From the NCBI RefSeq assembly GCF_040182365.1, contig NZ_CP144460.1, positions 4,766,935-4,830,934 on the forward strand: a stretch of 64,000 nt of DNA, written 5' to 3'. Below the pieces are notes generated by a model, which was given only the letters and a program-made list of their open reading frames with translations, was not told where the DNA came from and ran no database searches. Both the position numbers and the translations under genes were made by a program. Positions 1 to 64,000 of the stretch are shown piece by piece. The stretch comes from Xanthomonas sp. 10-10. Lineage in GTDB: Bacteria > Pseudomonadota > Gammaproteobacteria > Xanthomonadales > Xanthomonadaceae. Position 1 is the stretch's first letter. Every line of letters starts with the position of its first letter.

Positions 1-125
1 AGCACGAATGCGAATGGCGCCAACTGCGCGTGCACGGCAGCGGGAAGACCGGAGAAGTCGTCGCGCGTGGCCAGGTAGACGAAGGTGTCCTGCTTGCGTT
101 GGCTTTTATAGACGTAGGCGTGCAT
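1..125 (-). CDS. ycgL: YcgL-family protein, 5' part only
   Basis: A short reading frame runs off the left edge. Its ATG lies at 125-123 on the minus strand and the first residues are [19 protein letters not shown], followed by TRDDFSGLP. This is the characteristic N-terminus of the small YcgL domain family (about 80-90 residues), conserved in gammaproteobacteria and without a firm biochemical role. About 41 codons are visible and the C-terminal half is outside the window. It is divergent from the pigment ketosynthase gene at 317, so 126-316 should hold both promoters. Recognised by motif only. Confidence 0.8.
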
Positions 126-316
126 GCGCGCGTGATCGCGCTCTAAGAGCGGTAGGTCGCGTCGATTGTGTCCCAATTGCGGCGACGGCGAAAGCGCGGC
201 CGCTGCGAAAAATCCCAGCCACGTCAGCGACATGACCGGCGCGTTCAGTTGCGCCGTCGACGGGGCCGGCGCACGCCGCCGATATACTGCGAGCACTTTT
301 TGCCAGCCAGACCATC

Positions 317-1540
317 GTGAGCCAAGCGCAGCATTCGTCCCAGATGGCCCCGGTCGCCGTCACCGCCTACACCTCCACCACCGCGCTCGGCGCTGGGCTC
401 GCGGCCCAGGCCGCCGCCCTGCAGTCGCGTCGCAGCGGCCTGCGTTACAACGATTTCGGACCGCAACCGCTGCCGTGCTGGATCGGCCGCGTCGACGGCG
501 TGGAAGCAGTCGTGCTGCCCGATGCGCTGCAAGGCTGGGACTGCCGCAACAACCGGCTGGCCTGGCTGGCCCTGCAGCAGGACGGCATGGCCGACGCCGT
601 GCAGGCAGCCGCCCAGCGCTACGGCGCCGAGCGCGTGGCGGTGATCATCGGCACTTCCACCTCCAGCATCGGCGCCAGCGAAGAGGCCTATACGCGGCTG
701 GTCGACGACGCCGACGGCGCGCGGTTTCCGGACGATCTGGCCCGCCCCATCGTGCACACTCCGCATTCGCTGGGCGACTTCGTCCAGCACGCCACCGGCC
801 TGCGCGGCCCCAGCGTGACCGTGGCCACCGCCTGTTCGTCCAGCGCCAAGGTCTTCGCCCAGGCGGCGCGGCTGATCGACGCCGGGGTGATCGACGCGGC
901 GCTGGTCGGCGGCGTGGACACCTTGTGCGGCAGCGTGCTGTTCGGCTTCAACTCGCTGCAGGTGGTCGCGCCCGAACCGTGCCAGCCGTTCGACGCGCGT
1001 CGGGTCGGCCTGAGCCTGGGCGAAGCCGGTGGCTTTGCGCTGGTCGAACGCACCGCCGCCGCCCCGGAGGCGACGCTATGGCTGTACGGCTACGGCGAAT
1101 CCAGCGATGCGCACCACATGTCCGCCCCGCATCCGCAGGGCCTGGGCGCGCAGCTGGCGATGCGCGGCGCGCTCGAACGCGCCGGCCTGGACGCATCAGC
1201 GGTGGGCTATCTGAATCTGCATGGCACCGCCACGCCGGCCAACGACAGCGTGGAAGCGGCAGCGGTGGCGGCGATCTTCCCGGACACCTTGCACGCCAGT
1301 TCGACCAAGGCCTGGACCGGCCACACCCTGGGCGCGGCCGGCATCGTCGAGTCGGTGATCGCGCTGCTGGCGCTGCGCGACGGCGTGCTGCCGGGCACGC
1401 TCAACAGTGCCGTGCCCGACCCCGCCTGCGGTCCGCAGATCCGCTTCGACAACGCCCATTCCCGGATCGATTACGCAATGAACAACTCCTTCGGTTTTGG
1501 CGGCAACAACTGTTCGCTGCTGTTCGGGCGGGCACGCTGA
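317..1540 (+). CDS. Beta-ketoacyl-ACP synthase of the xanthomonadin (aryl polyene) pathway
   Basis: This 407-residue FabF/KAS II-like condensing enzyme would extend an ACP-bound aryl starter with malonyl-ACP. The thiolase-fold triad is complete: nucleophile Cys173 in [11 protein letters not shown], His302 in [11 protein letters not shown] and His336 in [10 protein letters not shown]. The C-terminal NSFGFGGNN motif is also present. The start is a GTG at 317. The stop overlaps the next gene's ATG (TGATG at 1538-1542), so this enzyme and the Cys-less partner are probably translated together and pair as a KS/CLF heterodimer, as in the E. coli aryl-polyene system (ApeO/ApeC). The enzyme class is certain; the substrate is inferred from the locus. 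Confidence 0.93.
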
Positions 1541-2313
1541 TGCTGACCGCCACCATCGAAGGGATCGGTTTCTGGACCCAGGGCCTGCCAACCTGGGAAG
1601 CGGCGCATGCGTTCGTGCACGGCGCCCCGCTGCAGGAGACGCCCACGCGTCCGGCACCGCAACTGCTGGCCGCCAACGAGCGCCGCCGCGCGCCCGATAC
1701 GGTGGCGGTGTCGCTGGAAGCCGCACTGGCCGCCTGCACGGCCGCCGGCCGCGACCCCGCCAGCCTGCCGTCGGTGTTCACTTCCACACACGGCGATCTG
1801 GCCATCACCGATTACATGTGCACCACGCTGGCCAGCGACCCGCTGGCGATCTCGCCGACCAAGTTCCACAACTCGGTGCACAACGCCGCGGCAGGCTACT
1901 GGACCATCGGCGCCGGTGCGATGACCCCGGCCACGGCGATCAGCGCCCACGCCGCCAGTTTTGCGCAGGGCCTGCTGGAAGCGCTGGTGCAACTCACCGC
2001 CGGCGTCGATGCGGTGCTGCTGGCCGGCTACGACGCACGCTCGGTGGGGCCGCTTGGCCGCATCTCGCCCAGCCAGGGCCTGCTCGGTGGCGCGCTGGTG
2101 CTGGGCCGCGCCGGCCAGGCCGGCAAACCGCAGCTGCAGGCGCGGCTGGACGATGGCGCGCCGTCTCCCGATGATGGCGCGCTGGCGCACCATGTCGCAG
2201 GCAATGCGATGGCGCCGATGCTGCCGCTGTTTGCGCTGCTGGCCGGCCACGGCGACAGCGCTGCGCTGTATGCCGGCCCTGGCCGCGTGCTGCGCGTGGA
2301 GCTGCAGCGATGA
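1540..2313 (+). CDS. Ketosynthase-like chain-length factor
   Basis: A 257-residue protein with the fold signature of the ketosynthase N-terminal family but much shorter than a full condensing enzyme. Around the expected active site it reads KFHNSVHNAAAGYW, and there is no nucleophilic Cys, so it is unlikely to condense substrates itself. Aryl-polyene clusters normally pair a catalytic ketosynthase with such a Cys-less partner that sets chain length; the overlap with the upstream ketosynthase supports that. The ATG at 1540 was chosen because the frame upstream only shadows the ketosynthase gene. The stop overlaps the next start at 2310. Confidence 0.85.
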   Translation: MLTATIEGIGFWTQGLPTWEAAHAFVHGAPLQETPTRPAPQLLAANERRRAPDTVAVSLEAALAACTAAGRDPASLPSVFTSTHGDLAITDYMCTTLASDPLAISPTKFHNSVHNAAAGYWTIGAGAMTPATAISAHAASFAQGLLEALVQLTAGVDAVLLAGYDARSVGPLGRISPSQGLLGGALVLGRAGQAGKPQLQARLDDGAPSPDDGALAHHVAGNAMAPMLPLFALLAGHGDSAALYAGPGRVLRVELQR

Positions 2314-3131
2314 GCCGGGTGCCGTTGACCCGCGAGGACACCGCGATTCTGGTGCCCGCCCTGAACGAGGCATTGCGCATCCGCGAAGTGGTCACCGATG
2401 CCTTGACCTACTGCTCGCATGTGATCGTGATCGACGATGGCTCCGACGATGGCACCGCCGATTGCATCGCCGATCTGCCGGTGCGCCTGATCCGCCATCC
2501 GCAGCGCATGGGCAAGGGCGCCGCGTTGCGCAGCGGCTTTGCGCAGGCGCAGCAGATGGGCATGCGCGCGGTGATGACCATGGATGGCGATGGCCAGCAC
2601 AAGGCCGCCGACTTCCCGCGCCTGCTGGCCGCGGCCAACCGCCACCCCGGCTGCGTGATCGTCGGTGCGCGCATGCGCAAGCGCGCCACCCAGCCGACCA
2701 TCCGCCGGATCGGCAACGACTTCGGCGACTGGGGCATCGCCTGGGCCTGCGGCTTTCGCCTGGTGGACAGCCAGAGCGGCCAACGGCTGTATCCGGCCTC
2801 GGTGTTCACCCTGCCCGACGTGCCCGGCGAAGGCTTCGTGTTCGAAGCGCAGCTGCTGATTTCCGCCGCCCGCCAGGCCGGCGCGCGCGTGGTCGCGGTG
2901 CCGATCGAAACCCGCTACGCCGGCAGCGCGCCGGGCACCTTCCGCAAGAGCCATTTCCGGCTGGTGCGCGATCTTTGGGAAATCACCTCGCATGTGGTCA
3001 AGCAGGTGTGGGCCTATGGCCACATCTGGCGCGAGTACCGCAACGTGCGCGCCAACCCGGTGTTGATCGACGATGCCGACGCCGAATTTGCTACTGTGCC
3101 CTCGCCTACCAAGAGCGACCCATCCCCATGA
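2310..3131 (+). CDS. Family 2 glycosyltransferase
   Basis: A 273-residue GT-A glycosyltransferase of the dolichyl-phosphate-mannose synthase-like type. The N-terminal nucleotide-binding strand is AILVPALNEALRIREV, then IVIDDGSDDGTAD, and the metal-binding DXD equivalent is TMDGDGQH. There is no obvious C-terminal membrane domain. It overlaps the genes on both sides by four bases (ATGA at 2310 and at 3128), so it belongs firmly to the pigment operon. A role in adding a sugar to the polyene or its lipid/glycerol anchor is inferred; the donor and acceptor cannot be read from the sequence. Confidence 0.88.
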   Translation: MSRVPLTREDTAILVPALNEALRIREVVTDALTYCSHVIVIDDGSDDGTADCIADLPVRLIRHPQRMGKGAALRSGFAQAQQMGMRAVMTMDGDGQHKAADFPRLLAAANRHPGCVIVGARMRKRATQPTIRRIGNDFGDWGIAWACGFRLVDSQSGQRLYPASVFTLPDVPGEGFVFEAQLLISAARQAGARVVAVPIETRYAGSAPGTFRKSHFRLVRDLWEITSHVVKQVWAYGHIWREYRNVRANPVLIDDADAEFATVPSPTKSDPSP

Positions 3132-4750
3132 ATGCACAGCGTGCCGATGTCGTCATCACCGGGGGTGGCCTGGCCGGTCTGAGCCTGGCCCTGCAACTGA
3201 AGCAACGCGACCCGGAGCTTGCGATCACCGTGCTAGAGCGCCGTGCGCACCCGGTGCGCGAGGCGGCATTCAAGGTGGGCGAATCCACGGTGGAAATCGG
3301 CGCGCATTATTTCGCCGACGTGCTGGGCCTGCGCGAGCATCTGGAGACCGAGCAGATCCGCAAGTTCGGTTTCCGCTTTTTCTTCTCCGACAAGCGCGAG
3401 GACATCGACCGCTGCACCGAGCTGGGCGTCAGCCAGATCCTGCCGACGCCGTCGTGGCAGATCGACCGCGGTCGCTTCGAGAATTTCCTCGGCGAGCGCG
3501 CACGCGCACTGGGCATCAGTTTCCTCGACAACTGCAGCGTCAAGGGTGTGGACCTGTCCGACGACACCGCCGACCACGCGGTGCGCTACGAGCATGCCGG
3601 CGAGCCGGGCACGCTGAGCGCGCGCTGGGTGGTCGATGCCAGTGGCCGCGCCGGCCTGCTCAAGCGCAAGCTGGATCTGGCACAGGACAACGCGCATAAC
3701 GCCAATGCAGTGTGGTGGCGCGTGGAGGGCCTGATCGACCCTAACGGCTGGTCGCAGGACAGCAGCTGGCTGCAACGCTGCACACCGCCGGACCGCTGGC
3801 GTTCCACCAACCACATGTGCGGGCCGGGTTACTGGTTCTGGTTGATCCCGCTGTCGTCGGGCGCGCATTCGCTGGGCATCGTCTGCGATGCGCAGATGCA
3901 CCCGCTGGAGACCATGAACACGCACGAAAAAGCCATGGGCTGGCTGCGCCTGCATCAACCGCAGGTCGCCGCATCGCTGGACAAGGCCGACTACCGACTG
4001 CAGGACTTTCTGTTCCTGCGCAAGTTTTCGTATGGCTGCAAGCAGGTGTTCTCGTCGCAGCGCTGGGCGCTGACCGGCGAGGCGGGCCTGTTCCTGGATC
4101 CGTTCTATTCGCCCGGCAGCGACTTCATCGCCATCTCCAACACCTATATCTGCGAACTGATCGGCCGCGATCGCGCCGGCAGGTCGCTCAGCCCGTATAC
4201 CGAGCTGTATGAGCAACTGTATTTCTCGTTCTACGACAACACCCTGACCCTGTACCAGGATCAGTACGCCTTGTTCGGCGACGAACAGGTCATGCCGGTC
4301 AAGGTGATCTGGGATTACACCTACTACTGGTCGTTGCTGGCGCCGTTGTTCTGCTCCGGACGCATCGCCGACCTGAGCCTGTTGTCGCGCATGAAGGCGG
4401 ATTTTCTGTATGCGCGCGATCTGAACCTGTCCATGCAGCGCGTGCTGCACGACTGGGGCGTGCACAACACCGCACAGGGCATCGCCACCGGTGGTGGCCG
4501 CCTGCTGGACCAATATCTGATCGGCTGGTTCAACGAACTCAATGGCGCCTTGCACGACATCCTGGACGATGAGGCCTTCGCCGCACGCATCCACACCAAC
4601 GTGGCGCAAATGGCGGTGCTGGCCCGGGAGATCCTGCAGCAGGCACGCCACCGCCACCCGGAGTTGCCCGACCATGGCCTGGACGCCCTGACCGCCAACG
4701 CCAGCGGCGAGGCGATCCTGACGGCGACGTGGTACGCCGACGCGGCGTGA
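3128..4750 (+). CDS. FAD-dependent halogenase-like oxidoreductase 1 of the pigment operon
   Basis: A 540-residue flavoprotein of the tryptophan-halogenase-like superfamily. It has the dinucleotide fold motif GGGLAGL (about 12-18), VGESTVEIG in the region where halogenases carry GEAT or GESLLP, Lys79 in RKFGFRFFF near the place of the catalytic Lys, and WFWLIP (236-241), which fits the flavin-halogenase signature WxWxIP. Xanthomonadins are brominated aryl polyenes, so this is one of two bromination candidates here; it could instead be an oxidoreductase that has lost halogenation. ATG at 3128 overlaps the glycosyltransferase stop. It is the last gene of the operon starting at 317. Confidence 0.82.
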   Translation: MNAQRADVVITGGGLAGLSLALQLKQRDPELAITVLERRAHPVREAAFKVGESTVEIGAHYFADVLGLREHLETEQIRKFGFRFFFSDKREDIDRCTELGVSQILPTPSWQIDRGRFENFLGERARALGISFLDNCSVKGVDLSDDTADHAVRYEHAGEPGTLSARWVVDASGRAGLLKRKLDLAQDNAHNANAVWWRVEGLIDPNGWSQDSSWLQRCTPPDRWRSTNHMCGPGYWFWLIPLSSGAHSLGIVCDAQMHPLETMNTHEKAMGWLRLHQPQVAASLDKADYRLQDFLFLRKFSYGCKQVFSSQRWALTGEAGLFLDPFYSPGSDFIAISNTYICELIGRDRAGRSLSPYTELYEQLYFSFYDNTLTLYQDQYALFGDEQVMPVKVIWDYTYYWSLLAPLFCSGRIADLSLLSRMKADFLYARDLNLSMQRVLHDWGVHNTAQGIATGGGRLLDQYLIGWFNELNGALHDILDDEAFAARIHTNVAQMAVLAREILQQARHRHPELPDHGLDALTANASGEAILTATWYADAA

Positions 4751-4776
4751 ATTTTATGATGTGCAGAGATGCGTGG

Positions 4777-5238
4777 ATGAAACTTGGCTACTTCGTAACC
4801 TTGCTTGCGCTTAGTGCGCCGACGTACGCGGGGGAAATTGCTGCATGCTCGAATCCGTCAGGAAAGGGCTATTACGCCGAGACAGGCATCATCACGGCAA
4901 AAGACAGTGGCTGGAACGATGAAAAGATTACGGATGGCCTGACCAAACTGTCAAAGCATGGGGATGACTACGACCTGACGTATGTAGATGTACGTAAGGA
5001 GATAGTTTCAGCTCGCGAGGAGGGAGCAAAGGTCATGCTTCTGAGTCGCGGCACTAGCTCGGTGTCCGTGCTGGTTGTTTATCCTGGTAAGACTGCCGAG
5101 GTCTATACATTCCTCAAGACTTCTTCAGGGCATCCGGAATACATCCATACGCTTAGTCGGGCTGGAGATGAGGTGCTTATTACCAAGGCATCCGTGATGC
5201 ATGGCGAATGCAGCTACATCAACTTCGATGCGGTCTAG
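4777..5238 (+). CDS. Secreted orphan protein, low GC
   Basis: A 153-residue protein with a signal peptide: MKLGYFVTLLALSAPTYA followed by a likely cleavage before GE. The mature part has two Cys residues (near each end) and no domain I recognise. In-frame ATGs at 4756 and 4759 are alternative starts; 4777 was chosen because it places the signal peptide at the N-terminus. Its base composition is visibly poorer in GC than its neighbours, with AAA, GAT and TAT codons common, suggesting acquisition by transfer. Its stop overlaps the stop of the convergent reductase gene (CTAG at 5235-5238). Function unknown; probably not part of pigment synthesis. Confidence 0.7.
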   Translation: MKLGYFVTLLALSAPTYAGEIAACSNPSGKGYYAETGIITAKDSGWNDEKITDGLTKLSKHGDDYDLTYVDVRKEIVSAREEGAKVMLLSRGTSSVSVLVVYPGKTAEVYTFLKTSSGHPEYIHTLSRAGDEVLITKASVMHGECSYINFDAV

Positions 5239-5972
5239 CCCATTCCGCCATTGATGCCGATGACCTGGCCATTGATGTAACCGGCGGACTCCGAGCACAG
5301 AAACGCGACCAGTGCGGCCACTTCCTCGGGCTTGCCCACGCGGCCGGCCGGCACCATCTGCTTGATGATGTCCGGCGCGAAGCTTTCGCCGACCATCTCG
5401 CCTTCGATCACGCCCGGCGCCACCACGTTGACCGCGATACCGCGGCTGGCCATCTCGCGCGACAGCGACTTGCTGGCACCGTGCAGCGCCGCCTTGGCTG
5501 CGGCGTAGTTGGTCTGCCCGCGGTTACCCAGCACCGCCGCCACCGACGACACGCTGACGATGCGGCCCCAGCGCGTGCGCGCCATCGGCAACAGCAAGGG
5601 CTGGGTCACATTGAAGAATCCATGCAGCGACACATCGATGACCCGATGCCACTGGGCAGCGTTCATGCCAGCCATCGGCGCGTCGTCGTGGATGCCGGCG
5701 TTATTGACCACGATCTGGATCGGGCCGGCGTCCAGCAGGCGCTCGAGCGCCGCACCGCTGGCCTGCGCATCGGCCACATCGAAGGCCACCGCTTCGGCGC
5801 TGCCGCCGTCGGCCACGATCGCTGCGACCACTTCATCGGCGCGGGCGATATTGCGGTTGGCATGCACGATCACATGGCGACCCTGCGCCGCCAACTGACG
5901 GCAGATCGCACCACCAAGATCGCCGCTGCCGCCGCTGACGAGGGCGCGGCGCTGTGGAATGGATGTGCTCAT
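5235..5972 (-). CDS. 3-oxoacyl-ACP reductase (FabG-like SDR)
   Basis: A 245-residue classical short-chain dehydrogenase/reductase that should reduce the beta-keto group after each condensation with NADPH. Visible are the cofactor loop SGGSGDLGG (13-21), VVNNAG (88-93), Ser142/143 in VSVSSVAAV, and the YxxxK pair Tyr156/Lys160 in NYAAAKAAL. The C-terminus GYINGQVIGINGGMG is typical of FabG. The ATG at 5972 is preferred over an in-frame one nine codons upstream because GAGG lies just before it. Last gene of the minus-strand pigment operon; separated from the dehydratase gene by a REP-like palindrome. Confidence 0.92.
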   Translation of the reverse strand: MSTSIPQRRALVSGGSGDLGGAICRQLAAQGRHVIVHANRNIARADEVVAAIVADGGSAEAVAFDVADAQASGAALERLLDAGPIQIVVNNAGIHDDAPMAGMNAAQWHRVIDVSLHGFFNVTQPLLLPMARTRWGRIVSVSSVAAVLGNRGQTNYAAAKAALHGASKSLSREMASRGIAVNVVAPGVIEGEMVGESFAPDIIKQMVPAGRVGKPEEVAALVAFLCSESAGYINGQVIGINGGMG

Positions 5973-6048
5973 GAAAGCCTCGATAAAAGCCGCAGACACG
6001 ACGGCGGAAAGAGCCTCATCCTAACCACTCGCAGCAGGCGCAGGAATA

Positions 6049-6073
6049 GATCGCCCGCATTGATCGCCCGCAT
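6049..6073. repeat. 12-bp direct repeat
   Basis: The 12-mer GATCGCCCGCAT occurs twice, separated by one T, immediately beside the 25-bp palindrome. It may be a by-product of the same repeat-generating process. No function can be assigned. Confidence 0.5.
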
Positions 6074-6075
6074 CT

Positions 6076-6145
6076 TGTAGGAGCGCGCTTGCGCGCGATG
6101 CGGCTTCAGCGGTAACGCTTCATCGCGCGCAAGCGCGCTCCTACA
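6076..6145. repeat. REP-like palindrome with 25-bp perfect arms
   Basis: Two perfect 25-bp inverted arms (6076-6100 and 6121-6145, starting TGTAGGAGCGCGCTTGCGCG) flank a 20-base loop. This family of GTAGGAGCGCGC repeats recurs between genes in xanthomonads. The right arm includes the stop codon and last codons of the dehydratase gene (TAG at 6143-6141), so the element seems to have replaced the original 3' end or inserted exactly there. In RNA it would form a long hairpin between the dehydratase and reductase genes of one operon, which could stabilise upstream mRNA or reduce expression of the reductase. Confidence 0.85.
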
Positions 6146-6593
6146 GGGCCTGCGCGGCGCCCAGCATCACCGTGGCGCGCCCTTCGGCGAGCAACTGATC
6201 GCCGTGGCTCAGACGAAAGCTGTATTGCTGGCTGTCCTCGCCCTGCATCAGCACCTGCGCTTCGCACTCGATGGCATCGGGCAACGCGTCCAGATGGGTC
6301 ACGTGCAACTCTACGCCGCGCAACGCGACCAGCATGCCAGGGCGCACCGGCTTGCCGGATTCGCGACCCAACAGGCCGCCATGCACCGCCATGGCCTGCG
6401 CGCCGTATTCGCACAGATGCACCGCGCGCAGACGTCCATCGGCACGCAGCGGATGCATGTCGCTGCAATGCGCGTGACTGCGCAACACGATCCGCTGCGC
6501 ATCCCAGTCGACTAACTCTTCCCACAGGCACATGCTGCCCTGGTGCGGGATCAAGGCGGCAATTGCGTCACGTCCCTGCATGCGATGCTCCAC
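6141..6593 (-). CDS. Hot-dog fold 3-hydroxyacyl-ACP dehydratase (ApeP-like)
   Basis: A 150-residue hot-dog protein with IPHQGSMCLWEELVDWD at the N-terminus, as in the COG4706-type dehydratase subunits of aryl-polyene clusters, then AVHLCEYGAQAMAVHGG corresponding to the central helix. It would remove water from the 3-hydroxyacyl-ACP, giving one polyene double bond per cycle, probably as a heterodimer with the FabZ-like protein encoded at 11035-11322 (ApeI/ApeP pattern). The start at 6593 overlaps the MMPL stop by 26 bases; an ATG at 6581 is an alternative. Its last codons lie within the REP-like palindrome. Confidence 0.85.
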   Translation of the reverse strand: MEHRMQGRDAIAALIPHQGSMCLWEELVDWDAQRIVLRSHAHCSDMHPLRADGRLRAVHLCEYGAQAMAVHGGLLGRESGKPVRPGMLVALRGVELHVTHLDALPDAIECEAQVLMQGEDSQQYSFRLSHGDQLLAEGRATVMLGAAQAL

Positions 6594-8934
6594 TGGGTGT
6601 GCGCTCCAGTGCCGGCTCGCGCGACACCAGCAACGCCAGGATGAAATTGAACAACACGCCCAAGGCCACCGTGCTGCCGATCGCGCGCAGCACCGGGATG
6701 CTGGAGGCGGCCAGCAGCGCGAACACCAGCAATGTCATCAGGCTGCAGACGATCAACGCATGCAGCGTGCGCAGCTGATCGGCATGATCGTCGCCGGCAT
6801 GATCGAAGAACAAGGCGTAATCCAGGCCCAGGCCTGCGGCCAGAATCAGCGCGATCAGATGGAACAGGTTGAGCTCCACGCCGATGCCGCGCAGGATCGC
6901 CAGGATCAGCACGGTGGTCAGCGCCATCGGCAACAGCACACGCACGATACGGCGCGGATTGCGCAACGCGATCGCCACCGTCACTGCAAGCAGCAACGCC
7001 GCCACACCGAGCGCCCCCAGCACCCGGCCGCGGTAGGCGGCCACCAGCGATTCGGACGCGTCCTTGAGGTCCAGCAATTGCGCGCCGCTGCCCTGCACCG
7101 CCGCAGCCAACAGCGCCGGATCATGCAGGCCGGTCAGCGACACCAGGGCAGTCGTACGATCGCCGCGCCCCAATAGCAGGCCGCCCACCGACGTGGCCAG
7201 CGGCGAGCCGGTCAGATCCTTCGGCAGCAGCGGCGGCGCACGCTTGGCGGCATCCAGATCCTGCAGGAATGGCGCAAACGCATCGCTGCGGAATGGCGTG
7301 GCCGCCACCGCGCGCTCGGTCAGCGTGCGTGCCTGCGCCGCATCCGGCAACCGCGCCTGACGCGCCTGCTGGGTCTTGGCACTGGGCAGATACCGCGCGG
7401 CCATGTCGTAGCCGGTCAGGGCACCGTCGCGCACCAGCGCATCCAGCCGCGGCCGCAGGCGCTCGCTGGCCTGCAGCGCCGCCTCATCGCTGGCCGCAGA
7501 CAGCGCAAGCACGTAACGCACATCGGGCGCACCCAGCTCCTGACGCAAGCGGGTGTCCTGCGCCAATGCCTTGGGCGGCACCGGAGTGAGTTTGGACAGG
7601 TCGTTCTGCCAGAACTGGCCGGGCGCCAAAGCGATCACCGCAATGCCGATCACCGCGATCACTGCAAGGCTGATGCGTGGCCGCGGCAAGCGCGCGATGC
7701 CGCGCCACAGCCCAGCCAACAGGCGCGAATCGGCGTAGTCGCGCGGGGCCGGGTCGATCAGCCACGGCAACAGCCAACGCGTGGTCACCGCTGCAGTGGC
7801 CAGGCCGGCAATGGTGAACACCGCCAGCTGGCGCAGGCCATCCACGCCTGAAAACAGAAAGGTCACATACGCAATGCAGGTGGACACCACGCCGGTCGCC
7901 AGCGTCGGCCACAAATGCCGCGCGTTCTCGCGCGGATCCAGGCCGGGACGTTGATGGCTGAACAGGTGGATCGGGTAATCCTGCACCACGCCGATCAACG
8001 TGAAGCCGAATGCCACGGTGATCCCGTGCACGCCGTCGAACAGCAGTGCCACCGCGCCCAGGCCGGCCAGCCCCGCGCTCGCCAGCGGCAACACGCCCAG
8101 CACCGGAATCTTCCAGCTGCGGTAGGCGATCATCAGCAACAGCACCAGACCCACCGTATCCAGCGTGCCGATCCATTGCGACTCGCCCTGGGTGCGCGCG
8201 GTGATCTCCACCGCGAATGCGCCCGGGCCGGTCAAGGTCAGCTGCGTCGTGGTGCCCTTGCTGACCTTGGCGAACGCCGCCTGCACGGCGTCGTAGGCCA
8301 GCTGCTGGCCGGTAGGATCGAAGCCGGCCGCATGCGTCTGCACGATCAGCAGGGCCGAGGTACCGGCGCGATCGAACCACACCCCATTGCGCGTTTGCGG
8401 GGCGGCCGCCGGCTGCAGGGTCTCGGCCAGATGCAGCACTTCCAGCGTCGGGTCGCGCGGCAGCAGCGGCTCCACCATCGCCGCTGCCGGCGAGCCCAGA
8501 TCCTGCACGCGCGACTGCAACGCAGCTTCAAGCGTCGCCGCATCCAGCGCTGCGGTGTCGAAACTGTCGCTCAGCAGGTAGCGATACGGCAGCAAGCGCT
8601 CCGGAATCGCCTCCAATCCGGCAGTGCCGCCATTACCGACCAACTCGAACAGCGCCGGCTGCGCGGCCAGTGCCTGCTGCAACCGTTGCGATTGCTCGGC
8701 CAGGATGGCCGGGTCGCTATTGGACAAGGCCATCAGCAACAGCCGCGACCCCGGGCCTTCGCCCAGCTCTTCGATCAGCAGTTTTTGCGCCGGCGTACGC
8801 GGGGCAGGCATGAATTTTCGCAGATCGCCGGTGACCTTGAGCGTCTCGCTCAGCCAGAACCCGGCCACCACCAGCAGCGCCAGCCACAGCAAGGCCAGGC
8901 CAATGCGGCGGTTTGCGTTCAATTCAAAGGGCAT
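6568..8934 (-). CDS. MMPL/RND-family exporter of the pigment locus
   Basis: A 788-residue integral membrane protein with the two-fold arrangement of MMPL/HpnN-type RND exporters: one N-terminal helix (LALLWLALLVVAGFWL), a periplasmic loop, a block of helices around residues 230-400, then a second loop and helix block to the C-terminus. Aryl-polyene clusters regularly carry such a protein, presumed to move the lipid-linked pigment across the inner membrane, probably with the LolA-like carrier encoded upstream. The start at 8934 is the innermost of three tandem copies of the same 5' region; the two outer copies only give 74-residue ORFs. Confidence 0.88.
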   Translation of the reverse strand: MPFELNANRRIGLALLWLALLVVAGFWLSETLKVTGDLRKFMPAPRTPAQKLLIEELGEGPGSRLLLMALSNSDPAILAEQSQRLQQALAAQPALFELVGNGGTAGLEAIPERLLPYRYLLSDSFDTAALDAATLEAALQSRVQDLGSPAAAMVEPLLPRDPTLEVLHLAETLQPAAAPQTRNGVWFDRAGTSALLIVQTHAAGFDPTGQQLAYDAVQAAFAKVSKGTTTQLTLTGPGAFAVEITARTQGESQWIGTLDTVGLVLLLMIAYRSWKIPVLGVLPLASAGLAGLGAVALLFDGVHGITVAFGFTLIGVVQDYPIHLFSHQRPGLDPRENARHLWPTLATGVVSTCIAYVTFLFSGVDGLRQLAVFTIAGLATAAVTTRWLLPWLIDPAPRDYADSRLLAGLWRGIARLPRPRISLAVIAVIGIAVIALAPGQFWQNDLSKLTPVPPKALAQDTRLRQELGAPDVRYVLALSAASDEAALQASERLRPRLDALVRDGALTGYDMAARYLPSAKTQQARQARLPDAAQARTLTERAVAATPFRSDAFAPFLQDLDAAKRAPPLLPKDLTGSPLATSVGGLLLGRGDRTTALVSLTGLHDPALLAAAVQGSGAQLLDLKDASESLVAAYRGRVLGALGVAALLLAVTVAIALRNPRRIVRVLLPMALTTVLILAILRGIGVELNLFHLIALILAAGLGLDYALFFDHAGDDHADQLRTLHALIVCSLMTLLVFALLAASSIPVLRAIGSTVALGVLFNFILALLVSREPALERTPSGASHAGT

Positions 8935-9148
8935 GCAACCGCCTCACTGCAATGGCTGGACGTCCACCGGCCGCGCGCGCGGCATCGGGCCACTTCGGCG
9001 TTTTCTTTCTACGGAGGGCGGGCATGAATTTTCGCAGATCGCCAGTGACCTTGAGCGTCTCGCTCAGCCAGAACCCGGCCACCACCAGCAGCGCCAGCCA
9101 CAGCAAGGCCAGGCCAATGCGGCGGTTTGCGTTCAATTCAAACGGCAT
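8924..9148 (-). CDS. 74-residue truncated MMPL leader copy (middle repeat)
   Basis: The middle copy begins with the same residues as the exporter (MPFELNANRRIGLALLWLAL), includes its first membrane helix, then at FMPA switches to a basic tail (LRRKKTPKWPDAARAAGG) encoded by the spacer. The TGA at 8926-8924 overlaps the exporter's own ATG at 8934 by 11 bases, an arrangement that allows translational coupling. It may be translated as a single-pass membrane micropeptide, or be only a decayed duplicate. No experimental basis for expression can be read here. Confidence 0.5.
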   Translation of the reverse strand: MPFELNANRRIGLALLWLALLVVAGFWLSETLKVTGDLRKFMPALRRKKTPKWPDAARAAGGRPAIAVRRLHAL

Positions 9149-9362
9149 GCGACCGCCTCACTGCAATGGCTGGACGTCCACCGGCCGCGCGCGCGGCATC
9201 GGGCCACTTCGGCGTTTTCTTTCTGCGGAGGGCGGGCATGAATTTTCGCAGATCGCCGGTGACCTTGAGCGTCTCGCTCAGCCAGAACCCGGCCACCACC
9301 AGCACCGCCAGCCACAGCAAGGCCAGGCCAATGCGGCGGTTTGCGTTCAATTCAAACGGCAT
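9138..9362 (-). CDS. 74-residue truncated MMPL leader copy (outer repeat)
   Basis: The outermost copy, nearest the LolA-like gene, again encodes the exporter's first helix (here with LAVLVVAGFWL) and the same basic spacer-encoded tail ending near position 9138, where it overlaps the start of the middle copy by 11 bases. Its ATG at 9362 probably sits where the ancestral MMPL start was, because the sequence upstream of it differs from that upstream of the other copies. An in-frame ATG at 9446 would add 28 non-homologous residues and is less likely. Confidence 0.45.
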   Translation of the reverse strand: MPFELNANRRIGLALLWLAVLVVAGFWLSETLKVTGDLRKFMPALRRKKTPKWPDAARAAGGRPAIAVRRSHAV

Positions 9363-9492
9363 GCACCCGCCTCGCTGCAATGGGCGACGTCGGCGCTGCG
9401 AACCGTACCGGCCAGCAGTACTGCGACACCTTGGCAGCAAGCACACGATCTGGCGATTTTGACGACGGCTAGCGAGACCTGCCCGCGCGTGG

Positions 9493-10140
9493 TCACGCGC
9501 CCGAACCGTGACAGAGCGCGGTCAGCGCTGCGGTATCGCTGACGCCGGCCGCCGCACGTGCCGCGCTGGCCAGCAGCGTGCGTTGCACGTCGCCCTTGGC
9601 TGGCACGCTTTCGATGCAGCGCAGCTCATCGGTGCTGCCGTAGAGACGCAGTTCGCGCACCTGCTTGGCCACTGCGGCGTCCTTGGGCTGCAGGGTCAGC
9701 TGCCAGACCTGCGCCGTGCCTTGCCCACCGAGGCGATACTGCTGCTCCAGCAACGCGCGATCTCCCGACAACAGCGCACCGAAGCCGGACTTCAAACCGG
9801 CCAGTTCGGGCACGCGGCTCAACGCGAACTTGCGCGGCGGTTTGCCCTCGCGTTCGAGCACGCCTTCGTCGCCCCGCAAGGTGGTGGTTTCGCGATACGG
9901 CGCACTGACCTCGCGCACCAGCGTCTGCGCATCCGGGCGGCGGTAATGGCCCTGCACGCGCAACGGCGTCTTCAGTAGCGCAGAACCGCGCAGTTCGACG
10001 AACTCGGTACTGACCGGGGCCGGGCGGGCCAGGCGCTGCAGCACCTGGCCGACGTCCAGCGTCTCAGGCGGTGCGGCGCATAGCGGTGCGGCGCTGAACA
10101 GCAGTATCAGCATCCACGGCAGGGTGCGGCGCATCGGCAT
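9493..10140 (-). CDS. LolA-like outer-membrane lipoprotein carrier
   Basis: A 215-residue periplasmic protein with signal peptide MRRTLPWMLILLFSAAPLCAA and a LolA-like half-barrel pattern: an early VSTEFVELRGSALLKTPLRV strand pair and LVREVSAPYRETTTLRGD. LolA-like proteins carry lipidated cargo through the periplasm; in aryl-polyene loci they are thought to take the pigment lipid from the MMPL exporter to the outer membrane. The ATG at 10140 is chosen (10134 is equally possible), since the longer frame only shadows the acyltransferase gene, whose 3' end it overlaps by about 75 bases. Confidence 0.85.
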   Translation of the reverse strand: MPMRRTLPWMLILLFSAAPLCAAPPETLDVGQVLQRLARPAPVSTEFVELRGSALLKTPLRVQGHYRRPDAQTLVREVSAPYRETTTLRGDEGVLEREGKPPRKFALSRVPELAGLKSGFGALLSGDRALLEQQYRLGGQGTAQVWQLTLQPKDAAVAKQVRELRLYGSTDELRCIESVPAKGDVQRTLLASAARAAAGVSDTAALTALCHGSGA

Positions 10141-11038
10141 GGTGAGTGTTCCAGAAATCGTAGAAGTTGAACCAGTTGTACGGCGCGTAGCGTGTGTAAT
10201 GTTCCAGCCTGGCGGCGTAATCGCGCATGAGCACGGCAAGCACCGGCGCACGTTGCCTGCGCGGCACGTCCAGGCCTTCGCTGAAGGTCTCGAACGCCAG
10301 CTCGTAATGGTTGCCGCCGCGATACAGGCCGAACGCCAGCACCACCGGCACCTTGAGCGCGGCGGCGATCAGCCACGGCGAGGTCGGGAACATCGCGTTG
10401 CGGCCGAGGAACATCGCCGGCAACGCCGGGTCGCCTTCGCGCGGGCGATCGATCAGCAGCGCCACCAGCGCGCCGGCATCGGTGGCGTCCTTGATCGCCA
10501 TGACGATCGAGGTCGCATCCATGCCGGCATCGATGATGTTGGCGGCCAGCTGCGGGTTCAGTGCGCCCAGCAGGTCGGTCATTGCGCGATTGTGGGCCTT
10601 GTCCAGCACCACCTTGACCTGCACGTCCGGCCGCTCGGTGGCCAGCACGCGCAGCGCATCGAAGCTGCCCAGGTGCGAGCCGAAAATCAGCACGCCGCGG
10701 CCGCGGTCCATCTGCGTGTGCAGCTGATCCAGCCCGGTGATGTCGACGCGGAAGCGCTGCATCTGCCCGCACAGCATGTACACGCGGTCCAGGATAGTCG
10801 ACGCAAACGTATGGATATGCCGCGCCACATCGCGCAGCGTGGCCGGGCGATCCAGCACGCGGGTCAGATAGGCACGCGAGGCGCTACGTTCGGGCGCACG
10901 CACCACCAGGAAGTACAGCGTGATCGGGTACAACAGCGCGCGCCCCACCGCGCGTCCGGCGTGCTGGGCGATGCCACGGATCAGCCACAGCGCGAAACGT
11001 CCGCCGCCTTCCGGGCGTTGCTTCCACTGACTGCTCAT
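10064..11038 (-). CDS. LpxL/HtrB-like lysophospholipid acyltransferase
   Basis: A 324-residue LpxL/HtrB-type acyltransferase. It shows the conserved GSHLGSFDALRVLATE (HxxxxD-type motif: His-Leu-Gly-Ser-Phe-Asp), then LLIDRPREGDPALPAMFLGR and FPTSPWLIAAALKVPVVLAF, typical of this family. It would transfer an acyl group, here plausibly the aryl-polyene from its ACP to a lipid. The start ATG at 11038 overlaps the preceding dehydratase stop by four bases (ATGA), and the tail overlaps the LolA-like gene. It is inner-membrane associated by family knowledge, though no strong membrane helix is obvious beyond the N-terminal hydrophobic stretch. Confidence 0.88.
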   Translation of the reverse strand: MSSQWKQRPEGGGRFALWLIRGIAQHAGRAVGRALLYPITLYFLVVRAPERSASRAYLTRVLDRPATLRDVARHIHTFASTILDRVYMLCGQMQRFRVDITGLDQLHTQMDRGRGVLIFGSHLGSFDALRVLATERPDVQVKVVLDKAHNRAMTDLLGALNPQLAANIIDAGMDATSIVMAIKDATDAGALVALLIDRPREGDPALPAMFLGRNAMFPTSPWLIAAALKVPVVLAFGLYRGGNHYELAFETFSEGLDVPRRQRAPVLAVLMRDYAARLEHYTRYAPYNWFNFYDFWNTHHADAPHPAVDADTAVQRRTAMRRTA

Positions 11039-11322
11039 TGCACCGCCTCCGCCACCAGTTCGCCGCTGACCAGCATCTGGCCGGCACGCTGCACGCGAAA
11101 GCGCCAGCGCGGGCCCTCGCCTTCCAGCACGACCGACGCGGTCTGGCCGGGCAGCAACGGCTGCACGAACTTCACCTGCGGCAGCCGTGCCGCAGCGCGC
11201 GGGCCATGCAGCGCTTCCACAGCCTGCAGCACATGGTCGAGCACGACCACGCCAGGCACCACGGGGCGACCCGGAAAGTGCCCGGGCAGGCAGGGATGAT
11301 CATGCGGCACGACGAAATCCAT
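11035..11322 (-). CDS. FabZ-like 3-hydroxyacyl-ACP dehydratase (ApeI-like)
   Basis: A compact 95-residue hot-dog protein with the FabZ motif LPGHFPGRPVVPGVVVLDH. The catalytic His is in GHFPGRP, while the residue normally Glu in FabZ appears as Asp in LDHVLQAV, closer to the Asp used by FabA. At 95 residues it is shorter than FabZ (about 150), which fits the small ApeI-type subunit that needs a partner; the 6141-6593 protein is the obvious one. It starts 11 bases after the end of the PlsC-like gene and its TGA overlaps the LpxL-like ATG. Confidence 0.85.
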   Translation of the reverse strand: MDFVVPHDHPCLPGHFPGRPVVPGVVVLDHVLQAVEALHGPRAAARLPQVKFVQPLLPGQTASVVLEGEGPRWRFRVQRAGQMLVSGELVAEAVQ

Positions 11323-11333
11323 AAGCGCGGAAC

Positions 11334-12083
11334 TCAGATCCTGGGTTGAAGCATTGCAGCCACGGCCTTGTGTGCCTGCTCGGTCAATTGTTGGCGATCC
11401 GGCGCATCCGGCCCGGTGACCGCGATCGGCTCGCCGATGCGTACGCGGATGATGCCGGGACGCACCCTGAACACGCCATCCACGGGCAGCACCTTGCCGC
11501 AGCCGTCCAGCGCCACGGGGACAACCTGGACGCCAGCATCGATAGCGGCCTGCAGTAGCCCGGCCTTGAATGGCAATAATGCGCCGCTGCGGCTACGGGT
11601 GCCTTCGGGAAACAGACACAACTGTTTGCCTTCACGCAACAGCGCGGCCGCCTGGCGGCGCACCAGTGCACCGGCGCGACGGCTGTCGCGGTCCAGGAAC
11701 AGCATGCCGGTGGCGCGCGCATACCAGTTCACGAACGGCACCTTGAGCATTTCTTCCTTGAGCAGGAAGCGCAGCGGCACCGGCAGGGCGTGGAACAGGG
11801 CGCAGATATCGATGATGGACTGGTGGTTGCTGACGAACAGATAGTTCCTGGACCAGTCGACACGCTCACGCCCTTCCACGATCACCCTGGCGCCCGCACC
11901 GCGAAACAGCACCGGCGCCCACATCCAGCTGCCCATGCGCAACAGGCGATCGGCATCGCGGGTGATCGCCAGCAACGCCAACGCATACACGATCCCGCCG
12001 GCGGTGAACGTCAGCGTGAACGCCAATTGCAGCAGATTGAACACACCCCACGCCAGGCGCGACGGCATCCTTGCCAACGGCAT
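11334..12083 (-). CDS. PlsC-like 1-acylglycerol-3-phosphate acyltransferase
   Basis: A 249-residue acyltransferase with the HX4D motif in VSNHQSIIDICAL, the glycerophosphate-binding FPEGTRSRSG and a conserved VVPVALDG stretch. The N-terminal region (LLQLAFTLTFTAGGIVYALALLA) is a membrane helix. It could supply or acylate the glycerolipid to which the pigment is attached. The ATG at 12083 was chosen because the open frame upstream only shadows the COG4648-type gene; spacing to that gene is 52 bases. In the same minus-strand operon as ACP and dehydratases. Confidence 0.9.
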   Translation of the reverse strand: MPLARMPSRLAWGVFNLLQLAFTLTFTAGGIVYALALLAITRDADRLLRMGSWMWAPVLFRGAGARVIVEGRERVDWSRNYLFVSNHQSIIDICALFHALPVPLRFLLKEEMLKVPFVNWYARATGMLFLDRDSRRAGALVRRQAAALLREGKQLCLFPEGTRSRSGALLPFKAGLLQAAIDAGVQVVPVALDGCGKVLPVDGVFRVRPGIIRVRIGEPIAVTGPDAPDRQQLTEQAHKAVAAMLQPRI

Positions 12084-12135
12084 TTTTGTCTTGTCCCCGA
12101 AACTGTGCACGTACGTCGCTGCCCTGGCCACGCAC

Positions 12136-12882
12136 TCAGCGCAGCAGATCGCGCCAGAAGTCCGGCCCGAGCCGCGACATCTGGCGCAAGAAGTCTGGCA
12201 GATTACGATAGGGACGCTGCGGAAACCAGCGCCCGCGCAATAGGTATTCCCCAACAAAGAACCCGCCAACCACGCCGTACACCAGCAAATTGGCGAACAG
12301 CGAGGCGCGTTCATCGCTGATCGGCAGCGGCGAGGCGTAGCCCAGTTGCGCCAGCACCCCGCTGGGCTCGGCGCACAGGCCAAGCACCAGGTTGAGCAGG
12401 GTCAGCGCGCACAACAGCAGCGCCCAGGCCAGGGTGAGGCGGCGCGTGTAGCGGTATTGCTCGGTCGTGATCGGCATGCCGGCCTGGCGATACAGCCCCT
12501 CGACAATGCGCGTGATCAGCGGCGTGCGCCCACGGCGCAGGCTGCGGCCGAAGAACCAGGCGACCCAGCCGGTAAATACCACCGGCGGCGCGGCCAGTAC
12601 CAGCATCGCGTACGGCGAGTGCCACAACGCGCCCAGGCCCAGCAGGGTCAGCGCAGCAAGCACCCAGGCCCAGGCCCGGCGCGCGGCCATCGGTTCGATC
12701 AGCACCGTCAGCACCAGCAAGGCACCGGCGATGACGGCAAGCTCCGGGCGATGGCTGGCGTTGGCCCAATGCGCCAGCGGCGAATACGCCACCGCCAGCA
12801 AAACGGCCAGCCCCAGCACCCACGGGGGCGCATCGCCTGGCGCGGCGGTCGGAACCTCAGACGGTCTTGTTGGCTTCGACAT
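12136..12882 (-). CDS. COG4648-type membrane protein of the pigment operon
   Basis: A 248-residue integral membrane protein with about six hydrophobic helices, for example WVLGLAVLLAVAYSPLAHW, LAVIAGALLVLTVLIEP and LALLLCALTLLN-like segments near residue 160. Aryl-polyene loci commonly include a small polytopic protein of this kind, whose function is not known. The ATG at 12882 sits inside the 3' end of the ACP gene (26-base overlap), so the two are coupled. No catalytic motif is visible. Confidence 0.75.
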   Translation of the reverse strand: MSKPTRPSEVPTAAPGDAPPWVLGLAVLLAVAYSPLAHWANASHRPELAVIAGALLVLTVLIEPMAARRAWAWVLAALTLLGLGALWHSPYAMLVLAAPPVVFTGWVAWFFGRSLRRGRTPLITRIVEGLYRQAGMPITTEQYRYTRRLTLAWALLLCALTLLNLVLGLCAEPSGVLAQLGYASPLPISDERASLFANLLVYGVVGGFFVGEYLLRGRWFPQRPYRNLPDFLRQMSRLGPDFWRDLLR

Positions 12883-13126
12883 GCGCCGACAATGCGCGCA
12901 GCGACGCGAAGATGCGACGGTTCTCGTCGTTGTCAGAGCGCAGCTGGAAGCCATAGTGCTTGCTGATCGCCAGCGCCAGTTCCAGCGCGTCGATCGAATC
13001 CAGTCCCAACCCGGTATTGAACAGGGGCGCCTCCGGGTCGATGTCGGCGGGCTGGACGTCTTCCAGGTTCAGACTTTCGACCAGGAGTTCGGCCAGTTCA
13101 CGTTCGGCAGCGGTTTGCGAGGACAT
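12857..13126 (-). CDS. xanC: Acyl carrier protein of xanthomonadin synthesis
   Basis: An 89-residue acyl carrier protein. The phosphopantetheine attachment site is Ser44 in GLGLDSIDALELALAI. It should carry 3-hydroxybenzoate loaded by the AMP ligase encoded at 16837 and the growing polyene. The ATG at 13126 gives the standard ACP length; the frame stays open upstream but shows no ACP features there. It is the first gene of the long minus-strand operon, divergent from the halogenase-like gene at 13420. The symbol follows the published name of the ACP that works with XanA2 in X. campestris and is assigned by locus content. Confidence 0.85.
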   Translation of the reverse strand: MSSQTAAERELAELLVESLNLEDVQPADIDPEAPLFNTGLGLDSIDALELALAISKHYGFQLRSDNDENRRIFASLRALSAHVEANKTV

Positions 13127-13419
13127 CCAGAGAGCTTCCAGGTGAGGGTCGGGCGACAGAGTCAGAGCGAGGGATTTCAGGACAACCACCACAGCGGCGC
13201 AGACAACCGTCAGGTCGGCTTGGGCGATGCTGCGGGGCACGGACAGTGTACGTTGCCGTGCCGGCCGATTCCGAACACCCGCCACGCCGGCCTTGCGGCC
13301 GCATTGTCGAGAGTGGCGATCGTTCTGCAACAGCAATTCGGCGGCCGGCATACCTGTCCGGGCCGCCGGTCAGGCTATCATGACTGCATGACGCTCGCCC
13401 GCTGCAGGTTCGTTCCAGG
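13127..13419. promoter_or_regulatory. Divergent promoter region of the two central pigment operons
   Basis: These 293 bases separate the ACP-led minus-strand operon from the halogenase-xanB2 plus-strand operon, so both promoters should be here. I see no clear sigma-70 hexamer pair or operator palindrome by eye. No protein-coding signature is visible, although one minus-strand frame stays open. Confidence 0.45.
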
Positions 13420-14802
13420 ATGACTTCCACCGCTGTTGGCCCTACCCCGACCGCCAAGCCGGCAGCCGGGCCGGCTCCCGGGCCCGAGTGCCCGGATGTG
13501 CTGATCATCGGTGGCGGGCCGGCCGGCTGCGCGGCGGCCATCGTCCTGGCCCAGCAGGGCTGGCAGGTGACCTTGCTGGAGAAGGCGCAGCATCCGCGCT
13601 TCCATATCGGCGAGTCGCTGCTGCCGATGAACATGCCGATTCTCGAACGCCTGGGCGTGCTGGAAGAGGTGCGCGGCATCGGCGTACTCAAGCGCGGCGC
13701 GGACTTCCCCAACGACAGCGGCGGCTACAACACCTTCCGCTTCTCGCATGCGCTGGATGCCAAGGCCGATTTCGCCTTCCAGGTGCCGCGTGCGCAGTTC
13801 GACCAGGTGCTGTTCGAGCGCGCGCGGGCGGTGGGCGTGGATGCGCGCGATCAGGTCAAGGTCGAAACCGTGGAGTTCGACGGGCAGCAGCCGGTGCTGC
13901 AGGCGCGTGGCGTGGCGGGGGTGCAGCAGTTCCGCCCGCGCTATCTGCTCGATGCCAGCGGCCGCGACACCTTTCTGGGCAACCGCTTCAAGCTCAAGCG
14001 CGCCAATGCCAAACATCAATCGGCCGCGCTGTTCAGCCACTTCCGCGGCGTGACGCGGCGACCGGGCGAGGATGCCGGCAACATCAGCATCTACCGCCAC
14101 GCGCATGGCTGGATGTGGCTGATTCCGTTGCCGGACGACATCATGAGCGTGGGCGCGGTCTGCTACCCGGAATACATGAAGACCCGCAAAGGCGAAAGCG
14201 AGGGCTTCTTCATGCGCACGCTTGCGCTCAACACCGAGCTCAGCGCACGCATGCTCGGCGCCGAACGCGTGGCACCGGTGCATGCCACCGGCAATTACGC
14301 CTACGAATGCACGCGCATGTCCGGCCCGCGCTGGTTGATGCTGGGCGATGCCTACACCTTCGTCGACCCGATGTTTTCATCGGGCGTGTTCCTGGCCATG
14401 CACAGCGCCGAGCGCGGCGCGGCAATGGTGGACCAGGCCCTGCGCATGCCGCAGCACGAGGCGAAACTGCAGCGCGCCTTGCAGCGCGAACTCAAGCGCG
14501 GCGTGGACGAGTTCAAGTGGTTCATCTACCGCTTCACCTCGCCGACCATGCGTGCCTTGTTCGCGCAGCCGCAGAACACCTGGCAGATCGAAGAGGCCGT
14601 GGTGGCGATGCTGGCCGGCGATGTGTTCGACAGCCCCAGGGTGCGCCTGCGCCTGCGCGCATTCCGCGCCATCTATGCACTGACCACCTTGTCGATGATG
14701 CCGCGCGCCTGGCAGTCCTGGCGCCAACGCCGACGTCAGGCCACGCTCGGCTTCGACGGCGACACCTTGCAACGCGACACGCAACAACGAGATACGCGAT
14801 GA
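13420..14802 (+). CDS. FAD-dependent halogenase-like enzyme 2 of the pigment locus
   Basis: A 460-residue flavoprotein closely matching the motif set of phenol- and pyrrole-type flavin halogenases: FAD fold IIGGGPAGCAAA (29-40), HPRFHIGESLLPMNMPILE (58-76), Lys91 in GVLKRGADF in the expected place of the catalytic Lys, and WMWLIP (231-236), the WxWxIP signature thought to suppress monooxygenation. It fits bromination of the aryl head group of xanthomonadin. The ATG at 13420 follows the divergent region; the stop overlaps xanB2 by four bases. That it brominates, and with which partner reductase, is inference. Confidence 0.88.
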   Translation: MTSTAVGPTPTAKPAAGPAPGPECPDVLIIGGGPAGCAAAIVLAQQGWQVTLLEKAQHPRFHIGESLLPMNMPILERLGVLEEVRGIGVLKRGADFPNDSGGYNTFRFSHALDAKADFAFQVPRAQFDQVLFERARAVGVDARDQVKVETVEFDGQQPVLQARGVAGVQQFRPRYLLDASGRDTFLGNRFKLKRANAKHQSAALFSHFRGVTRRPGEDAGNISIYRHAHGWMWLIPLPDDIMSVGAVCYPEYMKTRKGESEGFFMRTLALNTELSARMLGAERVAPVHATGNYAYECTRMSGPRWLMLGDAYTFVDPMFSSGVFLAMHSAERGAAMVDQALRMPQHEAKLQRALQRELKRGVDEFKWFIYRFTSPTMRALFAQPQNTWQIEEAVVAMLAGDVFDSPRVRLRLRAFRAIYALTTLSMMPRAWQSWRQRRRQATLGFDGDTLQRDTQQRDTR

Positions 14803-15806
14803 CCGCTTCCCAGGCCCAGACCACGCACAGCGTGCGCCATCCCCGCCTGCAGGTCGACTATGTCGACCAGACCGAACCGTCCGCATTGCTGGCCGACCCG
14901 CAGGTGCTGGCCGTATTCGGCTTCGGCACTGCGGCGCCGCGCCTGGACGACCCGCGCTACCTGCGCGTGCCGCTGCAGCCGTATCAGGCCAAGGTGCTGG
15001 AAGTGTGGCGGACCGATGCGCCGGTGCGCAGCGGCCGCGACGGCAACATCGCCTGGTCCAGCGACGGCCGCCTGCAGTTCGGCGTGATCGAAATCGACGA
15101 GCAGGATGTCGATATCGAGGCCGCCGCCGCCAAGGCCTATGCGGAGATCACCGCCTTCGTCACCCGCAGCCAGACGCCGCGCCTGTTGCGTATCTGGAAC
15201 TATCTGGACGCCATCACCCTGGGCAGCGGCGACCGTGAGCGCTACCGGCAGTTCTGCGTGGGCCGTGCGCGCGGCCTGGGCGCCTTCGACGTCGCGCAAT
15301 TGCCGGCCGCCACTGCGGTGGGCCGCTGCGATGCCGAGCGCATCATCCAGATCTACTGGCTGGCCGCCAGCGACGCCGGCACTCCGCTGGAAAACCCCCG
15401 CCAGGTCAGCGCCTACAACTACCCGCGCCAATACGGCCCGCAGCCGCCGAGTTTTGCGCGCGCCATGTTGCCGCCGGCCGGCAGCGACATGCCACTGCTG
15501 CTATCAGGCACGGCCGCCGTGGTCGGGCATGCCTCGATGCACACCGGCCAGTTGCTGGCGCAGCTGGAAGAGACCTTCGCCAACTTCGATGCCCTGCTCG
15601 GTGCCGCACGCACGCACACACCGGCGCTGCCAGCGCAGTTCGGCGCCGGCACCCGCCTGAAGGTTTATGTCCGCGAGCAGGACGACCTGCCCAAGGTCGC
15701 GCAGGCGCTGGACGCCCGCTTCGGCGATGCAGTGCCGCGTCTGCTGCTGCACGCGGTGATCTGCCGCGACGAGCTGGCGGTGGAGATCGATGGGGTGCAT
15801 GGCTGA
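14799..15806 (+). CDS. xanB2: Chorismatase XanB2, 3-/4-hydroxybenzoate synthase
   Basis: A 335-residue chorismatase of the FkbO/Hyg5 type, related to the YjgF-fold chorismate hydrolases. It converts chorismate to pyruvate plus 3-hydroxybenzoate, the xanthomonadin starter, and 4-hydroxybenzoate, the ubiquinone precursor. Family stretches visible are FGFGTAAPRLDDPRYL, LLRIWNYLDAI, YRQFCVGRARGL and QVSAYNYPRQYGPQPPSF, with TAAVVGHASMHTG later. Length matches the family. The ATG at 14799 overlaps the halogenase-like gene (ATGA). It ends two bases from the convergent gene at 15808. Confidence 0.95.
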   Translation: MTASQAQTTHSVRHPRLQVDYVDQTEPSALLADPQVLAVFGFGTAAPRLDDPRYLRVPLQPYQAKVLEVWRTDAPVRSGRDGNIAWSSDGRLQFGVIEIDEQDVDIEAAAAKAYAEITAFVTRSQTPRLLRIWNYLDAITLGSGDRERYRQFCVGRARGLGAFDVAQLPAATAVGRCDAERIIQIYWLAASDAGTPLENPRQVSAYNYPRQYGPQPPSFARAMLPPAGSDMPLLLSGTAAVVGHASMHTGQLLAQLEETFANFDALLGAARTHTPALPAQFGAGTRLKVYVREQDDLPKVAQALDARFGDAVPRLLLHAVICRDELAVEIDGVHG

Positions 15807-15807
15807 G

Positions 15808-16803
15808 TCAGCGGCTGCAACTAGTCGGTCCCATGCTGGCAACGCCCCCGTCCGCTTCCACGATAATTTCGTTGGGCCTGTTTGCCACCAAGGACGACCA
15901 CTCACGCGACCACTGCGCCGCCAGAGCGTCGGCGCGTACCAGATCTGCAGCACTGGCCCGCTGCTGAAGCCAAGCTACGTTGTCGTCGATGGCGCTGCGT
16001 GTCTGTGCGGGAGACTTGGCGGGTAACAGCTGCGCTCCACGCCGATATAGCGCCAGTGAACGTGCCATGTCCGGCTTTACGACTTGCGCCAGAAAAATGC
16101 GGCCTCCACTGTCGCGACGAGGCGAGTACGCCGCTGCCAGGACGAGCGATGTCCGCAGATCTCCTTTCGCGGCAGCCTGCAATGCCATTCCTTCCGCCTC
16201 GCGGCGATAACGCTCCAACTCCGGAACGACTTCGAGCAGATCACGGAATTTGAATGCATTGCCCACTGCGTAGTTCGCCAAGGCCGCAGGCTGCCCGGCC
16301 AAAGCCCCTTGCCGCCACAGTGATACCCGCTCCGCGGACGAAAGTTGCGGAGCGCCCTCGCAGTCTTTCACTACAGTCAGCAGACTATCGCCAATCGCTT
16401 CCAGCGATGCCTCCCTAGCTGGTAAGCCAGCGCGTTCGGCGGCACTCGTCGTACGCCTACCCTGCTCGAGCTTCCAAAGTTGCTCATCGTACGAGGCGAC
16501 CTGTTCATGAAGATTGTCACACCGCTGTGACTCAGCCGCCAATCGGCACGCCGCGCGAGGATCACCCATCTCGGCGCGGCGGCGTAGATCCGCAAAAACG
16601 CTACGCAATGGCGTCCCAAGCGGCGGCAATGGCGTTGCGTTCCAATCGCGCGTTGGCGATGTCGACCGCTGCACAGGCGAAGTTGTCGATACAGGCGTGA
16701 CCTCAGCGACGCCTTTGCGGTCAGTTCCACCGGACAGCAATAAAAACAAGCCCCCCAAGCAGACTACGACTGTGAGCACCGCGGCCAAACGTCCTTTTTT
16801 CAT
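15808..16803 (-). CDS. Membrane-anchored periplasmic protein of unknown function
   Basis: A 331-residue protein with an N-terminal anchor (MKKGRLAAVLTVVVCLGGLF, then more hydrophobic residues), a Thr/Ser/Pro-rich linker, and an alpha-helical domain from about residue 75 with alternating Ala/Leu helices such as GDPRAACRLAAESQRCDNL and ALAGQPAALANYAVGNAFK, resembling SEL1/TPR-like repeats. I do not recognise a named family. The ATG at 16803 is preferred since it precedes the anchor. It lies between xanB2 and the AMP ligase, convergent with the former; a link to the pigment pathway is not shown by the sequence. Confidence 0.72.
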   Translation of the reverse strand: MKKGRLAAVLTVVVCLGGLFLLLSGGTDRKGVAEVTPVSTTSPVQRSTSPTRDWNATPLPPLGTPLRSVFADLRRRAEMGDPRAACRLAAESQRCDNLHEQVASYDEQLWKLEQGRRTTSAAERAGLPAREASLEAIGDSLLTVVKDCEGAPQLSSAERVSLWRQGALAGQPAALANYAVGNAFKFRDLLEVVPELERYRREAEGMALQAAAKGDLRTSLVLAAAYSPRRDSGGRIFLAQVVKPDMARSLALYRRGAQLLPAKSPAQTRSAIDDNVAWLQQRASAADLVRADALAAQWSREWSSLVANRPNEIIVEADGGVASMGPTSCSR

Positions 16804-16836
16804 ACGACCTCTCCTGTGCACCTTGCGCAGTATCAC

Positions 16837-18186
16837 TCAGCCCTTGAGCAACCCCAGCACCACGTCGCGTGGCAGTTTGCCGGTCTCGTTGCGTGGCAGG
16901 ACGGCGAGCTTGCGCAGGCGGCGCGGCAGAAACACCGGGTCGACGCCGACGCGCAATGCGGCCAGGATCTGCGCTTCGTCCAGGCTCGGGGCGACCACCA
17001 GCGCGGCAATGCGGCCCACCGACTGACCGGCATCCGGTGCCAGCTGCACGATGATGCCGTCGATCACGCCGGGGATGGCGAGCAGACGGCGGGTGAGGTC
17101 GGCCAGCGATGCGCGTTTGCCGGCGATTTCCAGCGAATCGGCCTGGCGCCCGCGTACCTGGAAGCTGCCATCGTCGGCCACGTCCATCATGTCGGCCAAC
17201 AACACCGGCGTGGCCAGATGCGGCGCATGCACCAGGGTGCCTGTGGCCTGGGTCTGCAGACGCACGCCGGGTAGCGGGGTCCACGCGGCGTCCAGCGCGG
17301 TGCGGCGCACGGCGAACACGCAGGTTTCGGTGGAGCCGAACATCTCGCGGACTTCGCCGCCAAAACGCGCTTCGGCTGCGGCGGCAATCTCCTGCGCCAA
17401 CGGCGCAGTGGCCGAGACGATACCGGCCAACGGCGGCAACACCACCCCGGATTCGACCAGCGCACGCAGATGCACCGGCGTGGTCACCAGCACGCGCGGG
17501 GCAGGAAGATCGGCCAGCGCGCGCGCCACATCGTCCGGGAAGAACGGGCGGCCCGCATGCACCGCCAGCTCGGTCACCATCGGCAGCAGCACCGACAATT
17601 CCATGCCGTACATGTGCTGCGGCGGCACCGTGGCCACCACGTGCGGCACCGCGTCGGTGTGCGCCCACAGGCTTTGCAGCGCAACCAGATCCTGCCGCGT
17701 GCTGGTCAGAAAACTGCCCCAGGTCTTGGGATTGGGTTGCGGGCTGCCGGTACTGCCGGAGGTGAAACCGATCGCCACCAGCGCATCGTCGGCCAGCTGC
17801 GGAATCGGGCCGTCCGCTTGCGGCAGCTCGTCCGGCAGTTGCCAGTAGCGCGGCGGCGCCAGCTCCAGCGCCAGATCGCCCAGGCAATACGCATCGGCGT
17901 GACGGGCCTGCACCTCGCCCACCACCGCCGGCGCGCGCGAGGACGGCAGCAGCGACACCTGCCCGCGCAGCGCGCAGGCATAGAACGCCACCATGAACCG
18001 ATAGCGGTCTTCGCACAGATTGACCGCATGGCGGCCCTCCGGCAGCTGCTGCGCCAGGCCATGCACATGCGCGATGAAGGTCGCCAGATCGACCGACCGC
18101 CCCGCGCGCCACGCCAACGGCCGGCCAGGCGCGCCGACAGCCATGGGATGGGACACAACGGAGGCAGGCAGGCTGGACATGTGCAT
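16837..18186 (-). CDS. xanA2: ATP-dependent 3-hydroxybenzoate:ACP ligase
   Basis: A 449-residue adenylate-forming enzyme. The phosphate-binding loop is FTSGSTGSPQPNP, the A5 motif FGSTETCVF, the hinge motif is in DDGSFQVRGRQADSLEIAGKR, and the C-terminal catalytic Lys is in NETGKLPRDV. It would adenylate 3-hydroxybenzoate from XanB2 and load it on the ACP, as reported for XanA2 with XanC in X. campestris. The start is the ATG at 18186 or the one at 18180; longer frames have no homology-like content. It stands alone, with its own promoter in 18187-18537 shared with the divergent peptidase. Confidence 0.9.
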   Translation of the reverse strand: MHMSSLPASVVSHPMAVGAPGRPLAWRAGRSVDLATFIAHVHGLAQQLPEGRHAVNLCEDRYRFMVAFYACALRGQVSLLPSSRAPAVVGEVQARHADAYCLGDLALELAPPRYWQLPDELPQADGPIPQLADDALVAIGFTSGSTGSPQPNPKTWGSFLTSTRQDLVALQSLWAHTDAVPHVVATVPPQHMYGMELSVLLPMVTELAVHAGRPFFPDDVARALADLPAPRVLVTTPVHLRALVESGVVLPPLAGIVSATAPLAQEIAAAAEARFGGEVREMFGSTETCVFAVRRTALDAAWTPLPGVRLQTQATGTLVHAPHLATPVLLADMMDVADDGSFQVRGRQADSLEIAGKRASLADLTRRLLAIPGVIDGIIVQLAPDAGQSVGRIAALVVAPSLDEAQILAALRVGVDPVFLPRRLRKLAVLPRNETGKLPRDVVLGLLKG

Positions 18187-18537
18187 CGACAATCGCAAAA
18201 GCGCGCTAGCTTGGCCGCCACCTGCCCCGCTTGCAAGTCGGGAGGTTTCCTGCCGCGCCAGGGGAACGGCGGTCGGGAACCTCGGCGAGGCCCGTGCGCG
18301 AAGCACATTCCACTGCATTGCAGTAGCGCATCGCAGCTGGATTGCATCGATCGTAAAGCGCATGCGTACCCCGCAGAGCAACGAGCGCACAACCGCTTAT
18401 GGTCGCGCCCGCCAGTCGCCCAAGCCTTGCCTGTTCGACGAGGCACTCCCCCACCGCGCGCATGACCTGTGGCCCAAGCCTCCGACGGAAGCGAGCTGCT
18501 AGGCTTGTCCGCTCCTCGTTGCGTCCAGTTGTTACCG
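18187..18537. other. Intergenic region between xanA2 and the S9 peptidase gene
   Basis: These 351 bases separate two divergent genes and should hold both promoters. Open frames here are only extensions of the two genes without recognisable content. I see no clear operator, repeat or RNA structure. Confidence 0.5.
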
Positions 18538-20913
18538 ATGCCCAGATTGTTGCCGCTGTCCTTGTTGTTGCTGGCTGTCACCGCGCATGCGCAATCCGCC
18601 ACACCGCTCACCATCGAACAGGTGATGGCCGATCCGGACTGGATCGGGCCGTCGGTCGATCAGGCATGGTGGCAATGGGATGGCAAACAGGTGCAATACC
18701 TGCTCAAGCGCGATGGCAGCCCGGTGCGCGACACCTATCGCCAGGGCATCGACGGCGCGGCGGCAGAGCGCGTGGCCGACACGGCACGCGCCGGCCTGGA
18801 TGCGGCCAATCCCAGCTACGACGCCACGCGCCAGCGCATGCTGTTCGCACGCAATGGCGACATCTTCCTGCGCGATCTGCGCTCGGGCGCGCTGACCCAG
18901 CTGACCCGCAGCAACGAGGTCGAGTCGCGTCCGCAATTCGCCAGCGATGGCGGTGCGATCTGGCGCGCAGGCAACAACTGGTACCACTGGCGGGCCGATG
19001 GCGGTACCGCGCAGGTGGCCGTGGTCAAGGCCGAGCGCGATCCCAACGCCGCGCCCAAGGCCGATGTGTTGCGCGAGCAGCAACTGGCCACATTGGCCAC
19101 GCTACGCCGCGATCGCGAACAGCGCGATGCGCTGCGCACGCAGGAAGATGCCTGGCGCCGCGCCGACGTCACGCGCGCGACAGCACCGGTGTATCTGGGC
19201 GATGAGGTGGAGATCGTCGACAGCGCATTGTCGCCGGACGGCCGCCACCTGCTGGTGGTGACCCAGGCCAAGGCTGCCGACGAAGGCCAGGCCGGCAAGA
19301 TGCCCAAGTACGTGACCGAATCCGGTTACGAGGAGTTCCAGGAAACCCGCACCCGCGTCGGCCGCAACATGCCGGTCGCGCATACGCTGTGGCTGGTCGA
19401 TGTGGCCGCAGGCAGCGCGCGCCAGCTGGCCTTCGACGCGCTGCCCGGCATCGCCACCGACCCGCTGGCCGCATTGCGCAAGGCCGCCAAACGCGATGCG
19501 CTCAAGGGCAACCGCGCCGTGCGCGTGGAAAGCGATGGCGACGGCAGCGGCCCGGCGGTGCACTGGAGCGACGATGGCCGCAACGTGGCGGTGGAAATCC
19601 GTGCGGTGGACAACAAGGACCGCTGGATCGCCAGCGTGGATCTGGAAAATGCCAAGCTGCAGCCGCGTCATCGGCTGAGCGATGGCGCCTGGATCAACTG
19701 GGACTTCAATGATTTCGGCTGGTTGCCCGACAACCGCACGCTGTGGCTGCTCTCGGAAGAATCCGGCTATTCGCAGCTGTACACGGTGGAAGGCAACGGC
19801 AAGCCGCGTCAACGCACCCGCGGCAAGTGGGAAGTGTCGATGCCGGTGCCCAGCGCCGACGGCAGCGGCATGTATTTCCTCTGCAACCAGCAGTGGCCTG
19901 GCGATTACGAGGTCTGCAAGCTGGACCTGCGCACCGACCAGCTCACCGAAGTGACCGCCTTGAACGGCGTGGAAGGCTTCAGCCTGTCGCCGAACGGGCA
20001 GCAGTTGCTGGTGCGTTACTCCGGCGCCTATCTGCCGCCGCAGCTGGCGGTCGTACCGGCGGCGGGCGGCCAGGCCACGGTGCTCACCGACACGCGCACA
20101 CCGGCCTTCAAGGCGCAGACGTGGATCGCACCGCAGTACGTGCAGGTGCCGTCCAAACACGGCGCCGGCACGGTCTGGGGCAAGTATTACGGCCCACAGA
20201 CTCCCGAGCCGGGCAAGCAGTATCCGATCGTGATGTTCGTGCATGGGGCCGGCTACCTGCAGAACGTGTCGCAGCGCTACACGCCGTATTTCCGCGAGCA
20301 GATGTTCCATAACCTGCTGGTACAGCAGGGCTACATCGTGCTGGATCTGGACTACCGCGCATCCGAAGGCTATGGCCGCGACTGGCGCACCGCGATCTAC
20401 CGCAACATGGGGCATCCGGAGCTGGAGGATTATCTGGACGGCCTGGACTGGCTGGTCGCCACCAAGCAGGGCGACCGTGCACGCGCCGGCATCTACGGCG
20501 GATCGTACGGCGGCTTCATGACCTACATGGCGCTGTTCCGCAGCCCCGGCACCTTCAAGGCCGGCGCGGCGCTGCGGCCGGTGGGCGACTGGATGCAGTA
20601 CAACCACGAGTACACCTCCAACATCCTCAACACGCCCGAGCTCGACCCGCAGGCCTACAAGACCTCCTCGCCGATCAACTACGCCGACGGGCTGCAGGAC
20701 CATCTGCTGATCGCGCACGGCATGATCGACGACAACGTGTTCTTCAAGGACTCGGTGGACATGACGCAGAAGCTGATCGAGTTGCACAAGGACAACTGGC
20801 AGGTGGCGCCGTATCCGCTGGAGCGCCACGGTTTTACCCGGGCCGATGCGTGGCTGGACGAGTACAAGCGCATCCTCAAGCTGTTCAATGCGCAGGTGAA
20901 GCCGCAGCGCTGA
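18538..20913 (+). CDS. Secreted S9 family peptidase (dipeptidyl-peptidase IV-like)
   Basis: A 791-residue serine peptidase of the prolyl-oligopeptidase clan. Signal peptide MPRLLPLSLLLLAVTAHAQS, then a beta-propeller domain to about residue 530 (typical pieces: LSPDGRHLLVVTQAK, HWSDDGRNVAVEIRA, FSLSPNGQQLLVRY), then the alpha/beta hydrolase domain. The triad is visible: Ser656 in GGSYGGFM, Asp in AHGMIDDNVFF and His in LERHGFTR. It probably cleaves dipeptides or oligopeptides after Pro/Ala in the periplasm. The ATG at 18538 gives the signal peptide. It is a single-gene unit. Confidence 0.93.
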   Translation: MPRLLPLSLLLLAVTAHAQSATPLTIEQVMADPDWIGPSVDQAWWQWDGKQVQYLLKRDGSPVRDTYRQGIDGAAAERVADTARAGLDAANPSYDATRQRMLFARNGDIFLRDLRSGALTQLTRSNEVESRPQFASDGGAIWRAGNNWYHWRADGGTAQVAVVKAERDPNAAPKADVLREQQLATLATLRRDREQRDALRTQEDAWRRADVTRATAPVYLGDEVEIVDSALSPDGRHLLVVTQAKAADEGQAGKMPKYVTESGYEEFQETRTRVGRNMPVAHTLWLVDVAAGSARQLAFDALPGIATDPLAALRKAAKRDALKGNRAVRVESDGDGSGPAVHWSDDGRNVAVEIRAVDNKDRWIASVDLENAKLQPRHRLSDGAWINWDFNDFGWLPDNRTLWLLSEESGYSQLYTVEGNGKPRQRTRGKWEVSMPVPSADGSGMYFLCNQQWPGDYEVCKLDLRTDQLTEVTALNGVEGFSLSPNGQQLLVRYSGAYLPPQLAVVPAAGGQATVLTDTRTPAFKAQTWIAPQYVQVPSKHGAGTVWGKYYGPQTPEPGKQYPIVMFVHGAGYLQNVSQRYTPYFREQMFHNLLVQQGYIVLDLDYRASEGYGRDWRTAIYRNMGHPELEDYLDGLDWLVATKQGDRARAGIYGGSYGGFMTYMALFRSPGTFKAGAALRPVGDWMQYNHEYTSNILNTPELDPQAYKTSSPINYADGLQDHLLIAHGMIDDNVFFKDSVDMTQKLIELHKDNWQVAPYPLERHGFTRADAWLDEYKRILKLFNAQVKPQR

Positions 20914-21303
20914 TCGACGCACTGCGCCCGTTGCAAGCAGGCGTTGCCGGCACCGGCACCCACGCATGATCGCAGTGTCGGCGCAGCGCCCCACGCGCCC
21001 TTTTGCCGATGAGGCGACAGGCGCGTGTTTGACGGTCATCGGGATGGAGCATTCCGCCGCCTCGCCCGCAAGCGATCGCCGCACGGTCCAGCCACCGACG
21101 CAGATTGGACACACGGCAATGCGTCGCGCAGCCGGGCTGGTTGCGTTGCGCTCACCTCTCCCTACGCAAGGGGCTCTAAGCTTGGCCCAGGATCGGCAGA
21201 AGGTTGGTGCGTTTGGCCTCTGCACCGGTCTGCCGCAGGACCGGTGCGCCGCCGGCGTCGCGGCGACTTTCCACTCATTGCTGGCGCACACAAGGTAGAC
21301 GCG
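20914..21303. other. Non-coding stretch after the S9 peptidase gene
   Basis: These 390 bases hold no convincing gene. Frames are open on both strands as expected at this GC content but show no family signature, and no terminator with a U-run is visible. The end of the stretch has AAGGTAG just before the next start. Confidence 0.5.
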
Positions 21304-22020
21304 ATGGGCCTGTGGGACCGTTTGTTTGGACGCAAGACCGAGGTGGCGAAGCCGCCGCGTGCAGAACCCACCGTCGCGGCGGCGCCTGCCGACGATGCCG
21401 ACCAGGCAGCTGCCGAGATCGACCCCGCACTGCAGCCGGCACTGACGGCGTTTCAGCGCGGCGACCACGTGGGCGCCTACAACGCGGCGCAAGCGCAGCT
21501 GCAGGCCGGTGCGGATGCGCAGCGACTGTGCGCGCTGGCGTTGAGCGCGCTGGACCGCTACCACGAGGCCTATCCGTATTGGCTGGCGCTGTACGCGCTG
21601 GAGCCCACCGCACACAACGCGCTGCAGCTGGCCACCACCTCGGTGATGTGCAACGACATCGAGCGCGGCGAGCAGTGGCTGCTGACCTTCGACGATCTCA
21701 ACGCCCAGGAACGCTCTACCTCGCCAGCCACGGCGCGTACCAGCTTCCTGACCGCACTGACCCGCGCCGGTCACGGCGCGCATGCGCTGCCGCATCTGGA
21801 GTGGCTGCGCGAAGCCTATGCCGGCATGTCGATCACCGACAGCCATTTCTTGTACGTCCGCGGCCTGCCGTTCCTGGACGCATTCCTGGAGCGCAGCACA
21901 CCATTGCTGCGCGAGTGCCTGCCGGCCGAGGCCCTGGCAGACTGGTATGCGCAGCTGCAGCCCGCGCTGGACCCACCGGGGCAGGCGGCAGTCGCCGCGC
22001 ATATCGCGTCGCTGCAATGA
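21304..22020 (+). CDS. TPR-like protein of unknown function
   Basis: A 238-residue soluble protein starting MGLWDRLFGRKTEV, a short amphipathic start, an Ala/Pro-rich linker, then helical pairs resembling tetratricopeptide repeats (ALTAFQRGDHVGAYNAAQAQ, CALALSALDRYHEAYPYWLAL). I cannot name the family. A good ribosome binding site (AAGGTAG) precedes the ATG. The stop overlaps the next gene by four bases (ATGA at 22017), so the two proteins are probably made together and may interact at the membrane. Confidence 0.75.
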   Translation: MGLWDRLFGRKTEVAKPPRAEPTVAAAPADDADQAAAEIDPALQPALTAFQRGDHVGAYNAAQAQLQAGADAQRLCALALSALDRYHEAYPYWLALYALEPTAHNALQLATTSVMCNDIERGEQWLLTFDDLNAQERSTSPATARTSFLTALTRAGHGAHALPHLEWLREAYAGMSITDSHFLYVRGLPFLDAFLERSTPLLRECLPAEALADWYAQLQPALDPPGQAAVAAHIASLQ

Positions 22021-22592
22021 ACGCGGCGCTGCGCACATCGCACCCGTCTCGCGGCGGCTTCGTCTCGCCGCTGGCATGGGTCTCGTTGTTGCTGGGCGTG
22101 GTCAGCGCACTGGCCAACCTGTTTCAGATCGTTGTGCTGCTGGCGATGCCCGACGCCACTACGTTCGCCTTGCCAGCGGGCATGAGCTTGCCGCCGTCAT
22201 GGCAGCGGGTGATCGACCACGGCATGGCCTTGTCGGTGATCGGCGTGGTGCTGTCGGTGGCGTTCGCATGGCTGAGCTGGGCGCTGCTGCAACGACGCGC
22301 GTGGGCACGTATCGGGTTTGTGCTGGTGCTGATCGCGACCGGGCTGCTCAATTTTGCCGGACTGGCGCTGATCGGGCCGCTGTTCGACGGCGTGCAGGCG
22401 ATGCTGCCGGCAGATGTGCTGCACAGCCCGGAGTGGCCGCAACTGCAGGCACGCCTGCAGGCCACGCAACAGATGGCGCTGGTACTCACCGGCCTGGGCG
22501 CACTGGCCATCGGCTGCGTGCATGCCGCACTGGCCTGGCGACTGTGTACGCCTGCAGTCCGTAGCGAATTCGAACCACCGCGCACGCGGTGA
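22017..22592 (+). CDS. Four-helix inner-membrane protein
   Basis: A 191-residue membrane protein with about four hydrophobic helices: WVSLLLGVVSALANLFQIVV, SVIGVVLSVAFAWLSWALL, GFVLVLIATGLLNFAGLAL and VLTGLGALAIGCVHAALAW. No catalytic motif is seen and no family name is clear. It is translationally coupled to the TPR-like gene, so I infer a joint function. Confidence 0.75.
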   Translation: MNAALRTSHPSRGGFVSPLAWVSLLLGVVSALANLFQIVVLLAMPDATTFALPAGMSLPPSWQRVIDHGMALSVIGVVLSVAFAWLSWALLQRRAWARIGFVLVLIATGLLNFAGLALIGPLFDGVQAMLPADVLHSPEWPQLQARLQATQQMALVLTGLGALAIGCVHAALAWRLCTPAVRSEFEPPRTR

Positions 22593-23240
22593 GCGACAGA
22601 CCAGGCGAGCGCGTCCCATCACAGCGAACGCAGAGCTGATCGCAACGCCGCTGCAAGCAAGCGGCGTGCGGCATCCAGCGTCTGCAGCCGAGCTGGCCGG
22701 CAGGCTCTTTCTGCCCGGCGCCGCAAGATCTTCTGCGGCATGGATGCCACCACGAGTCACATCGCATTTGCCGAACATTCCTTGCGTCCGGTGATCAAGA
22801 GGCTTGGCGTATTGGGGGGCCGAAGCACGCTGCGTCACGAGCGCGATGCGCTTGCGGCTTGCGGCTTGCGGCTTGCGGCTCACGCTGTACATCCATCCTT
22901 GGACGCGCGGTGGCGGCATCCATGCCGCCACAAGATCCGCAAGCGAGAAGGACACCGCACCGTTACGTTGCTTGGCCGGATTGGAAGAACGGTCGTCGCC
23001 ATGTCGCGCCGATCTCGCAAGACCCGTTTGCCAATGTTCTTGTGGCGTACCCGCGATGGAGGGCGGCAGGGCCTTGCGATCTAGCGATGGAGTCGCTGGC
23101 CTGCAACGGCGCTCCAACACACCCGGGCGCATCGATGCAGCACAACGCGGCAACCGACCGGCGCGCATCGCATCGCCCTGCGACAAACGGGCACGGTCGG
23201 GCAGGCGCACCGGCTGCGATGCACGGCTTAGAATTGGGCC
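22593..23240. other. Gene-poor stretch with a repeated xanthomonad-type sequence
   Basis: No gene can be supported in these 648 bases. One plus-strand frame (22804-23244) reads IHPWTRGGGIHAATRSASEK, then DTAPLRCLAGLEERSSPCRA; strings like this are often annotated as short hypothetical proteins in xanthomonads, and I take them to be an intergenic repeat family rather than a gene. It also contains the CTTGCGG heptamer repeat. The hemF promoter should lie near the right end. Confidence 0.5.
22851..22880 (+). repeat. Heptamer tandem repeat (CTTGCGG)x4
   Basis: Four perfect copies of CTTGCGG lie end to end and are followed by a partial fifth copy. A seven-base unit changes reading frame when copy number changes, as in phase-variable loci, but no credible gene spans it, so slippage here is probably neutral or affects only hemF upstream sequence. 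Confidence 0.85.
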
Positions 23241-24140
23241 ATGAACGAATTCGAGCGTGTACGCGATTATCTGACCGACCTGCAGGACCGCATCTGCGCG
23301 GCTGTGGAAGCCGCCGATGGGCGAGCGCGGTTCTCCGAGGATCTCTGGCAGCGCGAGGAAGGCGGCGGTGGGCGCACCCGCATCCTGCGCGATGGCGCGG
23401 TGTTCGAGCAGGCCGGCATCGGCTTTTCGGATGTGTCCGGTACGCGCCTGCCGCCCTCGGCCAGCGCCCACCGGCCCGAGCTGGCGGGCGCCACCTGGCG
23501 CGCCTGCGGGGTCTCGCTGGTGTTTCATCCGAACAATCCGCACGTGCCGACCACGCATATGAACGTGCGTTACTTCCGCGCCGAACGCGATGGCGAGGTG
23601 GTTGCCGCGTGGTTCGGCGGCGGCTTCGATCTGACCCCGTTCTACCCGGTGGACGAAGACGTGCAGCACTGGCACCGCACCGCACAGGCGCTGTGCGCGC
23701 CCTTCGGCGAAGAGCGCTATGCCGCGCACAAGCGCTGGTGCGACGACTACTTCTTCCTGCGCCACCGCAACGAAACCCGCGGCGTCGGCGGGCTGTTCTT
23801 CGATGACCTGGGCCAGGACTTCGAGCGCGATTTTGCCTACCAGCAGGCGGTGGGCAACGGCTTCCTGGATGCCTACATGCCGCTCCTACAGCGCCGCAAG
23901 GACGAACCCTTTGGCGAACGCGAGCGCGAGTTCCAGCTGTACCGCCGCGGGCGCTATGTGGAGTTCAACCTGGTCTACGACCGTGGCACCCTGTTCGGAC
24001 TGCAGAGCGGCGGGCGCGCCGAGAGCATCCTGATGAGCCTGCCGCCGCGGGTGCGTTGGGAATATGGCTACACCGCCGAGCCCGGCAGCGCCGAGGCGCG
24101 GTTGCTGGACTACCTGGTGCCGCGCGACTGGCTGGGCTGA
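23241..24140 (+). CDS. hemF: Oxygen-dependent coproporphyrinogen III oxidase
   Basis: A 299-residue cytoplasmic heme-synthesis enzyme that decarboxylates two propionates of coproporphyrinogen III to give protoporphyrinogen IX using O2. Family blocks are unmistakable: [79 protein letters not shown] and the C-terminal [12 protein letters not shown]. Length is standard. The ATG at 23241 has only a weak ribosome binding site upstream. Single gene, with the sRNA and polA convergent on the other strand. Confidence 0.98.
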
Positions 24141-24403
24141 CCGCCTCCCTTACGCCCGAAGGCGCTGAACGCTTTCTCCAGTGCGGGGATTGGGGTCAGC
24201 GCCTTGATCGGTTGGATCATTCGCCCATATTCACGCGTTCAGATTTCCCGACGACTAAAACTGAATTGGGGGAATGAAACGCTGTGTTGATTGAACGAAT
24301 TAATCGTCGCCATTTAGATTTGTGATTTTCCACAAAATCACGGGCACTCTGCCGATGCTGTGCTGCAGCGTAATTCCGATAGTGTTCGTCCGGGTTCCGG
24401 AAA

Positions 24404-24441
24404 TAAAAAAGCCCCGCAGACCAGGGGGAGGTCGGCGGGGC
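24404..24441 (-). terminator. Rho-independent terminator of the small RNA
   Basis: A seven-base-pair GC stem (24411-24417 with 24435-24441), extended by a four-pair inner stem, is followed on the minus strand by TTTTTT. It serves as the third hairpin of the small RNA and would also end read-through transcription coming from polA. Confidence 0.88.
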
Positions 24442-24527
24442 CAGGGAACGGAAACTTGGGGAGGAGTTTCCGCTCCGAGATCTGCTCCAGGGGATGGGAG
24501 AGATCTGCCGACAGGCGTTGCGCCCGT
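24404..24527 (-). ncRNA. sX13: sX13-like small regulatory RNA
   Basis: On the minus strand three hairpins follow one another, each with a C-rich loop: AGATCT/AGATCT stem with loop CATCCCCT (24478-24506), GGAAACT/AGTTTCC with loop CCTCCCCA (24450-24471) and GCCCCGC/GCGGGGC with inner stem and loop TCCCCCT (24411-24441). The last is followed by six T residues (24410-24405), a Rho-independent terminator. This layout matches the published Xanthomonas sX13, a roughly 115-nt Hfq-independent virulence regulator whose CCCC loops pair with G-rich sites near mRNA start regions. It lies directly downstream of polA, as Spot 42 and ErsA do in other gammaproteobacteria. The 5' end is estimated from a TTATAT -10-like box at 24539-24534. 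Confidence 0.8.
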
Positions 24528-24692
24528 CGAGGGATATAACACCATTTTCCACATTGATGGATCGTGAAGATAACTGTTAAAAAAATGTAGAATTTAACGG
24601 TTATTCATTCCTCCAAATCTGCGACAGTCGCATTATGTTTTAAGCAATTATGTCTGGTCTGCGCATTCAGCATATCAGCGTAAATTCCTGCG

Positions 24693-27473
24693 TCAGTGCG
24701 CCTCGTCCCAGTTATCGCCCACGCCCGAATCCACTACCAGCGGCACGCGTAGTTGCGCCGCCGAGGCCATGCGCGCGGTGACTTCGCTCAGCAGCGTGTC
24801 GACGAAATCGGTATCGGCTTCGAACACCAGTTCGTCGTGCACCTGCAGGATCATCAGCGCGCGCTGCGCGTGGTCGGCGATCCAGCCGTCCACGCTGACC
24901 ATCGCGCGCTTGATGATGTCCGCCGCGGTGCCCTGCATCGGCGCGTTGATGGCGGCACGCTCGGCGCCGGCGCGCTGGCCCTGGCTGCCGGCGTTGATGA
25001 AGTCCAGATACAGCCGGCGGCCGAATACCGTCTCCACGTAGCCCTTGTCGCGCGCCTGCTGGCGGGTGATTTCCATGAAGTCGCGCACGCCCGGGTAACG
25101 GCTGAAGTACAGCGCGATGTAGTCCTGCGCCTCGCCACGGCCGATGCCGAGCTGGCGGGCCAGGCCGAACGCGCTCATGCCGTACATCAGGCCGAAGTTG
25201 ATCGCCTTGGCGGCGCGGCGCTCGTCACTGCTGACGGTGTCGATGGTGCGGCCGAAGACTTCCGCTGCGGTGGCGCGGTGCACGTCGGCACCGGACTCGA
25301 ACGCGCCCACCAGGCCGGGGTCGCCGGACAGGTGGGCCATGATGCGCAGCTCGATCTGCGAGTAGTCGCAGGCGATCAGCTTGCGCCCGGCCGGGGCGAC
25401 GAAGGCGCGGCGGATGCGGCGGCCGTCGTCGGTGCGGATCGGGATGTTCTGCAGGTTGGGATCGGACGAGGACAGCCGCCCGGTGGCCGCGCCGGCCTGG
25501 TGGTAGCTGGTGTGCACGCGCCCGGACTGCGGGTGGATCATCTCCGGCAGCTTGTCGGTGTAGGTGCTGCGCAGCTTGGTCAGGCCGCGGTATTCCAGGA
25601 TCACCCGCGGCAGCTCGTGCTGGTCGGCGATGGCTTCCAGCGCCTCTTCGTTGGTCGAGGGCTGGCCCTTGGGCGTCTTGACCACCGCGGGCAGCTTGAG
25701 CTCGTCGAACAGCAGCGCCTGCAGCTGCTTGGGCGAATCCAGGTTGAACGTGCGCCCGGCCAGCTCGGTGGCTTTTTGCTGGGCGGCGAGCATGCGCTTG
25801 GACAGGTCCGCGCTCTGGCGGCGCAGTTCGGCCGCGTCCACGCATACGCCATTGGCTTCGATGCGGGCCAGCACTTCCACCAGCGGCATCTCGATGTCGC
25901 GGTAGACCCGCTCCAGGCCGGGCTCTGCGGCCAGCTTGGGGCCGAGCACGTGATGCAGGCGCAGGGTGATGTCGGCGTCTTCGGCGGCGTAGCGGGTGGC
26001 GTCGTCCAGGCTGATCTGGGCGAACGGGATCTGCTTGGCGCCCTTGCCGCAGACGTCCTCGTACTTGACCGTGTCGTAGCCCAGGTAGCGCTTGGCCAGG
26101 CTGTCCATGTCGTGGCGGGCGCTGCCGGAGTTGAGCACGAAGCTTTCCAGCAGGGTGTCATCGGCATAACCGGCCAGCTCCACGCCATGGCGGCGCATCA
26201 CGTGCAGGTCGTACTTGCCGTGCTGGCCGAGCTTGCGCACCGCAGGGTCGATGAGCAGCGGCGCCAGCTGCGCCAGCGCCTGGGCACGGTCGAGCTGGGC
26301 CGGGGCGCCGGGGAAGTTGTGGCCGAACGGCAGATACGCCGCCTGGCCGGGCTCGGCGGCCACGCTCAAGCCGATCAGGTCGGCCTGCAGCGGGTCCAGG
26401 CTGTCGGTTTCGGTATCGAAGGCGAACTGGCCGGCGGCGCGCAGGCGCGCGATCCAGCTGTCGAGCTGTTGCTGGGTCAGGATGGTCTCGTACTGGCCCG
26501 GTGCCGACAGCGCCGGGTCCACTTCCACCGGGGCGCTGACCGGGCCGGACACGAAGCCGGTGCCGCGCGCGCGGCCGGGCTCGGTGCGGGCCACGGCCAT
26601 GGCTTCGGTCTGCGCGCCGGCGGCCGCTGCGCCGCCCAGCTCGCGCAAGGCCTGGCTGAAGCCGTAGCGGGCGTACAGCACCGCCAGCGTTTCGGCGTTG
26701 GGCTCGCGCAGGTCCAGCGCGCGCGGGCCGCTGGCCAGCGCGACGTCGGTCTTGATGGTGACCAGTTCGCGGTTGAGCGGCAGCCGCGGCAATGCGGCGC
26801 GCAGGTTGTCGCCGATCTTGCCCTTGATCTTGTCGGCGTTGGCGATCACGCCATCGAGCGAGTCGTATTCGGCCAGCCATTTGGCGGCGGTCTTGGGGCC
26901 GCACTTTTCCACGCCGGGCACGTTGTCGATGGCATCGCCCATCAGCGCCAGCAGGTCGACGATCTGGTTGGGGCGCACGCCGAACTTGGCGATCACCGCC
27001 GCGTCCGAGTCCATGCGGCTGCCGCTCATGGTGTTGACCAGTTCGATGCCCGGACGCACCAGCTGGGCGAAATCCTTGTCGCCGGTGGAGATGGTGACGT
27101 TCAACCCATCACTGGCGCCTTGCAATGCCAGCGTGCCGATCACATCGTCCGCTTCCACGCCATCGATGCGCAGGATGTCGATCCCCAGCGCATGCACGAT
27201 GTCGCACATCGGCTGCACCTGCGCGCGCAGGTCGTCGGGCATCGACGGGCGGTTGGCCTTGTAGTCGGCATACAAGTCGTCACGGAAGGTCTTGCCCGGC
27301 GCATCCACCACGAACGCGACATAGGCCGGGCGCTCCTTCAAGGTGGCGCGCAGCATGTTGACCACGCCGAACAAGGCGCCGGTGGGCTCGCCCTGGGCAT
27401 TGGTCAGCGGCGGAAGCGCGTGGAACGCGCGGTACAGGTAACTGGACCCGTCGATCAGGACTAATCTGCTCAT
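24693..27473 (-). CDS. polA: DNA polymerase I
   Basis: A 926-residue three-domain polymerase. The 5' nuclease domain starts VLIDGSSYLYRAFHALPPL and contains KANRPSMPDDL. The 3'-5' proofreading domain keeps the catalytic acids in FAFDTETDSLDP, so proofreading should be active. The polymerase domain has motif A (ACDYSQIELRIMAHLSGD), motif B (RRAAKAINFGLMYGMSAFG) and motif C (LQVHDELVFEAD). It fills gaps and removes RNA primers during replication and repair. Divergent from the DUF2782 gene, with less than 70 bases between starts; the small RNA lies just downstream. Confidence 0.98.
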   Translation of the reverse strand: MSRLVLIDGSSYLYRAFHALPPLTNAQGEPTGALFGVVNMLRATLKERPAYVAFVVDAPGKTFRDDLYADYKANRPSMPDDLRAQVQPMCDIVHALGIDILRIDGVEADDVIGTLALQGASDGLNVTISTGDKDFAQLVRPGIELVNTMSGSRMDSDAAVIAKFGVRPNQIVDLLALMGDAIDNVPGVEKCGPKTAAKWLAEYDSLDGVIANADKIKGKIGDNLRAALPRLPLNRELVTIKTDVALASGPRALDLREPNAETLAVLYARYGFSQALRELGGAAAAGAQTEAMAVARTEPGRARGTGFVSGPVSAPVEVDPALSAPGQYETILTQQQLDSWIARLRAAGQFAFDTETDSLDPLQADLIGLSVAAEPGQAAYLPFGHNFPGAPAQLDRAQALAQLAPLLIDPAVRKLGQHGKYDLHVMRRHGVELAGYADDTLLESFVLNSGSARHDMDSLAKRYLGYDTVKYEDVCGKGAKQIPFAQISLDDATRYAAEDADITLRLHHVLGPKLAAEPGLERVYRDIEMPLVEVLARIEANGVCVDAAELRRQSADLSKRMLAAQQKATELAGRTFNLDSPKQLQALLFDELKLPAVVKTPKGQPSTNEEALEAIADQHELPRVILEYRGLTKLRSTYTDKLPEMIHPQSGRVHTSYHQAGAATGRLSSSDPNLQNIPIRTDDGRRIRRAFVAPAGRKLIACDYSQIELRIMAHLSGDPGLVGAFESGADVHRATAAEVFGRTIDTVSSDERRAAKAINFGLMYGMSAFGLARQLGIGRGEAQDYIALYFSRYPGVRDFMEITRQQARDKGYVETVFGRRLYLDFINAGSQGQRAGAERAAINAPMQGTAADIIKRAMVSVDGWIADHAQRALMILQVHDELVFEADTDFVDTLLSEVTARMASAAQLRVPLVVDSGVGDNWDEAH

Positions 27474-27540
27474 GCTTCAATTCTACGCTGCACATCCGCG
27501 CCACACCGCCCAGCGCATACTCACCGACGACCTAGAACGG

Positions 27541-27840
27541 ATGACAACGATGAAGAGAGCATGTCTTTTGCTGCTGCCATTGCTGCTGCTCGGCGGCTGT
27601 GCCACCACCTCCGGCGGTACTGCCGGCGACGGTATCCCTGCCGGTGCAGATGTCACCAGCAAGACCATGGGCAACGGCGACAAGGTCGACGAATACCGCG
27701 TCAACGGTCAGCTGGAAATGGTGCGCGTCACGCCCGCACGCGGTGCGCCCTACTTCCTGTACGACCGCGACCACGACGGGCATACCGACGCGGAGAAGGA
27801 CAAGGTCAACAAGGTGTATTGGCAGCTGTATCGTTGGTGA
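27541..27840 (+). CDS. DUF2782-type small lipoprotein
   Basis: A 99-residue lipoprotein: MKRACLLLLPLLLLGGCATT has a clear lipobox (LGGC), then a short linker and a compact domain DEYRVNGQLEMVRVTPARG, ending in YFLYDRDHDGHTDAEKD and WQLYRW. This matches the DUF2782 group found beside polA in gammaproteobacteria; its function is unknown. Start codons at 27541 and 27550 are both possible. Position in the membrane depends on the Lol signal; the residue after Cys is Ala, which favours the outer membrane. Confidence 0.82.
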   Translation: MTTMKRACLLLLPLLLLGGCATTSGGTAGDGIPAGADVTSKTMGNGDKVDEYRVNGQLEMVRVTPARGAPYFLYDRDHDGHTDAEKDKVNKVYWQLYRW

Positions 27841-28141
27841 TTCGGGATTCGGGATTCGGGATTGGGAATTCGCAAAAGCGCGGTGTGACTGCGTTTTTGT
27901 TCGGAGGTTGGCGGTGGGCTGGTTGGGCCGCCGCCGTGGGGCAGTCGATGGTGGTGCGGGCACGTTTTGTGCGCTGCCTGTTTGACTGGGTGGTTGGATG
28001 GGGTCGCTGATGTAATGACCGCGCTTGCGGTAAGCGAGAGCGGCCGCTGCTCTGAGCCGGCATGCATCACGCGTATGCTCCAGTTCAGCGCGTTTCATCC
28101 GTACCCGCCTGACGCTGGTTTGCCCGGTGTCGTCGTCGCCC
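27841..28141. other. Intergenic region with TTCGGGA heptamer repeat
   Basis: Directly after the lipoprotein stop codon three perfect TTCGGGA heptamers (27841-27861) are followed by a diverged copy (TTGGGAATTCG). Runs of this GGGATTCGGGATT type are frequent intergenic repeats in xanthomonads. The rest of the 301 bases shows no gene and marks the boundary between the housekeeping region and the type VI locus. Confidence 0.6.
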
Positions 28142-29185
28142 TCAGCCGTTTTCCAGCGGGCCGGTGACGCGTTGCAGGTCGTCGATACCGGCCGGGGCCA
28201 GTTCCTTCATCAGCGCCAGGAAGTCGCAGCCCACCAGGCGCTGCGCACGCCGCAGCAGCATCGGGACCGGGCTGGACGGTTCGCAGCGCGCGTAATAGGC
28301 ACAGATCTCGTCCAGACGCCGCAGCACATCGTCCGGGCCGGCAATGGCACCGGGCGGGCGGGCGCTGCTGCGTGCGCCGTCATCGCCCGCGCCTGCCGGC
28401 GCAGCGTCGATGTCTGCCGATGCGGGGGTGGCGCCGCCATCGCGCGCCTGCCAGTGCGGCAGCACGAAACGTTCCAGCTCGCGCAGGTCGGTCAGCAACG
28501 GGCGTAGATCCGGTGCGGCGGTGCCGACGTGTTCGGTGAGCAAGGCATCGATGGCGCGCGCGTGTGCCGACGCGTCGCCGATGGCCTGGGCAGAGGCGGC
28601 CAGCGTTTCCAGCGTGCAGTCCAGGCAGCAGGCTTCGATCTCGGCCAGGCTGGGGCCGGTCTGGCCCTCGGGCAGCTTGAGGGTGCCGTTGGCCGCGCGC
28701 AGGTCGCGCAGGCTGAAGCGGCCCAACCGCGGCGATTGCACGAACGGCGTGGTGCGCAGCGCGCCGAGCAGGCCCATCGGGTCGCCCAGCCCGACCAGGG
28801 CGTTGATGCGCGAGGTCGGGTCGTTGTCGTCGTCGGCATCCAGCTGCGGGTGCACGCTGTCCCAGTGCTGTTCCAGCAGGCCGCGGATCAGCGCCAGGGT
28901 ATCGGCCCAGCCGGGCAGGCCGCGCAGGCGCAGCCAGGCCGCGCCCAGCTTGCCGGCGATGCGCAGGTCGCGGCTGCGCCGGCTCAGTTCCAGTGCGAGC
29001 GCCTGCACCTTGTCCCAGTCGGGTTCTTCGGCGGCGATGACGCTCTCGCCCAGGGTGCGCTCGGGGCGGACGGCCGCGTCGCGCTCAAGACGCAGAAAGT
29101 CCGGGTCGTATTCCAGGTCCGGGCCGGCCGGGGCGTCGTCGCTGATCGGCGCCAGCAGGGTCTGCAGGGAAGTGTCGTCGTGCAT
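28142..29185 (-). CDS. tssA: Type VI secretion cap/assembly protein TssA
   Basis: A 347-residue protein with the ImpA N-terminal domain typical of TssA: LLAPISDDAPAGPDLEYDPDF, then EPDWDKVQALALELSRRSRDL and LRGLPGWADTLALIRGLLEQ, WDSVHPQLDADDDNDPTSR. The C-terminal part (RRLDEICAYYARCEPSSPVP, LLRRAQRLVGCDFLALMKEL) is the short TssA C-domain. TssA primes the baseplate and coordinates tube and sheath growth. It is the last gene of the minus-strand series, 47 bases after the tpsA stop, with a GGAG ribosome binding site. It is separated from the other T6SS genes by the adhesin pair. Confidence 0.93.
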   Translation of the reverse strand: MHDDTSLQTLLAPISDDAPAGPDLEYDPDFLRLERDAAVRPERTLGESVIAAEEPDWDKVQALALELSRRSRDLRIAGKLGAAWLRLRGLPGWADTLALIRGLLEQHWDSVHPQLDADDDNDPTSRINALVGLGDPMGLLGALRTTPFVQSPRLGRFSLRDLRAANGTLKLPEGQTGPSLAEIEACCLDCTLETLAASAQAIGDASAHARAIDALLTEHVGTAAPDLRPLLTDLRELERFVLPHWQARDGGATPASADIDAAPAGAGDDGARSSARPPGAIAGPDDVLRRLDEICAYYARCEPSSPVPMLLRRAQRLVGCDFLALMKELAPAGIDDLQRVTGPLENG

Positions 29186-29232
29186 GGCAGGCTCCGTCGG
29201 GGGAGCCGCCGCGGTGGGCGGCGGCGCTGGGC

Positions 29233-32200
29233 TTATTGCGGGGTGCAGACCGCGTCCGGGTCGCCGGCGTCGCAGGCCGGTTGCTGGTCGTCGGGCAGAC
29301 GCAGGCCGGGACGGACCAGGCCGAAGGCGCGATACGGTGTCCCGCTGGCGGACAGGTCGACGAAGGCGATGGTGCGGCTGGCCGAGCTCTGCGCGCGACC
29401 GGCAAACGCCGAGGCCGGGACGTTGAAGCTGGAGCCGCCGCTCAGGTCGAGCAGCCCGCCCTCGGCGGTGGTGGCGTTGAAGTACGCCGGTGGCGCGCCC
29501 ACCGCGCCGATCACCTGGGCGCCGGTGCCGATCAGGTAGATCGGGTCCTGCTGGGTGCCGATGCGGCCGGTGGCGGAGAAGTTGCCGGTGCCATCGCGCA
29601 GGGGCGCGCGGCCTTCCTGCAGCAGGTCGCCCCGCACCGACAGCAACAACGCGCTGTTGCCGGCGTCCACGCTGTAGGAACTGCCATTGGCCAGCACCAG
29701 CGTGAGGTCGCCCGCGTTGGTGAGGCTGAAGCCATTGCTGGCGGTGAAATCGCCGAGCCGCACCACGCGGTTGTCGATGAAGGTGGTGGCATCGCCCAGC
29801 AGCACCGGGCCACCGGCGCTGCCGCTGAGCAGGTTGGTGCCGATCGTGCTGCCGGCGCGCTGGCGGATGCCGGCAGCCGCCTGCAGCCAGGTGGTCGCGG
29901 CACTGAGCTGACCATCCAGCAGCAACGCATCGCCGCTGCGCAGCCGCAACAGGTTGCCGCCGTCCACGCGCCCGCTGACCTGCAATGCGCCGGCACTGAC
30001 CACGTCCAGGCCTTGCGCACTGAAAGCGCCGAGCGTGCCGATGGCATTGCCGGCGCCGGTCAGCGTGGCCGCGCCGGTGGCGCTGCCGCTGAGGTGCGCT
30101 GCGCGCAGGCTGCCGCCGCTCTGGGTGATGGCACCGCCGCTGCGCATGCCGAGGTTGCCGGCACTGCTGACGTCGTGACCCAGCTGCAGGGCGCCGCCGC
30201 TGCTCAACGCAACCGCGTTGCCGGCGATCGCACCGCTGGTGGAGAGCTGGCCGCCAGCCTGCAGCGCGACCGCACCGCTCGCCTGCGCCGCCACGGCCAG
30301 GTCGTTGCGATCGACCAGGGCGATGCTGCCGCCATTGGCCTGCACGCTGCCCTGGAAATCGTTGCCGGCGTCGGTGAGCACGATGGCACCGGTGCCGGCG
30401 TCGAGCACGCTGGTGCCCACGACCGTCAACGCGCCTTGCTGGGTGATGCCGGTGTCGGTTGCCGCAGGACGCGACACCGCTTGCGCGGTCAGCCTGCCGG
30501 TGCCGCCGGCTCCATTGCTGCCGCTACGTGCCACCAGGGTGCCGCCGATACGGCCCTGGCCCAGGTCAAGACCGGCACCGCTGGCGACATCCAGCGTGCC
30601 CACGTCCAGGTTGCCCAACGTCAGCCCATTGCGATCGCCCACGCGGGTGTCGCCACCGCTGAGGTTCACTGCCGACTGGAAATCGTTGCCGGCATCGGCA
30701 AGCGCAATGGAAGCGCCGGCACTGTTGATACGGGCAGCGCCGGTCACGGTCAGCGCAGCGGTCTGCGACACCGCACCGCCGTTGCTGGCGGCATCCAGAT
30801 CGCCATTGACCAGGCCAAAGCCAAGGTTGAGCGCACCGTTGCTGGCGACATCGAGCGCACCGGTGGTCAGCGCACCCAGCGTCAGCGCATTGGCATCGCG
30901 CACCCGCGTGGCACCACCGCTGAGCGCAAGCAGGCCCTGGAAGTCGTTGCCGGCGGCATCCAGCACGATCGCGCCGCTGCCGGCATCGACGCTGCTGTTG
31001 CCTGCCACCTGCAGCGTGCCCGCGCTCTGGGTGATCGCCGCGTTGTTGCTGCGCAACGCCAGGCCGCCGGACGCAGCGATGCGATTGCCAAGCACGATGC
31101 CGTTGGCGCCGCTGAGCTGCACCTCGCCACCACGCAGCGCGCCGGTGGTGGTGAGCAAGCCGCCGCGCGCGATCGCATCGAGCGCACCGCTGCCGGTGTC
31201 GACTGTGGAGGTCAACAGCAGCGCACCGCCGGCATCCAGCGATACCGCGCCATCGCCGGTGCCTTGCACGGCGGCGAGTTGCAGGTCGTTACGGTCGACC
31301 AAGGCAATGCCATCGCCGGTGGCGGCGACGGCACCGACGAAATCGTTGTTGGCATCGGTCAACGCGATCGCGCCGCTACCGGCGTTGAGGTTGCTTGCGC
31401 CGTTGATGGTGAGCGCGCCGGTTTGATTGATGACACTGCCGTTGCTGGTGGCGGCGAGTGCGCCGTTGACGGTGCCCTGGCCGAGGTTCAACGCAGCGTT
31501 GCTGGTGACGCTGAGTGCACTGGTGTTGAGCGTGCCCAGGGTGAGCGTGTTGGTATCGACGATCTGCGTCGCGCCGCCGGTGAGCGCCACGGCGCCGGTG
31601 AAGTCGTTGGCATTGGCCAGTGCGATGGCGCCGGAACCTGCGTTGACGGTGGTGGCGCCGCCGACCAGCAACTGGCCGCCGGTCTGGTTGATTGCGGCAT
31701 TGGTGGTGCGCAGGGTCAGCGCGTTGCCGGCATTGACGGTGTGCGCCAGGGTCAGGCCGTCGCGCGCAGTGAGCACGACGTTGGCACCGCTCAGAGCGCC
31801 GCCAGTACTGAACGCGCTGCCGGTGGAGGTGAGCGTCAGGCTGCCGGTGCCGGCGGAGATTGCCGATGCAGGCAGGTCGAGCGTCTGCGCAGTGAGCGCA
31901 ATGTCGCCGCTGGTGTTGCCATTGATCGAAGAGACCTGCAGCAGGCTGCGGTCGGTCACGGCGATACCGTTGCCGGTCAGGCCGAGCGCGCCCTGAAACT
32001 CGTTGTTGGCATCGGTCAACGCAATCGTGCCGCTGCCGGCGTTGATGCTTCCAACACCGGTGACGGTGAGCGCACCGGTCTGGGTGATGGCGCCGTTGTT
32101 GCTGGTGGCGGTCAGGCTACCGGTGCTGCCGGTACCCAGATTCAACGCACCGGTGCTGCTGACGGTGAGCGCGCCGGTGTTGAGGCTGCCCAGGGTGAGC

Positions 32201-35200
32201 GTGTTGGTATCGACGATCTGCGTTGCGCCGCCGGTGAGCGCCACGGCGCCGGTGAAGTCGTTGGCGTTTGCCAGTGCGATGGCGCCGGAACCTGCGTTGA
32301 CGGTGGTGGCTCCGCCGACCAGCAACTGGCCGCCGGTCTGGTTGATTGCGGCATTGGTGGTGCGCAGCGTCAGCGCATTGCCGGCATTGACGGTGTGCGC
32401 CAGGGTCAGGCCGTCGCGCGCAGTGAGCACGACGTTGGCACCGCTCAGAGCGCCGCCGGTACTGAACGCGCTGCCGGTGGAGGTGAGCGTCAGGCTGCCG
32501 GTGCCGGCGGAGATTGCCGATGCAGGCAGGTCGAGCGTCTGCGCAGTGAGCGCAATGTCGCCGCTGGTGTTGCCATTGATCGAGGAGACCTGCAGCAGGC
32601 TGCGGTCGGTCACGGCGATGCCGTTGCCGGTCAGGCCGAGCGCGCCCTGAAACTCGTTGTTGGCATCGGTCAACGCAATCGTGCCGCTGCCGGCGTTGAT
32701 GCTTCCGGTACCGGTAACGGTAAGCGCACCGGTCTGGGTGATGGCGCCGTTGTTGCTGGTGGCGGTCAAGGCGCCGGTGATGCCGGTGCCCAGATTCAAC
32801 GCACCGGTGCTGCTGACGGTGAGCGCGCCGGTGTTGAGGCTGCCCAGGGTAAGCGTGCTGGTATCGACGATCTGCGTTGCGCCGCCGGTGAGATTGAGCG
32901 TGCCGGCGAAATGATTGCCGATGTCGGTCAGTGCAACCGTGGCGCTGCCGGCGTCGATGCTGCCAAGCCCATTGACGGTGAGCGCGCCGGCCTGGGTGAT
33001 GGCGCCATTGTTGCTGGTGGCGGTCAAGGCGCCGGTGCTGCCGGTGCCCAGGTTCAACGCGCCGGTGCTGGTGACGGTAAGCGCGCCGGTGTTGAGGTTG
33101 CCAAGCCTGAGTGTGTCGGCATCGACCACCTGCACGGCGCCGCCGCTCAGATTCACCGTGCCGGTGAAATTGTTGGCGCCATCGGTCAGCGTGATGTTGC
33201 CGCTGCCGGCGTCGAAGCGGCTGCTGCCGCTGACGGTCAGCGCGCCTTGCTGGTCGATGGCGGTGTTGTTGCTGTTGACCAGCAGGCTGCCGACGCTGCT
33301 GTTGCCCAGGGTAAGCCGATCGCGATCGACCACCTGCACGGCGTTGCCGCTCAGACCCACTGCACCGCCGAAGTCGTTGTCGCTCGCATTCAGGGTGATG
33401 TTGTCGGTGCCGGCGTTGAACTGCGCTGCACCGCCCACTGCAAGCCCGCCGGTCTGGGTGATGCCGCCGCTGGCGCTGGTGGCGGTCAGCGTGGTGGTTG
33501 CGCTGCCCTGGCCAAAGCTCAGCGCACCGCCGCTGCGCAGCGTCAGCGCGTTGGCGTTGAAGCTGCCCAGGGTCAAGGCGCCGAGCGCGTTGATCTGTAC
33601 CGCGCCACCGGTCACCGACAGCGCACCGGTGAACGCGTTGGATGCGCCGTTCAACACCACCGCGCCGCTGCCGGCATCGACCGAGGTGGTGCCACCGATG
33701 GCGAGCGTGCCGGAGAGCTGGGTAAGCGCAGCGCCGGTGGTGCCCAGCTGCAGGTTGCCGCTGGTGGTGATGTCATGCGACAGCGTGATGCCGTTGCGCC
33801 CGTTGAGGCTGACATTGCCACCGCGCAGCGCACCGGCGGTGGATACGCTGCCGTTGTCCGAACGCAGCTGCAGCGTGGCGCTGCCGGTGTCGATCGATTG
33901 CGCCGGCAGGCTCAGGGTGCCGCCGGCGGTGAGCGCGACCGCGCTGTTGGCGGCGCTGGTCAGCGAGACGATGGACAGGTCGTTGCGGTCGTAGATACCG
34001 ATGGCGCCACCGGTCAGGTCCAGTCCGGCCTTGAAATCGTTGCCCGGACCGAGCAGCGAGATCGCACCGGTGCCGGCGTTGACGGTGCCGAGCGCGCCAG
34101 CGCTGATCGCACCACCGCCCTGGGTGATGGCCGCATTGGTGGCGGTCAGCGCCAGGGTGCTGTCGGCATCGATGTCGTGGTCCAGGGTCAGCCCGTCGCG
34201 TGCGTTCAGGCTGATCTGGTTGGCACTGAGCGCGCCCTTGGTCGCCAGCGCGCCGCCCTGCGCGCTCAGCCGCAGATTGCCTGCGCCGAGATCGATGGCC
34301 TGCGTTGGCAGCACCAGGTCGGCGCCGGCGGTGAGGGTGACATCCCCGCCGCTACCGGCGGTGAGCGAGGTCACGGTGAGCGTGTCGCGGTCGCTGACCG
34401 CGATGCCGGTGCCGACCAGGGTCAGCCCGCCCTGAAAATCGTTGCCGCCGTTGTCCAGTGCAATCGCGCCGCTGCCTGCATTGAGCGTTGCAGGTCCGGT
34501 GAGGGTCAGTGCGCCGCCCTGGATGATGGCGCCGCCATTGCTGTTGGCAGTGACGCTGCCGCCGATGCTGCCCTGGCCCAGGTTCAAGTTGCCGTGGCTG
34601 GTGGCGGTGAGCGCGGTGGTGGTGATGGCGCCCAGGGTGAGCGCGTTGCTGTCGTTGACCAGCGCCGTGCGGCCGGTGAGCGAGACCGCGCCGCCGAAAT
34701 CGTTGCCGGCACCGTTCAGGCTGATGGCGCCGGTGCCCGCTGCCGCTGTGGCGTCGGTGGTGCCGGTGACAGCGAGCAGGCCGGCGGTCTGGGTGATCGC
34801 CCCGGTGTCGCTGGTCAGCAGCAGGTTGCCGCTGGCCTGGATGCTGTGGCCAAGGTTCAGCGCATCGCGCGCACGCAGGTTGACCTGATTGCCGGACAGT
34901 GCGCCCGCGGTGCTGAGCCCGCCGCCGAGCGCACTGAGCGACAGGGCGCCGGTGCCGGTGGCAATGGCCTGCGCGGGCAGGCTGAGCGCGCCGCCGGCGG
35001 TGAGCGCGACGGCGCCGTTGCTGCCATTGGTGAGCCCGGCGATGGTGAGATCGTTGGCATCGCGTACTGCAATGCCGGTACCGGTCAGCGTGAGCGCGCC
35101 CACGAAGTCGTTGCCGACCGCGGTCAGCGCGGTGCTCGCGCTGCCGGAATCGAGCGTGCTGGTGCCGCCCACCGTCAATGCGCCGGCCTGGCTGATCTGC

Positions 35201-36828
35201 CCACCATTGCTGGTGGCAACGAGCGCGCCGGTCACCGCGCCACTGCCAAGATTCAGCGCACCGCTGCTGGTGGCGGTGAGGTTGCCGGTGGCCAGCGTGC
35301 CCAGGGTCAGTGCGCCGCTGTCGGTGATCTGGGTGGCGCCGCCACGCAGGCTGACCGCCTGCTGGAAATCGTTACCTGCAATGGTCAGCGTGATGGCTCC
35401 CGTGCCGGCCCGCAGATCGCTGCTACCGGTGACGGTGAGGCCGGCATTGCCAGCCTGCTGGATCGCGCCATTGTTGCTGGTCGCGCTGAGGGCGCCGGTG
35501 ACCCTGCCGCTGCCGAGATTGAGCGTACCGGTACTGGTGGCGGTGAGGTTGCCGGTGGCCAGCGTGCCCAGGCTCAGTGCGCCGCTGTCGGTGATCCGGG
35601 TGGCGCCACTGGTCAGGCTGACGGCGCCAGCGAAATCGTTGCCGCCATCGGTCAGCGTGAGCGCCTGGCTGCCCAGCGAGAAGTTGCTGGTACCGCCCAC
35701 CGTCAACGCGCCCTGTTGGGCCAGATCGATGCTATTGGTCAGGCCCAGATTGCCGGACACATCCAGGAATCCCAGGTTGGCGATCCGGTTGGCGCCGCTG
35801 AAGCTGGCATTGCCGCCGATGCTGCCGAAGAAGGTGCCAGCGGTCAGCACGCCGCCCTGCTGCACGCCAACGTCGCTGACATAGCTGATGGCACCGCTGC
35901 CGGCATCGATGGTGCCATTGCCGACGATGCCGTTGCTGCCGCCGCCATTGGCCACCAGCGAGACGCTGCCGTCGCTACCGCCGGACAGCGCCGCAGCGCG
36001 GACAACGCCGCTGTTGTTGACCAGCGAGTCGAACACGCCCCGTGCCGCGCGCGCGCTCAGCGAGATGGTGCCGCCCGGCGCGATCAGGCTGCCGGAGTTG
36101 TCCACCGCGAACTGGTCCAACTGCAATTGCAGCGCTTTGTCGATGACCACCGCAAACCCGCCGCTCTCGAAACTGAGGGTGACCTTGTCGGCGCCGACCA
36201 GGTTGATGTTGCCGGCGCTGGCGGTGATGGTGCCGCTGTTGGCCACCTTGCCGCCGATCAGGTCGACGGCGCCGGCGGCGGCGTTGATGGTGCCGGCATT
36301 GGACATCAGCGCGACCGTGTTGCCGCCGGCATCGAGCACATCGTTGCCGCTCATGAAGTCCGAAGCGGTGGCTCCCAGGGTGCTGGCCACCAGCCCGCCG
36401 ACATTGATCTGCGCGGTGCTGCCGAAGATCATGCCGTTGGTGTTGATCAAGAACACCTGACCGTTGGCATTGAGATTGCCGAAGATCTGCGTGGGATTGC
36501 CGCCCTGGACCAGGTTGAGCACGGCCGCGCTGGAGGATGGCTGGTTGAAGGTCACCGTGGCCGCCGAGCCGATGTCGAACGTGGACCAGTTCAGCGCCAT
36601 GCGGTTGGAGGTCTGGGTGATGACCTGGCTGGCCCCGCTGGGCGCGTTGATGGTGCCGGTGCCGCCGGCGATGCTGCCGCCGGTGGGTAGTTGCGTGCTG
36701 GCCACCTGCGCGACGGCAGGCGCGCTGAGCGTGAACGCGGCGGCCAGCGCCAGCGCCAGTGGCGATCGACGCAGCAGGCGTTCGGAGCTGCGGGCTGCAA
36801 CGATGGAAGCGATGTGGTTGGCGTGCAT
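29233..36828 (-). CDS. Two-partner secretion exoprotein (filamentous hemagglutinin-like adhesin, TpsA)
   Basis: A 2,531-residue secreted beta-helix protein. An extended signal region (MHANHIASIVAARSSERLLR, then LALALAAAFTLSAPAVAQ) leads into the TPS domain, with FNQPSSSAAVLNLVQGG and GQVFLINTNGMIFGSTAQI. The remainder is modules of about 70 residues (NDFQGAV, LTLG, TGALTATSNNGAITQ and variants), including a 218-residue tandem duplication. There is no CdiA-type toxin module: the protein ends with a short Pro/Asp-rich tail carrying a CX8C pair. The ATG at 36828, 11 bases after tpsB, was chosen; the open frame continues upstream only as a shadow of tpsB. It probably mediates adhesion or biofilm formation and lies between ppkA and tssA. 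Confidence 0.92.
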   Translation of the reverse strand: MHANHIASIVAARSSERLLRRSPLALALAAAFTLSAPAVAQVASTQLPTGGSIAGGTGTINAPSGASQVITQTSNRMALNWSTFDIGSAATVTFNQPSSSAAVLNLVQGGNPTQIFGNLNANGQVFLINTNGMIFGSTAQINVGGLVASTLGATASDFMSGNDVLDAGGNTVALMSNAGTINAAAGAVDLIGGKVANSGTITASAGNINLVGADKVTLSFESGGFAVVIDKALQLQLDQFAVDNSGSLIAPGGTISLSARAARGVFDSLVNNSGVVRAAALSGGSDGSVSLVANGGGSNGIVGNGTIDAGSGAISYVSDVGVQQGGVLTAGTFFGSIGGNASFSGANRIANLGFLDVSGNLGLTNSIDLAQQGALTVGGTSNFSLGSQALTLTDGGNDFAGAVSLTSGATRITDSGALSLGTLATGNLTATSTGTLNLGSGRVTGALSATSNNGAIQQAGNAGLTVTGSSDLRAGTGAITLTIAGNDFQQAVSLRGGATQITDSGALTLGTLATGNLTATSSGALNLGSGAVTGALVATSNGGQISQAGALTVGGTSTLDSGSASTALTAVGNDFVGALTLTGTGIAVRDANDLTIAGLTNGSNGAVALTAGGALSLPAQAIATGTGALSLSALGGGLSTAGALSGNQVNLRARDALNLGHSIQASGNLLLTSDTGAITQTAGLLAVTGTTDATAAAGTGAISLNGAGNDFGGAVSLTGRTALVNDSNALTLGAITTTALTATSHGNLNLGQGSIGGSVTANSNGGAIIQGGALTLTGPATLNAGSGAIALDNGGNDFQGGLTLVGTGIAVSDRDTLTVTSLTAGSGGDVTLTAGADLVLPTQAIDLGAGNLRLSAQGGALATKGALSANQISLNARDGLTLDHDIDADSTLALTATNAAITQGGGAISAGALGTVNAGTGAISLLGPGNDFKAGLDLTGGAIGIYDRNDLSIVSLTSAANSAVALTAGGTLSLPAQSIDTGSATLQLRSDNGSVSTAGALRGGNVSLNGRNGITLSHDITTSGNLQLGTTGAALTQLSGTLAIGGTTSVDAGSGAVVLNGASNAFTGALSVTGGAVQINALGALTLGSFNANALTLRSGGALSFGQGSATTTLTATSASGGITQTGGLAVGGAAQFNAGTDNITLNASDNDFGGAVGLSGNAVQVVDRDRLTLGNSSVGSLLVNSNNTAIDQQGALTVSGSSRFDAGSGNITLTDGANNFTGTVNLSGGAVQVVDADTLRLGNLNTGALTVTSTGALNLGTGSTGALTATSNNGAITQAGALTVNGLGSIDAGSATVALTDIGNHFAGTLNLTGGATQIVDTSTLTLGSLNTGALTVSSTGALNLGTGITGALTATSNNGAITQTGALTVTGTGSINAGSGTIALTDANNEFQGALGLTGNGIAVTDRSLLQVSSINGNTSGDIALTAQTLDLPASAISAGTGSLTLTSTGSAFSTGGALSGANVVLTARDGLTLAHTVNAGNALTLRTTNAAINQTGGQLLVGGATTVNAGSGAIALANANDFTGAVALTGGATQIVDTNTLTLGSLNTGALTVSSTGALNLGTGSTGSLTATSNNGAITQTGALTVTGVGSINAGSGTIALTDANNEFQGALGLTGNGIAVTDRSLLQVSSINGNTSGDIALTAQTLDLPASAISAGTGSLTLTSTGSAFSTGGALSGANVVLTARDGLTLAHTVNAGNALTLRTTNAAINQTGGQLLVGGATTVNAGSGAIALANANDFTGAVALTGGATQIVDTNTLTLGTLNTSALSVTSNAALNLGQGTVNGALAATSNGSVINQTGALTINGASNLNAGSGAIALTDANNDFVGAVAATGDGIALVDRNDLQLAAVQGTGDGAVSLDAGGALLLTSTVDTGSGALDAIARGGLLTTTGALRGGEVQLSGANGIVLGNRIAASGGLALRSNNAAITQSAGTLQVAGNSSVDAGSGAIVLDAAGNDFQGLLALSGGATRVRDANALTLGALTTGALDVASNGALNLGFGLVNGDLDAASNGGAVSQTAALTVTGAARINSAGASIALADAGNDFQSAVNLSGGDTRVGDRNGLTLGNLDVGTLDVASGAGLDLGQGRIGGTLVARSGSNGAGGTGRLTAQAVSRPAATDTGITQQGALTVVGTSVLDAGTGAIVLTDAGNDFQGSVQANGGSIALVDRNDLAVAAQASGAVALQAGGQLSTSGAIAGNAVALSSGGALQLGHDVSSAGNLGMRSGGAITQSGGSLRAAHLSGSATGAATLTGAGNAIGTLGAFSAQGLDVVSAGALQVSGRVDGGNLLRLRSGDALLLDGQLSAATTWLQAAAGIRQRAGSTIGTNLLSGSAGGPVLLGDATTFIDNRVVRLGDFTASNGFSLTNAGDLTLVLANGSSYSVDAGNSALLLSVRGDLLQEGRAPLRDGTGNFSATGRIGTQQDPIYLIGTGAQVIGAVGAPPAYFNATTAEGGLLDLSGGSSFNVPASAFAGRAQSSASRTIAFVDLSASGTPYRAFGLVRPGLRLPDDQQPACDAGDPDAVCTPQ
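31540..32847 (-). repeat. Two tandem 654-bp near-identical units within tpsA
   Basis: The DNA at about 31540-32193 is repeated at about 32194-32847 with few differences; the offset is exactly 654 bp (218 codons), so the duplication is in frame. At protein level residues about 1327-1762 contain twice the block NNEFQGALGLTGNGIAVTDR to ALANANDFTGAVALTGGATQ. Such recent repeats make the adhesin length prone to change by recombination. Confidence 0.9.
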
Positions 36829-36839
36829 GCGCAGATCCC

Positions 36840-38525
36840 TCAGAAGGTGAAGCCGAAACGCGTGTAGATGCGGGCGTCGTCGCGTCCATCGGACGCATCG
36901 CGGCTTCCGGTCGGCAGTGCGGCGGTGAGGCGCCATTCGAAATTGGCGTACTGCGGCAGGCGGAAGGTGAAACCGACGCCGGCGGCATCGAACGTGGATG
37001 GCGCGACCGCACCGTTGGCCGCGTAGACGCGCGCGTGGTCGGCGAACACGTCCAGCTCCAGCAGTTCGCGCCACGGGCGGCCGTTGAACGGCGAGGCGGC
37101 ATCGGCAAAGCCGGGCGCATCGACGTGATATTCCAGCGCGGCGTAATAGCCGCGATCGCCCAATGCATCGGACACCGGATAGGCGCGCACGCTGTCCGGC
37201 CCGCCCACGGCGAACTGCTCCAGCGGCGCCAGCGTGTCGTCGCTGTATTGGCCGCTGAACTTGAAATACAGGCGCTGGGTGCGGGTGAGATATTGCAGGC
37301 GCGTGTAGGACAACCGCGCCAGGGTGAAGTGGCTGTCGCGGTCGGGGCTGACCAGATCCGGATCGGCCGAGCCATCGCGCAAGGCCTGGCGCACGCTGAG
37401 CTGCAGCAGGTCCACGCCGCGCCAGCGCAGATCGGTGCGGCGCAGCGAGGCGCCGAGTTCGGCCACGTCGAAGGATTGGTCCGACAGCGTGACGCCGGCC
37501 GCATCCAGCCGCGATTTCTCGCGCAGGTAGCGCGCCGAGCCTTGCAGCTGCAGCAGATCGTGGTTGATGAATTTCCAGTCGGCGCCGGCATACACCACCG
37601 ACGTGGGGCCCTTGAGGCCGAGCCGGGCGAACACGCCGTTGCGCACCTCCAGCTCGCTGCGGCTGGCGCCGACCACCGCGCTCAGGCCCGACACCTGCCC
37701 GACCGGCAGCGCATACGACAACGCACCGATCTGGCTCTGCCGCGGCGCCAACGAATAGGCGTAGTTGGCGGCGAACACATCGCCCAGCCCGAGCGGGCTG
37801 TTCCAGGTGATGCCGGCCTGGGCGCGATAGCGGCCGGTGAGTTCGGTGCCGTAGTTGTTGCCGCCCAGGCTGATCACGTACGGGCGCGCGGCTTCGCTGG
37901 CGACCAGGACCACGTCGGTCTCGCCGGCGTTCTGGCCCGGTTGCAGTACCGACGATAGCGACACACCGGGCAGATCGCGTGCGTACAGCAGCGCGGTGTC
38001 CACGTCCTGCTTGCGTAGCGGGCGGCCCTGCAGCTGGCGCAGCGGCGCCGACAAGGTGTTGCCGCGATAGCGCGCAGCACCTTGCACGGTGACCTGGCCG
38101 ATCCGGCCTTCGAGCACGCGGATCTCGATCACCTGGTCCGGGCCGGGGGTCTGCGCCGGCAGGTAGGCGGTGCTGACGATGAAGCCGGCGCTGCGATAGG
38201 CCTGGGTGACGGTGTCGGCCACCGCCTGCAGCTGGTCGAAGCGCAGCGCCACCACCGGCTGGCCCTGCGCCAGCGCGGCGAACGCGGCATCGGCCACCGC
38301 CTGCACGCGCGCCGGATCGATGCCCGCCTCGGGGTAGTTGCCCACATCGCGCACGCGAAAGCCGCGCACGGGCAAGGTGGCTGCGGCATCGCCGCGATCC
38401 TTCACCGCCGGCAGCGTGGCGGCGCCTGCGGGCGCGACATCGGAGGCGCTGTGGTCCTGCGCCCGCGCAGGTGCGGCCAGCAACAGGCACGCGGACAGCG
38501 CCGCGGCCAGACACGTCATACGCAT
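36840..38525 (-). CDS. Two-partner secretion outer-membrane transporter (TpsB, ShlB/FhaC/HecB family)
   Basis: A 561-residue outer-membrane protein. Signal peptide MTCLAAALSACLLLAAPARAQ; POTRA region with FRVRDVGNYPEAGIDPARV and VIEIRVLEGRIGQVTVQGA; then a 16-strand barrel with the L6 loop motif AVGGPDSVRAYP (VRGY-like) and a terminal Phe (RFGFTF) as needed for BAM recognition. It exports the TpsA protein encoded 11 bases downstream. The ATG at 38525 (or 38519) overlaps the stop of the small membrane protein gene by about ten bases, so it is probably translated from the T6SS mRNA. Confidence 0.93.
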   Translation of the reverse strand: MRMTCLAAALSACLLLAAPARAQDHSASDVAPAGAATLPAVKDRGDAAATLPVRGFRVRDVGNYPEAGIDPARVQAVADAAFAALAQGQPVVALRFDQLQAVADTVTQAYRSAGFIVSTAYLPAQTPGPDQVIEIRVLEGRIGQVTVQGAARYRGNTLSAPLRQLQGRPLRKQDVDTALLYARDLPGVSLSSVLQPGQNAGETDVVLVASEAARPYVISLGGNNYGTELTGRYRAQAGITWNSPLGLGDVFAANYAYSLAPRQSQIGALSYALPVGQVSGLSAVVGASRSELEVRNGVFARLGLKGPTSVVYAGADWKFINHDLLQLQGSARYLREKSRLDAAGVTLSDQSFDVAELGASLRRTDLRWRGVDLLQLSVRQALRDGSADPDLVSPDRDSHFTLARLSYTRLQYLTRTQRLYFKFSGQYSDDTLAPLEQFAVGGPDSVRAYPVSDALGDRGYYAALEYHVDAPGFADAASPFNGRPWRELLELDVFADHARVYAANGAVAPSTFDAAGVGFTFRLPQYANFEWRLTAALPTGSRDASDGRDDARIYTRFGFTF

Positions 38526-38953
38526 ACGTCACTTACCCCTGAAAACATCCGTTGTCGCGCAGACCCCACGTCCCGTGCTGCGCATGCGGCGGTCGGCATG
38601 CCTGCATGGAGATCGGCGTGGTTGCGCTCGCCCCTGACTGAACGCCGGTCGAACCCTGGCGTACATTTATGGAATGTTAGCAACATTAGTGCGACGACGG
38701 TCACTGTTACGACAATTGCCATGGCACGTCTGCGCAATCGGCTGACGCGATCACGCTGCCGCGGCGGACTGGAGCGGTCGTCAAGCAGCCGCGGCTGCGG
38801 GTTGCGCAGGGTCGTCCCCTGCGCCTGGCGCGCGGCGTCCAGCACGCTGCGCCGACGGGCGCGGTACTGCGCGCGATCGATCTGGCCCAGCTGGTGCGCC
38901 TGGGCCAGCGCATGCAGCTGGGCGTTGGCAGGGTGCTGCGTGCTGCCGCTCAT
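38516..38953 (-). CDS. Small single-pass membrane protein between ppkA and tpsB
   Basis: A 145-residue frame that starts MSGSTQHPANAQLHALAQAH at an ATG overlapping the ppkA stop (ATGA at 38953-38950). The N-terminus (AHQLGQIDRAQYRARRRSVL) resembles short helical oligomerisation motifs of the SHOCT type; one membrane helix follows a basic stretch (AMAIVVTVTVVALMLLTF). The remaining tail is low in recognisable structure and its stop overlaps the tpsB start. I cannot name it. The overlap on both sides suggests it is really translated and links the phosphorylation module to the adhesin pair. Confidence 0.6.
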   Translation of the reverse strand: MSGSTQHPANAQLHALAQAHQLGQIDRAQYRARRRSVLDAARQAQGTTLRNPQPRLLDDRSSPPRQRDRVSRLRRRAMAIVVTVTVVALMLLTFHKCTPGFDRRSVRGERNHADLHAGMPTAACAARDVGSARQRMFSGVSDVCV

Positions 38954-41900
38954 GGCAGCTCCCGCAGCACGCGAAAGCCCACGTCCGGTTGCGCCGAGCC
39001 GTTGTCGGCGCGGCTGGCCTGCACGGTGCAATCGGACCAGTAACTGGCAAAGCTGCCGCCGCGCGCCTGCACGCCCGCGCCGCTGGAGACCCACTCCCAG
39101 ACATTGCCGGTGAGGTTGATCAGCCCCCAGGGATTGGCATCGCGGCCACGCGCCGACACCGGCGCGCGTACCGTATCGGCGGCGCTGGCGGTGGGCGGCA
39201 CGCAGTTGCTGTCCTCGGCCTGGCGCCAGTTGGCCGCGGCCTGCGCAGCATGCAGCCATTCGGCATCGCTGGGCAGGCGATAGCGCCAGCCGCCGCTGCC
39301 GATGGTCAACCAGCGCAGATAGGCACGGGCCTGGGTCAGGCTGATGTTGCGCACCGGTGCACGCGCCAGTTCGGGGGTGCTGGCGGCCTGCGCGGTGCAG
39401 CGGCCGGTGGCCTGGCAGAACAGGTTGAAATCGGCCACCGCCACCTCGCCGCGCGACAGCGCATACGGCTTGCCGCCGCCGATGCCGGGCACCACCACCA
39501 GCATCGGGCCGCGGGTGTCGCCCAGCGTGTCGAAACAGGCCGCGCCACGGCCGGGCAGGCCGGCACCGCCGCAGGGGTCAGGGCCGGTGGGCACCGGCGG
39601 CAGGCTGGCGTCGTCGTCCACGCTTACGGGCAAGGCGGCAGTGGCCGTGGTGCCGCGCGCTGCGCCGGTGGTGGCATTGGTGGGCTTGGCCGTGGATTTG
39701 CCGCGCGCTGGTTTTGTTGTCGGGGTGGGCGCCGTTGCATCGGTGGCGCTGCCGGCGGGCACGCTGTCGGATGCGGGCGCATCGACGGCAGGCGCACGTT
39801 GCAGGCGTGCGGACAGCGTGCCTTCGGGCAGTTGCCCGGCGGCTTTCATCTGCGCTTCCAGTTGCGCCATCGCAGTGGCATCGCTGCGATACAGGGCCTG
39901 CAGGCGCTGCCCCAGTTGCTGGCGTTGGTTGGCCGGCAGGTTGGCGGCGCTCATCACCGCCGCGATCGCCGCGTAGCGTGCCTGCGCACTACGCAGTTCG
40001 GCACGTTGGCCGAGCATCTGCACGGCTTGCGCAAGCAGGTCGGCGGCCTGTGCATAACCGCCCTGCGCGAACGCATCGCCGGCGTTGTTGCGATACACCT
40101 GCGAGAGCAGTTGCGGGCCTTCGCTGCCCAGCAATGGATGGCTCGGTTGCAGCGTGCGGATACGCGCCAAGGCATCGCGGGTTTTGCCCAGATCGTTGGC
40201 GGCGGCAGCGCGGCGCAGCGATTCCACCCGCCCTTCCACTTCGGCCTCGGCGCTTTCGCGTGCCAGTGCCTGTTGCAGCTGTTGATCCAGTGTCTGCAAA
40301 CGTGTGCGCTGGGCGAGCAAGGTGCTGGATTGCGGAGCCAGCTCCAGCCCGAAGTCGACCAGGGCCTGCGCGCCGGCCAGCTGCGCCGGGTCGCTTTGCG
40401 GGGCGACCACGCCGCTGATGGCCGCGGCCACTGCGCTGGCCTGTGTGCTGCGCTCGGTGGCCGGCAAGGCGGCCAGTGCAGCAGCGATGCGACCGCGCCA
40501 GGCCGGATCGGTGCCCGGGCGTGCCAGATCCGCTGCCAGCGTCTGACGTGCGCTGCTGGCATCGCGCGGCAATGCAGCCACCGCGCTGCGTTTGGCTTGC
40601 TGCTCGGCCACCGCGACCTCGGCGCTGCGCAATTGCAGGCGCAACGACTCGGGGAAGGCGGCGCGCGCCTGATCGATCTCGGCCCGCGCGCTGGTGAGCT
40701 GCCCCGCCGCAACCGCCTGCGCAACGGCGTCATCCAGCCGCACTTCCAGCGCGGCGTGATGCAACAAGCTGCTGCCCGGGTCGATGCGGCGCACCTGGTC
40801 GAGCGTGGCCAGGGCGTTGTCGGCCTGGTTGCGGAACAACAGTCCGGCGTCGAGTTGACGATTGAGCGTGGTGTCCAGCGCATTGAGGCGCTGGTTCTTT
40901 TCGCGCTCGATGGTCTGCCGGCGCGCATCCAGCGCCGGCGAATACAGCCGCAAGCGATCACGCAGGGCAAAGACCTGCAGCGCGCCGCGGTAATCGTCGC
41001 GGCCGTTGGCCGGATTCCACAACGTGTCCAGACGACGCAGCAGGAAATCTTCGATCAGATCGCTGCGGTCGGTAAGCAGGCGGCGACGGTCGTCCGGCTC
41101 CAGGCTGGACAGCGCCTGCATGGCCTGGGTTTCGTCGCGATAGTGCTGCGGGTCCTGCGCGCCGAAGCGTGCGATGACCTCGGCCAGATGCTGCTGATGC
41201 AGGTAGCGCTGCACGCCCCACCCGCCCGTGCCCAGCACCGCCAGCGCGGCGGCGCCGTAGCCGAGCAAAGGCAGCGCGCGTTCGCGCAGCGGCACCTGGC
41301 GCAGGCCGTCGAGCAGCTGGTCCACGCGCTTCAACCGTTGCGCCGCCGGGAACGCCACCGCGGCGCACAGCGTGGCGTACTGGCGCCGGGTCAGGCCGGG
41401 CACCGGCGGCGGGCGACGGCCATCGCGCAGCGCCACTTCGGCGCTGAGTTTGTCGAACGGGTGCCTGCCGGTGAGCAGTTCGAAACACACGCAGCCCAGC
41501 GCGTACAGATCGTCGGCCGGTGTGGGCGCCTGCCCGCGGATCATTTCCAGGCTGGCGTAGGCCGGCGTCAACGCGCCGAGCGTGGCGGCATCGAACACGG
41601 TCTGTTCGCCGGACACGTCGGCGGCGTGTTTGCCGGCGCGCGCGATGCCGAAGTCGAACACCTTGGCCACGCCTTCGCGGGTGACCATGACGTTGCCGGG
41701 CTTGAAGTCCGAGTGCACCACGCCGGCGGCATGTGCGCGGATCAGCGCGCGGCCCATGCCATCGATCAGCGGCCACGCCTGCCTGAGCGGCATGCCGTTG
41801 TAGGCCTGTTCGCGGATCAGCGTTTTCAGGTCGCTGCCGTCGATGTACTCCATGGTCATGAAGACCAGGGTGCGATCCTTGTCGAAGTCGTACACCCGCA

Positions 41901-42645
41901 CGATGTTGTCGTGCGCCAGCTTCTGCGAGCGGCGTGCTTCGCGTTGCAACGCGACCAGCGAATCGGGATGACGGCGGAACTCGTCGCTGAGCACCTTGAC
42001 GGCCAGCCACGGGTCGCGATCGCGCGCTTCCACCTTGCGTTCGTCGCGCGCCAGATACACCACGCCCATGCCGCCGCGCCCGAGTTCGCGCTCCAGCAGG
42101 AAGCGCCCCTTGAGCAGGCTGCCGACGCTGGCATGGTCGCCGCCGGCCGCTTCGGCCAGATGCTGCCAACTGGACAGGCTGGCGGTACCTGCAGTGCCGG
42201 TACCGGTGCCGGTTTGCGTGCCCACGCCGGTCTGGGTGCCCAGGCCCAGGCTGGTGAGGCTGGGCAGATCGCCGGGCAGCGGCTGCGCCGGTTGCACGCG
42301 GGTGATGTCGTCTTCGAACGGCGCGGCAGCGGCGCGGCGCGGCATCACCACGGTGGCATCGTCGTCGACCGGTGGCGCGGACGGCGCAGCGGCTGGCGAG
42401 GTTACTGGCGGCGCTGCCGCTGCGCCATCGCGCAATGCATCCAGCCGGTGCATCAAGGTGGTGACGGTGACATCGTCCAGCAATTGCTGGCGTTGCAACT
42501 GCGACAGCGTTTCCACGCCGTCGCGGTATTCGGCATCCGGCACGGCCGCGCGCTTGCCCAGCGCGGCCAGCACGGCGTCCAGGTTCAATGCGCCGGTGCG
42601 CATGGCGGTGACCAGTTCGGTCACGGTGGCGGTGTCTTGGTGCAT
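38950..42645 (-). CDS. ppkA: T6SS-associated Ser/Thr kinase with formylglycine-enzyme-like sensor domain (PpkA-type)
   Basis: A 1,231-residue transmembrane kinase. Cytoplasmic part: a helical N-terminus, a Gly/Thr-rich linker, then the kinase domain from about 180, with LGRGGMGVVY (188-197), Lys217 in LAVKVL, catalytic HSDFKPGN (311-318) and DFGIAR (331-336). The loop is HSD instead of HRD, so it lacks the Arg that usually couples activation-loop phosphorylation. A membrane helix lies near 455-475, followed by a long periplasmic helical region and a C-terminal SUMF1/FGE domain (GLINLTGNVWEWVSSG, RGGSFASYWSDC, VGFRVLREL). It should phosphorylate the FHA protein and be opposed by PppA. ATG at 42645. 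Confidence 0.9.
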   Translation of the reverse strand: MHQDTATVTELVTAMRTGALNLDAVLAALGKRAAVPDAEYRDGVETLSQLQRQQLLDDVTVTTLMHRLDALRDGAAAAPPVTSPAAAPSAPPVDDDATVVMPRRAAAAPFEDDITRVQPAQPLPGDLPSLTSLGLGTQTGVGTQTGTGTGTAGTASLSSWQHLAEAAGGDHASVGSLLKGRFLLERELGRGGMGVVYLARDERKVEARDRDPWLAVKVLSDEFRRHPDSLVALQREARRSQKLAHDNIVRVYDFDKDRTLVFMTMEYIDGSDLKTLIREQAYNGMPLRQAWPLIDGMGRALIRAHAAGVVHSDFKPGNVMVTREGVAKVFDFGIARAGKHAADVSGEQTVFDAATLGALTPAYASLEMIRGQAPTPADDLYALGCVCFELLTGRHPFDKLSAEVALRDGRRPPPVPGLTRRQYATLCAAVAFPAAQRLKRVDQLLDGLRQVPLRERALPLLGYGAAALAVLGTGGWGVQRYLHQQHLAEVIARFGAQDPQHYRDETQAMQALSSLEPDDRRRLLTDRSDLIEDFLLRRLDTLWNPANGRDDYRGALQVFALRDRLRLYSPALDARRQTIEREKNQRLNALDTTLNRQLDAGLLFRNQADNALATLDQVRRIDPGSSLLHHAALEVRLDDAVAQAVAAGQLTSARAEIDQARAAFPESLRLQLRSAEVAVAEQQAKRSAVAALPRDASSARQTLAADLARPGTDPAWRGRIAAALAALPATERSTQASAVAAAISGVVAPQSDPAQLAGAQALVDFGLELAPQSSTLLAQRTRLQTLDQQLQQALARESAEAEVEGRVESLRRAAAANDLGKTRDALARIRTLQPSHPLLGSEGPQLLSQVYRNNAGDAFAQGGYAQAADLLAQAVQMLGQRAELRSAQARYAAIAAVMSAANLPANQRQQLGQRLQALYRSDATAMAQLEAQMKAAGQLPEGTLSARLQRAPAVDAPASDSVPAGSATDATAPTPTTKPARGKSTAKPTNATTGAARGTTATAALPVSVDDDASLPPVPTGPDPCGGAGLPGRGAACFDTLGDTRGPMLVVVPGIGGGKPYALSRGEVAVADFNLFCQATGRCTAQAASTPELARAPVRNISLTQARAYLRWLTIGSGGWRYRLPSDAEWLHAAQAAANWRQAEDSNCVPPTASAADTVRAPVSARGRDANPWGLINLTGNVWEWVSSGAGVQARGGSFASYWSDCTVQASRADNGSAQPDVGFRVLRELP

Positions 42646-42649
42646 GCGC

Positions 42650-43366
42650 TCACTCCTGCAGGCGGACGACGACGGCGGTGACGTTGTCGCGCGCCGCCCT
42701 GCCCATCGCCAGTTCGAACAACCGCGCCAGCAGCGCGCGTGGATCGCCGAAGCGATGGCATTCGGCGTCCAGCTCCGGGTCGGGGATTTCCTTGTTGATG
42801 CCATCGCTGCACAGCAAGAATTGCGTGCCCGGCAGACTCGGCAGCAGCACCCAGTCGACGAACAACGGCTCCTGCGCGCCCACCGCGCGGGTAAGCACGC
42901 CTGCCGCCGCAGCGGCGGCCTGGGCCGTACCGAACTGGGTGATGTCCTCGCGCACGCCGTGCACGTGATCGCGGGTGAGCTGGCGCAGCAGGCCGCCGTG
43001 TTGCGCATAGATACGGCTGTCGCCGACCCAGCCGCACAGCATGAAATCCGGGTCGTGCACCAGCACCACCACGGTGGTGGCGATCATGTCCACGCGGCGT
43101 TGCCGCGCAACCTGCAGCAGCTCGGCGTTGATCTGTGCCAGGGTGTCGTCGATGGCATCGATGAAGTCGCACAGGTCCGGCGGGCGCACCAATGCGCCCA
43201 GCCGCTGCACCAGCAACTGGCTGGCGTAATCGCCGGCGCTGTGGCCGCCCAGGCCGTCGGCCACCACCCACAGCCCGGCATCGTCGCGCAGCAGCAGTGC
43301 GTCTTCGTTGAGCCGGCGCACCTTGCCGGTTTCGGTATGCCCCGCGGATTGATACAGCGCGCTCAT
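42650..43366 (-). CDS. pppA: PP2C-family phosphatase of the T6SS phosphorylation module (PppA)
   Basis: A 238-residue PPM/PP2C phosphatase with the metal-binding residues in VRRLNEDALLL, VVADGLGGHSAGDYAS, GWVGDSRIYAQHGG and LCSDGINKEI, and the final Asp in AARDNVTAVVVRL. It should remove phosphate from the PpkA/FHA pathway and so damp T6SS assembly. The ATG at 43366 overlaps the tagF stop (ATGA) and the ppkA start follows four bases after its stop, so the regulators are made in step with the structural proteins. Confidence 0.93.
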   Translation of the reverse strand: MSALYQSAGHTETGKVRRLNEDALLLRDDAGLWVVADGLGGHSAGDYASQLLVQRLGALVRPPDLCDFIDAIDDTLAQINAELLQVARQRRVDMIATTVVVLVHDPDFMLCGWVGDSRIYAQHGGLLRQLTRDHVHGVREDITQFGTAQAAAAAAGVLTRAVGAQEPLFVDWVLLPSLPGTQFLLCSDGINKEIPDPELDAECHRFGDPRALLARLFELAMGRAARDNVTAVVVRLQE

Positions 43367-43938
43367 CGGGTGACCTCGGTGATGTCCTGGTCGGCGAGCA
43401 GCCAGTCCAGATAGCGCTCTGCCGTGGGCAGGCCTGTGAGCGCCTGCGCAGCGCCGCCCGGCGGCCACCACAGCGACTGGCCGTGCGCTGGTGCATGCGC
43501 GGTGGACGGCGTGGCCGGCACTGCGAGCGCGCGCACGGCGGTGTCGAAGCTCACCGCATCGGTGCGCGCGCGCAGCGCACGGCCCAGGCACGCCGCCGAT
43601 GCGTCAAACCAGGCCACTGCGGGCAGGCAGGCAGGCGGCACCGGCATCGCCACGATCAACGGGAAGCAGCGCCCCACACGGTCTTCGCCCGGGCCCAGCA
43701 CACCGGCCCAGGCCTGCGGACCGCACACGCCCGGCCCCAAGGCGAAGGCGCGCATACCGCTGCCGCGATAGGCGCCCGGCCAGCGTTCGCCGAGCTGCTG
43801 CCGCACGCTGTCCAGGCAGCTGGCAAAGTGCGCGTCCCACGGTTGCACGAAGCTGGCCGGCAAGCGCCGCTGCACGAAGTCGCCCACGCCCGGCAACTTG
43901 CCGTGGAAGCCGATCTGATCGCTCGCCGGCATGGTCAT
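43363..43938 (-). CDS. tagF: T6SS regulator TagF
   Basis: A 191-residue TagF/DUF2094 protein. The N-terminus IGFHGKLPGVGDFVQRRLPA is the family signature, followed by WDAHFASCLDSVRQQLGERW and GVLGPGEDRVGRCFPLIVAM. TagF represses T6SS assembly post-translationally, partly by binding the FHA protein. The start at 43938 overlaps the tssM stop by four bases; an ATG two codons later (43932) is an alternative. Confidence 0.93.
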   Translation of the reverse strand: MTMPASDQIGFHGKLPGVGDFVQRRLPASFVQPWDAHFASCLDSVRQQLGERWPGAYRGSGMRAFALGPGVCGPQAWAGVLGPGEDRVGRCFPLIVAMPVPPACLPAVAWFDASAACLGRALRARTDAVSFDTAVRALAVPATPSTAHAPAHGQSLWWPPGGAAQALTGLPTAERYLDWLLADQDITEVTR

Positions 43939-46900
43939 CCGCCGCACGCAAACTGCTGGACGTCGCTGTCCAGGAACGGGTGACGCAGGTTGCCCGCGCG
44001 CAGCGGCACCTGCACGTCGTGGCCACCGAGCGCGAAGCTGGCGACGAAGCGCAGGTCGGACGGGTTCTGCAGATGCCCGGCCTGCAACGCGCGAAACAGC
44101 GCCCAGTCGCCTTGATAGTCGAGCGTGCCCAGCGCCACGCCATCGGCACCGAAGGCGGCAATCGACACATGCCCCGGCACCGGGCCGGGCCAGATCATCG
44201 GCATGCTTTGCGCCGCACCGGGCTGGTAGTCGTACCGCTGGCCTTCGATGTCCAGGGTCAGCCGGGTGACGCCCTCGCCCAGCGTGGGCGCCAGCACGGT
44301 AAAGCCCACCTGCGGCACCGGGCCGCCGCGAAAGTATTTCTGCCGGATGCGCTGCGCCAGTTGCAGCTGTGCAGGCAGTCCGGGCGCGCCAACCACCGCA
44401 TCCGGGCCTTGTTTCCAGCGCCATTGCGGCGCCTGCGTGTCCAGCAGCGGCTGCACGGTGCCGGTGTAGAGCGTATCCAGGCGCCCGCCGGTGCCGAACA
44501 ATTCGCCAAAATTCTGCAGCGGAAGGTCTACCTGCGCATCCGGATCGAACGGGTAGCGCCCGCGTACGAAATCGCTGCACACCTCGCCCACCGATTGGCG
44601 CACCTGCGCATCCAGCGCGGCGCGTGCGCCCTGGGTCATCAAGGTCGCGCTGCTGCCGGCCAGGGTCTGCAGCCAGTCGGTCAGCGGCGGCGGCAGCTGC
44701 GCCATTTCCTGCCGGGCCAGGGCCAGTTGCGCGTTGGCGGCTGCCGCATCGCCACCGCCTTGCGAGACCACCAGCAACTGCTTGCCGAGTTGATCGAGCA
44801 CGCCCAGCAGATGATCCAGCGGTGTGCTGCCGGGTGCACCGGCAGTCAATGCATTGAGCGCCAGGAAGTGCTCGCTGATCGCCGCGCCCGGCAGCGCTGC
44901 GTTGGCGGCGGCAGGATCGGCAGCGGTGGCCAGCGCGGCGCTCATCGCAGCGCCGCCAGGCAGCGTTGCCGCTGCCGCATTGGCCTTGGCCGCCGCCTTG
45001 CCGGCCGCCGCAGCCACGGCGCGCTGCGCCGGGTCTGCCGGCGGTGCGCGGTCCATCGCCTGGGTGTGCTCGGCCACCACGCCCAGCAACAACCGTAGCG
45101 GCGAGCCGGGGCCGGCCAGTCTGGCGGCGCTGGCGCTGGCGCCGGCCAGATCGGCCGCCGGGCGCAATTGCAGATCGGCCAGCAGCGCGTCCCAGTAGCG
45201 GATGTAGTCGGCCTCGTAACGCTGGCCGACCTCGCGCACCAACGCGGCCTTGGCGGCCGCATCCAGCGGCGCCCCGCCGAACACCCAATCGTCGCGTCCG
45301 AAGCGTTCCACCGCCTGGCCGATGCCATCGCGCTGCAGGCCGGCGAAGACCGGCTGGGTGTACAGCGCCGCCACCGGTGTGGACAGCGCAGTGCCGCTGC
45401 GCCGCACGAAGGTATCGGCCAGCAAGCCCAGCGCCTTGTCCAAGCGCAGCGGCGTGCCGGCCGGCGGTGTCAGCAGCAGGTTGCCGTAGATCAACGTGGA
45501 CAAATCGGCCGCACGCAGGCTCGCACGCGCCTGTGCGATGCGCTCGCCATCCAGCGACAGCGCACGCACGCGCCCGGGAGCCTCCAGCAAGGCCTGCAGG
45601 TGCGCGCTCACTGCCTGCTGCTGCGCCACATCGCGCGGAAACAGTTTGCCGGCCTCGATGGCCGCCAGCGCGCTGAGTTGCGCAGGATCCAGATGCTGCG
45701 GCTGGCCGAGCATCAGGTACCCCTTGAGCGTGTAGTAAAGGGCCTGCGGTGCCTGCGCGTTGTCGGCCAGACCATCGCGAAAGCGCACCGCCAGCGCCGG
45801 CAGCAACGTGGCGTTGAGCTGGCGCAGATACCCGGCCTGCAGTTCGTCGCCCAGCGTGGCTCCCTGGAACAACCCCATCCGCAGCGACCACGGCGTGCGC
45901 TGGCGATACTGGCGTGCCACCTGCACCACGGCCTGCGTTGCCGCAGCCTGCTGCAGCGTGCGTGCCATGTACTCGGGCATGCTGGTGGCGGCATTGGGAT
46001 CGGGCACTGCCGGGCGTGCCTGCAGTGCCTGACGCACGTGTTGGAGATAGGCGCGATTGCCCAGGTAACTGACGCTCAACCCGGCCAGCAGCACGCCGCT
46101 CAGCAACACAACGCCGGCATAGGCGGCCGCCTGCAGCCATGCCATGCGGCGTTGCTGCGTGGGCGGCGTGTTGGCCAGCCCGGATTCGCGCAGCACCACC
46201 TCGCGCAGCAAGCGCTCGACAAAGAACGTGCGGCGTTGCGCGCCGGGGGCGTGCACCCGCGCATCGTCCACACCGAAGGTGCGTGCCACCGCGCCCATCA
46301 TGCGGTCGATCGGCGTGCCTTCCTGGGTGCCGGAAGTGAAGTACACCCCGCGCAGCAGCGGCGCCGGCCCGTAGGCGGTGCCGGCAAAGGTGCCTTCGAC
46401 AAACTGCCGCGCACGTTCGCCAAGCGCGGCCACCTGCTGCGGAAACGACAGGATCGTCGCACGCCGCAAACGGTCGCGCTCCAGATTCAGCCGCTCGAAC
46501 AGGCGTGCGCTCAACTGCTGCTGCAGCAGATTGAATTCCTCTGCAAAACCGCGCGCGGCGCGGCCGTCGAGCGTGTGCGCGAGCGCAAATGTCATGCCCC
46601 AGACCTGGCTGCGCTGGCCGGGCGTGAGATCGTCGAAGAATTCGCCAAAGCCACCGATCAGATCGCACTTGGTAAAGATCAGGTACACCGGCACGCTGGC
46701 CTGCAACTGCTCGGCCAGCTCGTCCAGGCGGCGACGGATCGCCTGCATGTGCGTGTCGCGTTCGCCATCGTCCAGCAGCAACAGGTCGGACATGCTCATG
46801 GTCACCAGCACCCCATTGAGCGGCCGGCGCGGGCGATGGCGCCGCAGCAGGCGCAGGAAGTCGCGCCAGGCGCCGGCATCGACGGCCTGGTCGGAGTCCT

Positions 46901-47465
46901 GCGTGGTGTAGCGCCCGGCGGTATCCAGAAACACCGCTTCGTCGGTGAACCACCATTCGCAATCGCGGGTGCCGCCCACCCCGCGCAACGCCGCATCGCC
47001 CATGCGCGCTGCCAGCGGAAACTGCAGGCCCGAATGCTGCAGCAAGGTGCTCTTGCCCGAGCCGGGCGGGCCGATCAACGCGTACCACGGCAGCGTGTAC
47101 AGATCGCCGCCGCCACGGCGCTTGCGCAGCAGTTGAATGGCCTGCTGGAAGCGCGCCTGCAATTGCGCGCGCTCCTGCCCGCTGCGCAGTTCGCGGTCAT
47201 CGTCGCGACCGGGTGCGGCCAATGCGCTGGATAGCCCGGCCGCGCGCCGCTGCGCCCGCCAACGTCGCCATCCCAGCACGCCCAGCCACACCCCGATCAA
47301 CAGCACGATTGCCAACAGCCGCGCCGCTATGCCGGTCAGCGGGCTCCAGCCATCGATGGCGACATACGGCCCGCCCACCCACAGCAGCAGCGACAGCAGG
47401 CACAGCGCCAATACGCTCACCACCAGCGTGGCACTCAGCTTGGACAACAGCGTCTTCATCGTCAT
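43935..47465 (-). CDS. tssM: T6SS inner-membrane complex protein TssM (IcmF)
   Basis: A 1,176-residue inner-membrane protein. Two N-terminal helices (TLVVSVLALCLLSLLLWVGG and LLAIVLLIGVWLGVLGW) flank a short loop, then a cytoplasmic GTPase-like domain with Walker A GPPGSGKST (132-140) and LDTAGRY as the switch motif; a third helix at about residues 455-480 leads into the large periplasmic domain ending in the TssM C-terminal beta domain. It forms the envelope-spanning complex with TssL and TssJ; a tssJ gene is not seen nearby. Start and stop overlap neighbours (ATGA), showing tight coupling. Confidence 0.95.
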   Translation of the reverse strand: MTMKTLLSKLSATLVVSVLALCLLSLLLWVGGPYVAIDGWSPLTGIAARLLAIVLLIGVWLGVLGWRRWRAQRRAAGLSSALAAPGRDDDRELRSGQERAQLQARFQQAIQLLRKRRGGGDLYTLPWYALIGPPGSGKSTLLQHSGLQFPLAARMGDAALRGVGGTRDCEWWFTDEAVFLDTAGRYTTQDSDQAVDAGAWRDFLRLLRRHRPRRPLNGVLVTMSMSDLLLLDDGERDTHMQAIRRRLDELAEQLQASVPVYLIFTKCDLIGGFGEFFDDLTPGQRSQVWGMTFALAHTLDGRAARGFAEEFNLLQQQLSARLFERLNLERDRLRRATILSFPQQVAALGERARQFVEGTFAGTAYGPAPLLRGVYFTSGTQEGTPIDRMMGAVARTFGVDDARVHAPGAQRRTFFVERLLREVVLRESGLANTPPTQQRRMAWLQAAAYAGVVLLSGVLLAGLSVSYLGNRAYLQHVRQALQARPAVPDPNAATSMPEYMARTLQQAAATQAVVQVARQYRQRTPWSLRMGLFQGATLGDELQAGYLRQLNATLLPALAVRFRDGLADNAQAPQALYYTLKGYLMLGQPQHLDPAQLSALAAIEAGKLFPRDVAQQQAVSAHLQALLEAPGRVRALSLDGERIAQARASLRAADLSTLIYGNLLLTPPAGTPLRLDKALGLLADTFVRRSGTALSTPVAALYTQPVFAGLQRDGIGQAVERFGRDDWVFGGAPLDAAAKAALVREVGQRYEADYIRYWDALLADLQLRPAADLAGASASAARLAGPGSPLRLLLGVVAEHTQAMDRAPPADPAQRAVAAAAGKAAAKANAAAATLPGGAAMSAALATAADPAAANAALPGAAISEHFLALNALTAGAPGSTPLDHLLGVLDQLGKQLLVVSQGGGDAAAANAQLALARQEMAQLPPPLTDWLQTLAGSSATLMTQGARAALDAQVRQSVGEVCSDFVRGRYPFDPDAQVDLPLQNFGELFGTGGRLDTLYTGTVQPLLDTQAPQWRWKQGPDAVVGAPGLPAQLQLAQRIRQKYFRGGPVPQVGFTVLAPTLGEGVTRLTLDIEGQRYDYQPGAAQSMPMIWPGPVPGHVSIAAFGADGVALGTLDYQGDWALFRALQAGHLQNPSDLRFVASFALGGHDVQVPLRAGNLRHPFLDSDVQQFACGG

Positions 47466-48712
47466 TCCCCAGGCTGGAACAGAATCTCGACGCGGCGATT
47501 GCGCGCGCGATTGGCAGGCAGCTGCGCCGGCTGCGCCACCGGTTGCGAGTCGCCGGCGCCCAGCGCTTCCACCCGCCCCGGCGTGGCAAGATGGGTGCGC
47601 AACAGCTGCGCAACCGCCTCGGCACGCGCCCCCGACAAGGCGTAGTTGTCCTGATAACGCAGCGAGCGCACCGGCACGTCGTCGGTATGCCCGACCACGA
47701 TCACCCGTCCCGGCAATTGATCGATTGCCGCCGCGATCTGTGCGATCAGGCCACGTTGCTCCGGCTCCACCTCGACGCCGCCGGAGGCGAACATCGCCGC
47801 GCTGCTCAGGCGCACGCGCGTCTGTCCATCGGACTGCTCATCCACGCGCAACAGGCCGGCGCGCTCCTGCGTGGCGAGCAACTGTTTCAGACGCACCTGC
47901 GGCGGCGGCAACGGCGTTGCCTGCGGTGGTGTGGCCGGCGCCAGCCCCCACTGCGCAACCTGCGCGCTGATCGGCGCCGACAATGCGTTCAGGCGCGTCT
48001 GCATCCACGCGAAGGCCACCACCAACACGCTCAGCCCCAACAGCGCAGCGGCCCACAGCGGCAGGAAGCGGCCCAGCCGGCGGCGGTCTTCCACCCCGCG
48101 CCAATGCGGCGCCAGGCTGTCGGGTGCGGCGCCGCGCGCCGCGCGGATACGGCGGAACAGGTCGTCCTGAATCTCGCCGAGCTTGGCCCGCCCGCCCGCT
48201 TCGATCTGATACCGGCCCACGAATCCCAGCGCCAGGCACAGGTACATCAGCTCGATCAATTCCAGATGCCGCGACACATCCGCGCACAGACGCTCCAGGA
48301 TCTGGAAGAACTTGGCGCCGCCGTACGATTCGCCATGAAAGACCACCAGCAAGGTCTTTTGCGACCAGCCACTGCGCTCGCCCCACGGCGCATTGAGCAC
48401 CGCCTCGTCGAGCAAGGCGCACAACACGTAACGCGCGGCGGTGACCGCTTCCACCGGCGCGCCGCCATCGCGGGCGCGTTGCTCGAAGCGGCGGATCTGC
48501 GCCATCACCTGCTCGCGCAGACGGACCACGTCGGGAAGCTGCGCGCTGTGACGCAATTGCACCGCCAGCAGCAACAACGGCGTGGCCGCCTGCACCAACG
48601 GGTTGACGCTGCGGCCCAGCAACTCGCTGATGTCGGTGTCTTCGGCAGCCACCACGCTGGCCGCAAGCGGCGCAACCAGGCCGGCATCGATGTCGGTCAT
48701 GGAACGGCTCAT
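47462..48712 (-). CDS. tssL: T6SS membrane complex protein TssL with OmpA-like domain
   Basis: A 416-residue extended TssL. The DotU-type cytoplasmic domain includes ARYVLCALLDEAVLNAPWGE, SQKTLLVVFHGESYGGAKFF and LMYLCLALGFVGRYQIE. A membrane helix (WAAALLGLSVLVVAFAWM) near residue 225 is followed by a C-terminal OmpA/Pal-like peptidoglycan-binding domain with VIVVGHTDDVPVRS and NYALSGARAEAVAQLL, so it can anchor itself to the cell wall. The ATG at 48712 is chosen; it lies just after the tssK stop at 48717. Overlaps tssM by four bases. Confidence 0.95.
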   Translation of the reverse strand: MSRSMTDIDAGLVAPLAASVVAAEDTDISELLGRSVNPLVQAATPLLLLAVQLRHSAQLPDVVRLREQVMAQIRRFEQRARDGGAPVEAVTAARYVLCALLDEAVLNAPWGERSGWSQKTLLVVFHGESYGGAKFFQILERLCADVSRHLELIELMYLCLALGFVGRYQIEAGGRAKLGEIQDDLFRRIRAARGAAPDSLAPHWRGVEDRRRLGRFLPLWAAALLGLSVLVVAFAWMQTRLNALSAPISAQVAQWGLAPATPPQATPLPPPQVRLKQLLATQERAGLLRVDEQSDGQTRVRLSSAAMFASGGVEVEPEQRGLIAQIAAAIDQLPGRVIVVGHTDDVPVRSLRYQDNYALSGARAEAVAQLLRTHLATPGRVEALGAGDSQPVAQPAQLPANRARNRRVEILFQPGE

Positions 48713-48716
48713 GCGC

Positions 48717-50051
48717 TCAACTCCGGATCGCCCACAGCTGCAGGTCCAGCCCGGCGAATTCACTGCCGAAGTGGAATGCGATGCCGCCGGAGGTCTTCAA
48801 GGTTCGCCACAATGCGGCGCTCTTGTCGAACTCGAAGTACAGGTAACCGGCGTGGTACGGAATCTGCCGCGGCGCCACCGCCATCGGCGTTGCCACGATG
48901 CCGGGCAACTGCAGATTGACCAGATCGCGGATCTGCTCCACGGGCCCGATCTTGGCGTGCGCGGGCAGCTGCCGGCGCAATTCCTCGCTGGGCATGTCGG
49001 CCTTTGCGGCGAGGACGAACGCGGCGCTGTCCAGCAAGCCCGGGTCGGGCACCATCGCCACCCACACGCCGAACTTGCGTGCCTGCATCGGCAACGGGGT
49101 GGCGGTCTGTTCGAGCACCGCGCTCAGGCTGGAGCGCAAGGCGCCGATCACCGGTTCGAAGCTGTCCTGCTGCGCCTCGTGCCGATAGGCCGGCCATGCC
49201 GGCGGGCGCTTGCCTGGCGCGGTAAAGGTGCTGAGCTCGCCGGCCAGCCCCACCAGGGCACGGAACAGCTCTTCAGGATGCGCCAACAGTGCGGCGGCCC
49301 AGTGCGCAATCTGCGGTTGCCAGCGGTTGATCACCTGCAACAGCAGGAAATCGGCGATGTCGGCAGCGCCGCCGCGGTCGGTCAGCGTCACCCGCGCCGC
49401 CAGCGCCTCGCCGCGCTGATGCAACAAGCCAAGCAGTTCGGTCAGGAACGTGGTCAACCGTGAGGCGGCCTGGCAGACCATCGCACTGGGAATGAAGTGC
49501 GGGTCGAGGATCACCTGACGGTCCGAGCGCGATTCGATGATGCGCGCCACCGCGATACGGTCCAAGCCGTCCAGTGGCTGCGATTGCGGCAGCAGCCGCG
49601 TGCTCAGCCCACCGACTTCCATCAGCACCGCCTCGCTGGTGCTGCCCGACGCATCGCCGCTTTCGGTCTCACGCACGCGGTAGCGGAACAACTGATCGAC
49701 CGGCGATTCCGGACGCCCCAGTTCCGGCTGCGCCGGTACCCGCAAGGGCAGCGTGAGATACACGATCTGATCGCGGCAGTTGGGGTCCACCTCCAGCGCC
49801 ACCGGTAGCGGATCGTCGCCCGGCATCGCGAACGGCGTGCCGTCGGCAAACACGCCACGCGCACGCCGCAACCCCAGCTTGCCCACCGCCAGCAGATCGG
49901 TCTCCCATTCCAGCTCGCTCAGGCCCCAGGCGTACGGCCGCAGCCGCGCCGCACGCAGATCCACATAGCGCTCCAGGTAGCGTTCCTGCTGCTGCAGATG
50001 CTGCGGGCGCAGAAACAGCCCTTCGCTCCACACGACCTTGTTGTTGTGCAT
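48717..50051 (-). CDS. tssK: T6SS baseplate protein TssK
   Basis: A 444-residue TssK. Family signatures are at the N-terminus (VVWSEGLFLRPQHLQQQERY), in the middle (LDPHFIPSAMVCQAASRL) and at the C-terminus (QIPYHAGYLYFEFDKSAALW). TssK connects the baseplate to the TssJLM membrane complex. ATG at 50051; the open frame upstream has no TssK content. It is the first gene of the minus-strand tssK-to-tssA series, so its promoter should be in 50052-50296, shared with the divergent zinc-ribbon gene. Confidence 0.95.
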   Translation of the reverse strand: MHNNKVVWSEGLFLRPQHLQQQERYLERYVDLRAARLRPYAWGLSELEWETDLLAVGKLGLRRARGVFADGTPFAMPGDDPLPVALEVDPNCRDQIVYLTLPLRVPAQPELGRPESPVDQLFRYRVRETESGDASGSTSEAVLMEVGGLSTRLLPQSQPLDGLDRIAVARIIESRSDRQVILDPHFIPSAMVCQAASRLTTFLTELLGLLHQRGEALAARVTLTDRGGAADIADFLLLQVINRWQPQIAHWAAALLAHPEELFRALVGLAGELSTFTAPGKRPPAWPAYRHEAQQDSFEPVIGALRSSLSAVLEQTATPLPMQARKFGVWVAMVPDPGLLDSAAFVLAAKADMPSEELRRQLPAHAKIGPVEQIRDLVNLQLPGIVATPMAVAPRQIPYHAGYLYFEFDKSAALWRTLKTSGGIAFHFGSEFAGLDLQLWAIRS

Positions 50052-50296
50052 GATCCACTCGCTATGGAAACGCCGCGCGCCACCGCACGGCGTGCCATGC
50101 GCAAGCGTCATGTTGTGGGTCGGTTGCATCCCGCTGGCGATCGCGATGGCTGCAGTCGCCAGGCCCCGATGGGGCGCGTCGACGGGGTGATTCTGCGGCG
50201 CAGCTGCCAGGCGCACCCGTCAAAATGTCTCAGGCAATCGACCGCCATCGGCGACATCGGTACCATTCGTCGTACCCGCACGATGGACATCCTCAG

Positions 50297-51193
50297 ATGT
50301 TCCATGCGCTGCGGACGAGTCGCCGGGGGAGCGCCTTGATCCTGATTTTTGTTGTCGAGAAGCGTCAAGTCACTCAAGGCTGCGGCTTTGTCGCCGACTT
50401 TTGCCTGATCTGTCGCAGCGCCCGGGCATTCGAGGTCCAGCGCGTCGGCCTGGCATGGTCGATGTTTGGCCTGCGTCTTGGCGCGGCGAGGTATACGCAT
50501 GAACAGCAGGTGTGCCAGAGCTGCAGGCAGGCGCTCCCGCACGATCCATCGTGGTTCAGGCAACGCGCGTCGTCGCCAGAGACCATCGATAGATTGATCG
50601 ACATCACCCAGCCGGCGCTTGTGACACGCCTGGCGAGCCGGCTAGAGATCGAGGACCGGATTCGCGAGTCGGTCGGCTCGCTGGACCCGGCGCAGCGAGC
50701 CGCCTTGTTGCGCGCGCCCTTTTTGCTGCTGTATCCGCAACTGCATCAGCGCTTTGCAAGCACTCGACTCGATTGGCGCCAACTGGCGGTATTGGTCGTT
50801 GGCCTGCCATGCGCGCTGCTGCTCCTGCTACCTATCGGGTTCCTGCTCGAGCGCATCGGCGTCCCGATCGCACAGACGGGGCCGTGGATCTCGTTTGCCG
50901 CATTCACCGGCTATGTGGGGCTGGCGATATGGGTGTTCCGACGGCAACGCAAACTGTTTTTCGAGCGCGAGATTCTTCCGGCGTTCGCACTTGCCGTTGC
51001 CGGGCTTTCCCCAAGCCGCGAAGAATTGACGCTCGCGCTGGCAGACAATCGCAGCGGCCCGCTGCGGCATTGGCGTCGCCTCGCGCCGGCCTGGTTGGAC
51101 ACGGTTGCCCGGCTGCCTGCACCGGCCAGGTGGCCTTCGCAGGTTCCGGGGGCTGCGGCCGACGATGATGCGCGCTGGCGGCGGCCGGCCTGA
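50297..51193 (+). CDS. Zinc-ribbon membrane protein of unknown function
   Basis: A 298-residue protein. The N-terminal third has two CxxC pairs (DFCLICRSARAF and QVCQSCRQALP), which could bind one zinc ion. A helical stretch follows, then two membrane helices (LAVLVVGLPCALLLLLPIGF and FAAFTGYVGLAIWVF) and a cytoplasmic-looking tail. I cannot assign a known family. The start at 50297 is uncertain: later in-frame starts are possible. It is divergent from tssK and not required for any known T6SS, so it probably belongs with the inserted genes to its right. Confidence 0.65.
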   Translation: MFHALRTSRRGSALILIFVVEKRQVTQGCGFVADFCLICRSARAFEVQRVGLAWSMFGLRLGAARYTHEQQVCQSCRQALPHDPSWFRQRASSPETIDRLIDITQPALVTRLASRLEIEDRIRESVGSLDPAQRAALLRAPFLLLYPQLHQRFASTRLDWRQLAVLVVGLPCALLLLLPIGFLLERIGVPIAQTGPWISFAAFTGYVGLAIWVFRRQRKLFFEREILPAFALAVAGLSPSREELTLALADNRSGPLRHWRRLAPAWLDTVARLPAPARWPSQVPGAAADDDARWRRPA

Positions 51194-51445
51194 TGGCGCG
51201 TCGTTGCCGGTCCTGACCGCAACGGATGCGGTTGGCCGACACGCGGCTGGAACTTGGCCGATTGCCGGATGCCTCACGCCCGACGCTGACGGCGCTGCGG
51301 TTCAACCAGCGGCCGCCGCCACGCACTGAAGCATCGTGCGCGGCCTTGGGCTCATGCTCCTGCCACGCGCGCCAGCAAGGCACGCGTGGCAAGTTCATCG
51401 CACAGTCTCGGCGGGTGGCTGCAGACACCGCGTACGCGGTATACC

Positions 51446-52336
51446 TCAGTGCGAGGAACCGACTTCGGTGGCAATACCGTCCAGCGTTGCCACCTGCTCT
51501 GCGGACAGGGTCAGCGCGGACGCGGCGAAGTTCTCCCATAGATGCGGCACCGAGGAGGTTCCGGCGATCGCCAGGATGTTGGGCGAGCGCTGCAGCAACC
51601 AGGCAAGCGCCACCTGTTTCGAGGTTGCGCCGACCTCCTTGGCAACGCCCGACAGTCGGTCCGATTGCAGCGGCGAAAAGCCGCCCAGCGGGAAAAACGG
51701 GACATAGGCGATGCCCTGTTGCGCGAGTGAATCGATCAAGGCGTCATCGTCGCGTCTGACCAGGTTGTAGTGGTTCTGCACACAGACGATGTTGGTCAGC
51801 GCCTGCGCCTGCGCGACCTGCCGTGGAGTGACATTGCTCAGGCCGATATGGCGGACAAGACCTTCACGTTGCAACGCTGCCAGGCACGCCACCGGCTCGG
51901 CGATCGAGCGCTCGTCGGTCTGCATCGGTGCACCCAGCCGCAGGTTGACGACATCGAGCGCCTCCAGCCCCAGACTCGCGAGGTTTTCATGCACTTGTCG
52001 CCTCAGACTCTCGGGCGAGGCGTCGCCATTCCAGGAGCCGTCGCTTCCGCGGCTGACGCCGATCTTGGTGACGATCACCAGGTCGTCGTCATAGGGATGC
52101 AGCGCTTCGCGGATCAGCGCATTGGACACATGCGGCCCGTAAAACTCGGCGGTATCGATGTGATTGGCGCCCAGTGTGACGGCCTCGCGCAGCACCGACA
52201 ACGCCGCAGCCTTGTCGCGCGGCGGACCCCAGACATGGGGCCCAGGCAATTGCATGGTGCCGTATCCCATCCGTTGCAGGCTGAGGGTGGTGCCGGGCAG
52301 GGTGAAGCTTCCACCAAGACGCGCAGTGCTGTTCAT
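51446..52336 (-). CDS. Aldo/keto reductase
   Basis: A 296-residue NADPH-dependent TIM-barrel oxidoreductase. N-terminal MGYGTMQLPG, then NHIDTAEFYGPHVSNALIRE (catalytic Asp and Tyr), VIVTKIG (catalytic Lys) and the nucleotide-binding HIGLSNVTPRQVAQA and IAGTSSVPHLWEN. Where most family members have the fourth catalytic residue, His, it reads DVVNLRLGAP, as in the YdbC-like branch. The substrate is unknown. The ATG at 52336 faces a divergent LysR regulator, which probably controls it. Confidence 0.9.
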   Translation of the reverse strand: MNSTARLGGSFTLPGTTLSLQRMGYGTMQLPGPHVWGPPRDKAAALSVLREAVTLGANHIDTAEFYGPHVSNALIREALHPYDDDLVIVTKIGVSRGSDGSWNGDASPESLRRQVHENLASLGLEALDVVNLRLGAPMQTDERSIAEPVACLAALQREGLVRHIGLSNVTPRQVAQAQALTNIVCVQNHYNLVRRDDDALIDSLAQQGIAYVPFFPLGGFSPLQSDRLSGVAKEVGATSKQVALAWLLQRSPNILAIAGTSSVPHLWENFAASALTLSAEQVATLDGIATEVGSSH

Positions 52337-52518
52337 TCGAAGTTCCTTGCAGTGAGTGGACGGGCTTGCTGCTGAATCGTTGCCGGCACGCGTGCGATGC
52401 CGATGGTGTGCGGCCGGGTTGCATGGGCGGCCGCACTCCGGGACAGCAATGGGTGCAGGCATTGCGGCGATGGCAGGCTGCGGTGTCGCGCTGGATTGGC
52501 AATCTACGGGCGCCGCCG

Positions 52519-52557
52519 CTGTACGACAATCTGATATAAATCGAACAAGTCGTACGG
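52519..52557. promoter_or_regulatory. Candidate LysR operator in the divergent promoter
   Basis: A 7-bp inverted repeat, GTACGAC at 52521-52527 and GTCGTAC at 52549-52555, lies in the 232-base gap between the aldo/keto reductase and LysR genes, ending 13 bases before the LysR ATG. The AT-rich centre contains TGATATAAAT. LysR-type regulators usually bind such interrupted dyads in the shared promoter. Confidence 0.6.
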
Positions 52558-52568
52558 AAATCCGAACA

Positions 52569-53471
52569 ATGCCCAATCGCCTGGCAGACATGGATGCATT
52601 CGTGCGCGTGGCGCGGGCAGGCGGTTTCCGGGAAGCGGCCAAAAGCGCGGGCCAGAGTGCGTCCAACTTCAGCGATGCGATCAAGCGCATGGAGTCCTGG
52701 CTCGGCGTGCGGCTGTTCAACCGCACCACGCGCAGCGTCGTGCTGACCGATGCAGGCAAGGCACTGCTGGCCCGCATCGAGCCCGCATTGATCGAACTCG
52801 ATGGCGCCAAGGAAGTCATGAGCGCGTTCCGCGACACGCCGACAGGAACACTGCGGTTGAACGTGCCGGTCAGCGCGGCCTGTCTGGTGCTGCCACGGAT
52901 CCTGCCGCCGTTCCTGGCGGCCTATCCGGATATCACCGTGGAGATCCTGACCGAAGAGAGTTTCGTCGACGTCATCGCCGCAGGCTGCGACGCCGGCATC
53001 CGCTACGGCGAGCGGCTGCAGCAGGACATGGTGGCCATCCCGATCGGCCCACGTGTGCAGCGCAGCGCAACGGCGGCCGCGCCCGGCTACCTGGATCGGC
53101 GCGGCCGGCCGACGCATCCCCGGGAGCTGGTCGGCCACGACTGCATCCGTGGCCGCTTTCCAAGCGGCGTGATCGCCGAATGGGAATTCGAGCGCAACGG
53201 CGAAGTGGTCACCATCGTTCCGCGCGGGCAACTGCTGGTGGAGATCGGCGGGGGAATCGAGCTCGCCATTCAATCGGCGGTGGCCGGAAGCGGGATCGTC
53301 CACCTGTTCGAGCAATGGCTTCAGCCGCACCTGGATGCGGGCGCGCTCGAACCGGTGCTGCGTCCCTGGTGGCAGCCGTTCCAGGGGCCGTACCTGTACT
53401 ACCCCAACCGCAACCTCACGCCACCGGCGCTGCGGGCCTTCATCGAATTCGTCAAGCAGTTGCCGGACTGA
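52569..53471 (+). CDS. LysR-family transcriptional regulator
   Basis: A 300-residue regulator with the N-terminal winged helix-turn-helix (MDAFVRVARAGGFREAAKSA, then SNFSDAIKRMESWLGVRLFN) and the LysR effector domain (GTLRLNVPVSAACLVLPRIL to the C-terminus). The ATG at 52569 gives the standard length; the longer open frame lacks homology. It is divergent from the aldo/keto reductase gene, the usual layout for a LysR gene and its target. Inducer unknown. Confidence 0.93.
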   Translation: MPNRLADMDAFVRVARAGGFREAAKSAGQSASNFSDAIKRMESWLGVRLFNRTTRSVVLTDAGKALLARIEPALIELDGAKEVMSAFRDTPTGTLRLNVPVSAACLVLPRILPPFLAAYPDITVEILTEESFVDVIAAGCDAGIRYGERLQQDMVAIPIGPRVQRSATAAAPGYLDRRGRPTHPRELVGHDCIRGRFPSGVIAEWEFERNGEVVTIVPRGQLLVEIGGGIELAIQSAVAGSGIVHLFEQWLQPHLDAGALEPVLRPWWQPFQGPYLYYPNRNLTPPALRAFIEFVKQLPD

Positions 53472-53539
53472 GCGTGCGCGATGCACGGCTGCCCGGCGTG
53501 TCGCACCCTTGGCTGCATCGCCCACTGCATGCGCTGGAG

Positions 53540-54844
53540 TCAGCGCGCGGCGGGCTGCCGCCGTGCCGACTTCAGGCGCGCCAGCTGGGCTTCGTAGGCG
53601 CGGGCGAACTCGTCGCCGAACAGGCGGCGGAAGCAGTCGTCCGGATCGCCGCGCAGTTGTTCGAAGTTGTCGCGGTAACGCTCCCAGTAACGGCCCTTGC
53701 CGCCGAAGCTCAGGCGCTTGCCGCCGGCGTCGGCCTCCTGTTCCAGACGGTCGGGGCTGAAGTGGAACAGCATCGCGTCGAAGGCGGCGCGCATGCCCGC
53801 CAGCATCGCCATCTGGTGGCAGCGGATGTCGTCGAAGGCGTCCTCGAAGGCAGGCACACCGGACAGAAATGAAGCGCTTGGCGGGGCCAGCAGTTTCTGC
53901 AGCGCGTCTTCGGCGGTGGCGGCGAACTTGAGCGGGTTGTTCTCCGAGCGCTGTATCACCGTCACCGGCAAGCGAAAGGTGTTCTTGATCTCGGCGCGTG
54001 CGCGCAGCACGTCCATGACGCCATCCACCACGATGGTGAAGATGCGCTCCAGCTCCGGTGGCACGGCCAGCGTCGATGCCGGCGCGCTGCCTGATCTCTG
54101 CAAGGCCAACGCTGCCACGGGTGGCGCAGGGACCGTCGACGCGGGCGGCGCAAAGTCGCCCATCGTCAGGTCCCAGTTCTCCGGTAGCGTGGCGCGCGCC
54201 TCACCGTTGCCAGGCGGACGGAAGTGATCGTGACTGGCGTTGCTGTGATTCCATGCGCTGGACCCCACGCTCGGTGCTGGAGCCGGTAACGGGTCGAGCA
54301 GCCGCAATGGATCGAGCTCGCGTGGCGTGCTGCCGAGCAGCAGGCCTTCCAACGGGTCGTCGGTGACAGGATGCGCAGCAAGCGGCGCACCGAAGTCCAG
54401 CAGGTCGAACGCGTGCGCAGGCGTGGCGGTGCGCATCGGCGATGGCGGTGGCGCGACCTGGGTGCGGTCGTCCATGGCGTCCGGCAGCGGATCCAACGCA
54501 GCTGCGAGGTCCGGCGCGGCGCCCGGGGAGTGCACCTGCACCTGGATTTCAAAACTGTCCAGTTGCAGGCGATCGCCATCGCTCAACGCGCAAGGATCGG
54601 CACGCGTGAGCGCCACGCCGTTGAGCGACATGCCATTGGTGCTGCGGTCTTCGATGAAGTACATGCCATTGAGGAAGCGCACCACCGCATGCGTGCGCGA
54701 GACGCCTGGCGCCGCCAGCACCCAATCGCTTTCATCGGAACGGCCAATGCTTCCACCACTGCCGGCAAAGCGCTTTTGCGCGCTGGCCCCGAATTGCGCG
54801 GCATGCACGCCGCCGACGGTGAGAATCAACTGCGAACTGGACAC
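53540..54844 (-). CDS. tagH: T6SS FHA-domain protein (TagH/Fha)
   Basis: A 434-residue protein with an N-terminal FHA domain (GGSIGRSDESDWVLAAP, GVSRTHAVVRFLNG, DRSTNGMSLNG) that binds phosphothreonine, a Pro/Ala-rich linker of about 150 residues, and the C-terminal TagH domain (LDRTFRL-like NTFRLPVTVIQRSENNPLKF, FEDAFDDIRCHQMAMLAGMR, RYWERYRDNFEQLRGDPDDC). It is the expected target of the PpkA-type kinase and of TagF. It is separated from tssK by the LysR/aldo-keto reductase/zinc-ribbon insert and has its own upstream gap of 322 bases. Confidence 0.93.
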   Translation of the reverse strand: MSSSQLILTVGGVHAAQFGASAQKRFAGSGGSIGRSDESDWVLAAPGVSRTHAVVRFLNGMYFIEDRSTNGMSLNGVALTRADPCALSDGDRLQLDSFEIQVQVHSPGAAPDLAAALDPLPDAMDDRTQVAPPPSPMRTATPAHAFDLLDFGAPLAAHPVTDDPLEGLLLGSTPRELDPLRLLDPLPAPAPSVGSSAWNHSNASHDHFRPPGNGEARATLPENWDLTMGDFAPPASTVPAPPVAALALQRSGSAPASTLAVPPELERIFTIVVDGVMDVLRARAEIKNTFRLPVTVIQRSENNPLKFAATAEDALQKLLAPPSASFLSGVPAFEDAFDDIRCHQMAMLAGMRAAFDAMLFHFSPDRLEQEADAGGKRLSFGGKGRYWERYRDNFEQLRGDPDDCFRRLFGDEFARAYEAQLARLKSARRQPAAR

Positions 54845-55166
54845 GACACGGACTCCTGCAAACGATGGTGGGCGTCAGACAGCGATGCGCTGCAATTCAA
54901 AATCCCTTGCTGGACGCCACACACCGCACCGCGCACCCGGCACGGCCCGGCGACAACCCGACGGCTGGCAGAGGACGGCTGCGCCGCGGCGACTGCAGCG
55001 CCGCTTCGATGGCGAACACGGCAATGCACCCTGCAGACCGTTGATGTCAGGCCGACGCACGGCGCACGGGGCCAGGCCCTGGATGCGAGCGGCACATCCC
55101 GACTCCACGCCAGGCATGCCAACCTGTCCGCTAGGTGGGTTTGAGCCTGCTTCCCATGCCTGGTCA
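54845..55166. other. Gap upstream of the FHA gene
   Basis: These 322 bases between the FHA start and the DUF6931-type stop hold no gene that I can support. The FHA promoter should be here. No clear repeat or terminator is seen. Confidence 0.45.
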
Positions 55167-55715
55167 TCACTGCACCTGCGCATTGGCCAGCAACTCCAGC
55201 GCGTGTGCGGCATACCCCGTGCGGCGCGTCTGCAGCTGCGCCGGCTCACGCGCGGCAAGCAAGGTGATTGCGGCGGCCACCGCGCGTGCGGTCAGGTGCT
55301 CGGGCGGTGGCACCGGCGTGGCCTGCTGCGGTGGCGCCAGGCTGCCGCCGGACCAGGCCACTGCCGCCGCCAACCAGGCGCCCAACGAGACGTAACCGCC
55401 TGCATGCGCAAACGCCTGCGCGGCACGGCGGTGCGCTTCGCTGGGATCGCGCACCCACTTCTCGGCCAGCGCGGCGCCGACGCGGTCTTCCTCGTCCAGC
55501 GTTTCGCCGCGCACGCATTGGCACAGCCAGGCCACCGCATAGCGCTTGGGCAGCAGGCGCGCGAGCAGCTTGATCGCATCCTCGCCATGCCCCTGCGCCA
55601 GCAACGCACGCACCGCTGCCTGCGGCGCCATCGTCGCGCCCAGCTGCGCACGTGCAGCCGCGGACACCTGCATGTCCGCACACGCCTGCGCCAGCGAGAG
55701 ATCGGGCGCGCTCAT
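55167..55715 (-). CDS. DUF6931-type T6SS-associated protein
   Basis: A 182-residue helical protein beginning MSAPDLSLAQACADMQVSAA, with LARLLPKRYAVAWLCQCVRG and AEKWVRDPSEAHRRAAQAFA in the middle and a proline-rich short linker before a C-terminal helix pair. This pattern matches the DUF6931 group found next to vgrG or T6SS genes; its role is unknown, possibly as an adaptor or chaperone. The ATG overlaps the vgrG stop (ATGA at 55715-55712), so it is translated with VgrG. Confidence 0.7.
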   Translation of the reverse strand: MSAPDLSLAQACADMQVSAAARAQLGATMAPQAAVRALLAQGHGEDAIKLLARLLPKRYAVAWLCQCVRGETLDEEDRVGAALAEKWVRDPSEAHRRAAQAFAHAGGYVSLGAWLAAAVAWSGGSLAPPQQATPVPPPEHLTARAVAAAITLLAAREPAQLQTRRTGYAAHALELLANAQVQ

Positions 55716-57676
55716 CCGATCATGATCAGGCCGCCGCCAACCTGCACCAGCGCATCGGCCTTGATGTTCACCAGCGGGCCCTTGACCGTGGCAGACGCGC
55801 CGGCTTCGGCGCTGAGCATGCCGCCCGAAGACAGCTTGAGCGTACCGTCGCCCACCACTTCGGTCGCCGGCGAGGTGGCCTGCAGCTGTGCATCGGCAAT
55901 CAACTTGATCGCCAGCGAGGTGGTCTTGGCTTCGGAGGTCGCATCGACCAGGATCTTGATGCCGCTGAGCACGATGTCGCCGTTGCGCTTCATCAGCAGG
56001 CGCGAACTGCCGGTGACCAGCTCGATCTCTTCGCCGGCCTTGAGCAACAGCTTCTTGCCCACATCCACGCTGTCGTTGTTCTCGATGCGGGCACTGCGAT
56101 CGTGCCTGACCGTGAGGACCTGGTCGTTGGTCACGGTGGCGGTGTGGTCGTTCAGCACCTCTTCGCGCAGATCGCGTTGCGCGCGCAGATAGACTTCTTC
56201 GTGGCCGGCCTTGTCGTCGAAGCGCAGCTCGTTGAAGTCCGCGCTGCCGCCGAGCAGGCTGCGGCTACGCATACCGCTCTGGGTCTTGTTGTCCGGCAAG
56301 GCGAACGGCACTGCATGATCGGCGTTGTAGACGCTGCCTACGATCAACGGGCGGTCCGGATCGCCTTCCAGGAAGCTCACCACCACTTCCTGCCCGACCC
56401 GCGGCAGGCTCATCGCGCCCCAGCCCTTGCCCGCCCACATCGAGGCCACGCGCACCCAGCAGGACGGTGCACCGTGTGGGCGCGCGGATGTGGCCCAGTG
56501 AAAGGTCACCTGCACACGGCCATGCGCATCCACCACGATGTCTTCGTCGGTATCGCCGGTCACCACCGCGGTCTGCAGGCCGGCGATGCTGGGGGTGGGC
56601 GTGCGCCGCAGACTACGGAACGGCAGCCGGCTTTCCATCACCTGCACGGTGCTGGAAAACGGCGCTTCGTCGCCATGCTCCGGCGCGGCCAGCGTGGTCT
56701 GTGCCGACAACACCAGATATTGCTGGTTGACCGGAGCGCATGGATGCCCGCGCAGGGTGAACAGCGCACCGACCATCAGGCCGCAGGCATTGGTGGTTGC
56801 GTGGTGGCTGGCACGCTGCACGTTGAGCGCCTCGGTACGCACTTGCGCGTAGCGGCTGCCGTCGGCTTGCAGTGCATGCGGACCCGGATAATCGAATGCG
56901 TTCAGCGCGTCCACCTGATGCAGCTCGTCCCCGCTGGCGTCGGCCTCTGCTGCCAGTGAGGCACGCGGCTGCTGTGGGTCGTAGTCGGCGAGCGCGTGAC
57001 GGGTGGGATGCAGCGCGCGGGCGCTGCGCCACTGGCTCACCACCGAGCGCAGGATGCGCCGCTGTTGCATTTCAGGCGGCACGTACGGCAGGGTGTCCAC
57101 TCCGTTGCGTACCGCATGCGCGCCAAGCGCGTCGCAGAGCACCAGCGTGTGCGCGTTGCGCGCATGCGTGAAGTAGTAATAGATGCCTTCCTGCTCCAGC
57201 AGCCGGCTGATGAAGCTGAAGTCGTCTTCGCGGTATTGCACGCAATACACCCGCTTGGGGTATTGCGCGCTCAGCTGCTGCTGGATGTCGCTGTAGCCGC
57301 TCTCGCCCAGCACGCTGGTGACGATCTCCGGAACGCTCAGGTCCTGATAGATGCGGCAATCGCGGCGCTGGGTCAGCAACCATGGCCGCGGGACCACATG
57401 CAGCTCGAGCACGGTGTAGGAAAGCGCGTCGATCACGGTGAAGCCGGCCTGTGCGCAGGTTGCCACGATGCCGTGGTACCAGCGCTGCGTGCCGTTGTCG
57501 TCGGCCAGCTCCACGGCGACCGGTGTGGCCAGCAGCGCGCGCAGGTTGGGCTGTGCGTCCGTGCACAAGGCGTCGATGCGGAACTCGAACAGCTGCCCCA
57601 GCGCTTCGCTGGCCTGCATGCGGTGCAGCAGCAGGCGCTCGCCAAGGTCGGAGTGCAGCGTGATGGTGCGCGGCAT
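55712..57676 (-). CDS. vgrG: T6SS spike protein VgrG
   Basis: A 654-residue trimeric spike protein. Gp27-like part: LHRMQASEALGQLFEFRID, REDDFSFISRLLEQEGIYYY; gp5 OB-fold: HGRVQVTFHWATSARPHGAP, WVRVASMWAGKGWGAMSLPR, GQEVVVSFLEGDPDRPLIVG; then the needle (FDDKAGHEEVYLRAQRDLRE, and repeats such as NDSVDVGKKLLLKAGEEIEL). It ends shortly after the needle without an added toxin domain. ATG at 57676 (MPRTITLHSD) is preferred; 27 more codons are open upstream. The C-terminus should bind the PAAR protein or an adaptor. Confidence 0.95.
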   Translation of the reverse strand: MPRTITLHSDLGERLLLHRMQASEALGQLFEFRIDALCTDAQPNLRALLATPVAVELADDNGTQRWYHGIVATCAQAGFTVIDALSYTVLELHVVPRPWLLTQRRDCRIYQDLSVPEIVTSVLGESGYSDIQQQLSAQYPKRVYCVQYREDDFSFISRLLEQEGIYYYFTHARNAHTLVLCDALGAHAVRNGVDTLPYVPPEMQQRRILRSVVSQWRSARALHPTRHALADYDPQQPRASLAAEADASGDELHQVDALNAFDYPGPHALQADGSRYAQVRTEALNVQRASHHATTNACGLMVGALFTLRGHPCAPVNQQYLVLSAQTTLAAPEHGDEAPFSSTVQVMESRLPFRSLRRTPTPSIAGLQTAVVTGDTDEDIVVDAHGRVQVTFHWATSARPHGAPSCWVRVASMWAGKGWGAMSLPRVGQEVVVSFLEGDPDRPLIVGSVYNADHAVPFALPDNKTQSGMRSRSLLGGSADFNELRFDDKAGHEEVYLRAQRDLREEVLNDHTATVTNDQVLTVRHDRSARIENNDSVDVGKKLLLKAGEEIELVTGSSRLLMKRNGDIVLSGIKILVDATSEAKTTSLAIKLIADAQLQATSPATEVVGDGTLKLSSGGMLSAEAGASATVKGPLVNIKADALVQVGGGLIMIG

Positions 57677-57815
57677 CGAAGCATCCACAGGTGAGTGAGC
57701 AACGCACGACGCGCTGACCGGCAGCCCCGGAGTGACGGCCTGCAAGGACCACCGCATGCCATTGCTGCCGGGGTCATGCTCACACGCGTGCGGCCGGCAA
57801 AGCCGACATTTCGTC

Positions 57816-59168
57816 TCAGGGCTGTACAGCTGTGCGTGCGGTCACGACCCAGCCATGCACCGGCTGTCCGCGCTCGCTGCGCAGCACATCCAGCGCGATG
57901 GCAATCGGCTGCAGGCCGGCGCTGTGCAGCGCGGCCAGCACATGCGCATGGCTATGCCGGTAGCGGCCGCTGGCATCCAGTTCCACCGCATCGGCGGCGG
58001 TCTCCAGGGCTTCGACGGTAAAGCCCAGCACGCCGCCCGGCCGCAGCGCTGCGGCTGCGGCGGCAAGCACCGGGTGCAGCGCACCGAAGTACACCAGCGT
58101 GTCTGCCGAGGCGATGACGTCCCAGTGCGTCGGCCGGCCTTGCAGGTAGGCGGTGAGTTCGGCAACTTCCAGCATGTCGTAGCCGCCGCGCTGCCGTGCC
58201 TTGGCCACCATGCCCGGCGACAGGTCCACCCCGACCAACTGCTGCGCATACGGGCGCAGCAACGCTGCGCACAGCCCGGTACCGCAGCCTGCATCCAGGA
58301 TGCCGAGCGCAGCCTGCGGCGCGGGCAGACACGCGGCCAGCGCCTCGCTCAGCCGCTGCGGCGCGCGGTAGTCCAGGTTGTGCAGCAATTGCTCGTCGAA
58401 GCTGTCGGCGAAGCCGTCGAACAGCTCGCGCACATAGGTGTCGCCTGCACGCGGCGGCGGTGCGGCGCCACCGCAGGCTGCCAGCATGTGCGTGGCCACG
58501 GCATTGCCCGGGTCGCGCGCCAGCCATGCACGGTAGACCGCCTGCGCCTGGATGTGTTCGCCCAGCAAGTACAGACCGGTGCCCAGGGCCTCGCGCGCAT
58601 GCAGGTGCTCCGGCGCCACGCTGCAGGCCTGCTGCAGGCATTCCACCGATTGCTGCAGGTGCTCGGCGGCTTGCGCGTTGTTGCGCAGGAACAAGCCGAG
58701 CAGGTAGTGCCCGTGCGCCGATTGGGGATAGGTGTGCAGCAACGCAGCGTAGGTCAGGAAGGCTTCCTCCGGGCGGCGCTGCGCTTCGAGCACGGCGGCC
58801 AGATTGGCCAGCGCATCGGCATGCGCCGGTTCCAGCGCAAGCGCACGGCGATAACACTGTTCGGCATCGCCCAGCCGGCCGCATTCGCGATGCACGTTGC
58901 CCAGGTTGTTGCAGGCATCCGGCTGCGCAGGCGCCAGCCGCAAGGCCTGGCTGATGGCCTCCACCGCCGCTGCGCTCTTGCCTTGCTGATGCAGCAACAC
59001 GCCCTGGTAATGCAACGCCTGCGCATGGCCGGGCTGCACGTTCAGCAGTTGGGCATACGCCTGCGCGGCCTGGTCGAGCTTGCCGGCGCGATGGGCCTGC
59101 ATCGCGCTGTGCAGCACGGCGTCCAGGTCGGTGTGTGTGTGGGCGATCGCGTGGCGGGCAGGCTGCAT
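57816..59168 (-). CDS. TPR protein fused to a SAM-dependent methyltransferase
   Basis: A 450-residue two-domain protein. Residues about 15-235 are tetratricopeptide repeats (AGKLDQAAQAYAQLLNVQPG, HAQALHYQGVLLHQQGKSAA, PDACNNLGNVHRECGRLGDA). From about 250 a class I methyltransferase follows: YVRELFDGFADSFDEQLLHN, SAM-binding ILDAGCGTGLCAALL, VGVDLSPGMVAKARQRGGYD and VLAALHSAGL. This arrangement is known for tetratricopeptide methyltransferases of unknown target. A strong ribosome binding site (AAGGAGA) precedes the ATG. It lies between vgrG and the PAAR gene, where T6SS effectors or adaptors usually sit. Confidence 0.9.
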   Translation of the reverse strand: MQPARHAIAHTHTDLDAVLHSAMQAHRAGKLDQAAQAYAQLLNVQPGHAQALHYQGVLLHQQGKSAAAVEAISQALRLAPAQPDACNNLGNVHRECGRLGDAEQCYRRALALEPAHADALANLAAVLEAQRRPEEAFLTYAALLHTYPQSAHGHYLLGLFLRNNAQAAEHLQQSVECLQQACSVAPEHLHAREALGTGLYLLGEHIQAQAVYRAWLARDPGNAVATHMLAACGGAAPPPRAGDTYVRELFDGFADSFDEQLLHNLDYRAPQRLSEALAACLPAPQAALGILDAGCGTGLCAALLRPYAQQLVGVDLSPGMVAKARQRGGYDMLEVAELTAYLQGRPTHWDVIASADTLVYFGALHPVLAAAAAALRPGGVLGFTVEALETAADAVELDASGRYRHSHAHVLAALHSAGLQPIAIALDVLRSERGQPVHGWVVTARTAVQP

Positions 59169-59484
59169 GCGGCATCTCCTTGGTGGCTAGGACGCAGGCG
59201 ATGCGTCGAATGACGGCGGATCGGGCAACGCTGGCGTGCCGTTGCTGGCGATGCATCTGCGCGTGGACACTGCGGTCGCAACGCTCAGCTGTTTTTCGTA
59301 GCGTTTTTAACTCTTCTGAAGACGCGCAGAGGCCGATCATGACGACCGCTCGGTTGCATGCGCACGCAACCGGTCGCTGCGATGGCGCCGCTGCGGATGC
59401 AGCGACGATCGCCGACGTCTCGCGCGCCGCGGCGCCATGTGTCAACCATGCAAGCCCAGCGCACTGCGCACCCCGGCCAGGCCA
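59169..59484. other. Gap between the methyltransferase and PAAR genes
   Basis: These 316 bases hold no supported gene. An AT-rich patch at about 59288-59320 (TTTTTCGTAGCGTTTTTAAC) is a plausible promoter for the minus-strand methyltransferase-vgrG genes and could be a target of the nearby ECF sigma factor, but its consensus cannot be read from one site. Confidence 0.4.
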
Positions 59485-59772
59485 TCAGCCGATCAACACC
59501 GTAAAGCAGCCCAGGCTGATCACCCCGCCATGCGCGGTGCTGTCGCCCAGACGGGCCGCCGGTTGGCCGCTGATGATCACGGTCGGCGCGCCCACCACGA
59601 TGCTGTCCGGCGGGCCCACGCACACCGCCGAATCGCCGATGCGCGCGGCCGGCAGGCCACCGATCAACACCGTCGGTGCGCCAGGCCCGATGATCGGCCC
59701 GCCCACATGCGGCACCACCCCGGTGACCATCGGGCAGACATGCAGATCGGTCAGGCGTGCGGCAGGTTGCAC
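59485..59772 (-). CDS. PAAR-domain T6SS spike tip
   Basis: A 95-residue protein made of a PAAR domain only: MQPAARLTDLHVCPMVTGVV, then repeated loops with GLPAARIGDSAVCVGPP and GQPAARLGDSTAHGG. The His and Cys residues (CPM, AVC, HGG) fit the zinc site at the cone tip. PAAR proteins sharpen the VgrG spike and can carry effectors, here non-covalently because no toxin domain is fused. It lies between pknS and the methyltransferase gene on the same strand. Confidence 0.95.
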   Translation of the reverse strand: MQPAARLTDLHVCPMVTGVVPHVGGPIIGPGAPTVLIGGLPAARIGDSAVCVGPPDSIVVGAPTVIISGQPAARLGDSTAHGGVISLGCFTVLIG

Positions 59773-59842
59773 GGGGGGCGCTCCGGCGCTGGCGGTACGG
59801 GCACTATCCCGCCGCGTGACGCCGCTGACCCGGCAATTCGTC

Positions 59843-62338
59843 TCAGCGCCGCGCCACCGACGTTGTCGTCTCTACGCTGGATGCGGCTGGCTCCGCCAGC
59901 GCCAGGGTCTGCCGTGCCGCACGCAACGGCTCTTGGGCATCGCCAAAGATGCCGGTGAGCACCTGCACCGCCTGCTGCGCATGCGCGCGCGCGGCGGCGG
60001 TCTGGCCGAGCGTGCGCTCGGCCTCGGACATGCCGCGCAGGATCTCGGCGGTCTGCGGATGCGCGCGGCCCAGCACGCGCAAGCTGGTGGCCAATGCGGC
60101 ACGCTGTTCGGCCAGCGATGCCGCAGCCTGCCCGGCATCCAGCAGCCAGAACGCGTGATTGCTGCGCATGGTGATGGTGGTGGGTGCGTCCTCGCCGAGC
60201 GCGGCGCGCGCGCGCTCGAACGCGGCACGATAGTGCGGGCCGGCCTCGGCCAGCTTGCCCTGCTGACGCAGCGCGCCGGCTAGGTTGCCTTCCACCATCA
60301 GGGTATCCATGGCGTTGTCGCCATAGAGCTTGCGGGTGATCTGCAGCAGCGGCGCAAGTTCGGCCTGGGCGCCGGCAAAATCGCGTTGCATCAACAGATA
60401 CACCGACAGGCTGTTGCGCATCGACAGCACCAGCGGATGCTCGGCCCCGTGCAGGGCGATGCGCTCGCGCAGAAGGCTGCGCTGCAAGGCGATGGCCGGG
60501 AGCAGCTGGCCGACGTCGGCCAGCAGGGCGGCATAGACGGTGCCCGCATTGATGCGCTGATCCGCGCTGGTCGCGGGGTTGGCCAGCGCCGCCACATAGG
60601 CGCGCCGGCTCTCGGTCATCGCCTCGCCCATGCGGCCCTGCTCGCGCAGCGTCCAGCCCAGCCAGGCGCGCATTTCATTGCCGATGGCCTGATGTTGCAG
60701 ATCGCCGCGCTCGGCCTGCGCAATGCCCCGACGCAGCACCTGCGCCGCTTCGTCGCGCTGGCCTGCACCGCGCAGTGCCTGGCCGAGCATGGAAGCCGTC
60801 TTCAACGCCGGTTCGCTGCCCGCGCCCATGCTCTGCTGTGCCAGTGCATGGGCGGTGCGCAGATGCTGCACCGCCTGCGGAAAATCGGCCAGCGCGATCA
60901 AGGTACCGCCCAATGTCTTTTCCACATCGGTGCGCGCATCGGGCTGGCTGGCCAGTTCGTGCGCGGCGCGCTGCGAGGCCTGCTCCAGCACACGCAGCAT
61001 CAGGGTCTTGTCCAGATCCCTGGCGATCGCCGGGTCCACGCTGGACAGCACCGAGGTCATGAAATCGCCGGTGACGCGCGCACGTTGCGCATCGCGTGCG
61101 GCCTGCTGCAGCGACCACAGCGTGGCGCCCAGGCCGGCGACCACGGCCATCGCCACCAACCCACCGGCCAGCACGCCACTGCGATGGCGCTGGGTGAACT
61201 TGCGCAGCCGCAATAGCCGGCCAGCGCGCAGCGCCCGCGGCGGGTAGCCATCGAGCCAGCGGTGCAGGTCGTCCAGCAGCGCCGACACCGAGGCGTAGCG
61301 CGCCACCGGCTCCGGCGCCAGGGCGCGCAACACGATCGCATCGAGGCCATCGCGCAGTTGCTGCTGCAGACGCGCATGGGTGGTCGCGCGCGCCGCGCAG
61401 ATGCGCGCCTGCGCCTGCGCCGGCACCGATGCCACGCGCTGCGATGGCGGCTGCGGCAGCCCGTCGCGTCCGGCCACCGGTACCAGCCCGCAGCTCAGTT
61501 CATAGAACATCGCCCCCAGTGCGTAAATGTCGCTGCGCGCGTCCACCTGCTGCACGCCGCGCGCCTGCTCCGGGCTCATGTAGCCGGGCGTGCCGCGCCC
61601 GTGCGCCGAGGTCACGCCGGGGTTGGCGGCATCGACGGCGATGCCGAAGTCGATCACCCCCGGCATCGGCCGCCCATCGATCTCGCTGACCAGCACGTTG
61701 CTGGGCTTGAGGTCGCGATGGATCACGCCTTTCTGATGCGCGTGCTGCACCGCCTCGCTCACCCGCAGCATCAGCAACACGCGCGCATGCAACGACAACC
61801 GCTGCGCATCGCACCACCAGGTGATCGGCTCGCCGCGCAGGTACTCCATCACCAGGTAGGGCCGGCCCTGGGCGTCGGTGCCCACATCGTGGATCTGCGC
61901 GATGGCCGGGTGCACCATCTGCGCGAGCAGCCGGCATTCGAACTCGAACAACGCACGGCCCTGCACATCCAGCGCATCGGCGGCCACCAGCTTGATCGCC
62001 ACTTCGCGCTCGTAGGCACCGTCGGCGCGATGGCCCAGATACACTTGGCCCATACCGCCGGCACCGATCAGGCGGTCGATCGCCCATGCACCAAAACGCG
62101 TACCGGCCGGCAGTTCCGGCAAGGGCGCGCGCAATGCGGCGGCGGCCTGTTTCAGCGGCGCACGCACGCGCAGCGTGGCCTGCGATTCCACCGCCAGCAT
62201 CGCCAGCAATTCATCGCGCAACACCGCATCGTCACCGGCCTGCGCACGCGCAAAGGCCTCGCGCTCGTGCGCTGGCAGCTGACAGGCCTGATGGAACAGC
62301 GCTTCCAGCCGCTGCCAGGCAGTGGCCGCCACGCTCAC
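59843..62338 (-). CDS. pknS: Transmembrane Ser/Thr kinase partner of the ECF sigma factor (PknS-type)
   Basis: An 831-residue kinase. The kinase domain (about 80-365) has IGAGGMGQVYLG (91-102), Lys116 in VAIKL, HRDLKPSN (207-214), DFG (230-232) and GTPGYMSPEQARG. A membrane helix (VLAGGLVAMAVVAGLGATLW) at about 389-408 leads to a C-terminal sensor of TPR-like repeats (about 500-820; EPALKTASMLGQALRGAGQR, AILRGM-like pairs). In X. citri the kinase PknS activates the sigma factor EcfK to turn on T6SS; the paired genes and layout here match. The GTG start at 62338 overlaps the sigma gene stop (GTGA). It is a canonical HRD kinase. Confidence 0.9.
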   Translation of the reverse strand: MSVAATAWQRLEALFHQACQLPAHEREAFARAQAGDDAVLRDELLAMLAVESQATLRVRAPLKQAAAALRAPLPELPAGTRFGAWAIDRLIGAGGMGQVYLGHRADGAYEREVAIKLVAADALDVQGRALFEFECRLLAQMVHPAIAQIHDVGTDAQGRPYLVMEYLRGEPITWWCDAQRLSLHARVLLMLRVSEAVQHAHQKGVIHRDLKPSNVLVSEIDGRPMPGVIDFGIAVDAANPGVTSAHGRGTPGYMSPEQARGVQQVDARSDIYALGAMFYELSCGLVPVAGRDGLPQPPSQRVASVPAQAQARICAARATTHARLQQQLRDGLDAIVLRALAPEPVARYASVSALLDDLHRWLDGYPPRALRAGRLLRLRKFTQRHRSGVLAGGLVAMAVVAGLGATLWSLQQAARDAQRARVTGDFMTSVLSSVDPAIARDLDKTLMLRVLEQASQRAAHELASQPDARTDVEKTLGGTLIALADFPQAVQHLRTAHALAQQSMGAGSEPALKTASMLGQALRGAGQRDEAAQVLRRGIAQAERGDLQHQAIGNEMRAWLGWTLREQGRMGEAMTESRRAYVAALANPATSADQRINAGTVYAALLADVGQLLPAIALQRSLLRERIALHGAEHPLVLSMRNSLSVYLLMQRDFAGAQAELAPLLQITRKLYGDNAMDTLMVEGNLAGALRQQGKLAEAGPHYRAAFERARAALGEDAPTTITMRSNHAFWLLDAGQAAASLAEQRAALATSLRVLGRAHPQTAEILRGMSEAERTLGQTAAARAHAQQAVQVLTGIFGDAQEPLRAARQTLALAEPAASSVETTTSVARR

Positions 62339-62874
62339 AGCTGCGCCGCCAGCCACACCCGCGCAAAACGCAAATCGCGTTCCAGCGTGGGCACCGACAC
62401 CTCCAGCTGCTCGGCCGCCTCGGCCACGCTGAAGCCCACCAGCTCGGTCAACGCAAAGGCACGGGCCTTGCGCGCATCCACCCGCGCCAGCTTGTCGAAG
62501 GCATCGGCCACCACCATCAGCGCCTCCGGCCGCGCCGCGCCGTCGGACAGGCTGATCGTCAAGGTCACTGCCTGCCCGAGCCGCTTGGCGCTGGCCTGCT
62601 GCCGCGCCAGGTCCACCAGCAGGTGGCGCATCTGCAACGCCGCCACCGCATAGAAGTGCGTCCGCGAACGGAACGCCTGCTGGCCTAGCTGCAGCCGCAT
62701 CCACGCCTCGTGCACCAGCTCGGTCGCCTGCAGCCCGGCGCGCGCATCGCGACGCAGCTCGCGCATTGCGGTGGCGCGCAGCACCTCGTAGACCTGCCGC
62801 GCCAACGCATCGCCCGCCCCGGGCGCGTCCTGCTGCCAGGCCTGCAACAACTCGGTGATCGGCAGCTCGGACAT
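62335..62874 (-). CDS. ecfK: ECF43-type RNA polymerase sigma factor (EcfK-type)
   Basis: A 179-residue sigma factor with region 2 (VYEVLRATAMRELRRDARAG, RSRTHFYAVAALQMRHLLVD) and region 4 (LVGFSVAEAAEQLEVSVPTL, ERDLRFARVWL). Thr51 in LQATELVHEAWMRL lies at the position whose phosphorylation activates ECF43 factors of Vibrio and Xanthomonas in place of an anti-sigma factor. It is coupled to the pknS gene by a GTGA overlap. It should direct expression of T6SS genes when the kinase senses its signal, reported for X. citri as contact with amoebae. The promoter lies in 62875-63102. Confidence 0.92.
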   Translation of the reverse strand: MSELPITELLQAWQQDAPGAGDALARQVYEVLRATAMRELRRDARAGLQATELVHEAWMRLQLGQQAFRSRTHFYAVAALQMRHLLVDLARQQASAKRLGQAVTLTISLSDGAARPEALMVVADAFDKLARVDARKARAFALTELVGFSVAEAAEQLEVSVPTLERDLRFARVWLAAQL

Positions 62875-63102
62875 CGGGGCCCATCTCGCCTGCGTGGGAG
62901 CGCAGTATCCCGCATTGGCGGCTGGGTGGATCGTTCAATCCGTAACGGTTTAGCTCGCCCGGGGCGAAGGCTGGGCAATCCGCCCGCCCGGCGCGGAGCG
63001 GCCAGCAGGTGGCGCACATCGCTGCGGTGGAAACCGGCAGCGGCTAGGCACCGGCCATGTGCATTCGCGGTTGCGCAGTCGCCATTTGGGGTCAGGCGAC
63101 CA

Positions 63103-63525
63103 TCAAGGTGCGCGCTGCCAGGTCGGACCCTGACAGATAAAGGCCACGCAGCCTTCCACCTTCAGGGAGCCGTCCACCTCACGCTTGATCTTGGCGGCAT
63201 AGGTCTTGCCGGACTCGGGGTTGTAGATCTTGCCTTTCCAAAGATTCCCTGCGTCCACCAGCTCGCTGAGGATCACTGTTCCTTCCATGGGGGTGTGGCG
63301 CTTGGCCGGATCCGGATTGAGCGCATCGGTTGTCCGGCTACCGGGCTTGGCCCGCAATACCTTGACGATGGTGCCGCATAACGACGCACCGCACGGCTGG
63401 ATATCGACCAGTGCCTGCTGGTTATCGGTGAACCACTTTCCAGTGATCGGTTCGGCAGCGAATGCGGTTGCGCTGGAAGCGACGAGTGCAAGTGCGAGAT
63501 AGCTTGTGACAGCGATCGGGTTCAT
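63103..63525 (-). CDS. DUF2147-family secreted protein
   Basis: A 140-residue exported protein: signal peptide MNPIAVTSYLALALVASSAT ending FAAE, then the DUF2147 pattern ITGKWFTDNQQALVDIQPCG, LCGTIVKVLRAKPG, LWKGKIYNPESGKTYAAKI and a final Cys pair motif EGCVAFICQGPTW. Four Cys residues suggest disulfides in the periplasm. The function of this family is not known. The ATG at 63525 gives the signal peptide; a longer open frame does not. Not obviously related to T6SS. Confidence 0.88.
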   Translation of the reverse strand: MNPIAVTSYLALALVASSATAFAAEPITGKWFTDNQQALVDIQPCGASLCGTIVKVLRAKPGSRTTDALNPDPAKRHTPMEGTVILSELVDAGNLWKGKIYNPESGKTYAAKIKREVDGSLKVEGCVAFICQGPTWQRAP

Positions 63526-63847
63526 CGGAGTTTCCAACCATCGATAGGGGGAGTGACTTGCGGATTGCCGATTGATGCAACGGCGCAGCCCGCACGGCCG
63601 CGTCGCTGGATTCAATGGCAAGCGGATGCTATCGATGCACTGTTGGAAGATGATTGGCTGCCTGCAGCCCAGCAAGGCTTCTCAAGATGTGGGACTTCCG
63701 GGAGGCGTGAGGTGCCCTGGATGCCCAGCCATCCAACGACGCCTGCGTGGCTTTGTCGGAAACCTGCAATGTCCGCTCCCCTGAGAGAGCTCACCCCGGT
63801 GCGGGTCGCAATGATTGCAGCGCACGCGTCTGGCGTGCCTGACGCGC
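63526..63847. other. Gap between the DUF2147 and ThuA-like genes
   Basis: These 322 bases contain no gene, repeat or terminator that I can support. The DUF2147 promoter should lie at the left end. Confidence 0.45.
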
Positions 63848-64000
63848 TCAACAGTCGGGCACGTGCCCGGCCGCATAGCGCAGCCCCTGCTGCAGTTGGC
63901 CCAGAAAATCCGCATTCGCATACACCGCCGCATCATGGCCCAGCCCGGTGTACCAAGCCCGGCCGCCGTCGAAGGCATGGCACCAGGCAATGGGATGGTC
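63848..64000 (-). CDS. ThuA-like protein, C-terminal end only
   Basis: Fifty codons plus stop are visible at the right edge: HPIAWCHAFDGGRAWYTGLG, then HDAAVYANADFLGQLQQGLR and YAAGHVPDC. The WYTGLGHD stretch with preceding PIAW is typical of the C-terminus of ThuA/trehalose-utilisation-type proteins. The start is outside the window. Short evidence, but the pattern is quite specific. Confidence 0.75.
   Translation of the reverse strand, partial: DHPIAWCHAFDGGRAWYTGLGHDAAVYANADFLGQLQQGLRYAAGHVPDC

Follow-up and report, generated by a model that had tools for sequence, protein, structure and literature searches.

A linker reading frame and tandem exporter starts may form a reinitiation relay between a LolA-like gene and an MMPL exporter in Xanthomonas

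The window analysed here, a stretch of 64,000 nucleotides from Xanthomonas sp. 10-10, carries on its minus strand a LolA-like gene followed by a linker ORF, two outer ORFs and a full MMPL exporter gene (Table 1). The genome is one 5.17-Mb contig, and a query with the array matches a single place in it. Ketoreductase-, FabA- and acyltransferase-type proteins are encoded in the neighbourhood, and by its gene content the cluster resembles an aryl polyene (xanthomonadin) cluster in which the adjacent LolA-like and MMPL genes would be the export module. The corresponding pair in E. coli is apeL-apeM, where a LolA-like gene likewise precedes an RND/MMPL gene close to dehydratase, acyltransferase and ketoreductase genes; the passages cited make no mention of a linker or an array (PMC8253772). 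From the LolA stop to the first exporter start the distance is 133, and the stops and starts along the whole chain overlap as in coupled gene pairs, first as GTGA and then by 16, 11 and 11 nt.

Table 1. Coordinates of the features at the exporter locus, numbered within the window
Feature	Position	Strand	Remarks
LolA-like gene	9493..10251	-	PF19574 LolA_3, E 1.1e-101; GTG start as listed, putative
Linker ORF, 49 codons	9347..9496	-	GTG on the LolA stop (GTGA); stop 16 nt into the first exporter-start copy
Outer ORF 1, 74 codons	9138..9362	-	Exporter N-terminus and linker-type tail; stop 11 nt into the next start
Outer ORF 2, 74 codons	8924..9148	-	Built as outer ORF 1; stop 11 nt into the exporter start
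Full MMPL exporter, 788 codons	6568..8934	-	PF03176 MMPL
Three 214-nt units	8796..9437	-	Repeat-finder listing; third unit repeats only in part
Palindrome GCCGCGCGCGCGGC, tail of outer ORF 2	8970..8983	no strand
Palindrome GCCGCGCGCGCGGC, tail of outer ORF 1	9184..9197	no strand
Two-frame stop trap at the exporter start	8919..8934	-	Other two frames closed by stops that end 11 and 16 nt past the ATG's A

The original prediction described a tandem triplication of the exporter start, and this description holds. The three ATGs lie at 9362, 9148 and 8934 of the minus strand, spaced by exactly 214 nt; both outer ORFs (9362-9138 and 9148-8924, 74 codons each) open with the first 43 residues of the exporter, with one L/V difference in the outermost, and end 11 nt inside the next copy. 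The hydrophobic segment that had been described as the first membrane helix is retained in both (Kyte-Doolittle maximum of 2.33-2.35, residues 11-29). An assembly duplicate is ruled out, as already suggested, by differences between the two inner 214-nt units at six positions and by the occurrence of arrays in several independent genomes. The stretch preceding the outermost copy has diverged (79% identity over the unit). What had been called a basic, spacer-coded tail has to be redefined, since the tails of the outer ORFs are homologous to the linker ends of related genomes and their basicity varies among species; this homology also rejects the tail as a chance reading frame. AARAA is common to the tail and the 3' end of the LolA-like gene, and a tail copied from that 3' end is a candidate idea.

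The linker was compared in 35 rows, consisting of the window and 34 named loci (L047, whose contig begins inside the gene, was excluded), and in every one of these rows its frame runs uninterrupted from the LolA stop to a stop 1-16 nt into the exporter; the rows are related, and hence their counts are not independent. Its start is placed on the LolA stop, with GTG at GTGA in 31 rows, ATG at ATGA in one and ATG at TGATG or TAATG in three. Linkers have 10-86 codons and bridge gaps of 31-249 nt. In clade 2 the gap length is a multiple of three, apart from the window's group, where it measures 133 or 136 nt and the frame is open nonetheless, ending at +16; in the clade-1 rows and in X. massiliensis division by three leaves a remainder of one, and the 18 of 20 clade-1 genomes that could be measured are all consistent with this value. 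Within each group the linker length varies in threes. The linkers of the X. hortorum group (L075 and L052, upstream of position 3001) contain short internal repeats of CAGCCCGCCCTCAG type, indicating that linkers also grow by small in-frame repeats.

Selection on the linker peptide seems to be weak. In nine genomes with linkers of equal length, pN/pS is 0.80 for the linker frame and 0.97 and 1.02 for the other two frames, compared with 0.08 for exporter codons 1-44 and 0.27 for the end of the LolA-like gene. The place where the frame ends is far less free. Exporter codon 3 is TTT, CTT or GTT in all 28 clade-2 genes (again related rows, not independent ones), whereas from codon 5 onward the same genes use CTT for 72 of 3903 Leu (1.8%), TTT for 100 of 716 Phe and GTT for 19 of 1531 Val, and a third-base T occurs at any other codon from 2 to 20 in at most 5 of the 28. 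Codon 4 encodes Glu or Lys throughout (28/28), which makes the overlapping stop a TGA or a TAA. At the exporter start in clade 2 the two remaining frames are both closed, at +11 in 28/28 and at +16 in 27/28 genes, forming a two-frame trap, and clade-1 exporter genes start with ATGA or GTGA in 20/20. Judged by the codon 3 control together with the 35 open linkers, the overlap appears to be conserved beyond chance, and the linker peptide appears to drift near neutrality while the linker stop is held.

Outside the Xanthomonas branch, an in-frame ATG or GTG coincides exactly with the LolA stop (-1 or +2) at 32 of the 40 measurable loci (43 in all), and the remaining eight have later starts or longer gaps. 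The LolA-like stop and the exporter start thus overlap directly in most non-Xanthomonas relatives. In Xanthomonas the gap is filled by the linker ORF, by which a terminating ribosome would be set down on the next start. In the passages cited, 13 of 14 overlapping gene pairs are strictly coupled (PMC6728339), while a gap of 38 nt removes 80-90% of the reinitiation in two E. coli pairs and all of it in another (PMC10666635). A linker that turns such a gap into two overlaps agrees with this published sensitivity. A tandem duplication, probably between short identical sequences such as GCCCGCCC in clade 2 or ATGCCGG in clade 1, would then have fused exporter codon 42-43 to the linker. Its products would be in-frame ORFs with the exporter N-terminus and a linker tail, each stopping on the next start, and ribosomes may pass from the linker through outer ORF 1 and outer ORF 2 to the exporter.

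We consider it rather probable that the linker and the tandem outer ORFs constitute a reinitiation relay, handing ribosomes from the LolA-like gene to the exporter. Most likely, the linker keeps termination-reinitiation coupling across the enlarged gap and the tandem copies lengthen the relay. The chain of coupled leaders first proposed for the window thus survives in comparative terms, as all 23 outer ORFs compared overlap the next start by 1-16 nt and the overlapping stop is constrained. Several observations count against the relay. The chance of one linker being open, given its composition, is 0.26-0.44; a Shine-Dalgarno-like sequence at the starts (GAGG in the window) makes de novo initiation possible; and the exporter start region is not unusually folded when compared with shuffles (z of 0.05, 0.37 and -1.02). 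The predicted fold of window positions 8895-9010 pairs GGCGGUUGC, in the Shine-Dalgarno region of the exporter, with GCAAACCGCC (codons 7-10), at a stability no higher than that of shuffles.

Of 395 family genomes, 245 gave a match to a profile of the exporter N-terminus, and 226 of these have one copy, a count that sets a lower limit on copy number because draft assemblies can collapse 214-nt repeats. The window's genus group contributes 10 genomes with more than one copy out of 35, counting G016, whose copy is split between two contig ends, and G006, which has an N gap. A second Xanthomonas group contributes 8 of 20 and a third genus one of eight matching genomes, and no array was found in the other 182 profile-matching family genomes. 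Across the two Xanthomonas groups, arrays of 2-4 copies with units of 214-221 nt were found in 18/55 genomes, two of these arrays being incomplete. The proposal that copy number can change without harm to the last gene is supported by 1-4 copies between species and by a sister pair, with two copies in X. arboricola pv. populi and one in pv. juglandis, although the latter is a draft that could be collapsed. In Xanthomonas sp. 3793, the second genome of the window's species (L005/L039), two or more copies are present, and the upstream one contains a run of 98 N. In the X. euvesicatoria genome G016 (L025, L038) the contig breaks fall within the repeated exporter start, suggesting a collapsed array. 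Moreover, two outer-type ORFs of Lysobacter cavernae (P0061 and P0066) have consecutive locus tags on one contig, which indicates that arrays exist in a Lysobacter too.

None of the 23 outer ORFs read as DNA is broken, and their overlaps with the next start are 11 nt in 13 clade-2 ORFs, 4 nt in eight and 1 nt in one of the nine from clade 1, and 16 nt in genome G139. Two X. citri database entries (P0029 and P0030) look frame-shifted and, judged from protein letters only, probably stop before the next start, which counts against the relay; a further entry, P0027, is frame-shifted but has the end expected from the trap's second stop (protein letters only).

These data also bear on whether the tandem copies have any effect. 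The coupling through the linker might be real while the copies are a harmless and unstable slip product, in frame and gene-converted but effectless, which we regard as a possible explanation, though a doubtful one. It is favoured by the exporter tree, on which the array (11 of 34 rows) requires nine changes and is scattered like shuffled labels (236 of 500 shuffles as low), by the relaxed tail peptides described below, by an Arg in the hydrophobic segment of one outer copy (L119) and by the possibly broken copies in X. citri. However, all 23 outer ORFs read are intact, and the arrays appear to be old although a direct repeat of 214 nt is expected to be lost easily. Over their first 34 nt, the tails of 16 of the 17 arrays agree at 76-97% with the closest tail from a different species (44% in G139), but in 14 of the 17 this stretch is no closer to the linker of its own genome than shuffles (at least 15 of 300 as high); in a comparison over 60 nt, which allowed free end gaps, the cross-clade values are unreliable. 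Tails matching their own linker occur in L054 and L127 (0 of 300 shuffles as high) and, weakly, in G139 (10/300). A fresh local duplication in each species is accordingly not supported for those 14 arrays, and the tails common to different species suggest that the array is old and was often lost. We read the distribution as old descent with many losses, while exchange of arrays between strains may be another route.

Copies from the same genome group with good support in four of ten array genomes (the window, melonis, nasturtii and AmX2) and with weaker support in cissicola, and the tree gives no grouping in the remaining ones; such grouping fits homogenisation. A mobile repeat is ruled out in the window genome by its single locus, and a search of that genome with the tail gave full-length matches at the two array copies alone.

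The outer ORFs might instead encode real small membrane proteins, made of exporter helix 1 and a tail, with a function in exporter assembly or in some other process. A database search with an outer ORF found 37 proteins and one with an alignment found 179, of which 120 were listed. The matches listed come from Xanthomonas, Luteimonas, Lysobacter and metagenomes, are mostly unnamed or called hypothetical protein or putative or predicted exporter, and include many relatives of 64-78 residues. Among the matches listed, the FMP motif is missing in five of 125 entries examined, and in 91 of the 120 FMP entries the motif is followed, at a distance of exactly 12 residues, by AAxAA or AVATA; twelve others are simple fragments of the exporter, and the remainder deviate, including one-sided AARTA (2) and AGRAA (2). 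The outer cores are also conserved, with pN/pS of 0.12 in clade 2 and 0.29 in clade 1 (0.10 and 0.20 for last-copy cores), and differences within genomes at codons 6-43 comprise 17 synonymous and 7 other changes, shared ones being counted repeatedly. However, gene conversion also predicts this likeness and could explain the conservation of the outer cores, while the tails, with pN/pS of 0.67 in clade 2 and 0.78 in clade 1, disfavour a strongly selected peptide. Most exporter-bearing family genomes, 226 of 245 with one copy, also lack such an ORF. We find a small-protein role unlikely.

The AAxAA stretch corresponds in Xanthomonas DNA to a 14-bp palindrome, GCCGCGCGCGCGGC, which is present in each window tail and recurs in clade-1 tails and in the majority of clade-2 linkers. 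The repeated unit could conceivably serve this palindrome, as an RNA hairpin or a binding site regulating the exporter, with the ORFs being incidental, but we think this very improbable. In its favour, all 22 tails compared have a GC palindrome (15 or more of 20 letters) 52-56 nt upstream of the next start, and it scores at least 16 in 21/28 clade-2 linkers; a double change in X. prunicola preserves it, and G139 has GCCGT....ACGGC. On the other hand, a conserved RNA structure is not supported by Rfam, where the search gave no family, by fold z-scores or by covariation, which is not above shuffles (259/500). Furthermore, GCCGCGCGCGCGGC occurs at six places in the whole genome, the window's own linker is without the palindrome, no sigma-70-like promoter was found in the unit, and the held stop codon is left unexplained.

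If the relay reading is followed further, units would come and go by recombination with the last gene left intact, consistent with the copy variation observed, and some ribosomes would be lost at each step, so that copy number probably alters exporter output, in either direction. The locus might then act as a translational contingency locus, kept since before the two Xanthomonas clades split, where recombination alters how many relay ORFs there are and this number determines the exporter dose, any copy number is in frame and the two-frame stop trap catches frame-shifted ribosomes; we view this extension as rather unlikely.

Reinitiation coupling, ribosome-delivering short ORFs and the mycobacterial MIRUs are known (PMC12548453), and no publication on this linker or array was found in the open-licence literature, covered in part by passages. 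In the passages cited, coupled genes share with the present locus the ATGA, GTGA and TGATG overlaps between neighbours (PMC6728339, PMC10666635), whereas here a short ORF of free sequence bridges the gap, overlaps of 11 and 16 nt occur too, and the extra ORFs repeat, in tandem, the start of the very gene that lies downstream. MIRUs are likewise short repeated units with an ORF coupled to the following gene, and the Xanthomonas unit also carries an ORF overlapping the following start; however, MIRUs are described there as mobile, inserting at start codons with a -4 spacing (PMC12548453), while the Xanthomonas unit is confined to one locus and bears the exporter's own N-terminus. Ribosome-delivering short ORFs and engineered bicistronic designs are similar in that a short ORF may only feed the next start (PMC12548453), but here several stand in series, in a natural operon and in variable number. 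If true, this would be a natural example of a gene that is coupled by way of duplicates of its own start, with selection keeping an ORF open but leaving its peptide almost unconstrained. Genomes with 1, 2, 3 and 4 units would then form a natural series in which ribosome survival per reinitiation step could be measured, and the relay would give meaning to many entries of about 65-95 residues that go by the names 'hypothetical protein' or 'putative exporter' in Xanthomonas and related bacteria.
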